Assembly (NCBI GenBank): GCA_003646815.1
Contig: QMLQ01000003.1
Location: forward strand, 1 to 39,063
DNA length: 39,063 bases
Origin: Deltaproteobacteria bacterium
Lineage (GTDB): Bacteria; Desulfobacterota; DSM-4660; Desulfatiglandales; Desulfatiglandaceae
Direction: 5' to 3'
Within the stretch, counting starts at the first letter, position 1. Every line of letters begins with the position of its first letter. Shown one piece after another: positions 1 through 39,063 of this stretch. Made by a program: the position numbers and the translations under genes. A model generated the notes under the pieces. The model was not told where the DNA came from. It did no database searches and worked only from the letters and a program-made list of their open reading frames with translations.

Positions 1-143
1 CGAACGTAGCGGAGAGAATATGCCGTTCTCCTCCCCGTGAGTTTCAGATTGACAACCTGGTTTCCAAAAGAGGGTTTCTGGGGTGTAACCAATTGAAATC
101 AAATCATGGGATGCCCAGGAACGATTTCTTTTGGACAGCAGTG

Positions 144-1148
144 ATGGCGAACATGGATTTACAAACCCCTATGCTAAAAATCGGATCCCTGCAACTGGAC
201 AACTGGCTTATCATGGCACCCATGGCGGGCATCACGAACCTCCCCTTTCGAATGATGGTCAAGAGAATGGGCGCTGCACTGGTGACCACGGAGATGATCA
301 GTGCCAAGGGGCTCGTCCTTCAAAAGAAACGCACGCTTCATTACCTGCAAAGCTGCCCTGAAGAAAAACCCCTCTCGGTACAACTGTTTGGATCTGATCC
401 TGCAGTAATGCGTGATGCCGTCCAAATCGCTGTGAGCAGAGGGGCCGACATCATTGACATAAACGCGGGCTGTCCGGTAAAAAAAGTGACCAAGACCGGC
501 GCGGGTGCGGCGCTCCTCCGTGAGCCTGAGCGTCTCAGGCAAATTCTAACCGCTGCCCGAGCGGTATGCAGGATTCCTCTTACGGTAAAGGTTCGCGCAG
601 GGTGGCGCCCCGAATCTGCGGATGTCGTTTCCATTGCCCTGCTTTCTGAAGATTGCGGCGTTGATGCCGTAACCGTGCACCCCAGGTTTGCCTCCCAGGG
701 GTATTCAGGCCATGCCGACTGGTCAATCATCGGAAAACTGAAAGACTCACTGCAAATACCCGTTATCGGCAATGGTGACATTCTCCGGCCTTCTGACGCG
801 TTCAACATGAGAAAAGAAACCGGCTGTGACGGCGTAATGATCGGCCGCGGCGCCATAGGAAATCCATGGATATTCAAACAGATGCTCCTCATGGAAAGTG
901 GGCATGACGCCGCACCTCCAACCGCTGAAGAACGAAAGGGGTTGATCATGGAGCATTTCACCGCATTATCAGCCATGGTAGGGGAAAGCAGGGCTGCAAG
1001 GATCATGCGGAGCCTTCTACTGTGGTACACGAAAGGTCTTCCTCACAGCGCTACTTTTCGGGGGCACATAACTTGTATTAAAGACATGGATTCGCTGCTT
1101 TCGGTTATGCATGCGTATTTTTCATCCCTGGAGAAAACACAATCGTGA
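144..1148 (+). CDS. dusB: tRNA-dihydrouridine synthase (DusB-like)
   Basis: MAPMAGITNLPFRMM, DINAGCPVKKV, GADGVMIGRGAIGNPW-like motifs (here CDGVMIGRGAIGNPW). ORF opens at 93; the ATG at 144 is a plausible start. Confidence 0.92.
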   Translation: MANMDLQTPMLKIGSLQLDNWLIMAPMAGITNLPFRMMVKRMGAALVTTEMISAKGLVLQKKRTLHYLQSCPEEKPLSVQLFGSDPAVMRDAVQIAVSRGADIIDINAGCPVKKVTKTGAGAALLREPERLRQILTAARAVCRIPLTVKVRAGWRPESADVVSIALLSEDCGVDAVTVHPRFASQGYSGHADWSIIGKLKDSLQIPVIGNGDILRPSDAFNMRKETGCDGVMIGRGAIGNPWIFKQMLLMESGHDAAPPTAEERKGLIMEHFTALSAMVGESRAARIMRSLLLWYTKGLPHSATFRGHITCIKDMDSLLSVMHAYFSSLEKTQS

Positions 1149-2878
1149 AAGTGAAGCTCGCCACCACTGCAGGTTTTTGCATGGGTGTCCGTCGCGCAAT
1201 GGAGCTGGTGCTGGAAGAAGCCAACCGATGCGAAGGCCCCTTATACACGTTCGGCCCCCTTATCCATAATCAACAGGTCATGGAACTCCTTGAGCACAAG
1301 GGTATTCAGACCGTTGATACACTTGAAGAGCTTTCAGAAGGAGAGATCGTTATCAGGGCCCATGGAATACCGCCGCACCAGCGCCGCCTTCTCAAAAATT
1401 CCGGGCTCAAAATAATTGATGGCACTTGTCCGAGAGTGGCACGAGTTCAATCTATTATCCGGTATCACACCAAGAAAGGTCTCGCCGCCGTCATTGTGGG
1501 AGACAAGGAACATCCCGAAGTTATTGGACTTATGGGATATGGTGAAGGTCCTGTATATGTTATCAGCTCCGTGGAGGAAGTGGCCGATCTCCCCGAAACG
1601 CTCACCTATTTCATGGTGGCCCAGACAACCCAGGATGAAAAAATCTTCGATGAAATAACCCGGGAAATGTCTAACCGTTTTCCGGAAATCAAGGTGTTCA
1701 ATACTATCTGCGATGCCACTCACCAGCGCCAAGAGGAAGTCCGGGCCATGGCCCACCTGGTGGATGCCATTGTGGTTGTAGGAGGATTTCACAGCGGAAA
1801 TACCGGGCGGCTGGTGAAAATTGCAAAAGAGGAGGGTCTCCCTACATTCCACGTGGAAACGGAAAAGGATCTTGACCAGAAGTGCCTTTCAGGCATGCAG
1901 GTAGTCGGTATCACGGCCGGAGCCTCGACTCCGAACTGGATGATAAAGAACGTGGTCAAGAAAGTAGAGGCCATTCAGGATAGGAGTCGAAAGCCCTTCC
2001 TGACATGGGCAAAAAAAATCTCTAAATTTCTCTTGCTCAGCAACTTCGTTGTTGCAGCAGGAGCTGCCTCATTATCTTATACCGTATTCGTCCTTTCCGG
2101 AAGCAGACCAAAATTTGTCTACCCTCTGCTGGCCTTTCTCTATATTTATGCCATGCATGTACTCAATCGGTTTCTTGACAAGGGAGCAAGTGCCTACAAT
2201 GATCCTGAAAGGGCAGCATTCTATGGGCGCCATACATTCTTTCTTTGCCTGACAGGGCTTGCAGCCATCTCCTTCGCGCTATCCTTTGCCTATACCATGA
2301 GGAAAACCACCTTTTTTGCCCTTTGCGGATTCACTTTCCTGGGCTTCCTGTACAGTGTGCCCCTGATTCCGGCCCAGATACAAAAGAAATATCCCTATGC
2401 CAAAATCAAAGACATTCCGGGATCAAAAACTCTTTCGGAATCCCTCGCCTGGGTCGCGGTCATTTCCGTACTTCCAAGACTCGATGGAGAACCCTGGCAG
2501 TGGCCTGCCCTCTTGGCAATCTCTTTTGTCATTTTTTTTCTCAGTTTTGCCCGATCTGCTCTCTTTGACATACTGCAGTTCCAGGGTGACCTCATCGTGG
2601 GAAGAGAAACGCTTCCCCTTACCATCGGCATCAAGAAAACCTCTCTCATCATCAAATATGCCCTCATTCTCGCCGGGGCGACCCTTGCGGCGGGCCTCTA
2701 CTTTCGCTGGATGACACCGGTCTCCTCCCTGCTCACGCTGTGTGTTCTGGGTATCTATCTTTGCCTTACGGCCTATGAAAAACAATGGATATACCCTGGA
2801 TTGAACCTGGAAGCCCTGGTAGAAAGCAATTTCCTGCTGGCGGGCGCTGTTTCCCTCGTATGGCTGATCTTTCAATGA
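1145..2878 (+). CDS. ispH: IspH (4-hydroxy-3-methylbut-2-enyl diphosphate reductase) fused to C-terminal UbiA-like prenyltransferase membrane domain
   Basis: N-terminal half has the IspH cysteines (GFCMGVRRA, DGTCPRVARVQ, TICDATHQRQ) and GGFHSGNTGRL. C-terminal ~290 aa is multi-TM with UbiA-like NRFLDK and DILQFQGDLIVGRETLPLTIG. Single uninterrupted ORF. Confidence 0.9.
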   Translation: MKVKLATTAGFCMGVRRAMELVLEEANRCEGPLYTFGPLIHNQQVMELLEHKGIQTVDTLEELSEGEIVIRAHGIPPHQRRLLKNSGLKIIDGTCPRVARVQSIIRYHTKKGLAAVIVGDKEHPEVIGLMGYGEGPVYVISSVEEVADLPETLTYFMVAQTTQDEKIFDEITREMSNRFPEIKVFNTICDATHQRQEEVRAMAHLVDAIVVVGGFHSGNTGRLVKIAKEEGLPTFHVETEKDLDQKCLSGMQVVGITAGASTPNWMIKNVVKKVEAIQDRSRKPFLTWAKKISKFLLLSNFVVAAGAASLSYTVFVLSGSRPKFVYPLLAFLYIYAMHVLNRFLDKGASAYNDPERAAFYGRHTFFLCLTGLAAISFALSFAYTMRKTTFFALCGFTFLGFLYSVPLIPAQIQKKYPYAKIKDIPGSKTLSESLAWVAVISVLPRLDGEPWQWPALLAISFVIFFLSFARSALFDILQFQGDLIVGRETLPLTIGIKKTSLIIKYALILAGATLAAGLYFRWMTPVSSLLTLCVLGIYLCLTAYEKQWIYPGLNLEALVESNFLLAGAVSLVWLIFQ

Positions 2879-3732
2879 CTGAAGTTAGCGTGATTATTCC
2901 CACTTTTAACCGAGCTCATCTCGTGGGGCGAGCTATTTCCTCTGTCCTTTTTCAAGCATTTGAGAGATATGAAATCCTGGTTGTTGACGATGGTTCCACC
3001 GATTCCACAGGCACAGTAGCAAAACAATTTGGGTCAAGGATACGATACATTCGTCTCGAAGACAATCGCGGGGTTTCCGCTGCCCGCAACACCGGTATCA
3101 GGGAGAGCAGTTCCCCTTACATAGCCTTCCTCGATTCGGATGACTACTGGCTGCCGGAAAAGCTTTCATCACAGATACGTTTTTTCCGAGACCATCCTGA
3201 GATATTCATCTGTCAAACGGAAGAACTCTGGATTCGAAAGGGAAAGAGAGTCAATCCAAGGAAAATCCACCGGAAACCATCCGGGGATATCTTCTCGCCG
3301 TCATTGAAGCTGTGCCTGGTGAGCCCTTCCGCGGTCATGGTGAACCGATCTCTTCTTGACCAAACCGGGCACTTTGATGAAACTCTTCCCGCCTGTGAGG
3401 ACTATGATTTATGGCTTCGAATTGCCGCACAACATCCGGTTGCCCTTATTAAAAAACCCCTTGTCATAAAGACGGGGGGCCATTCAGACCAGCTTTCACG
3501 CCGGTTTTCAGGCATGGATCGCTTCAGGATCCGTTCTCTCGCAAACCTGCTCCAGAGGAATATCCTGACCCCCGGGCAGGAACTGGAAACCCTGGAGGAG
3601 CTGAAAAAGAAATGTCACATATATGCCAACGGGTGCTTGAAGCGTGGCAGAAAAGAAGAGGGGCAATTCTACCTGGAATTACCCGATAAGGTCAAAGAAG
3701 GCCCGCTTAAGAAGTGGCCTTCCCGGCACTGA
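2875..3732 (+). CDS. glycosyltransferase family 2
   Basis: MTEVSVIIPTFNRAHLVGRAISSVL, EILVVDDGSTDST, AFLDSDDYW. ATGA overlap with the ispH stop at 2875-2878. Confidence 0.9.
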   Translation: MTEVSVIIPTFNRAHLVGRAISSVLFQAFERYEILVVDDGSTDSTGTVAKQFGSRIRYIRLEDNRGVSAARNTGIRESSSPYIAFLDSDDYWLPEKLSSQIRFFRDHPEIFICQTEELWIRKGKRVNPRKIHRKPSGDIFSPSLKLCLVSPSAVMVNRSLLDQTGHFDETLPACEDYDLWLRIAAQHPVALIKKPLVIKTGGHSDQLSRRFSGMDRFRIRSLANLLQRNILTPGQELETLEELKKKCHIYANGCLKRGRKEEGQFYLELPDKVKEGPLKKWPSRH

Positions 3733-3756
3733 CAGATCGTCCAAAAAGGCCACTTC
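3711..3756. terminator. inverted repeat between convergent genes, possible bidirectional terminator
   Basis: GAAGTGGCCTT (3711-3721) and AAGGCCACTTC (3746-3756): perfect 11-bp arms around a 24-nt loop that contains the GT2 stop codon. No strong U-tract. Confidence 0.4.
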
Positions 3757-3767
3757 CCGGGGAAACC

Positions 3768-4394
3768 CTATTCCTTCCGGAGGATCGTCACTTCCACAAT
3801 ACCGGCCAATGCTTTCTGAAACGAAGACGCGTCTTTTTCGCCTCCCACAATGGCCCCGTAGTGCATGGGGATGGCAACTTTTGGCTTGATCGTCTTGGCA
3901 GCCTCCACTGCCTGTTCCGCGGTCATGACATAGGTTCCGGAAACGGGCAAGAGCGCAATATCAACGTCTATGCCCTTCATTTCCGGGATGAAATCAGTGT
4001 CCCCTGCATGGTATATCCTGACCCCATCTATCTCCACGACAAAACCAAGCCATCCATTCTTCCCGGGGTGGAAATCCTTGTCCGTATTATAAGCCGGAAC
4101 GGCTTCAATCTTCACGCCCTCCACTTCAATGTTATCTCCCGGCTTCATGACTCGAACATTACCTTTCAGTTTCTTGGCGGAATCTTTTTCTGTAATAATA
4201 ACAGTTTCTTCTTTTCTGATTTTTTCCACATCCTCGGGAGAGCAATGATCAAAATGGTCATGGGAAATGAAGATCAGGTCGGCTTCCGCGCCGATTTCTA
4301 TCTGGAATGGATCGAAATAGAGCGTCTTGGTGCCGTCAATGCGGAAAGAGTCATGTCCCAGCCAATGTATTTTTTCAACAAAGTTCCCTGCCAT
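3768..4394 (-). CDS. MBL-fold metal-dependent hydrolase (UlaG-like)
   Basis: IHWLGHDSFRI, ISHDHFDHCSPED (HxHxDH), YHAGDTD, IPMHYG. Confidence 0.88.
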   Translation of the reverse strand: MAGNFVEKIHWLGHDSFRIDGTKTLYFDPFQIEIGAEADLIFISHDHFDHCSPEDVEKIRKEETVIITEKDSAKKLKGNVRVMKPGDNIEVEGVKIEAVPAYNTDKDFHPGKNGWLGFVVEIDGVRIYHAGDTDFIPEMKGIDVDIALLPVSGTYVMTAEQAVEAAKTIKPKVAIPMHYGAIVGGEKDASSFQKALAGIVEVTILRKE

Positions 4395-4411
4395 GATACA
4401 CCTCCTTTTTC

Positions 4412-4600
4412 TCAAGCGGCTTCAAGGATGATCTTGTGGTCCACCAAGGAAAGGCTCTTCACCCGCCCCTTCACAACCTGCTCCTCGCCAAAGAGATTTG
4501 CTATTCTCACGCTACCTTCCTGATTTTCCAGGAAATCCACGTTTTCCATGAGCTGCTCCTCTTTGCCATTTTTCACGATGTAAGCCGTTGATTCACACAT
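4412..4600 (-). CDS. CooT-family small protein (putative nickel binding)
   Basis: 62 aa starting MCESTAYIV with V..L.NLFGEE..V.G.V.....V...I; N-terminal Met-Cys and length match CooT-like proteins. Confidence 0.7.
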   Translation of the reverse strand: MCESTAYIVKNGKEEQLMENVDFLENQEGSVRIANLFGEEQVVKGRVKSLSLVDHKIILEAA

Positions 4601-5009
4601 ATTCGTACTCCTCCTGTATAAATTCCACCACCTTATTTACCAAGTGCGGGAGCGGTTCATCGGTGATCCCCACAATGCGAACTTTTTCCTGGGTCAGCGG
4701 GATTATAAACTTCCTAGCCGGACTCGAGCACACCGCTTCAGCCATTCCTGGCGTTACCTCTCCCATCATGGTATTGGCCATGAGAATTGCAATCGGCCCG
4801 ATAATGATATCGACCACCGGGGAGGTGCGTACAATGGCATTCTCTCCGGTGGCACCCCTGTTTGCCCCTGCTTTCATCATGCGGGATGTGGCAATGGAAT
4901 TGGTTCCCAGGGCAAAAATTTCCAAGTCATTCCCCATTGTTTCCCGCAATCCTTTAATCAGAGTGGCGCCGATTCCTCCCCCCTGTCCATCCATAACCAT
5001 AATTCTCAC
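4593..5009 (-). CDS. DUF3842 family protein
   Basis: MRIMVMDGQGGGIGATLIKGLRE, ALGTNSIATSRMMKAGANRGATGENAI, IIGPIAILMANTMMGEVTP pattern. Overlaps the CooT-like start by 8 nt. Confidence 0.75.
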   Translation of the reverse strand: MRIMVMDGQGGGIGATLIKGLRETMGNDLEIFALGTNSIATSRMMKAGANRGATGENAIVRTSPVVDIIIGPIAILMANTMMGEVTPGMAEAVCSSPARKFIIPLTQEKVRIVGITDEPLPHLVNKVVEFIQEEYEYV

Positions 5010-5145
5010 AAGCAGGCTCCTTTACTATATCGTTGAATCCCAGATCAAAAACAGCTATAGTCATTATCCGTAAAAATCGTACGATTGGCAAGTCAATTTC
5101 AAGAGCATCACCTCCATTGATACGCGTGAACCCGGGAGAAAATCA

Positions 5146-5802
5146 ATGAGCTGCTATTGGATCACATTTGTTGCTGGAGCATACTTGCTGGCTTCCATTC
5201 CTTTTGGAAAAATCATTGCACGAAAAGTTGCGGATATTGACATCAGTGACCATGGCAGTGGAAACATCGGGGCAACAAACGTTTCGCGGGAACTTGGCAT
5301 TAAATGGGGACTGATCACCCTTCTTTTCGATACCCTCAAGGGTTTTCTACCCGTATTTCTGGCCGGTCAATACCTGTTGGGCCCGGACAACATTTCTTCC
5401 TGGGTGATTTCCACCATCGGAACTGCGGCCCTCCTGGGCCACCAGTTTTCCCTTTTTGAACGGTTCAAAGGAGGAAAAGGAGTAGCGACCGCCCTGGGTG
5501 TTTACCTGGCCATCGCCCCCATACCCTGCCTGATAGCCCTCCTGTTGTTCGTTACGGTGGTGTACAAATGGAAATACGTCTCTTTGGGCTCCATGGTTTC
5601 CGCCTTCTCTGTCCCGCTGCTCGTTACGCTCTTCGGAAAGCCCCTTCCCATCAGCGTTGGGGCGCTGGTCATCGCTACCCTCATATTGATAAAACACCGT
5701 GAAAATATTACCCGGCTCGCACGAGGCCAGGAGCATTCCTGGAGGAAAAAGAACGATCAACCCAACCTTTCCATGAGACGCTCAAATTCGTCATCAGAAT
5801 AG
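5146..5802 (+). CDS. plsY: glycerol-3-phosphate acyltransferase PlsY
   Basis: YLLASIPFGKIIAR, DISDHGSGNIGATNVSRELG, FKGGKGVATALGVYL, HRENITRLARGQE. Confidence 0.93.
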   Translation: MSCYWITFVAGAYLLASIPFGKIIARKVADIDISDHGSGNIGATNVSRELGIKWGLITLLFDTLKGFLPVFLAGQYLLGPDNISSWVISTIGTAALLGHQFSLFERFKGGKGVATALGVYLAIAPIPCLIALLLFVTVVYKWKYVSLGSMVSAFSVPLLVTLFGKPLPISVGALVIATLILIKHRENITRLARGQEHSWRKKNDQPNLSMRRSNSSSE

Positions 5803-6602
5803 AAATAAATGACAATCTTTCCCTCTCGACCCTTCCTCTTCACCGAGACTTTTGTCCCGAGGGACCTCTTCAGGTCATTTTCCACTGCCTCAAAAAAGGA
5901 ATCAACTTGCCGATTTCTCACCTTTTTTGTTCGCCTGCCATACCGGTGTTTAACCACATTTTCCAGTTGTCGCACAGACAGGCCATCCTTGAGGATCCGC
6001 GTCCTGAGGGCGTGCTGATCTCCCTCATTTTTTATTCCCGCCAGAACTCGAGCATGGCCCATGGTAATGTGTCCATCAATGAGATCCTGCTGGATCTGCA
6101 GTGGGAGTTTCAGCAACCGAAGCAGATTTGCCACTGTGGACCGCTCTTTCCCCAGCCGCTTCGCCAGTACCTCCTGGGTAACCCCCATGTCTTCTATAAG
6201 TTTTCGGTACGCAATGGCCTCCTCGATGGGGTTTAGATCCTTCCGGTGGATATTTTCGATGAGGGCCAGTTCAAGAGATTCCACCGGTGTGGCGTCCCGG
6301 ATTACGACCGGCACCCGCTCCAAACCCGCGATCTGGGCTGCACGCCATCTTCTCTCTCCGGCAATGAGCTGATATCCACCCCCTGCCCGGTTCACCAACA
6401 ACGGTGTTATGATCCCTTTTTCCCTGATGGAATTCGCCATTTCCCTGAGTTCCTCAGCCCGAAAACTCTGCCGGGGCTGGTAGGGGTTCGGTTCAATGGC
6501 TTCAATGGGGCACTGAAAAAAACGGCCATCCTCTTCATCAAGGGTAGTACCATCAGGGATAAGCGCTGACAGCCCCTTCCCCAAGGCCTTTCTTTTTCCC
6601 AT
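5757..6602 (-). CDS. parB: chromosome partitioning protein ParB
   Basis: ALGKGLSALIPD, PNPYQPRQSF, LIAGERRWRAAQIAGL, ALIENIHRKDLNPIEEA, LGKERSTVANLLRLL, MGHARVLAG. Confidence 0.95.
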   Translation of the reverse strand: MGKRKALGKGLSALIPDGTTLDEEDGRFFQCPIEAIEPNPYQPRQSFRAEELREMANSIREKGIITPLLVNRAGGGYQLIAGERRWRAAQIAGLERVPVVIRDATPVESLELALIENIHRKDLNPIEEAIAYRKLIEDMGVTQEVLAKRLGKERSTVANLLRLLKLPLQIQQDLIDGHITMGHARVLAGIKNEGDQHALRTRILKDGLSVRQLENVVKHRYGRRTKKVRNRQVDSFFEAVENDLKRSLGTKVSVKRKGREGKIVIYFYSDDEFERLMERLG

Positions 6603-6603
6603 G

Positions 6604-7371
6604 TTATATGACTCCTCTTTCAATGAATTCTTTGGCCAGAGCCAGGTAACTCTGTGCTCCGGTGGAACGAATATCGTACAACAATATGGGTTTTCCGTGG
6701 CTGGGAGCCTCGCTCAGGCGAACATTGCGCGGGATCATGGTCTGGAAAACCCCCCTCTTAAAGTGGGTTCTCACTTCTTCAGCGACCTGTTGGGAAAGAT
6801 TATTTCTTCGATCGTACATGGTGAGCAATATACCGGCGAGGCGCAGTGTGGGATTGAGGTTCTTCTTTACCGCCTTTACCGTTTTCAGGAGCTGCGAGAG
6901 ACCTTCAAGGGCATAGTATTCACATTGCAGGGGGACCAGGATTGCGTCCGCTGCTACCAGGGCATTCACGGTGAGAAAGCCCAAGGAAGGAGGACAGTCG
7001 AGCAAAACACAATCATAATTATTCCGCAGGGAATCAAGACGACGGCGGAGAAGGAATTCTCTTTCATCCACCTCGGCCATCTCCACCTCTGCGCCGACAA
7101 GGCTCGCCGTGGCAGCAATTATGGTGAGCCCGGGCAAGACTGTCTCCAACAGGACTTCCTCTTCAAGCGCCGATTCGAGGAGAAGTTCATAAAGACCCTT
7201 GGTCAGGGCGTTCCGATCGATGCCCACACCCGTTGTGGCATTCCCCTGGGGATCGCAGTCAACGAGGAGCGCCTTTTTTTCGGCTGCGGCGAGGGAAGCG
7301 GCGAGGTTGACGGCGGTGGTTGTCTTCCCTACACCGCCCTTCTGGTTTGCGACAACTATGACAGAGCCCAT
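6604..7371 (-). CDS. parA: chromosome partitioning ATPase ParA/Soj
   Basis: VVANQKGGVGKTTTAVNLAASLA deviant Walker A; LLVDCDPQGNATTGVG; LLDCPPSLGFLTVNAL. Confidence 0.95.
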   Translation of the reverse strand: MGSVIVVANQKGGVGKTTTAVNLAASLAAAEKKALLVDCDPQGNATTGVGIDRNALTKGLYELLLESALEEEVLLETVLPGLTIIAATASLVGAEVEMAEVDEREFLLRRRLDSLRNNYDCVLLDCPPSLGFLTVNALVAADAILVPLQCEYYALEGLSQLLKTVKAVKKNLNPTLRLAGILLTMYDRRNNLSQQVAEEVRTHFKRGVFQTMIPRNVRLSEAPSHGKPILLYDIRSTGAQSYLALAKEFIERGVI

Positions 7372-7460
7372 AATCCCCTGGAAAATCTATGATTGGATTG
7401 AATGAAACAGTGATTGCCTCCGCTAGTTAGCACAATCCATTTTGATTGAAAAGGCAAAAA

Positions 7461-7476
7461 TGTTTCACGTGAAACA
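7461..7476. promoter_or_regulatory. parS centromere site
   Basis: TGTTTCACGTGAAACA: perfect 16-bp palindrome identical to the classic parS core, 85-90 nt upstream of the parA start. Confidence 0.93.
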
Positions 7477-7717
7477 TTTTAAGATTATTTCTTTATTGAA
7501 CGGCTGCATGGGTCTGCTTAACTCATTTATATAATTGATATAATTGACTTTAATTCTTTTCAAAGTGCCTTTCAAGCCGTTTCAGAGCCTTTACACCGGA
7601 CGTCTGATGTGCCATACTCAACCGTCCTGCAGGATAGACCTTGTCCGCCTGAAAAGGCTGAATTGGTCAAAGACATTCTCTCCCATTCATCAATGGGAAT
7701 ACAATTGGAGGCAACGC

Positions 7718-8728
7718 ATGCATTCGGAGCAAATCGCGCTTGATCACGGGAGTGGCGGGGAAGCCTCCGCCGAGTTGGTGGAAAAGTTCTTTCTCCCTAT
7801 CCTGGACAACCCCTTTCTTCGGGAACTGGATGACAGCGCCGTTGTATCATTAAACGGGGAGAAGGTAGCGATGACCACGGACAGCTATGTGGTAGATCCC
7901 ATTTTTTTCCCTGGAGGCAACATAGGAAGCCTTGCCGTTCATGGGACTGTAAACGATCTTTCCATGCAAGGCGCCCAACCCCTCTATCTGACTCTGGGCC
8001 TTATCCTCGAGGAGGGCCTGCCCTTTGAAGACCTCCAAAAAGTCATGGAGGGTGTTGCCCAGGCAAGCAAAGAGAGTTCCATCAAGATTGTAGCCGGAGA
8101 CACAAAAGTAGTATCAAAGGGCCATGTTGACAAGCTGTTCATCAACACGGCCGGAGTAGGGCTCATCCCTCCCGCCATCAATGTGAGTGCCGGCAATGCC
8201 AGGCCGGGAGATGTGGTTCTCATCAACGGAAACATCGCCGACCATGGTATCGCCATTCTTACCCAGCGTGAAGGACTGCACTTTCAGTCCTCTATCAGGA
8301 GCGATTCCGCTCCCCTCAACGGGCTGGTGTCAGCCATGCTCCACGTATGCCCAGAGGTGCACGTCCTGCGTGATCCCACCCGTGGAGGAGTGGCCACGGC
8401 CTTGAACGAAATAGCAAGCCGGTCCAATGTCGCTGTTCAGCTTTACGAGGAACGGGTACCCATATCAGATCCAGTGCGGTCCGCCTGTGAAATGCTCGGG
8501 CTTGATCCTCTTTATGTGGCCAATGAAGGGAAGTGCCTCACCATCCTCCCCAGGAAACATGGGGAGGCTGTGCTCAAAGCCATGAAACATCATCCATATG
8601 GCGCGGGCGCAACTATGATCGGAGAAGTCCTGGAAAGCCCCCAGGGAAGGGTCCTCCTGAAAACACAGGTCGGCGGAACACGCATCCTCTCCACCTTGAC
8701 CGGAGCACAACTACCCAGGATTTGCTGA
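7718..8728 (+). CDS. hypE: hydrogenase maturation protein HypE
   Basis: LDHGSGGEASAELVEKFFLP, DDSAVV, TDSYVVDPIFFPGGNIGSLAVHGTVNDLSMQGA, C-terminal PRIC. ATG at 7718 preceded by ATTGGAGG. Confidence 0.93.
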   Translation: MHSEQIALDHGSGGEASAELVEKFFLPILDNPFLRELDDSAVVSLNGEKVAMTTDSYVVDPIFFPGGNIGSLAVHGTVNDLSMQGAQPLYLTLGLILEEGLPFEDLQKVMEGVAQASKESSIKIVAGDTKVVSKGHVDKLFINTAGVGLIPPAINVSAGNARPGDVVLINGNIADHGIAILTQREGLHFQSSIRSDSAPLNGLVSAMLHVCPEVHVLRDPTRGGVATALNEIASRSNVAVQLYEERVPISDPVRSACEMLGLDPLYVANEGKCLTILPRKHGEAVLKAMKHHPYGAGATMIGEVLESPQGRVLLKTQVGGTRILSTLTGAQLPRIC

Positions 8729-9652
8729 AGGAAGTGAGAGTTCAATCAACCGGTCGAGGAGTGCCGACATGGCAAGACCCGCAGCACTTGCTGCCCGTGG
8801 AAAAAGGCTGTTTTCGGTCATCCCCGGTATGGTGTTTGTTTCAAGCATATAGATGTCTTCGCCGCTGACAATCATATCGGTCCTGCTCCATGCCTTGCAC
8901 TGCAGGGCATGGTGAGCTACCTTTGCACAATCCCTCAGCCTTTCGGCAATCGTTTCATCCAGGTCCGCTGGGCATATTTCGTTGGTCGCACCGGAGGTAT
9001 ACTTTGCCTCATAGTCAAAAAAATCATATGCGGCAGTGGGTACAATCTCAATGAGCGGCAAGGTCTCAAGGTCCCGGTTCCCGGTTACACAGCAGGTAAT
9101 CTCCCTGCCGCCTATGTATTCTTCCAGCATGACCTCGTCATCATAGAGCAACGCTTCTTTTATCCCTGCCAGGAGCGACTCTTCCGAATCACAGATGGAA
9201 ATGCCGAGGCTTGACCCTTCGGCAATGGGTTTCACCACTACTTTCCCACCAAAACTTTCCAAAAAGGCCCGTCCCTGAATTTTTTCTCCTCGTCTCCGGA
9301 TATGAAACCGTGGAACCTTCAACCCGACACCTTGGTAGAGATACTTGGTTATCTTCTTATTCAGGGCCATGGAACTGGAGAGCACCCCTGACCCCACGTA
9401 CGGAATACCGAGGAGATCGAGAAATCCCTGAATACGCCCATCTTCTCCCATCTTTCCATGGAGCAGGATGAAGGCCAGGTCAATGTTATCTTTATGTTCC
9501 AGGAGGGTCCCCAGGTGGTCTTTGGGATCATACAGCTCAACGTCATACCGCTCTTTGTCCAGAGCATCATACACCGTCTTCCCGCTTCCCAGCGATACCT
9601 CTCTCTCCCCGGACCACCCCCCCGCCAGAACCACTATCTTCTTTTTTCCCAT
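8711..9652 (-). CDS. ddl: D-alanine--D-alanine ligase
   Basis: VLAGGWSGEREVSLGSG, LHGKMGEDGRIQGFLDLLGIPYVGSGVLSSSMALNK, VVKPIAEGSSLG, ETNTIPGMTENSLFPRAASAAG. Confidence 0.95.
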   Translation of the reverse strand: MGKKKIVVLAGGWSGEREVSLGSGKTVYDALDKERYDVELYDPKDHLGTLLEHKDNIDLAFILLHGKMGEDGRIQGFLDLLGIPYVGSGVLSSSMALNKKITKYLYQGVGLKVPRFHIRRRGEKIQGRAFLESFGGKVVVKPIAEGSSLGISICDSEESLLAGIKEALLYDDEVMLEEYIGGREITCCVTGNRDLETLPLIEIVPTAAYDFFDYEAKYTSGATNEICPADLDETIAERLRDCAKVAHHALQCKAWSRTDMIVSGEDIYMLETNTIPGMTENSLFPRAASAAGLAMSALLDRLIELSLPSANPG

Positions 9653-9903
9653 GCTCCTGCTCCCCAAAAAAATTATTTTTTTCTTTTCCTCAAAAAATCT
9701 CCCCTGGTTTTTTCCACCGGAACCGGCTCAAAGGATTATGCTCTGATTCGGTATGCTTCCGGGTTGATGCAAAATCTTTGCCTGATTCAATGTGGCTCTC
9801 AAAACCTCCTCAAGAGCCGGAAAAATTGACAGGAAAATTTGAAATTATGGCAATTTTCATCGTTTTTGCGAGAAAAAAGCAGATCTCAAATGTGACATTT
9901 TTT

Positions 9904-9992
9904 TTACACAAATCTCTTTCTTCCAATAATATGTTGATATCACGACCAAACTTACGCATCAAATTTTTCTTTGTCAAACAGGCAGTTACACA
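9904..9992. other. AT-rich upstream region of the divergent dnaA with two TTACACA words
   Basis: TTACACA at 9904-9910 and 9986-9992 in an AT-rich noncoding stretch; no canonical TTATCCACA seen. Confidence 0.25.
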
Positions 9993-10162
9993 GAAGCAGG
10001 GAAATTAACTCGTAATATATGTATGTTAGCATCTGTCAAAAAAGGGAGTCAACCTAAATTACCGCTCTCCGCAATACCTTTTGACAGCGGGCCCGGATTT
10101 CAGTAAAAGCCCTTCTGTCAGTCTTGAAAATCAAACCCGTCACAATGCACCAATCTCCAGCA

Positions 10163-10178
10163 AGTTCAAAAGTTCAAA
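10163..10178 (+). repeat. tandem 8-bp direct repeat AGTTCAAA x2 just upstream of the dnaA-like RBS
   Basis: AGTTCAAAAGTTCAAA directly read, 15 nt before the ATG at 10194. Confidence 0.7.
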
Positions 10179-10193
10179 GGGAGTCATAATTTT

Positions 10194-11543
10194 ATGGAAG
10201 CCATTTGGGAAGGGGTGAAAGAACAAATAAAAGCGGAACTGTCCCAATCAAGCTTCTCCCTCTGGATAAAACCACTGACGTTTTCAGAAAAAAAGGACGG
10301 CACCGTTGTGCTCGCCTGCCCAAACAAGTTTTCAAAAAAATGGGTTACCGAAAATTATGCGGATCTGATCCAGGCAAAACTCCGTTCCGCGGCCGGCATT
10401 GATTGCGCTATCGGCTTTAAGGTTGCGCGCATCAAGAGGAAGGTTCTTCCGCCCCCTCTCGTGGCAAACGAAGGGCAGCTCCTGCTCCTGGATGTGCCGG
10501 GGAAACGAAACAACGGCCACAGGAAACTCAACACAAACTACACATTTGACCGCTTTGTGGTTGGTCGTTCCAATGAATTTGCGTACTCAGCGTCTAAAGC
10601 CCTGGCTGAGGGAGGCACATGGAATTACCATTCGCTGCTCATGCTTGCAAACACAGGCTTGGGGAAAAGTCACCTCTCCCAGGCTGTTGGCAACGCCATA
10701 TTAAATCAAAACCCCGCAAGTCGTATTTATTACATTACCGCCGAAGATTTCACTAACGAGATGATCTACTCGCTAAAACAGGGTCGTATTGAGGCATTCA
10801 AGAACAAATACCGGCACTCCTGTGACGTCCTCCTCCTGGAGGAGGTCCATTTTCTCAGCGGGAAGGAGAAAACCCAGCTCGAGCTTGGATACACCCTTGA
10901 TGTCCTTGCCAATGAAAACAAAAAGATTATTTTTACCAGCTCCCTGGCACCAAAAGACATTCCAAGCATGTCCAAGGAACTGACTTCCCGACTTACTTCG
11001 GGACTCATCACGTCCATCGGCAAACCAGATTATGAAACACGTATAAAAATCCTCACCAGAAAGGCCCTGGAGTTGGGGCTTGTCCTCTCTGACGACATTC
11101 TTTCTCTCTTTGCCCGTAATCTCAATTATGATGTACGTCAGATGGAGAGTGCCCTCAAGTGCCTCAAGGCCAGAAGCGAACTCCTCAACGTCAGAATAGA
11201 CATTGACCTTGCAAAAGAAGTCCTTGGATGCCTTGTTTCCCCCGATCGAACCATCGGACTTAAAGACATAGAAAAACTTGTCTGCAAGTATTACCGCGTC
11301 GATCCTGAAATGCTTCGATCCAATTCAAGAAAAAAGATGCATGCCTATCCCCGAAATGTGTATCTTTACCTCTGCAGGCAGCATACGGATGAAACGCTTG
11401 AAAATATCGCGAGTTCTGTCAAGAGAAGCCATTCAACCACCCTTTATGCATCTGAGGTCATTGATCGAAAGATAAAAACAGACGCCCAGATCAGAAACCA
11501 GATCATGTTCCTGAACCAGAAGCTCGACGAAATGAAGAAATGA
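10194..11543 (+). CDS. dnaA: DnaA-like replication initiator, divergent
   Basis: Domain architecture of DnaA: N-term LSQSSFSLWIKPL, NYTFDRFVVGRSNEFAYSAS, ANTGLGKSH, LLLEEVHFLSGKEKTQLE, SRLTSGL, YDVRQMESAL, C-term YPRNVYLYLCRQHTDETLENIASSVKRSHSTTL. Several signature positions altered. Confidence 0.9.
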   Translation: MEAIWEGVKEQIKAELSQSSFSLWIKPLTFSEKKDGTVVLACPNKFSKKWVTENYADLIQAKLRSAAGIDCAIGFKVARIKRKVLPPPLVANEGQLLLLDVPGKRNNGHRKLNTNYTFDRFVVGRSNEFAYSASKALAEGGTWNYHSLLMLANTGLGKSHLSQAVGNAILNQNPASRIYYITAEDFTNEMIYSLKQGRIEAFKNKYRHSCDVLLLEEVHFLSGKEKTQLELGYTLDVLANENKKIIFTSSLAPKDIPSMSKELTSRLTSGLITSIGKPDYETRIKILTRKALELGLVLSDDILSLFARNLNYDVRQMESALKCLKARSELLNVRIDIDLAKEVLGCLVSPDRTIGLKDIEKLVCKYYRVDPEMLRSNSRKKMHAYPRNVYLYLCRQHTDETLENIASSVKRSHSTTLYASEVIDRKIKTDAQIRNQIMFLNQKLDEMKK

Positions 11544-11797
11544 TCCACCTGGAAGACTCGTCATTCAAAAGATTTTGCCTGTGGTTCCTTATCGGCCTCT
11601 GTTTCCTCCTGGCGGGGTATCTCTTCCTGGTTCTTTCCCTTTCCATACTCATAGGGATCAGAGCAGTCCCCCAACCCGGCTCCTGGGTCCCCATTTTCTC
11701 CGGCAGTGTTTGTCTTATTCCAGTCCTCTGGGCCCTCATCAGGATTACAAAGCTGCTTCTCGCCCAGATGGCCGAAGAGGATATTGTCAATGTTTAG
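11540..11797 (+). CDS. small two-TM membrane protein, hypothetical
   Basis: 85 aa with two long hydrophobic segments; ATGA overlap with the dnaA-like stop. Confidence 0.65.
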   Translation: MIHLEDSSFKRFCLWFLIGLCFLLAGYLFLVLSLSILIGIRAVPQPGSWVPIFSGSVCLIPVLWALIRITKLLLAQMAEEDIVNV

Positions 11798-11859
11798 CCG
11801 GCATTTCTTACGGGCCTCTCCACTACCACAGGAGATTGCCAGTGAAAAATGCGGGTTAG
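11794..11859. repeat. MITE/REP-like hairpin element, short form (copy A)
   Basis: TTAGCCGGCATTTCTTACGGGC ... GCCAGTGAAAAATGCGGGTTAG terminal inverted ends; left end includes the stop codon of the preceding ORF. Confidence 0.65.
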
Positions 11860-12038
11860 CGTTCTTCCTGCTCATAAAAGGACAGAAGAAATGCTTCATC
11901 TTTGGGTGAGAGATTGAATCTGGCCGCTCCCTCTTCGATCAGTCGCGACAGTGAGGCATGGTCATCTTCTTTCCGTTTCTCCGAAATCCACTTGACCGCT
12001 TGCCTTACTTTCTCGCCCTTCGGTTGAATGGTGGCCAT
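11856..12038 (-). CDS. small conserved-looking soluble protein, hypothetical
   Basis: 60 aa MATIQPKGEKVRQAVKWISEKRKED...; strong Shine-Dalgarno (AAAGGAGGATACTAAAAATG on the minus strand). Confidence 0.65.
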   Translation of the reverse strand: MATIQPKGEKVRQAVKWISEKRKEDDHASLSRLIEEGAARFNLSPKDEAFLLSFYEQEER

Positions 12039-12073
12039 TTTTAGTATCCTCCTTTGTCAAAAACTCTTCGTTT

Positions 12074-13063
12074 CTATGCCCTACGGTCCGAATTCCCATG
12101 GATGTCATCCCAATTCAAACAGTCTGCCGGCCTTTTGCCCACCAAGCCGGCAAGCAGATTTTCTGCGGCCCTCAATGCCATCCTGCTCCTGGTCTCGACC
12201 GTTGCACTCCCCATATGGGGCAGCAGAACAACATTGTTGAGTTCTTTAAGTCCCGGCGTCAAGGCGGGTTCCTCTTCATACACGTCGAGCCCTGCACCGG
12301 CGATAGTTCTCTTTTCCAATGCCCTGACAAGAGCCTTTTCATCCACCACAGGGCCCCGCGAGGTATTAATTAAGTAGGCGGACTCTCGCATCATCGCCAA
12401 TTCTTTTTCGCCTATGAGATGGTGTGTATCAGGTGTCAATGGAACATGCAAGCTCACAAAATCCGCCCGGGAAAGCAGGCTTTCCATATCACGATAGGAA
12501 AGCTCCAATTCCCTTTCCTGCTCGGGAGCCATCCTCGTGCGGCTGTGGTAAAGGACTTCCATTTCAAAACCTCTTGCCCGCCGCGCAACCGCCTTTCCGA
12601 TTCTTCCGAGCCCGACAATCCCCAATGTCTTTCCTGAAACCTCATGGCCAAGGAAATACATTGGCGCCCAGAACCTGAATCCGCCCTCCCTTGTCATGAG
12701 GTCCCCTTCCACCAGCCGACGCGCGACCGCGAGCATAAGGGCAAAGGCCAGGTCTGCCGTGGCATCAGTGAGAACACCCGGTGTGTTTGAAACAGGGATT
12801 CCCCTTTTTGATGCCGCCTCAATATCTATATTGTCATAGCCCACGGCCATGTTTGCAATAACTCTCAGCCGGGGAGCATGCTGCAATAAATCATCGTCAA
12901 TCCGGTCGGTGATCATACAAAGGAGACCTTCTTTGTCTCCCACCATTTCTACGAACCTGCTCCTTTCCAAGGGACGGTCCTCTGTATGGAACTCTACAGC
13001 ATGCATCTCTCCCAGCAGGGACAGCACTTTCTCCGGAAGGTTTCCCGTGACCAGTACGTTCAT
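12074..13063 (-). CDS. D-isomer specific 2-hydroxyacid dehydrogenase (glyoxylate/hydroxypyruvate reductase-like)
   Basis: NMAVGYDNIDIEAASKRGIPVSNTPGVLTDATADLAFAL, LGIVGLGRIGKAVARRARGF, YLINTSRGPVVDEKALV, AGLDVYEEEP. Confidence 0.92.
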   Translation of the reverse strand: MNVLVTGNLPEKVLSLLGEMHAVEFHTEDRPLERSRFVEMVGDKEGLLCMITDRIDDDLLQHAPRLRVIANMAVGYDNIDIEAASKRGIPVSNTPGVLTDATADLAFALMLAVARRLVEGDLMTREGGFRFWAPMYFLGHEVSGKTLGIVGLGRIGKAVARRARGFEMEVLYHSRTRMAPEQERELELSYRDMESLLSRADFVSLHVPLTPDTHHLIGEKELAMMRESAYLINTSRGPVVDEKALVRALEKRTIAGAGLDVYEEEPALTPGLKELNNVVLLPHMGSATVETRSRMALRAAENLLAGLVGKRPADCLNWDDIHGNSDRRA

Positions 13064-13152
13064 ACTGCCCTCCTTTCTAAGTTTTTTCCCTGATCAATGC
13101 TGTTCAATTTTTGTACTTTGCACTCAGTACTTTGCACTTCGCACTGAATTAT

Positions 13153-13236
13153 GTCAAAGTCATTTTTCAAGCGCAACGCAGGAGCCATGCGGCTATCCGC
13201 CGCCACAGTAGATTACCCGTGAGAAGTGCGGGTTAG
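13153..13236 (+). repeat. MITE/REP-like element, right half (copy B)
   Basis: GTCAAAGTCATTTTTCAAGCGCAACGCAGGAGCCATGCGGCTATCCGCCGCCACAGTAGATTACCCGTGAGAAGTGCGGGTTAG; near-identical to 21075-21158. Confidence 0.85.
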
Positions 13237-13280
13237 TTGAGTCCAGGGAAAATATCCATTCTCCTGTAGACAAAATTCCC

Positions 13281-13346
13281 GCAAAAAGCGTCTTTGCAAA
13301 TAACGTTTCATGCGGGGAGAAACCCGCGAACGCCTGAACGGAAACG
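13281..13346 (+). promoter_or_regulatory. structured 5' leader of the FecR-domain gene
   Basis: Hairpins GCAAA..TTTGC (13281-13297), CGTTTC..GAAACG (13304-13346) enclosing GCGGG..CCCGC (13312-13327). Confidence 0.3.
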
Positions 13347-13362
13347 AAAAGGAGGGCTCAAT

Positions 13363-15201
13363 ATGAAAAAAATCACAGAAGAGCTCCTGCTCCTGCTCAT
13401 TTTGCTCATCATCATACCGTTTTCTTCTGTTTATGCCCAATGGGACCCTGAAGGATCGGAAGAAGCTATCCTTGTGGGCCGCCTATCGCATATTGAAGGG
13501 ACAGTCTCCCAGTACCTTCCTGATGAAGATCAATGGATTTCCGCTGAAGAAGATGCTCCTTTCGGAAAAGATGATATCCTGCAGTCCGGTCGAGATGGAA
13601 GAGCCGAGCTGATCATCCCTAATAATACCTGGATAAGGCTGGACAATGATACTCAAATGCACATTGTGTCACTCCAGGCTGACCGTACCCATGTCGCCAT
13701 AGATGCGGGGACTGTTCGTTTCTATAACAAAGGATCAAATGCCATCATCAGGGTTGCAACACCTTTCGGTTCTGTATCTGCTTCCTCCAGGAGCAGCTTT
13801 GACATTTACGTGGATGACGCGTCTGTCGAGGTTATTGCCTTGAAGGGACGGGTTTCCTTTGTCCACACGCCTGATAAGAAAGAGTATGAGGTCATGGCTG
13901 GGTCCACCTCTCTGCTGGCCGAGCGGCATCGGATCACTGCCGGAAAAGGAACTCTCGCCCGGGACTGGGAGATTTGGAACAACCGACGGGACAATCTGTG
14001 GCGCATGCGGGCGCAGGAAGATGGAAGATCCCGGGACTACCTTCCCCCGCCGCTTTCAGATGAATCATACGTCCTGGACTCCTATGGGAGATGGGTCAGG
14101 GTCTATTACGATGGGGCATACCGCACTTTGTGGCGTCCCGTCCGCATTGGAATCGGATGGGCCCCTTTCACCGTGGGAACTTGGATAATGTGGCACGGCG
14201 ATTACTGCTGGATTCCCGAAGAACCATTCGGCTATCTAACCCACCACTATGGAAATTGGGTGCTGGTAAACAATCTCTGGTACTGGGCCCCGCCTGCCAC
14301 CGGAATCAGTATCGGATTCGGTTCACCGTCCCTCCATATCGGATTCACCTGGTATCCGGGAAGGGTCGGTTGGGTACGTTCCGGTCCCTCCATCGGCTGG
14401 GTACCGCTGGCCCCCTACGAACCATATTACTGCCGCCATCGTTGGGGTCCGCGTGTGATTGTCGTAAAAAATGTTCGCGCAAAAACCATCATCGTGAAGG
14501 AAAGGCGATACAGGTACGCCCGCCACACGCTTATAGTCCGGGATAGAAATCACCTCCGGATCCACCGTAAGAAAAAAACCGGGGCCTTCGCGACAAGGAA
14601 GCGCCTGACAGCACCGTCTCAGAAAACACTTCGCGGGAAACCATGGAAGAAACAGGAACCCAAACGCAGGATAGACAGAAAACAGAAATATGAGCCACGG
14701 AGAACCCTTGTGGCCAGGGAACATAAGACCACCTCAAATCTAAGAAAAAAGCACCTCCGTCATGCGAATCTGAAAACGCTGCCGAAACCACATGCGGCGT
14801 ATCCGAAACTCGCATCTGCTGGGAGCACGGCTCATCATCCCGCAAAAAGAAGGGCCCTACGGAAAAAAAGAGAGGCACCGGCGCCAAAACTGGTCCGGAA
14901 ACGAAACAAGACGAAAAGGACAAAGTTGCCGGTGCGTCAACAGCGAACATTCGGCAGACAAAAACAACAGCACAAGGTTGAGCAGGCCCTCCAGGTTCCC
15001 CAATTCAGATCAAGACGTGAAAAGGCGAAACATGAATGGAGGCAGGTGAAAAAACAGCCACGGCGAGTCAAGGTCCACCCTGTGGGACGATTCAAGGCAA
15101 GAGCAGAACTTGAAGACCAACGAATGGCCCCGCTCCGATTTGTCCAAAGAGAACAACACCATCAGCGTTCATCTGCCAGGATGCCGGTCTGGCAAAGATG
15201 A
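13363..15201 (+). CDS. secreted FecR-domain / DUF6600-like protein with a very basic C-terminal tail
   Basis: Signal peptide LLLLLILLIIIPFSSVYAQ, FecR-like segment, YGRWVRVYYDGAYRTLWRPVRIGIGWAPFTVGTWIMW ... WVPLAPYEPYY, then ~230 aa Lys/Arg/His-rich tail. RBS AAGGAGGG before the ATG at 13363. Confidence 0.8.
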   Translation: MKKITEELLLLLILLIIIPFSSVYAQWDPEGSEEAILVGRLSHIEGTVSQYLPDEDQWISAEEDAPFGKDDILQSGRDGRAELIIPNNTWIRLDNDTQMHIVSLQADRTHVAIDAGTVRFYNKGSNAIIRVATPFGSVSASSRSSFDIYVDDASVEVIALKGRVSFVHTPDKKEYEVMAGSTSLLAERHRITAGKGTLARDWEIWNNRRDNLWRMRAQEDGRSRDYLPPPLSDESYVLDSYGRWVRVYYDGAYRTLWRPVRIGIGWAPFTVGTWIMWHGDYCWIPEEPFGYLTHHYGNWVLVNNLWYWAPPATGISIGFGSPSLHIGFTWYPGRVGWVRSGPSIGWVPLAPYEPYYCRHRWGPRVIVVKNVRAKTIIVKERRYRYARHTLIVRDRNHLRIHRKKKTGAFATRKRLTAPSQKTLRGKPWKKQEPKRRIDRKQKYEPRRTLVAREHKTTSNLRKKHLRHANLKTLPKPHAAYPKLASAGSTAHHPAKRRALRKKREAPAPKLVRKRNKTKRTKLPVRQQRTFGRQKQQHKVEQALQVPQFRSRREKAKHEWRQVKKQPRRVKVHPVGRFKARAELEDQRMAPLRFVQREQHHQRSSARMPVWQR

Positions 15202-15247
15202 TTTGCAGGGCACCTTCCCCTGTTGACATGGCATCGTTTTTGTCCTA

Positions 15248-15292
15248 TTGAGTGCACAGAGCCCGTGAGAAAAGCGGGCTAGTTGTGCTCAA
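15248..15292 (+). repeat. extended hairpin containing a single repeat end (copy C), possible terminator
   Basis: TTGAGTGCACAGAGCCCG-TGAGAAAAG-CGGGCTAGTTGTGCTCAA; core GCCCGTGAGAAAAGCGGGCTAG (15261-15282) matches the right ends of copies B and D. Confidence 0.65.
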
Positions 15293-15329
15293 CAGCATGT
15301 AAACCACTGTCAAAGGGGAATGGCACACC

Positions 15330-15962
15330 GTGCTCCACCAGGTTATTACGTGGATTGTCCAGACCGTAGCCCACTGGGGATATCCGGGTATTGTTGCCCT
15401 GATGTTTCTGGAATCCTCTTTTTTCCCTTTTCCCAGTGAGATCGTCATCGCGCCGGCCGGATACCTGGCGTTCAGAGGAGATATGTCCCTCTGGCTCGTC
15501 ATTGTCTGCGGCGTGTGTGGCAGCCTCCTGGGTGCCATATTCAACTACTGGCTGGCCATCCAATTTGGCAGACCTTTTTTTGAGAAATACGGCAGGTATT
15601 TATTCGTGAGCAGGAAGGCCCTGGACAGGGCTGATGGCTTCTTTCAGCGGCACGGGCATATCAGTACCTTCGTGGGTCGACTTCTGCCAGGTATCCGGCA
15701 ATACATATCCCTTCCCGCCGGGCTTGCGCGCATGAATTTCTCTCTTTTTTGTGTTTTCACAGCCCTCGGTGCAGGCATCTGGGTCGTCGTTCTTGCTCTT
15801 ACAGGGTTCCTGTTCGGTCAGAACCAGGCACTTCTCATGTCAAATATACACAGGATAAGTATCTGGCTGGTCCTCTTTTGTATCGGTGTGGTGGCGGTGT
15901 ACGTGTGGCGGAAAAAGAAGAAGTCCTTCAAGCCTCCTCATGCCACAAAACGCGGAGCGTAA
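15330..15962 (+). CDS. DedA/SNARE-associated family membrane protein
   Basis: [58 protein letters not shown]. Start is a GTG. Confidence 0.92.
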
Positions 15963-16710
15963 ATAACCCTATTGGAACTGTAATGATCGCCAAGGCGGCA
16001 GCCAGCCCGCGGGCCGCCGGGTAGCCGCTGTCAACAAACGGCAATGCCGCAGCGCACAATATCAGGAGAATCAAGAGGATACGCCTCAGCACTGGTCCGG
16101 CAGGCCATTTTCTACTGAGCCATATGCCTGTGCCTGCGGTCAGCCACCCGCCTCCGGCTCCCACGAGGACATCAACGGGCCAATGCACGCCGACCGTTAT
16201 GCGACTGAAACCCACCAGTGTGCCCAGGGCCAGGAAAAAGAGCCGCCACGGCCACTTCTCCAGCCTGAGTGCGACAATTCCCGCCATGGTAAAGGCCGTT
16301 GTCGCGTGACCGCTCGGAAAAGAGCCGTGTTTCAACATCGGGCCTATCACATGGAGCACTTCCGGGCCGAGGACCGCCGGCGGACGGGGCACATGGAGCC
16401 AGGCCTTCAGCGCATGCGACCAGACAAGAGAAAGCAGCCCTGCCAGAACGGCGCTCCATATGAGTTGATCATGAATTCGGGCGGCCGGCAACATGAGAGT
16501 GAGTGCCGTGAGCGTACCCCCCAGGAACGTTACGAGCTGCCAGACCACAGGCGATACTCTCCACCCTGCCTGATGAAGGGCAAGAAACAGCTGCCGGTTG
16601 CCTCCAGTCGTTTCTATGATGAGCGCCGCAGCAAGGAAGGCCGCGGCCGGAATCCAGCACCACCCGGAACCGACCCCTTCGGCAGGTAGATAGTTTGTCG
16701 AAGTTTTCAT
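15928..16710 (-). CDS. PAP2 superfamily phosphatase
   Basis: [38 protein letters not shown]. Confidence 0.9.
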
Positions 16711-16966
16711 TTTTCATGACCTTCCGACGGACATATTGTGGAGTGCTCATTGGCCCTCTAACACATGAAGCCCTGCCCGTCAATGATGAAGGCACCGTGA
16801 ACTGACATATTGGCATGACAATAAATGAAAACCATTGACATTCAGGTGCTCTTGTGCACTCATAAAAGGAGATATAGCGCAAATGAAGGCCCAACGACAG
16901 GCACTTTTGGCGTGTATCTTGCAGAGAAAACCCATACTGCCATGACCAATGGCAAGAGAGAATAAC

Positions 16967-17575
16967 ATGAAAATATTATGTCCGCTTCACAATCATTTTC
17001 ACCTCAGTATTTCAGAGCGTTTGTCGGCCATCGTGCTGGTCTTTTTCGTTTTGCTTTGTCTTCCCATATCCCTCCATGCAGCACAATTCACGGTTGAGGA
17101 GGTTCTTGACGGAGACATGATCAGGGCAACGGGTCACGGCACGGAGATTACAGTACGGCTGGCGGGAATTGACGCCCCTGAACTCTGTCCTCAAGACAAC
17201 GACCTGGCGCAGCCATTCAGTGCCGAGGCAAAGCAATACCTTGAAAAACTTGTCCTCAACAAACGCGTTTCCCTCAGGAGTTATGGCGAGAAGAGATATG
17301 GAATCTTTTGGGGGGAGATTTTTCTGGGAAAAAAGAACATAAACCTTGAAATGATCAGGACCGGCTACGCCGAGGCCTACCGCGGCGAGTCGCCCAAGAA
17401 CCTTGATCTTGCCCCGTATTTTGAAACGGAAAAACAGGCAAGAGCAGCAAAAAAGGGAATTTGGGTGCAGGGGAAAAAGTATATAAGTCCCGTGGCATGG
17501 CGGAAGCGACAAAAGGCCAGGTGCTCCTTTGCTACCATCCTCTATAACTTATTGCGTCAGAAGGGGAAAAAGTGA
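16967..17575 (+). CDS. thermonuclease (SNase-like) family protein, secreted
   Basis: Signal-like N-terminus; VLDGDMIRA, VRLAGIDAPEL, QPFSAEAKQYLEKLV, LEMIRTGYAEAYRG. Confidence 0.9.
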   Translation: MKILCPLHNHFHLSISERLSAIVLVFFVLLCLPISLHAAQFTVEEVLDGDMIRATGHGTEITVRLAGIDAPELCPQDNDLAQPFSAEAKQYLEKLVLNKRVSLRSYGEKRYGIFWGEIFLGKKNINLEMIRTGYAEAYRGESPKNLDLAPYFETEKQARAAKKGIWVQGKKYISPVAWRKRQKARCSFATILYNLLRQKGKK

Positions 17576-17676
17576 TACGCTGTTTAGGAAAATCCCTGGT
17601 GATGAATAAGGCCTAGTGCTGCGCCTTCGAACAAGAATATCCAAAACCAGTTTTTTCTCCGGAAAGACACGCCATC

Positions 17677-18432
17677 ATGCCAGAAAAGAAGAAAATTCCC
17701 GACCTTTCCGTGGTCGTGCCGGTGCATAACGAGGCGGAAAACATTGATCCCCTGATCAGGGAGATCAGGAGCGCTCTCGACCCGGTTCTCCACTATGAAC
17801 TGATCTACGTTGACGATGGCAGTTCAGATGATACCTTGGCTCGTTTGAAACGGGTTGCGGCCGGATTTGAACGACTTCGCATTATGCGGCATGAAAACTG
17901 TTGCGGGCAAAGCACCGCCCTCTGGACTGGTGTTGCAGCGGCGCGGGGGGACTGGATCGCTACTCTGGACGGCGATGGACAAAATGATCCCTCAGACATC
18001 CTTCGCCTCAGGGATTTTCTTCTGAGCCCGGAAAGCCCTCCCGGCCTCACGCTCGTCTGTGGGCACCGCAAGAACAGGCAAGACACAGCCCTCAAGAAAC
18101 TGTCTTCACGCATTGCGAATGGGATACGCGCCAGGTTGCTGAAAGATGATACCCCTGATACGGGTTGCGGGCTGAAGCTTTTTTCAAAGGAAGCCTTTTT
18201 GCGGCTTCCTTATTTTGATCACATGCATCGGTTCCTTCCTGCCCTTATCCTTCGGAGCGGAGGGAAGGTCTGCTCGGTCACGGTAAACCACCGGCCACGA
18301 GTACGTGGTCAGTCTCACTACGGCGTGGGGAACCGTCTCTGGGTAGGAATAACAGATCTCCTTGGAGTCATATGGCTCCAGAGACGTATGCGACATCCTT
18401 CCATCATGGAGGAAAAACACCTTGAAAACTAG
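17677..18432 (+). CDS. glycosyltransferase family 2 (dolichol-phosphate mannosyltransferase/ArnC-like)
   Basis: LSVVVPVHNEAENIDPLIREI, LIYVDDGSSDDTL, ATLDGDGQNDPSDI, GCGLKLFSKEAF. Confidence 0.9.
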   Translation: MPEKKKIPDLSVVVPVHNEAENIDPLIREIRSALDPVLHYELIYVDDGSSDDTLARLKRVAAGFERLRIMRHENCCGQSTALWTGVAAARGDWIATLDGDGQNDPSDILRLRDFLLSPESPPGLTLVCGHRKNRQDTALKKLSSRIANGIRARLLKDDTPDTGCGLKLFSKEAFLRLPYFDHMHRFLPALILRSGGKVCSVTVNHRPRVRGQSHYGVGNRLWVGITDLLGVIWLQRRMRHPSIMEEKHLEN

Positions 18433-18433
18433 T

Positions 18434-18718
18434 ATGATCTGGCTCATTGTCGGCTTTGCCGGACAGGCCCTGTTTTCCATGCGCTTTCTTATCCAGTGGC
18501 TTTACAGTGAAAAAAAGAAAAGAAGTGTTATTCCCCTTGCGTTTTGGTATTTCAGCCTCGCAGGGGGGATTACCCTCCTCTCTTATGCCATTTTCAGAAA
18601 AGACCCGGTGTTCATTGTGGGCCAGGCCACCGGTGTTTTCATTTATACACGCAACCTCCAACTTATCGCACGGGAACGGAGGGAAAAAGCCGGCTTGAAA
18701 CAAGAGGAGGGCAGGTGA
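18434..18718 (+). CDS. lipid-A-disaccharide synthase N-terminal domain (LABN) protein
   Basis: GFAGQALFSMRFLIQWLYSEKKKRSVIPLAFWYFSLAGGITLLSYAI..DPVFIVGQATGVFIYTRNL. Confidence 0.88.
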   Translation: MIWLIVGFAGQALFSMRFLIQWLYSEKKKRSVIPLAFWYFSLAGGITLLSYAIFRKDPVFIVGQATGVFIYTRNLQLIARERREKAGLKQEEGR

Positions 18719-20256
18719 CTGAGGCCTCCCGGGATTTTCAACGTCACATTGATTGGGACCGCTGGTTCTGGATAGGCATCCTCATGGTTTTCCTGTTCAG
18801 AGCACTCTATACTGCCTTTTTTCCCTATGACCTTACCGGCGACGAGACCTACTACTGGGATTGGGGTCGCCACCCTGACTGGGGTTATTTCAGCAAACCC
18901 CCCCTCATCGGCTGGCTCATGGCCCTGGCCGGCTGGGCCGGTCGAAACACTGTTTTCGGGATCAGGATCTTTGCCCTGCTCCTGGGAACCGGGACATTGA
19001 TCTTTCTATTTCTGCTCGGCCGCAGGATGTACGGGCCGAAAACCGCCTTCTGGGGTGTGACTGCCATGGCTGCATGTCCCGGTAACGCGGCACTAAACCT
19101 GCTCTTGACCATCGACGCCCCCCTCCTTTTATTCTGGAGCGCTTCACTTTATTTTTTTTGGCAATTTCTCACAGCAGGGAAACGGAGCGGTGCCTGGGGC
19201 ATCGCCTTGATCTTTTCCCTTGGGCTTGGCTCCTTGAGTAAACAGATGGCCCTGGTCTTTTTCCCATGCGGATTCCTGTTTCTTGCCACATCGTCCCAGC
19301 ATCGACATCTCCTCAAGGGACCCTGGATCTGGCTCGGCAGTCTGGCCGCCCTCCTTTTCCTTCTCCCCCCCCTCTACTGGAATGCACAGCACAACTGGAT
19401 TACCTTTCACCATACAGCCCATCACTTCCCTTCTTCTGCTCCGGGTCTCGCAGGGTTTCTGACACACCCCGCAGCGTTCATCGGCACCCAACTGTTCATC
19501 ATCTCTCCAGTTACCTGGGTCTTGCTTATGGCCCTCTCGATCACTATTCTATTCTCCCTGTTCAAGCTGGAAAGCAAAGAGCGTTTCCTTTTCATCTTTG
19601 GCGGCCTGCCTCTTGCCGCCGTCCTGCTCATGACCCTCCGTCAGAAGGTCAACGGGAACTGGCCTGCAGCCTTTTATCCCTCCGGAATCCTTCTCCTGGC
19701 CGCATGGGCCACGGGAAGCACAACGATCAAGACCCGAATTGATCGATGGAAAAAGGCTTTCACGCCGGGCATTGCCATCGGAACCCTGCTGGCGCTCTTC
19801 GCCTATGCGCTTCCCCTTGTGGTAAAAGCAACGGACCTTCAGGGAAGCCGGATTGATCCCCTCGTTCGACTGGAAGGATGGTCAGGCTTCGCTGGGAAGG
19901 TGGCCGCAATCCAAACAACCTTTCCACACCCTCAAGAGACGTTCGTGATGACCGTAGGCCACCGGTATCTCACCAGTGAGCTTGCCTTTTATTTGCCGCA
20001 GCAGCCGCAGGTTTACCGCTGGGCTGAAAAAGGCAAAATACAGTCCCAATATGAGCTGTGGGGAGGCCCCAGCGGAAAAGCCGGCTGGGACGGTCTCATT
20101 GTCGTCAAGGGAAACGTTTCAGGCCTCCCTCGTCGTCTCGCGGAAAGGTTCCAAGATGTCAGGAGGTTGCAGGTCATCACAAGGGATCTTGGATCAGGAA
20201 AAAGCAGGGAATTCACACTGTTTCGGGGAACAGGCTGGAAAGAAAAGACGACTTAG
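18715..20256 (+). CDS. GT39/ArnT-like membrane glycosyltransferase
   Basis: DLTGDETYYWDWGRHPDWGYFSKPPLIGWLMAL and ~10 hydrophobic segments; GTGA overlap with the LABN stop. Confidence 0.9.
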   Translation: MTEASRDFQRHIDWDRWFWIGILMVFLFRALYTAFFPYDLTGDETYYWDWGRHPDWGYFSKPPLIGWLMALAGWAGRNTVFGIRIFALLLGTGTLIFLFLLGRRMYGPKTAFWGVTAMAACPGNAALNLLLTIDAPLLLFWSASLYFFWQFLTAGKRSGAWGIALIFSLGLGSLSKQMALVFFPCGFLFLATSSQHRHLLKGPWIWLGSLAALLFLLPPLYWNAQHNWITFHHTAHHFPSSAPGLAGFLTHPAAFIGTQLFIISPVTWVLLMALSITILFSLFKLESKERFLFIFGGLPLAAVLLMTLRQKVNGNWPAAFYPSGILLLAAWATGSTTIKTRIDRWKKAFTPGIAIGTLLALFAYALPLVVKATDLQGSRIDPLVRLEGWSGFAGKVAAIQTTFPHPQETFVMTVGHRYLTSELAFYLPQQPQVYRWAEKGKIQSQYELWGGPSGKAGWDGLIVVKGNVSGLPRRLAERFQDVRRLQVITRDLGSGKSREFTLFRGTGWKEKTT

Positions 20257-20261
20257 GGCAG

Positions 20262-20966
20262 TCAACTTTCATCCTTCGGGCCGGACTCTTGGAATGCGGT
20301 TCCCCTATCAAACCTGAAGAAACAAGCGAGCACCAGGCCCGTGAGATAGGTAACCCCCCCCGACCACACGACATCGCTCGGAAAATGGGCCCCCTGGACC
20401 ATCCTGGCCGCGCCCATAAAAAGCCCGTACGTGATTCCCAGCAAAAGAAAAAAGACGGCCCATTTTTTCCGGCTTTTCCGTAAGAAAAAAAAAGGCGTAA
20501 ACAGGTAAAAAGCGACTGACGCATGGCCGGAAGGAAATGATTTTCCCTCCCCTGAAATACCCTTCTGCCAGACCGGAAGGTACTTCTGCGTGCCTCCCAA
20601 TTCCAGGATCTGCCTGGGGCGCGGTCTCCCCCAGTTGTGCTTGAAGGCCGTGTTAACGATCAGGCCCGGTCCCAGGACCATGACAAGGCCCAGGAACAAC
20701 GCGGCTTTGCGGTATTTCATGGCCTTGTGATAGAAAAAGCCGCAGACAAAGAGGATAAGCCCGACAGACGCAAGAGCGAGCCCCGCAATGTTCCCGTAAT
20801 GGTACAAGAAAATCCAGGGGTTCGCGTATCTCAGAAACCAACCCTTGTCCGGGGAATAAAAAAGGCTTTCAATTGCAATATCCAGGTTGGTCACCCGGAA
20901 AATGACGGTCAAAATCCCCAGGATCAAACCCGGAATCAAAAAATCTATCAGAACTCCTTTTCTCAT
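20262..20966 (-). CDS. PAP2 superfamily lipid phosphatase
   Basis: KHNWGRPRPRQI, GKSFPSGHASVAFYL, GAARMVQGAHFPSDVVWSG. Confidence 0.9.
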   Translation of the reverse strand: MRKGVLIDFLIPGLILGILTVIFRVTNLDIAIESLFYSPDKGWFLRYANPWIFLYHYGNIAGLALASVGLILFVCGFFYHKAMKYRKAALFLGLVMVLGPGLIVNTAFKHNWGRPRPRQILELGGTQKYLPVWQKGISGEGKSFPSGHASVAFYLFTPFFFLRKSRKKWAVFFLLLGITYGLFMGAARMVQGAHFPSDVVWSGGVTYLTGLVLACFFRFDRGTAFQESGPKDES

Positions 20967-20975
20967 CGAACCTCT

Positions 20976-21158
20976 TTAGCCCGCTTTTCTCACGGGCCTT
21001 CGTAGCGAGGTGGTGGAGAGTCCCTTGGATACAAGGCGCGCGAAGGAAAATGGATGAAGGCGTACTGGCAGTACGTCAAAGTCATTTTTCAAGCGCAACG
21101 CAGTAGCCATGAGGCTATCCACCACCACAGTAGATTGCCCGTGAGAAATGCGGGTTAG
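20976..21158. repeat. MITE/REP-like element, full-length form (copy D)
   Basis: TTAGCCCGCTTTTCTCACGGGC (20976-20997) inverted against GCCCGTGAGAAATGCGGGTTAG (21137-21158); secondary inverted match GTGGTGGAGAG / CTATCCACCACCAC; no ORF. Confidence 0.85.
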
Positions 21159-21333
21159 CTTCTTCCTTTTTGCTCTTCAATCCCCTTGAATGAGATCTGG
21201 CTGAAGTGTATGAGCCTTCTCTCCACGATGTCAAGAAAAACGGAGTTCTCGGAATCCTTGAAAAAGATTGAGCGTACGCTCGCTTCATGCTATGGTGCCC
21301 ACAAAAACCAGCGCAAGAAAGGAATGGCACAAC

Positions 21334-21927
21334 ATGGTTCATCAGGCAATAGAACGCGTACACGCGTTGTTCAACAATAAGACCCTTCGGAAGTCTTTTC
21401 TAAAAATCCGCATTCCACTTTTTCTCCTTGCCCTGGTGCTCCTGGTGCCGAACATTGATTCCGGACTCTTCCTTTTCGGGTTTCTGATCACCCTTTTCGG
21501 GTCCTTGTTCCAGTCCTGGTGTTTCGGTTCACTGGATAAAAACAAATCCCTTGCAATTCAAGGCCCGTACGCGCTGGCCAGGAATCCCATGTACCTGGGC
21601 CGTTTTTTCCTCCTTTTCGGGTGCCTTTTTCTCCTGGGCAATGTCTGGATTTTACTGGTATTTACCGTTCTCTATTACTTCTACATGGCCAACCGGGTAA
21701 AACGCGAGGAAGAGCATCTGAAAGGAATATTTGGGCAGGATTACGAGGCCTATTGCCGGGACGTGAGCCGTTTCGTCCCCACATTGAAGGGAAAGTACCT
21801 AAAAAATATATGGTTTTTCAAATGGGACCTTTTCTTTCAAAATCATGGCCACTGGAATTTCCTTGCCGTTCTGGCAAGTTACGCGGTTTTTTGGCTTTTC
21901 ACCTTCGTTTTTCTCAAATCCCCGTAA
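21334..21927 (+). CDS. isoprenylcysteine carboxyl methyltransferase-like (ICMT/PEMT) membrane protein
   Basis: GPYALARNPMYLGRFFLLFG, VKREEEHLKGIFGQDYEAYCRDVSRFVP. Confidence 0.82.
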   Translation: MVHQAIERVHALFNNKTLRKSFLKIRIPLFLLALVLLVPNIDSGLFLFGFLITLFGSLFQSWCFGSLDKNKSLAIQGPYALARNPMYLGRFFLLFGCLFLLGNVWILLVFTVLYYFYMANRVKREEEHLKGIFGQDYEAYCRDVSRFVPTLKGKYLKNIWFFKWDLFFQNHGHWNFLAVLASYAVFWLFTFVFLKSP

Positions 21928-22041
21928 TGTTCATCACATCAACATGGGTCCTCTTCTCCAGGCCATTTTAGGCTACTCCCAGGTCCTTTTAAGGGTACTC
22001 GAGAAATGGGAAACGCTCAATCCTTTCAAAATTGTAACCTT

Positions 22042-22070
22042 CTTGAAATCTCCGCGAAATAAACCCATAT
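22042..22070 (+). promoter_or_regulatory. sigma-32 (RpoH)-type heat-shock promoter
   Basis: CTTGAAA (22042-22048) - 14 nt - ACCCATAT (22063-22070), near consensus CTTGAAA-N(13-15)-CCCCATnT, 57 nt before the HtrA-like ATG. Confidence 0.65.
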
Positions 22071-22126
22071 TATTCTATTCCATCACAGACAAAACATGGT
22101 ATCCTTTGTTCAAGAGGAGGCTTTTC

Positions 22127-23566
22127 ATGATGAAGAATAAATTTAACCGCCATTCAGTTGAGCTTGTTTCACGGCGGCTTCTAGCCGCAGTGTTTTTCAT
22201 TGTTCTTTTCTCCACACTCATTCAAATAGAGGGCACTGCCAAGGCCGTGGATCTTACAACGGCCATTCGACAAATCGCCAAACAGAATATCCCTGCGGTT
22301 GTGCACATAGAAGTGACCCAGCGCCAGGAAATAGCAAATCCTTTTCTGCCCTTTGACAACAGCCCCTTTTTTCGTTTCTTTTTTGACGTGCCCGGCATGC
22401 CCCGCAAGTTCCAGCGCGAGCTCAAGGGCCTCGGCACCGGCATGCTCATGAATGACAAGGGCTATATCCTTACCAACAATCACGTGGTCGGCGGTGCCAC
22501 GGAAATCAGCGTACTCCTTGCAGACGGAAGCAAGTATGATGCAAAGCTCATTGGCGCGGATCCCAAGACAGACCTCGCCGTCATAAAAATATCCTCCCCA
22601 TCGTCCCTTCCGCACGTTACGTTCGGCGATTCCGACAAAATGGAGGTGGGAGACTGGGTTATTGCCATTGGCCATCCAAGAGGATTGGACCAGACCGTCA
22701 CCCAGGGCATTATAAGCGCCAAACACCGAAGGGGGATCACCGATCCCAGCAGTTACCAGGATTTTCTTCAGACAGATGCAGCCATTAATCCGGGAAACAG
22801 CGGTGGCCCCCTGCTGAACCTGAAAGGCGAGGTCATCGGCGTGAACGCCGCCATTGTCTCCCAGTCGGGTGGATTTGAGGGCATCGGCTTTGCCATCCCA
22901 AGCAACATGGCCATTTACGTGGCCAAGAGCCTGATCGCGAATGGCAAAGTAGCCCGCGGCTGGCTGGGAGTAAGCACCCAGGACCTCACGCCGGAACTCG
23001 CAAAATCCTTTGGATTACCATCACCCAGGGGTGCGCTCGTGGCCGACGTGGTAAAGGGAAGCCCTGCGGAAAAGGCAGGGATCCGCCGGGGAGATGTTAT
23101 TATCGACTATCGGGGCAAACCAATTCCTGACGGGAGCAGCCTCAGGAACCAAGTGGCCACCAGTCCCATTAAAGGGAGAGTGGATATCACCATCATACGG
23201 AATGGAAAACGGCTGAAAATCCCGGTCAAGATAGGAAATCTGGAGCAGGCGATCCGCAGGCAGGCCTCTTCCCTCAAGGCCCGACTCGGAATTAATGCGG
23301 CTCCCTTGAAATCAAAGATCGCCCGGAAATTTGGGCTCAATAGAAGAAAAGGCGTCGTTATCACGTGGGTTGACCCATCAGGGCCCCTTGGCGAACAGGG
23401 CTTTGAAGTGGGTGACCTGATCCTGGAAATAGACGGGCGGTCGGTCAAGGGTCTCGAGGGGCTTATGAACCTGGTCAGGCGCTTACGGCCACACCAGCGA
23501 CTGACGCTTCTCGCCCTGGATCATCGAACGGGCAGAACCGGGTATGTGCAAATCAGGGTGCGATAG
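22127..23566 (+). CDS. degQ: HtrA/DegQ-family periplasmic serine protease with two PDZ domains
   Basis: ILTNNHVVGGA (His), DPKTDLAVIKI (Asp), NPGNSGGPLLNLKGEVIG (Ser), two downstream PDZ-like segments; SD AAGAGGAGG. Confidence 0.95.
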   Translation: MMKNKFNRHSVELVSRRLLAAVFFIVLFSTLIQIEGTAKAVDLTTAIRQIAKQNIPAVVHIEVTQRQEIANPFLPFDNSPFFRFFFDVPGMPRKFQRELKGLGTGMLMNDKGYILTNNHVVGGATEISVLLADGSKYDAKLIGADPKTDLAVIKISSPSSLPHVTFGDSDKMEVGDWVIAIGHPRGLDQTVTQGIISAKHRRGITDPSSYQDFLQTDAAINPGNSGGPLLNLKGEVIGVNAAIVSQSGGFEGIGFAIPSNMAIYVAKSLIANGKVARGWLGVSTQDLTPELAKSFGLPSPRGALVADVVKGSPAEKAGIRRGDVIIDYRGKPIPDGSSLRNQVATSPIKGRVDITIIRNGKRLKIPVKIGNLEQAIRRQASSLKARLGINAAPLKSKIARKFGLNRRKGVVITWVDPSGPLGEQGFEVGDLILEIDGRSVKGLEGLMNLVRRLRPHQRLTLLALDHRTGRTGYVQIRVR

Positions 23567-23577
23567 GGGGATGCATC

Positions 23578-24255
23578 ATGAAAATCCTGTTGGTGGAAGA
23601 TGATCTGGAAATTGCCGGTTTCGTGGCCAAGGGCCTCAAAGAGTCTGGCTTTGCCACTGATCATGCCGCTGATGGCGTGCAGGGCCTTGATCTGGCACTC
23701 GGGGAAAACTACGACGCGATTATCGTTGATATCATGCTCCCACGGTTGGACGGCCTGAGCCTGATCCGTGAGCTGCGGAAAAAGAATACGAGGGTGCCTA
23801 TTATTATTCTGAGCGCCAGGCGTTCCGTGGACGACAAAGTCAAGGGCCTGATGACCGGTAGTGATGATTACCTCACCAAGCCGTTCGCATTTGCAGAACT
23901 CCTGGCCCGAATCCAGGCCGCCATCAGGAGAAACAGTACATCAGAGGACCCGGTTCGCCTGGAAACAGGCGACCTGAGTCTGAACCTTGTCACGCGGGAG
24001 GTGAAAAGGGGCGAGGTGAATATCGATTTGCAGCCCAGGGAGTTTGCGCTCCTTGAATACCTCATGCGAAACGAAGGAAGAATCCTTACAAGGACCATGA
24101 TCTTGGAGCACATCTGGGATTACCACTTCGACCCCCAAACAAATGTGGTAGATGTACTCCTGTGCCGTTTGAGAAACAAGGTGGACAGGGACTTCGACGA
24201 GAAATTGATACATACCATCCGTGGCGTCGGCTATGTTCTTAAAAGACCTTCATAA
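23578..24255 (+). CDS. OmpR/PhoB-family response regulator
   Basis: ILLVEDDLEIAGFVAKGL, IIVDIMLPRLDGL, TKPFAFAELLARI, wHTH LQPREFALLEYLMRNEGRILTR. Confidence 0.95.
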   Translation: MKILLVEDDLEIAGFVAKGLKESGFATDHAADGVQGLDLALGENYDAIIVDIMLPRLDGLSLIRELRKKNTRVPIIILSARRSVDDKVKGLMTGSDDYLTKPFAFAELLARIQAAIRRNSTSEDPVRLETGDLSLNLVTREVKRGEVNIDLQPREFALLEYLMRNEGRILTRTMILEHIWDYHFDPQTNVVDVLLCRLRNKVDRDFDEKLIHTIRGVGYVLKRPS

Positions 24256-25678
24256 TATCCCGAAAACCATCAGCTTCAGGTTAACGGCCTGGTATTCCAT
24301 TATTTTCATCCTCGCATCTTTTCTTCTCTTCGCGATTGCCTATTTCCTTGTCTCTTCCACCCTGGAGAAACACAGCCGTGAAGCCATCCAGGGAAAGGTG
24401 AAGGAACTTGCCTTGTTATACCAAAAAGGTGGCATTCCGGCCCTGGAAAAGGAAATCAACTCTGTAAAAAAATTCCACCCGAAGAGACCTTTTTTTATCC
24501 GTATTGCGGACGCGGAAAACAAGACCCTTTTCCTGAGACTGGGTTATCAATGGGCCGAGTTTGATATCAAAACCCTTGAAAAGACTCCGCCCGATCCAGA
24601 ACGTCAATGGACGTTGCTCCGCTCCGCTGAAGATAAAAATATTCTTCAGATAGAAACCTTTCAACTGCCGGACCACCGGTGGTTGCAGGTAGGGCAGACC
24701 TCCGAGGAAACAGGAAAGCTGCTTGATCGATTTCGGGAGATCTTCGCCGCAGTCATTATTCCCCTCGTCCTCCTCGGCTTTGCGGGTGGTGCATTCCTGG
24801 CCTTCAGGGCCCTCCGTCCCATTCGCGCCTTGATCCACACCGTCCATTCCGTTGAAACAGGAGACATGACCGCTCGTGTTCCCGCTCCCGGTACCGGTGA
24901 TGAACTGGATGAACTGGTCCGGCTCTTCAACGGTATGCTGGAGAAAATTGAAACCCTGATCCTGGGAATGAAGGGAGCACTTGATAATGTGGCGCACGAC
25001 CTCAGGACACCCATGACGAGGCTTCGCGGCATTGCTGAAATAGCCCTCCAATCTGACTTGAAAGGGGATGCCTGCAGGGAGACCCTGGGAAGATGCATTG
25101 AGGAATGCGACCAGATCCTCACCATGCTCAACACCCTGATGGATATTTCAGAGGCGGAAACCGGAACCATGAGGCTTGATCGCCGTGAAATTGCTGTTCG
25201 TGACTTGCTCGCTTCGGCAGCAGACCTTTACGCTTATGTGGCAGAAGATAAAAACATTACTATTGATGTCCAGGCCCCCCAGGACCTCACCATCTCAGCC
25301 GATCCGGCCCGGATGGCCCAGGTACTGGCAAACCTTCTTGACAATGCCGTCAAGTACACCCCTGAAGGGAGAGGAGAAATAAAGATGGCGGCCTGGAAAG
25401 AAAAAAACGGCGTTACCCTCTCGGTGAAAGACCAAGGGACAGGAATCCCTGAAGAAGACAGGTCCAGGATTTGGGATCGCCTTTACCGGGGTGACCGGAG
25501 CCGCCATCAAAGGGGACTGGGGTTGGGCTTGAGTCTTGTCCGTGCAGTGGTCAAGGCCCACGGAGGAACCATCACGGTGGAGAGTGAGCCGGACAAGGGC
25601 TCCACATTCTCTATTCATTTGCCGCTCACCGATCAGCAAGGCAACTCTTCTATAAGGGGAGATAGCAGACAAGGGTGA
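24233..25678 (+). CDS. sensor histidine kinase (two TM, HAMP, HisKA, HATPase_c)
   Basis: NVAHDLRTPMTRLRGIAE (H-box), NLLDNAVKYTPEG (N-box), VKDQGTGIPEEDRSRIWDRLYRGDRSRHQRGLGLGLSLV. Confidence 0.95.
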   Translation: MFLKDLHNIPKTISFRLTAWYSIIFILASFLLFAIAYFLVSSTLEKHSREAIQGKVKELALLYQKGGIPALEKEINSVKKFHPKRPFFIRIADAENKTLFLRLGYQWAEFDIKTLEKTPPDPERQWTLLRSAEDKNILQIETFQLPDHRWLQVGQTSEETGKLLDRFREIFAAVIIPLVLLGFAGGAFLAFRALRPIRALIHTVHSVETGDMTARVPAPGTGDELDELVRLFNGMLEKIETLILGMKGALDNVAHDLRTPMTRLRGIAEIALQSDLKGDACRETLGRCIEECDQILTMLNTLMDISEAETGTMRLDRREIAVRDLLASAADLYAYVAEDKNITIDVQAPQDLTISADPARMAQVLANLLDNAVKYTPEGRGEIKMAAWKEKNGVTLSVKDQGTGIPEEDRSRIWDRLYRGDRSRHQRGLGLGLSLVRAVVKAHGGTITVESEPDKGSTFSIHLPLTDQQGNSSIRGDSRQG

Positions 25679-25714
25679 GCCAGCTGGAATAGGGTTGAAA
25701 ACACAAAGAGACGT

Positions 25715-27160
25715 ATGGTATCTCTATTCAGCATGGACATCTCTCAGTGGATCATTGCCCATTCCCTTGAAATTGCGGGCTATCTCCTCGCCATCATTCT
25801 CATCCCCAGGATCCTTCTGGAACGGCGGCATCCCGGTGCCACCATCGCCTGGGTTCTGGCAATCGGCCTTGTCCCGTACCTGGGAGTACCGCTTTATTTT
25901 CTCATGGGCGGCAGGAGAGTAAAAAAAGTAAGTCTGCGCAAGGACTGGGGAAGGTGGGATGAAAACCCTGATGCGGGTTCCACCATTATCGACTCCTTTC
26001 CGCCCGACAATCAGAAGATAGCCCAACTCCTGTTACGCACCGGAACGTTCCCGCCGAACACAAATAACAGGATCACCATTATCGACGACGGAATTACGGC
26101 ATATGAAACCCTCATCAATCTCCTGAAAGGTGCTCGAACCTCTATTGAGATAGCGACTTTTATTCTAGGACGGGATGAGGTGGGGAAAGCCCTCGTGCGC
26201 ATCCTAGCACAAAAAGCACAGGAAGGCCTGGAGGTACGATTGCTCCTGGATGCCCTTGGCTCCCTCAGGACCCGTGGTCGTTTCGTCCAACCGATCCTGG
26301 ATTCCGGTGGCAAGGTAGGTGTATTTCTCCCCCTGCTCCCTTTGCGCCGCCGGTGGTCTGCAAATCTACGAAATCACCGGAAAATGACTCTCGTGGATGG
26401 AGACAAGGCCTTCATGGGTGGGATGAACCTGGCCAGGGAATACATGGGGCCAAGGCCCTACAAGAATCGCTGGAAAGACGTCTCAATGATCATTGCAGGG
26501 CCCGCGGCCCGATACGTAAGGAGCATCTTCTGGCAGGACTGGAGTTACAGCACCAACGAGTCTCTTGATCCCGGTGTCCTGTGCCCGGTTCCACAGGAAT
26601 TGCCCGGTGACGGGAACACGCTCCAGGTGGTTGGGGATGGGCCTGACGTGCCTGAACGACCTCTCTATTCAGGAGTTCTCGCCGCCCTGAACAGGGCCAA
26701 GGAAAGCATCTGGGTGGTGACACCCTATTTTGTTCCTGACGATGCCCTCTCTGCCGCCCTGGAACTGGCAGCCCGGATGGGCTGTGATGTTCGCCTCATT
26801 ATGCCGGAAAAATCCAACCATCCACTGGTGGACTTGGCCGGGCATTCATTTCTGGTTGATCTTCTGCATGCCGGTGTGCGGCTCTTTCATTATCAACCGG
26901 GTATGCTCCACGCAAAACTCATTGCTATTGACAAACGATTGGCCGTGGTTGGATCTGCCAATATGGACATCCGGAGTTTTCAGCTTAATTTTGAAATCGC
27001 TACGTTCCTGTATGATGGAGAAAGCGTAAAAGAGGTCCTGGACGTCATGAATTCCATCCTCCATGAATGCAGAGAAGTCAGCAGGGAAGAAATTGCAGGA
27101 AAAAGCAAAATCCGCAAGTTCTCCGAAGACATCTGCCGCGTTTTTTCACCTGTTTTTTGA
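25715..27160 (+). CDS. cls: cardiolipin synthase (PLD family)
   Basis: NHRKMTLVDGDKAFMGGMNLAREYMG and MLHAKLIAIDKRLAVVGSANMDIRSFQLNFE HKD motifs; N-terminal TM segments. Confidence 0.93.
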   Translation: MVSLFSMDISQWIIAHSLEIAGYLLAIILIPRILLERRHPGATIAWVLAIGLVPYLGVPLYFLMGGRRVKKVSLRKDWGRWDENPDAGSTIIDSFPPDNQKIAQLLLRTGTFPPNTNNRITIIDDGITAYETLINLLKGARTSIEIATFILGRDEVGKALVRILAQKAQEGLEVRLLLDALGSLRTRGRFVQPILDSGGKVGVFLPLLPLRRRWSANLRNHRKMTLVDGDKAFMGGMNLAREYMGPRPYKNRWKDVSMIIAGPAARYVRSIFWQDWSYSTNESLDPGVLCPVPQELPGDGNTLQVVGDGPDVPERPLYSGVLAALNRAKESIWVVTPYFVPDDALSAALELAARMGCDVRLIMPEKSNHPLVDLAGHSFLVDLLHAGVRLFHYQPGMLHAKLIAIDKRLAVVGSANMDIRSFQLNFEIATFLYDGESVKEVLDVMNSILHECREVSREEIAGKSKIRKFSEDICRVFSPVF

Positions 27161-27174
27161 AAAGAGAGCAACCT

Positions 27175-29841
27175 ATGAGATATTCAACATCACGTATATT
27201 GACCGGCGCTATGCTTTTTCTTCTGTTCTTTTCCTGCAATGCACGGGGAGCCGCTGACAACCAGGTGCTCCAGGCTACTCTGAAAAACGGCTTGCGCGTC
27301 GTTATCGTGCGGAACACCCTGGCACCGGTTGTAACCACGCGCCTCACCTATTTGGCAGGATCAAACGAAGCACCGGATGGATTTCCAGGCATGGCCCATG
27401 CCCAGGAACACATGATGTTTCGGGGCAGCAAGGGGCTCTCCGCCGAACAGCTTGCCAGCCTGACAGCCGCAATGGGTGGAAGGTCAAATGCATTCACCCG
27501 GCAGAGCGTGACACAATATTACTTTACAGTGCCGGCGGATGAACTGGAGACCGTTCTCAGGATTGAGGCTATCCGAATGAAAAACACCCTGGATACCGAG
27601 GAACTGTGGGCGAAAGAAAGAGGCGCCATTGAGCAGGAAGTGGCAAGGGATCTTTCCAGCCCCATGTATGTGTTCTATTCGCGCCTGCTTGCGCGTATGT
27701 TCGCAGGCACTCCCTACGCCCATGACGCATTGGGGACACGCCCTTCTTTTGACAAGACAACCGGCGCCATGCTTAAAAAATTTCACGATACCTGGTATGT
27801 ACCCAACAATGCCGTTCTGGTAATCGCAGGCGACATAGATCCGGTACAGGCCCTTCCTCTGGTCAAGAAGCTTTTTGGGGAAATCCCTTCACGTCCCCTG
27901 CCCCAAAGGCCGGAGGTAAAGCTCCAGCCACTCAAGCCGGAACATATACAGCTTGAATCAGACCTGCCCTATGCAATGGCAATTGTTGCCTACCGTTTTC
28001 CTGGATACAGAAGTCCGGATTTCGCTGCGGCCCAAATCCTGGCTGACGTACTGGACAGCCAGCGCGCCAAACTCTATGGTCTGGCCGCTGATGGAAAGGT
28101 CCTTTTTGCGGGATTCAATAACAGCGCCTTTAAGGACGTGGGACTCGGTTATGCTATAGCCGGTTTTCCCAAAGGAAAAGAACCCAAGAATGTCGTTGGG
28201 CTGCTGAAAACGATCATCGCCGACTCCCTGAAAAACGGTCTCCCGGAGGACCTCGTAAAAGCCGCGAAGAAAAAGGAAATCGCGGCTGCGGAATTCCAGA
28301 AAAACTCCATTGAAGGCCTTGCGGGGGTATGGGCCAGGGCCATTACCCTTGAAGGAAAAAAGTCTCCTGATGAAACCATGGCCGCCATAAAGGCCGTTAC
28401 GGTCGCAGATGTGAACAGGGTGGCCCGAACCTATCTTCAGAATAAGACTGCCGTCACCGGCGTATTGATACCCCATGAATCAGGAAAACCTGTCCCCTCA
28501 AAAGGCTTCCAGGGAACAGAGTCCTTCGGCCCGAAACAGACAAAACCGGTAAGACTGCCACCATGGGCCAGGAAGGCGACAAAACTCCCTTCGGTCCCTT
28601 CATCGAAAGTTCATCCGGTGGAGATGAGCCTGAACAATGGCCTGCGCCTCATTATCCAGCCGGAGACCATCAGCAACACCGTCAGCCTTTACGGACGTGT
28701 CAAGAACACGCCTGAACTGCAGGAGCCTGTTGGCCAGGAAGGCATTACTGATGTCCTGGAAGGATTGTTTTCCTATGGGACCGCAACCCATGATCGCCTG
28801 GGTTTTCAGAAGGAGGTGGACGATATTGCCGCTGACCTTGAGGTGGGAAGGAGTTTTTCGCTGCAGGTCCTGTCTAATCATTTCGATCGGGGAGTAGAAC
28901 TCCTCGCCGACAACCTTCTCCGTCCAGCGCTGCCGCCACGGGCATTCAAGATTGTTCGGGAGGAAACCGCTGCACACGTGGCGGGCAAGCTAAAGAGCCC
29001 GTCGTACTTATCAAAACGCGCTCTTCTCTCAAGGCTTTATCCAAAAAATGACCCTCGACAGCGAGAGGCCACCCCGGGGACCATCAAGTCGCTGACCCTT
29101 CAACAGGTGAGGAATTATTACAAAAAAGCGTTTCGCCCGGATCTCACCACCATTGTCCTCATCGGAAAAGTGAGCCCTGAAGAAGCAAGGGCCACCATAG
29201 AAAAATATTTCCACTCCTGGAAAGCACAAGGACCCCGACCCGAGACGGATCTGCCGCCTGTGCCCCTGAACAGACCTGCAACCGCCGTGGTGCCCGACAA
29301 GAGCCGGGTCCAGGACAGGGTGACCCTGGTTGAAACCCTACGGGTTACCCGAACCCATCCCGACTACTACCCGCTGAAGGTGGGGTTAAACGTCCTCTCC
29401 GGGGGATTCTACGCCACGAGACTCTACCGGGACCTCAGAAAACGGGCCGGGCTCGTCTATACGGTCCAGGCATTCCTCCAGGCGCGGAAGACCCGAGCGG
29501 TCTTCGGGGTAGTCTATGGTTGTGACCCTCCTAATGTATCCAAGGCTCGAGCGCTTGTTGTCCAAAACCTGAAACAGATGCAGAAAGAGCCGGTCACTCC
29601 CGAAGAACTCAACAGGGCAAAAACGCTCCTGGTAAGGCAGATCCCACTCTCTGAATCAAGCATAGATGATATCGGGGAGACTCTTCTTGCCTTGGCAGAA
29701 GAAGGGCTTCCGCTCGATGAACCGGTGCGGGGAGCAAAACGGTATCTGGACATTTCAGCCCGGGAAGTGCGGACCGCTTTTAAGAAGTGGATACGGCCGG
29801 ACGATTTTGTGCAGGTTACCCTTGGTCCGGTCCCCCGTTGA
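27175..29841 (+). CDS. M16-family zinc metallopeptidase, two-module, secreted
   Basis: GMAHAQEHMMFRGSKGL (HxxEH), ERGAIEQEVARD; second M16 module without HxxEH. Signal-like N-terminus. Confidence 0.93.
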   Translation: MRYSTSRILTGAMLFLLFFSCNARGAADNQVLQATLKNGLRVVIVRNTLAPVVTTRLTYLAGSNEAPDGFPGMAHAQEHMMFRGSKGLSAEQLASLTAAMGGRSNAFTRQSVTQYYFTVPADELETVLRIEAIRMKNTLDTEELWAKERGAIEQEVARDLSSPMYVFYSRLLARMFAGTPYAHDALGTRPSFDKTTGAMLKKFHDTWYVPNNAVLVIAGDIDPVQALPLVKKLFGEIPSRPLPQRPEVKLQPLKPEHIQLESDLPYAMAIVAYRFPGYRSPDFAAAQILADVLDSQRAKLYGLAADGKVLFAGFNNSAFKDVGLGYAIAGFPKGKEPKNVVGLLKTIIADSLKNGLPEDLVKAAKKKEIAAAEFQKNSIEGLAGVWARAITLEGKKSPDETMAAIKAVTVADVNRVARTYLQNKTAVTGVLIPHESGKPVPSKGFQGTESFGPKQTKPVRLPPWARKATKLPSVPSSKVHPVEMSLNNGLRLIIQPETISNTVSLYGRVKNTPELQEPVGQEGITDVLEGLFSYGTATHDRLGFQKEVDDIAADLEVGRSFSLQVLSNHFDRGVELLADNLLRPALPPRAFKIVREETAAHVAGKLKSPSYLSKRALLSRLYPKNDPRQREATPGTIKSLTLQQVRNYYKKAFRPDLTTIVLIGKVSPEEARATIEKYFHSWKAQGPRPETDLPPVPLNRPATAVVPDKSRVQDRVTLVETLRVTRTHPDYYPLKVGLNVLSGGFYATRLYRDLRKRAGLVYTVQAFLQARKTRAVFGVVYGCDPPNVSKARALVVQNLKQMQKEPVTPEELNRAKTLLVRQIPLSESSIDDIGETLLALAEEGLPLDEPVRGAKRYLDISAREVRTAFKKWIRPDDFVQVTLGPVPR

Positions 29842-29850
29842 GGTCTTTGT

Positions 29851-30450
29851 ATGAAAATCCTGTCTGTGTCAGATTATGTGGAACCGCTTCTTTACGATCG
29901 CTTTGAACCGGGTCGCTTCAAGGGGGTGGACCTGATCATCTCTTGCGGAGACCTGCCGCCGGAATACCTCAGCTTTCTTGCGAACGCGTTTGGGATCCCC
30001 CTTTTTTATGTGCACGGCAATCACGATATACGGCATCAGTCAAGGCCCCCGGGAGATTGTACAGACATTCACGGACGGCTGGTCCAATTCAGGGGAATCA
30101 ATATCCTGGGGTTAGAGGGCTCTTACTGGTACAATGGCGGACCCCATCAATATACGGAGAACGAGATGCGAATGACCGTCTGGAAACTCAGGCCCAGGAT
30201 CTGGCTCAAGGGAGGCATTGATATGGTCGTCACCCACGCACCTGCGAGAGGCATCCACGATCAGGAGGACCGGTGCCACCGTGGTTTTAAGACCTTCCGC
30301 TGGCTCATTGATAAATATGCGCCAGGCGTTTTTGTCCATGGACATATCCACTTTGATGCGGCTGACACGTCTCTCCGCGAAACTGTCGTGAACGGGACCA
30401 GGGTTATCAATACCTGTGGATATTACCTCTTCGAGGTGGCCAATGGGTAA
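29851..30450 (+). CDS. metallophosphoesterase
   Basis: LIISCGDLPPEYL, YVHGNHD, VVTHAPARGIHD, GVFVHGHIHFD. Confidence 0.9.
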   Translation: MKILSVSDYVEPLLYDRFEPGRFKGVDLIISCGDLPPEYLSFLANAFGIPLFYVHGNHDIRHQSRPPGDCTDIHGRLVQFRGINILGLEGSYWYNGGPHQYTENEMRMTVWKLRPRIWLKGGIDMVVTHAPARGIHDQEDRCHRGFKTFRWLIDKYAPGVFVHGHIHFDAADTSLRETVVNGTRVINTCGYYLFEVANG

Positions 30451-31543
30451 TCTCCTTACCATGTTCAAGAAGGCCCTGAAACGGAACCATCCGGATGATT
30501 CGGTAAAGGACTTTGAGAAGGTCAGGGAAAAAGAAGAGTCCTTTGAGCCCATGAAACGGGGCATCCATACTGTAGAAGTCGATCAGATCGTGGGAAGCGT
30601 AGGCCGGTATCAGGACTTTGACAGCCGCTTCCGTCCCAAGGATCATCTCCCAAAAGACCGGCTCCTTGCAATCAAGCGTGCCATGAAAGAGGGAGCAGCC
30701 CTTCCACCGGTCAAACTTTACCAGATAAAGGACGAATACTATGTCCTGGACGGCAATCACCGCATTGCCGCGGCAAAAGCGCTTGGCTTGAAAAACGTTG
30801 ACGCCCAGATCGTAGAACTGATCCCCTCCAAAAACACCCTGGAAAACATCCTTTACCGCGAACGGATTGACTTCCAGGAAAAAACAGGCCTTTCCCACTC
30901 TATTGCATTGACAGAAGTAGGGCAATATGGCTACCTGTTAAAACAGATCACCAATCACCGCCAATTTCTTGAAAAAGCGGGATCGGTACCTGTTTCGCTT
31001 CAAGAAGCGGCAGCCGACTGGCACAAGACCATTTACAGCCCGCTTTATGCTTTGATAGAAAAATCAGGGATCATCCACTTTTTCCCCCAACGGACCATTG
31101 CTGATCTCTATGCGTACATTTCCTATCACCAGTGGGAACGGGGCCAGGCCAGGAAATACGGTATCGGGATCGATCGACTGATCCCAAAGGACATGGAGGA
31201 ATTTAGAAAAAAAATGGCCACTATGAAAGGAACTGATTACCCGGAAATGAAACGGGAGATCACTGCATTCATCCTCATGCGCGTCAAACCGAAAAACGAA
31301 TTCGTCGTCATGGAGAAGCTCTTTGCCCTGGACGAGGTGAAGGAGGTCCATTCAGTCCACGGCGATGTGGACATGCTGGTAAAGATCCTGCTTACCCGGA
31401 ACCTGCTTGCTTCCGATGCCGAAATTATCGGCCAGTTTGTCCATGACACGGTTATCCAGCTCCCCGGAGTGGTGAGCACTCAGACCCTGATCCCGGGGGC
31501 CTCCAGGATCAAGAGCCAAAACACCGACAGAGAGCCCGCTTAA
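30443..31543 (+). CDS. ParB/sulfiredoxin-like domain protein fused to C-terminal Lrp/AsnC ligand-binding (RAM-like) domain
   Basis: YYVLDGNHRIAAAKALGLKNVDAQIVEL (ParB/Srx fold) and C-term ITAFILMRVKPKNEFVVMEKLFALDEVKEVHSVHGDVDMLVKILL...VHDTVIQLPGVVSTQTLI (RAM-like). No obvious HTH. Confidence 0.75.
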   Translation: MGNLLTMFKKALKRNHPDDSVKDFEKVREKEESFEPMKRGIHTVEVDQIVGSVGRYQDFDSRFRPKDHLPKDRLLAIKRAMKEGAALPPVKLYQIKDEYYVLDGNHRIAAAKALGLKNVDAQIVELIPSKNTLENILYRERIDFQEKTGLSHSIALTEVGQYGYLLKQITNHRQFLEKAGSVPVSLQEAAADWHKTIYSPLYALIEKSGIIHFFPQRTIADLYAYISYHQWERGQARKYGIGIDRLIPKDMEEFRKKMATMKGTDYPEMKREITAFILMRVKPKNEFVVMEKLFALDEVKEVHSVHGDVDMLVKILLTRNLLASDAEIIGQFVHDTVIQLPGVVSTQTLIPGASRIKSQNTDREPA

Positions 31544-31554
31544 GAGTTACAACC

Positions 31555-31962
31555 ATGTCCCTTTTCAAAAAAGATATCACGGAAGAAAAAAAACGGGCCC
31601 GTGTGAAAAACCGCAGGGTTCACCTGGCGAACGAGCGAACCTTCCTCGCATGGATCAGGACCAGCCTCGGCATCATGGCATTCGGCTTTATCATTGAAAA
31701 ATTTCTCATCTCGCCACTCGGGGACGAGGCAATCGGTCTCCGGCAAATCAGCGGGAAATGCAATTGTTTGAGCTATTTCGGGCTCTTCCTGATTTTTCTG
31801 GGAGCTGCTGCTGCAATCCTTTCCACCTATCGATTTCTCAAGACCGAAAAGGAAATCGCGGAAGATACGTTTCGTCCATCAGTGGCTCCCGATGTCTTAT
31901 TGGCCCTCTTGTTGGGTTCAATCGGCGTCCTCATGCTGATTTATCTGATCATGACTGTATGA
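31555..31962 (+). CDS. DUF202 (YidH-like) membrane protein
   Basis: HLANERTFLAWIRTSLGIMAFGFIIEKF and three TM segments. Confidence 0.88.
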   Translation: MSLFKKDITEEKKRARVKNRRVHLANERTFLAWIRTSLGIMAFGFIIEKFLISPLGDEAIGLRQISGKCNCLSYFGLFLIFLGAAAAILSTYRFLKTEKEIAEDTFRPSVAPDVLLALLLGSIGVLMLIYLIMTV

Positions 31963-32005
31963 ACCCGGGCGTTTCTCTCCAGACCCTTTTAACGAAGGAG
32001 ACTGT

Positions 32006-33700
32006 ATGTACATCCGCAAGATTGGCATGATCAGCAGAACATACCGCCACATCCAGCGATACCGGCAGATCCTTACCGTTCTGTTCAAGTACGGTTTTGG
32101 AGACCTGATCGATACGCTCAAGATCGAGCAGTATCTGGAGATCGGCCTGCAGATGATCTCCCGGAAGCGCAGAGAAAAAATTGAGACCCTTTCCCGGGCG
32201 GAGCGGGTGAGGATGGCCTTTGAGGAATTGGGCCCCACCTTCATCAAGATGGGGCAGATCCTGTCCACCCGCCCGGACCTCCTGCCCGTGGAGTTCCTCC
32301 GGCAACTATCAAGACTCCAGGACCATGTCCCCGCTTTTCCATTTGAGCTGGTAAAGGAAAGCATTGAAAAAGAACTTGGCCGTCCTCTTGAAAGCCTTTT
32401 TCAGGATTTTGAAGAAACCCCTCTGGCCTCAGCCTCCATCGGTCAAGTGCACAAAGCGAATCTTATCAACGGGGAACCGGTGATCGTTAAGGTGCAGCGG
32501 CCTGATATCAAGAGGCTCATCGAGGTTGACCTTGAAATCATGCTGCATCTTGCCACCCTCATGGAGCGGCACCTGAAAGCCTTAGAAATCCATCGGCCCA
32601 CGAGGGTTGTGGAAGAATTTGCACGGACCCTGGAGATGGAGCTCGATTATACCCTTGAAGCTGCCCATGCTGAGCGGTTCGCGGCCCAGTTTCTCGGGGA
32701 GAGGACCCTCTACGTGCCGAAGGTCTATCGTGAAGCCACAACCAAGCGCATACTCACCATGGAGTATATAGACGGCATAAAGGCATCAGAGCTGGAGAAG
32801 CTTGATGCAGCGGGGCTTGACACACGAAAGATCGCGCGGCGGGGTTTCGACCTGATCCTCAAACAGATTTTCATCCACGGGTTCTTCCACGCAGATCCTC
32901 ATCCCGGCAATGTCTTCATACTTCCCAATAATATCATATGCTTCCTGGATTTCGGCATGATGGGAAGAATCAGGAGACAGCCCCGGGAAGATTTTGCCGA
33001 CCTGATCATGGGAATCGTCCAGCATGACGAGACCAAAGCGGCCCGTGCCCTCATGGCCCTCACAACGCCCGATGAAAAAACAGATCTTACTGCTCTGGAA
33101 AGGGATGTTGCACAATTCATAGACAAGTATTTCTATCGCCCCCTCAAGGACATGGAAATGGGGAAGCTCCTCCAAAATCTCATGGAGATAACCACCAGGC
33201 ACCGGCTTCGTATTCCTGCGGACCTCTTTCTCATGCTCAAAGCGCTTGCGACCGAAGAGGGCCTTGGCAAGATGCTGGACCCTGATTTTGATGCTACCAA
33301 GCAGGCGGCACCCTTTATTAAACGGGTGCAGATGGACCGACTCCGCCCGAAACGGATTGCCGGAGACATCTTTGACTCCGGCTCGGAGTTCCTGCATCTC
33401 CTGCGGGAAATCCCCGGGGAGGTGCGGGAGATCCTCCGGCAGGCACGGCAGGGCAGAATAAAGATGGAATTCGAACACCGGGGACTGGAGCCCATGCTTT
33501 CCACCCATGACCGAATAAGCAATCGCATTGCCTTCGCCATCATCCTGGCGGCGCTGATCATCGGTTCCTCCCTGATCGTCCTCTCGGGGGTCCCCCCCAA
33601 ATGGCACGAAATACCGATCATTGGGCTTGCGGGCTTTGTCATCGCAGCTATCATGGGGTTCTGGCTTCTCATATCCATCATCAGACGAGGGAGGATGTAA
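32006..33700 (+). CDS. ABC1/UbiB (AarF) kinase-like protein
   Basis: ELGPTFIKMGQILSTRPDLLP, PLASASIGQVHKANL, GFFHADPHPGNVFILPNNIICFLDFGMMGRI, C-terminal TM pair. Confidence 0.95.
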   Translation: MYIRKIGMISRTYRHIQRYRQILTVLFKYGFGDLIDTLKIEQYLEIGLQMISRKRREKIETLSRAERVRMAFEELGPTFIKMGQILSTRPDLLPVEFLRQLSRLQDHVPAFPFELVKESIEKELGRPLESLFQDFEETPLASASIGQVHKANLINGEPVIVKVQRPDIKRLIEVDLEIMLHLATLMERHLKALEIHRPTRVVEEFARTLEMELDYTLEAAHAERFAAQFLGERTLYVPKVYREATTKRILTMEYIDGIKASELEKLDAAGLDTRKIARRGFDLILKQIFIHGFFHADPHPGNVFILPNNIICFLDFGMMGRIRRQPREDFADLIMGIVQHDETKAARALMALTTPDEKTDLTALERDVAQFIDKYFYRPLKDMEMGKLLQNLMEITTRHRLRIPADLFLMLKALATEEGLGKMLDPDFDATKQAAPFIKRVQMDRLRPKRIAGDIFDSGSEFLHLLREIPGEVREILRQARQGRIKMEFEHRGLEPMLSTHDRISNRIAFAIILAALIIGSSLIVLSGVPPKWHEIPIIGLAGFVIAAIMGFWLLISIIRRGRM

Positions 33701-33717
33701 GAAAGGAGCGTTACATC

Positions 33718-35085
33718 ATGAATTTCCAAGCGTTGTTTCAGCCAAAAACTATGGCGGTCATCGGTGTATCACTCAATAACGACCAGCACCCGGCCAACGT
33801 CGTCTTTAACAAGAATCATCTCCGGTATCCGGTCAAAGTCTCTGCGGTCAACCCCAAAGGTGGTTCATTACAAGGGGAACCCGTGTTCAAAAGAATATCG
33901 GACATCCCTCAAAAGATTGACCTTGCCGTGATTGCGGCACGGGCGGACCATGTGCCTGAAATTCTTTCCCAATGCATCGCGGCCGGAGTAGGTGGGGCGG
34001 CGGTCATATCCGGCGGTTTTGCGGAAACCGGCCGCACCGACCTGCAAGATGCCCTGGTTTCCATGGCCAGAAAGGCTGATTTCCCTTTTATCGGACCCAA
34101 CTGCCTGGGGATTTACGCCCCCACCATTGTTGATTCCTTTTTTCTCCCCATTGAACGTATGGTCAGACCTGACCCGGGAAACGTGGCCGTTGTCAGTCAA
34201 AGCGGGGGCATCCTGGTGGACCAGATGCTCAAGTTCAAGGAAGAAGGTATCGGGCTTTCCCTGGGCGTCAGTATCGGGAACAAGGCCATGGTAAGAGAAA
34301 TAGATCTCCTCAAATACCTGGAGAAAGACCCTGCCACAAAAGTGATTGCATTTTATGTTGAAGGATTTGCCAAGGGCGAAGGCCGCGACTTTGTTCTTGC
34401 CGCATCCCGATGCCCGAAACCGGTTATCGTTATCAAGTCCGGCAAGACCCCGGGGGGGAGCCGCGCGGTCTCGAGCCACACGGCATCCCTTGCCGGAGAC
34501 TATGAAGTCTTCTCCCAGGTTCTTGCGCAAATGGGCGTGGTGGAGGCCAGGGATGAACTTGAATTGATTTCCTTTTGTGAATCCCTGAGCTGCTATCAGA
34601 AACCCGTTGAAGGCAAGATAGGAATTATCACCGGCAGTGGCGGACACGGCGCCATGGCAGTGGATGTCTGTTCGGCTCACGGGCTGCTTGTCCCCGGTCT
34701 TGAAACCCGGGAGCAGGAAAAGATCCGGGAAGATCTATCCAGGAGTATCAAGACAATTGCCTCTCTCGGCAACCCCATTGACTTGACCGGCAGTGCCGTG
34801 GACGAAGATTTTGTTTCCACTGCACGGCACCTGAGCACCATTCCGGAGATAGACTGTGTCCTGATGCTTCTTCTCCCGTATCTCCCGGGCATTACCTCCG
34901 ACCTTGGTGCCAGGCTGAGCAGTATCTACCAAAAAGAAGGAAAGGCTTTGATTGCCTATGTGCCGCACGTTGAAAAATTCAGGATGCTCATTGAAGGATT
35001 TGAACTAAATGGGGTCCCCGTCTCCCATTCCATTGAAGCTGCCGTGCTTATGGCCGAGGCGTTAAGGAGATGTCAGCCATGCTGA
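33718..35085 (+). CDS. ADP-forming acetate/acyl-CoA ligase, alpha subunit
   Basis: LFQPKTMAVIGVS, GPNCLGIYAP, VSQSGGI, SHTASLAGDYEVF, GSGGHGAMAVD. Confidence 0.9.
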   Translation: MNFQALFQPKTMAVIGVSLNNDQHPANVVFNKNHLRYPVKVSAVNPKGGSLQGEPVFKRISDIPQKIDLAVIAARADHVPEILSQCIAAGVGGAAVISGGFAETGRTDLQDALVSMARKADFPFIGPNCLGIYAPTIVDSFFLPIERMVRPDPGNVAVVSQSGGILVDQMLKFKEEGIGLSLGVSIGNKAMVREIDLLKYLEKDPATKVIAFYVEGFAKGEGRDFVLAASRCPKPVIVIKSGKTPGGSRAVSSHTASLAGDYEVFSQVLAQMGVVEARDELELISFCESLSCYQKPVEGKIGIITGSGGHGAMAVDVCSAHGLLVPGLETREQEKIREDLSRSIKTIASLGNPIDLTGSAVDEDFVSTARHLSTIPEIDCVLMLLLPYLPGITSDLGARLSSIYQKEGKALIAYVPHVEKFRMLIEGFELNGVPVSHSIEAAVLMAEALRRCQPC

Positions 35086-35762
35086 AAAAAGAGATAACTG
35101 AAATCCTGGAGGCATCAAGGCAAAATGGGTGGGTTCTTGAACCCGATGCCAAGGCACTGCTGCGCTCATACGGAATTGGTGTTCCCCGGTTTGTGTGTGC
35201 CGTTGGTATGGAGGAGGCACTCCAGTTTGTCCTGGAGCACGGTTTTCCGGTGGTCGCCAAAATAGTTTCCCCGAAAATTCTCCATAAATCAGATGTGGGG
35301 GGAGTTGTCCCAGGGATTGAGAGCGATGAACAGCTCCATGACACTTGGGAGCGATTCAGTAAAATGGAGGCGTTTGCAGGCATGCTCGTGGAAGAGATGG
35401 GCTTTGGGAGGGAGCTGATGATCGGAGCCAAGGTTGATGAACAGTTCGGTCCGATTATCCTTTTCGGGATGGGGGGCACGGAAGTGGAAATTTATAGGGA
35501 CACCGTGTTGAGGATGGCTCCCCTGCAGGAAAAGGACGTCTCTTCCATGATCAAGAACCTCAAGGCTCATCAGCTCCTGGAAGGATTCCGGGGATCAAAA
35601 CCGGTCAACAAGGAGGCCTTAACAAAGGCACTCCTTGCCTTTTCCGACCTGGTCATGGATGTCCACGAATCCATTGAATCCATTGACCTGAATCCCGTCC
35701 TCTGTTCCCCGGAAAAATGCGTGGTGGCAGACGCGAGGATCATGTTGAGAAAACCGGATTAG
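35070..35762 (+). CDS. ADP-forming acetate/acyl-CoA ligase, beta subunit (ATP-grasp)
   Basis: LLRSYGIGVPRF, FPVVAKIVSPKILHKSDVGGV, GRELMIGAKVDEQFGPIILFGMGG, IDLNPVL. Overlaps the alpha subunit by 16 nt. Confidence 0.9.
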   Translation: MSAMLKKEITEILEASRQNGWVLEPDAKALLRSYGIGVPRFVCAVGMEEALQFVLEHGFPVVAKIVSPKILHKSDVGGVVPGIESDEQLHDTWERFSKMEAFAGMLVEEMGFGRELMIGAKVDEQFGPIILFGMGGTEVEIYRDTVLRMAPLQEKDVSSMIKNLKAHQLLEGFRGSKPVNKEALTKALLAFSDLVMDVHESIESIDLNPVLCSPEKCVVADARIMLRKPD

Positions 35763-36268
35763 TCTTCCACAACCTTGGTACCGGCCATCTTGTCTCCCAG
35801 CCTGATTCCTTGTTCGTCAGAAAAAATCTTGACCAGCTCAATGATGGCAATGACAAAACAGCCGATCCCGATCAGGATGTCAAGGATCCATCCGATAACC
35901 GGGATAAAAAGGAGAAACATCATGATCGGCCCGAGCGCGAACATCCAGTTTCTCTTTGCAGAGGTGGCATAATCAATCCTCCCGGGCGATCCTTCGGTTT
36001 TCACCACAGAGAGCTTCAGGAATTTCTTGCCGATACTCTTGTATTCGAGGGCCTCGATTGGCAAGGCATCGCGGAAGAGCATGTAAAGCGCACCGATAAT
36101 TCCTCCCACAAACGGAATAAACCCCACGATCATGGTGGCCACACCATCTATGACTATGGCAATGATCCGTTTCACCGGGTCAGCCTTTGTTTGTGTGGCA
36201 TTGGGGGGATTAACTTCGGGGGGTTTCGGGGGTGCTGTTCCTGGCTGGCCGTTTCCTGCTTCATTCAT
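35759..36268 (-). CDS. RDD family membrane protein
   Basis: RIIAIVIDGVATMIVGFIPFVGGIIGALYMLFRDAL...GKKFLKLSVV. Confidence 0.8.
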   Translation of the reverse strand: MNEAGNGQPGTAPPKPPEVNPPNATQTKADPVKRIIAIVIDGVATMIVGFIPFVGGIIGALYMLFRDALPIEALEYKSIGKKFLKLSVVKTEGSPGRIDYATSAKRNWMFALGPIMMFLLFIPVIGWILDILIGIGCFVIAIIELVKIFSDEQGIRLGDKMAGTKVVED

Positions 36269-36392
36269 GAGTTCTCCTCCCTCTCAAGTAGATACTCCGG
36301 TTTCCGCCAACAGTCCTTTCAACAAATCAGGAACGCAGTATAGAAAAACACCTCATACATGTCAAGGCAGGATGACCTGCTCTTTTCATCGC

Positions 36393-37061
36393 CTACCACG
36401 CTTCCTGATCGATAGTGGAATCTATGAGAATCGTTATATTGAGATAGGTATCGTTGAGGCCGATATCCTCCATGGACACCCGTACTTCAGTCCCATGCCG
36501 CACATGGGGAGGCACACTCAGGGAAAAGTGCCTTTCCTCCTGGACCCTTCCATATCCGTGGCACACCGGGCAGAAAAAACCATTCCACATTCCACGGGCC
36601 CCACACCGTGGACAGGGCTCAATGACCGGGACCGTCATGGGGATGAGACCGCCCCGTGTTGCCTCGGCAGGAGAAAGGATGGCTTCAACATAGAGGTCTT
36701 TTCCTCTCTGTTCCCTTCTTTTAAAAAAACCGGGCAGGAACCCGGAGAAAAAATCATCCACAGGAGAAAACAGGGAGTCTATCTCATGAAGAAAGGAAGA
36801 CCTTTGCCTCACGACCTCAGGTAGATTTGATATCCTCAGCCTTGAGCCTTTCTTTTCAAGTTCCTGGTCATATCTTTTTCGGGATGCCTCATCGGCCAGA
36901 GTTTCATAGGCCTCCTTTATCTCCAGGAACTTTTCCCGGTCTTCCGCAGACCCTCCTGTGTCAGGATGGTATTTCTTTGCAATCCTCCTGTACGCCCTCT
37001 TGATTTTTTCCAGGTTCGCGTCTTTACTGACCCCGAGAACGATATAGTAATCCCTTGCCAT
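36393..37061 (-). CDS. compact DnaJ-like co-chaperone
   Basis: J domain [33 protein letters not shown] (HPD), one zinc-finger pair CPRCGARG...CPVCHGYG, short C-terminal DnaJ-like segment. Confidence 0.88.
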
Positions 37062-37310
37062 GATCTCACTTCCTTTCGAAGCCGGCCTATTTCGAATTCC
37101 CCACTTTCGGCTTTTTGCGAAGTCAATCTAACAAGTTATTCTTATCTCCATTCTCGCCTGCATGAAAAATAATTCCTCACCACCATTTGTCAACAATAGT
37201 ACTTTACCCGCCACGACGTCAGCCGGATTGACCATCCATAAATAATACTATAAAGTGAAAAAATCGGTTCCATTTTATCCGCACCATTTGATTATCCTCA
37301 AGGAGATATC

Positions 37311-37991
37311 ATGTTCTTCGGCCCTCTTGCGTTTATATTTATCTTATTGTTCTTTTTCTACATCGTGTTTTTCTTCTTCATGGTCCAGATTAACTTGATT
37401 GCCCTGGCGTTTACGAAAATCGGTATTCCGAGCGAATATGTATTTACCGCCCTGTTTTTTTCCCTTGTCGGGAGTTTTATAAACATTCCCATAAAAAAGA
37501 TACCTCAGCACACCATGACTGATGAGACAATGGTCCGTTTCTTTGGCTCCAGGTACAGGATCCCGAACTGGCAAAAAATGGAGACCGTCCTTGCAGTTAA
37601 TGTTGGAGGTGCGGTTATTCCGGTCCTCATATCAATCTATCTACTTTTCAAAACCGGCCTCTGGGGAAGGGCGGCCATAGCAACTGCCATCATCACCATG
37701 GTTACCTACCGCTTTGCAAAGCCGATCAAGGGCGTCGGCATTGCTCTTCCCGCTTTTTTACCCCCTGTTCTCGCTGCACTCATTTCCGTTTTTGTGGCCT
37801 ACCACGGCGCACCGGTTGTAGCGTACATTTCCGGGACCATCGGCACCTTGATTGGAGCGGACATCCTTAACCTGAGAAAAATAGGAAACTTAGGTGCCCC
37901 ACTGGTTTCCATAGGCGGCGCTGGAACCTTTGATGGAATCTTTCTCAACGGAATCATTGCCGTCCTTCTGGCCGTTTTTCTGTCAGCTTAG
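37311..37991 (+). CDS. DUF1614-like membrane protein
   Basis: Multi-TM; SFINIPIKK, NVGGAVIPVLISIYLL, GTLIGADILNL, VSIGGAGTFDGIFLNGI. Confidence 0.8.
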   Translation: MFFGPLAFIFILLFFFYIVFFFFMVQINLIALAFTKIGIPSEYVFTALFFSLVGSFINIPIKKIPQHTMTDETMVRFFGSRYRIPNWQKMETVLAVNVGGAVIPVLISIYLLFKTGLWGRAAIATAIITMVTYRFAKPIKGVGIALPAFLPPVLAALISVFVAYHGAPVVAYISGTIGTLIGADILNLRKIGNLGAPLVSIGGAGTFDGIFLNGIIAVLLAVFLSA

Positions 37992-38129
37992 GAAGAACTT
38001 GGATCCCTGATGAACCTTTCCTCCTGTTTGCCCATTTCATCAAATCCGCCCGAGAAAGAACTTTTCTTTCCCTAAAAAATGCTTATTATACTACCGTAGC
38101 AAAAAATTCAAAACGGCGGAAAAACGGTT

Positions 38130-38960
38130 ATGCGATTTCTTCTTTATAATATCCGCTATGCAGCGGGGATTGGGAGGCAATTCCACCTTCCGGTGCCATA
38201 CAGCGGGTATTTCAAACACACAAATGGTAATCTGAAAAAGATTGTAGAGTTCATAAAGTCGATGAACCCGGATATCATCGGATTGATCGAAGTGGACAGC
38301 GGGTCTTTCCGATCTGAAAAAAACAATCAGGCACAGGCCATCGCCTGGGCTCTGCAACATCAGCATGTCTTTCAGACAAAATATTCCACCTCTTCCATGG
38401 CCCGGAAGATGCCCCTGCTCAACAAACAGGGAAATGCCGTCTTGACAAACCAGGAAATTGTGGCCCAGCGATTTCACTATTTCCAAAACGGGGTAAAACG
38501 CCTTGTCATTGAACTGGAACTGGAAAACTGCACCATCTTTCTCGTGCATCTCTCCATCAAGTTCCGTCACCGGCAATATCAGTTGCAGGATCTCTATGGC
38601 ATGCTCAAAAATATCAAAAAGCCCGTCATTGTTGCCGGAGATTTCAACGTGTTGCGCGGCACCCGGGAACTGGAGTTGTTTCTGGCCGCCACGGGCCTCC
38701 ACAATGCCAACAGAAACGGTGAGCCCTCTCACCCCAGCCGAGCCCCCCGCCGGCAGCTGGATTATATCTTCCACAGTCCGGAGATACACATCACCGGTTT
38801 CCAGATTCCCCAGATTACCTTGTCCGATCACACACCGCTGATATGTGATTTTGAGATCAGCAAATCCTCTCGGGACCCTCTATTGCGTGCTCCCCGTTTA
38901 CCCGGTGCAACCACTTCATATCCCAGAGTTGGAGGTTCTCATGAAAAAAACGGATTTTAA
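38130..38960 (+). CDS. endonuclease/exonuclease/phosphatase family protein
   Basis: MRFLLYNIRYA, PDIIGLIEVDSG, VIVAGDFNVLRGT, RQLDYIFHS, LSDHTPLICDFEI. Confidence 0.88.
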   Translation: MRFLLYNIRYAAGIGRQFHLPVPYSGYFKHTNGNLKKIVEFIKSMNPDIIGLIEVDSGSFRSEKNNQAQAIAWALQHQHVFQTKYSTSSMARKMPLLNKQGNAVLTNQEIVAQRFHYFQNGVKRLVIELELENCTIFLVHLSIKFRHRQYQLQDLYGMLKNIKKPVIVAGDFNVLRGTRELELFLAATGLHNANRNGEPSHPSRAPRRQLDYIFHSPEIHITGFQIPQITLSDHTPLICDFEISKSSRDPLLRAPRLPGATTSYPRVGGSHEKNGF

Positions 38961-39063
38961 TATCAATCAAAAGGAACCAGACCTGCATGTCAATACGCCC
39001 CCGGAAAAGAAGCTCTGGCAGAAACAGGGACCATTCTCCCTCTGGTATTTTATCATTATGTTC
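38941..39063 (+). CDS. N-terminus of a CDS truncated by the window end, possibly FtsH-like
   Basis: MKKTDFNINQKEPDLHVNTPPEKKLWQKQGPFSLWYFIIMF; charged N-terminus then start of a TM helix. Family call is tentative. Confidence 0.4.
   Translation, partial: MKKTDFNINQKEPDLHVNTPPEKKLWQKQGPFSLWYFIIMF

Follow-up and report, generated by a model that had tools for sequence, protein, structure and literature searches.

The dnaA2 locus and its product

The window (the whole stretch of 39,063 nucleotides that was analysed) carries a full-length DnaA paralogue, and the assembly it comes from comprises 3.47 Mb in 410 contigs, with an estimated completeness of 93.5% and contamination of 7.7%. The window's copy (10194-11543) is here named DnaA2, and the copy linked to dnaN is named DnaA1; genomes carrying both are referred to as dual genomes. 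The features of the locus are listed below.

8711-9667, minus strand: D-Ala-D-Ala ligase gene (ddl), a conserved divergent neighbour of dnaA2
9668-10193: gap between ddl and dnaA2, containing a block, conserved among relatives, of DnaA-box-like sites (TTNTNNACA counts and alignment)
9891-9899, minus strand: AATGTCACA, where relatives have TTTTCCACA (manual reading of the alignment)
9902-9910, plus strand: distal box-like site TTTTACACA, about 141 bp from the proximal site (alignment of relatives)
10034-10042, minus strand: box-like site TTTTTGACA, alternatively a -35 element (alignment of relatives)
10194-11543, plus strand: dnaA2, full-length DnaA paralogue with domains I-IV, 449 aa (Pfam and NCBIfam matches above cut-offs; short-loop DnaA clade)
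10647-10670, plus strand: P-loop ANTGLGKS, residues 152-159 (translation and alignment)
10830-10856, plus strand: Walker B LLLEEVHFL, residues 213-221 (EE or DE in 18/18 dual genomes compared)
11136-11138, plus strand: sensor-2 Arg315 (kept in 18/18 DnaA2; Lys in 16/18 DnaA1)
11421-11441, plus strand: recognition loop KRSHSTT, residues 410-416 (retains His413; E. coli-type DnaA has one more residue here)
12074-13063, minus strand: D-2-hydroxyacid dehydrogenase gene, a neighbour at some relatives' dnaA2 loci too

The product of dnaA2 matches PF11638 (DnaA_N), PF00308 (Bac_DnaA) and PF08299 (Bac_DnaA_C) above their cut-offs, with domains I, III and IV present, and scores 391 bits against the TIGR00362 equivalog (curated cut-off 343.9 bits), residues 5-444 lying on model positions 1-437. 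This agrees with an earlier note, made from the sequence alone, which had claimed the full DnaA architecture. The predicted structure has a mean pLDDT of 84.8, and its best structural match is B. subtilis DnaA on the origin (PDB 8btg, E 2.8e-27). The P-loop, the Walker B motif and SRLTSGL, which is without the Trp of SRxxWGL, are all present in the translation and alignments as the note had quoted them, and the arginine finger and sensor-2 Arg are retained, as it had also stated; these two residues and the P-loop Lys occur in all 18 DnaA2s of the dual genomes.

The Walker B DD of the DnaA family is absent from DnaA2, which has EE instead. Among the 18 dual genomes DnaA2 reads EE (16) or DE (2), so EE is regarded as a clade trait, and DnaA1 reads DD in all 18. 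As ED, DE and EE are usual across the DnaA2 clade in the alignment of relatives, the departure from DD was treated as variation and not as exclusion from DnaA. The second-position Glu of Walker B is the usual catalytic residue of AAA+ proteins. Judging from K158, the EE Walker B, the arginine finger and the sensor-2 Arg, DnaA2 is probably an active AAA+ initiator.

Two DnaA proteins in one genome

The earlier note had read the gene as a possible DnaA paralogue and had proposed looking for another dnaA by dnaN and gyrB. Such a gene is present in the assembly: DnaA1 is encoded at C36:11858-13171, followed by dnaN, gyrB and gyrA, and is 29% identical to DnaA2. This second, dnaN-linked copy, together with the separate clades into which the two proteins fall, bears out the reading as a paralogue. 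It is DnaA1 of C36, and not DnaA2, that adjoins dnaN at the flip in GC skew. The distance between dnaA2 and dnaA1 is about 10-12 kb in many relatives, where the two genes are convergent; in the window's genome they are on separate contigs. The family of the window's genome includes delta proteobacterium NaphS2.

The 7.7% contamination estimate raises the possibility of a contaminant contig, and dnaA2 might also be considered a plasmid or phage initiator, but either explanation is extremely improbable. A genome of the same genus, G001, has both proteins (DnaA2 94% and DnaA1 79% identical), and chromosomal neighbours of dnaA2 such as ddl are conserved among relatives, and on these grounds a contaminant contig was rejected.

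A clade marked by a shorter recognition loop

Phylogenetic analysis of 196 sequences using FastTree grouped 147 short-loop Desulfobacterota DnaAs together with a support of 0.58, rising to 0.986 once two long-loop sisters were included, and in a maximum-likelihood tree of a 90-sequence subset the short-loop group received a UFBoot value of 100, L234 being a single exception that arose independently. In the latter tree UFBoot was likewise 100 for the DnaA1s of the window's order, and in both trees DnaA1 and DnaA2 fall into different clades. A DnaA tree had been suggested in the earlier note, and it places DnaA2 within the Desulfobacterota short-loop clade as defined here, by loop length as well as by monophyly. 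DnaA2 thus belongs to a second DnaA clade that spans the Desulfobacterota and is recognisable by a helix-turn-helix loop shorter by one residue. The note had held that its reading would be undone either by close relatives with such a gene as their only dnaA and a verified canonical oriC, or by an alignment in which these residues are common in ordinary DnaA of the clade, and the second of these is what the alignments show; since the deviations of dnaA2 recur across many relatives, they are clade traits and not single-gene noise.

In the recognition loop, the earlier note had aligned KRSHSTTL with GGRDHTTV without gaps, and had concluded that the DNA-contacting Asp and His are both replaced. 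When aligned by HMMER to the DnaA of B. subtilis and of A. aeolicus, the DnaA2 loop has one deletion, such that R-S-H-S-T-T faces R-D-H-T-T-V, and MAFFT alignment of about 100 relatives gives the same one-residue deletion, so the ungapped alignment slips by one. The loop is therefore not of the GGRDHTT type (KR-SHST, one residue short), and compared with it the His is kept and Ser stands in place of both the Asp and the first Thr. The recognition helix starts at H413 in the predicted structure, and H413 is invariant among 25 DnaA2s; on these grounds, together with the gapped alignments, the His is taken as kept and the loss of its contact is ruled out, whilst the loss of the Asp stands. Many members of the short-loop clade elsewhere retain NRDH; sub-clades, that of the window included, have S, N or Y in place of the Asp.

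Conservation of DnaA2 and DnaA1

In each of the 153 pairs formed by the 18 dual genomes, conservation is higher for DnaA2 than for DnaA1, with means of 56.5% and 40.1%. The sensor-2 residue of DnaA1 in these genomes is Lys in 16 of 18 and Ser in one, the Arg thus being lost in 17 of 18, and the DHST-type loop is kept by DnaA1 in most members. No DnaA other than DnaA2 was found in families f3-f6 of the order, nor was dnaA1 found at the dnaN loci of these families; cooC and dnaN, both of which flank dnaA1 elsewhere, are directly adjacent in one of them (L182). The genomes with DnaA2 only are mostly MAGs of about 68-93% completeness, so the absence of dnaA1 rests on the pattern and not on any single genome. 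From these comparisons, DnaA2 looks like the better-kept initiator of the two.

Location of the origin

In the dual loci examined, including C36 of the window's genome, a sharp flip in GC skew is seen where dnaA1 ends (3') or in the gap between dnaA1 and dnaN, and none at dnaA2. Skew therefore does not support an origin at dnaA2, nor, as far as it concerned the dnaA2 locus, the shifted origin entertained in the earlier note. Skew also flips at dnaN in three loci with DnaA2 only (L177, L178 and L182). At f4 loci the flip lies about 3-6 kb upstream of dnaN and not at dnaN, and distant closed genomes with DnaA2 only have no clear local flip at dnaA2 or dnaN. GC skew was unusable in G058, whose scaffold is pieced together with 100-N stretches, and was sampled coarsely in G032, with one discordant point at 1.68 Mb.

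Upstream of dnaN there is an element in which repeats of the TTATTATTA type follow a box-like sequence. From shuffles, the combination of a box and TTATKA would be expected in 2.2 of the 25 dual loci and 0.76 of the five f4 loci; it was found in 18 and in all five, respectively. It also occurs in 25 of 36 dnaN-upstream regions vs 4.7% of other AT-rich windows at the same loci, and was not found at the dnaN loci of f3 and f5. The basal unwinding system of oriC consists of DnaA-boxes, a spacer and DnaA-trios with a middle adenine (PMC8287927). The element upstream of dnaN is alike by sequence, with a box, a spacer and middle-A trinucleotides, although its boxes deviate from TTATCCACA. This box-plus-trio element is likely to be oriC. 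In the five f4 loci, from genomes with DnaA2 only, the element contains TTTTCAACA in every case, which at a likely origin would represent a modest change from TTATCCACA.

Box-like sites between ddl and dnaA2

Upstream of dnaA2 there are 65 sites of the form TTNTNNACA, present in 33 of 33 regions, where 15 would be expected. Relatives share the block in the gap, with box-like sites about 141 bp apart, and some of the distal sites form inverted pairs with an exact TTATCCACA (L023, L032 and L045). The earlier note had seen no canonical box upstream of the gene, and indeed an exact TTATCCACA is absent from the entire window. The TTTGACA sites resemble -35 elements, and part of the box signal may accordingly be promoter. 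Besides the boxes, the gap of about 500 bp contains the motifs TAAC, GAGAAAA, ATCTYC and TTTCTTTGTTTTTTG, conserved in about 30 relatives, a motif content that exceeds the needs of a simple promoter.

When the dnaA2 promoters are grouped by the residue at the Asp position, the favoured 9-mers are TTTTCAACA for D/N, TTTTCGACA for S and GTTTCACAA for Y, but this grouping is confounded by phylogeny and a recognition code is therefore not claimed. The idea that the DNA recognition code of DnaA2 is genuinely new and matches its altered loop would fit the loop that is one residue shorter, the replaced Asp, the different 9-mers of the three groups and the TTTTCAACA at the likely f4 origin. It is nevertheless doubtful, given that the His is kept, that exact TTATCCACA occurs among the relatives' promoters, that the group comparison is confounded and that some TTTGACA-like sites are maybe -35 elements. 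The earlier note's suggestion of a recognition sequence peculiar to this protein is likewise weakened by the kept His contact and by relatives' boxes that fit TTNTNNACA, some being exact TTATCCACA, and what speaks for it is the modest change to TTTTCAACA at the likely origin of genomes with DnaA2 only. On balance, the box preference of DnaA2 seems only mildly shifted.

As a separate observation, GTTTCACAA/TGTTTCACA occurs 29 times upstream of dnaA2 in L063-L113, the group with the loop NRYHAT, vs 0.2 expected, and is a candidate DnaA box of Desulfobacterales.

Proposed role of DnaA2

The reading that we favour, and hold to be somewhat more probable than not, is that an ancient DnaA paralogue works at the dnaN-linked origin, having taken it over in the sister families. 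DnaA2 is predicted to bind DnaA-box-like 9-mers of the form TTNTNNACA, and would regulate its own gene via the boxes in the ddl-dnaA2 gap, autoregulation being the simplest guess as to these sites. Alongside or replacing the faster-evolving DnaA1, it would be loaded at the box-plus-trio element that precedes dnaN, oligomerise onto the trio repeats through the kept arginine finger and open the origin, and DnaA1 would then be a partner, a regulator or a relic. For binding, ATPase activity, initiation and autoregulation alike, we infer the function of DnaA2 from sequence.

Several observations do not sit easily with DnaA2 acting at oriC. The skew flips at the locus of DnaA1, whose DHST loop is mostly kept, and DnaA1 could be the sole initiator in dual genomes; the f4 flip lies some kilobases upstream of dnaN and the distant closed genomes are without a clear one; and the element pattern was not found at the f3 and f5 dnaN loci. 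It may therefore be that DnaA1 alone initiates in the window's family, and that DnaA2 is a regulator derived from DnaA, whether a transcription factor, a titrator or an anti-initiator, whose targets would be its own promoter and a regulon. The position of DnaA1 at the skew flip beside dnaN, its Walker B DD and its mostly DHST loop would fit such an arrangement, as would the ddl-dnaA2 gap having the richest set of box-like sites, but we consider it unlikely, as f3-f6 yielded no DnaA but DnaA2, which is also the more conserved of the two, and the sensor-2 Arg is lost in 17 of 18 DnaA1s. Alternatively, DnaA1 and DnaA2 may each act under different conditions.

A more specific form of the takeover by DnaA2 can be put forward tentatively, namely a hand-over at a fixed origin. 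DnaA2 would have replaced DnaA1, and DnaA1 (DD, sensor-2 Lys) would persist as a relaxed partner forming mixed complexes at oriC with DnaA2 (EE or DE, Arg), having already been lost in the sister families that keep the same origin.

Comparison with known systems

As a rule, DnaA is regarded as an initiator present in one copy. Two dnaA genes are known in genomes of Desulfovibrio vulgaris and Chlamydiae, the second DnaA being away from dnaN, and family f42 presumably resembles the Desulfovibrio case. A second DnaA is therefore not new in kind, but in the window's order, unlike in those genomes, the second copy is the better conserved of the two and often lies near oriC. In the open-access literature, no paper treating a second DnaA in this phylum was found, and neither were the short loop throughout the clade, the decay of DnaA1 relative to DnaA2 or the dnaN-side element kept in families with DnaA2 only.

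Paralogue replacement at a fixed origin is, to our knowledge, rarely open to study. As a single order offers dual genomes, genomes with DnaA2 only and a candidate unwinding element that is conserved, these bacteria could show which DnaA opens oriC, and also whether loop and box changed together. Origin prediction based on TTATCCACA should not be transferred to this phylum unchecked.

With B. subtilis DnaA (PDB 8btg) and TIGR00362, which it matches best in fold and in sequence, DnaA2 shares the domains, the P-loop Lys, the arginine finger, the sensor-2 Arg and the His of the recognition helix, but it differs in its shorter loop with Ser for Asp, in EE for DD, in having no SRxxWGL Trp, in being unlinked to dnaN and in being a second copy. 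The DnaA of Thermotoga maritima (PDB 2z4s) has the loop NRSHPVV, of the same length as that of DnaA2, and acts at a named set of boxes of its own, the tmaDnaA boxes (PMC10316083); it lies outside the Desulfobacterota short-loop clade, however, and its Walker B is DD.

Two further observations were made. A DnaA encoded at G034:C191, with a strongly scoring dnaN nearby, is 34% identical to the window's DnaA2; G034 has another dnaN-linked DnaA, and the C191 copy is probably contamination of that MAG. In the window itself, the protein encoded at positions 30416-31543 (plus strand) gave weak AsnC ligand-binding as well as ParB_N-like matches, of which the ParB_N match falls below its cut-off.
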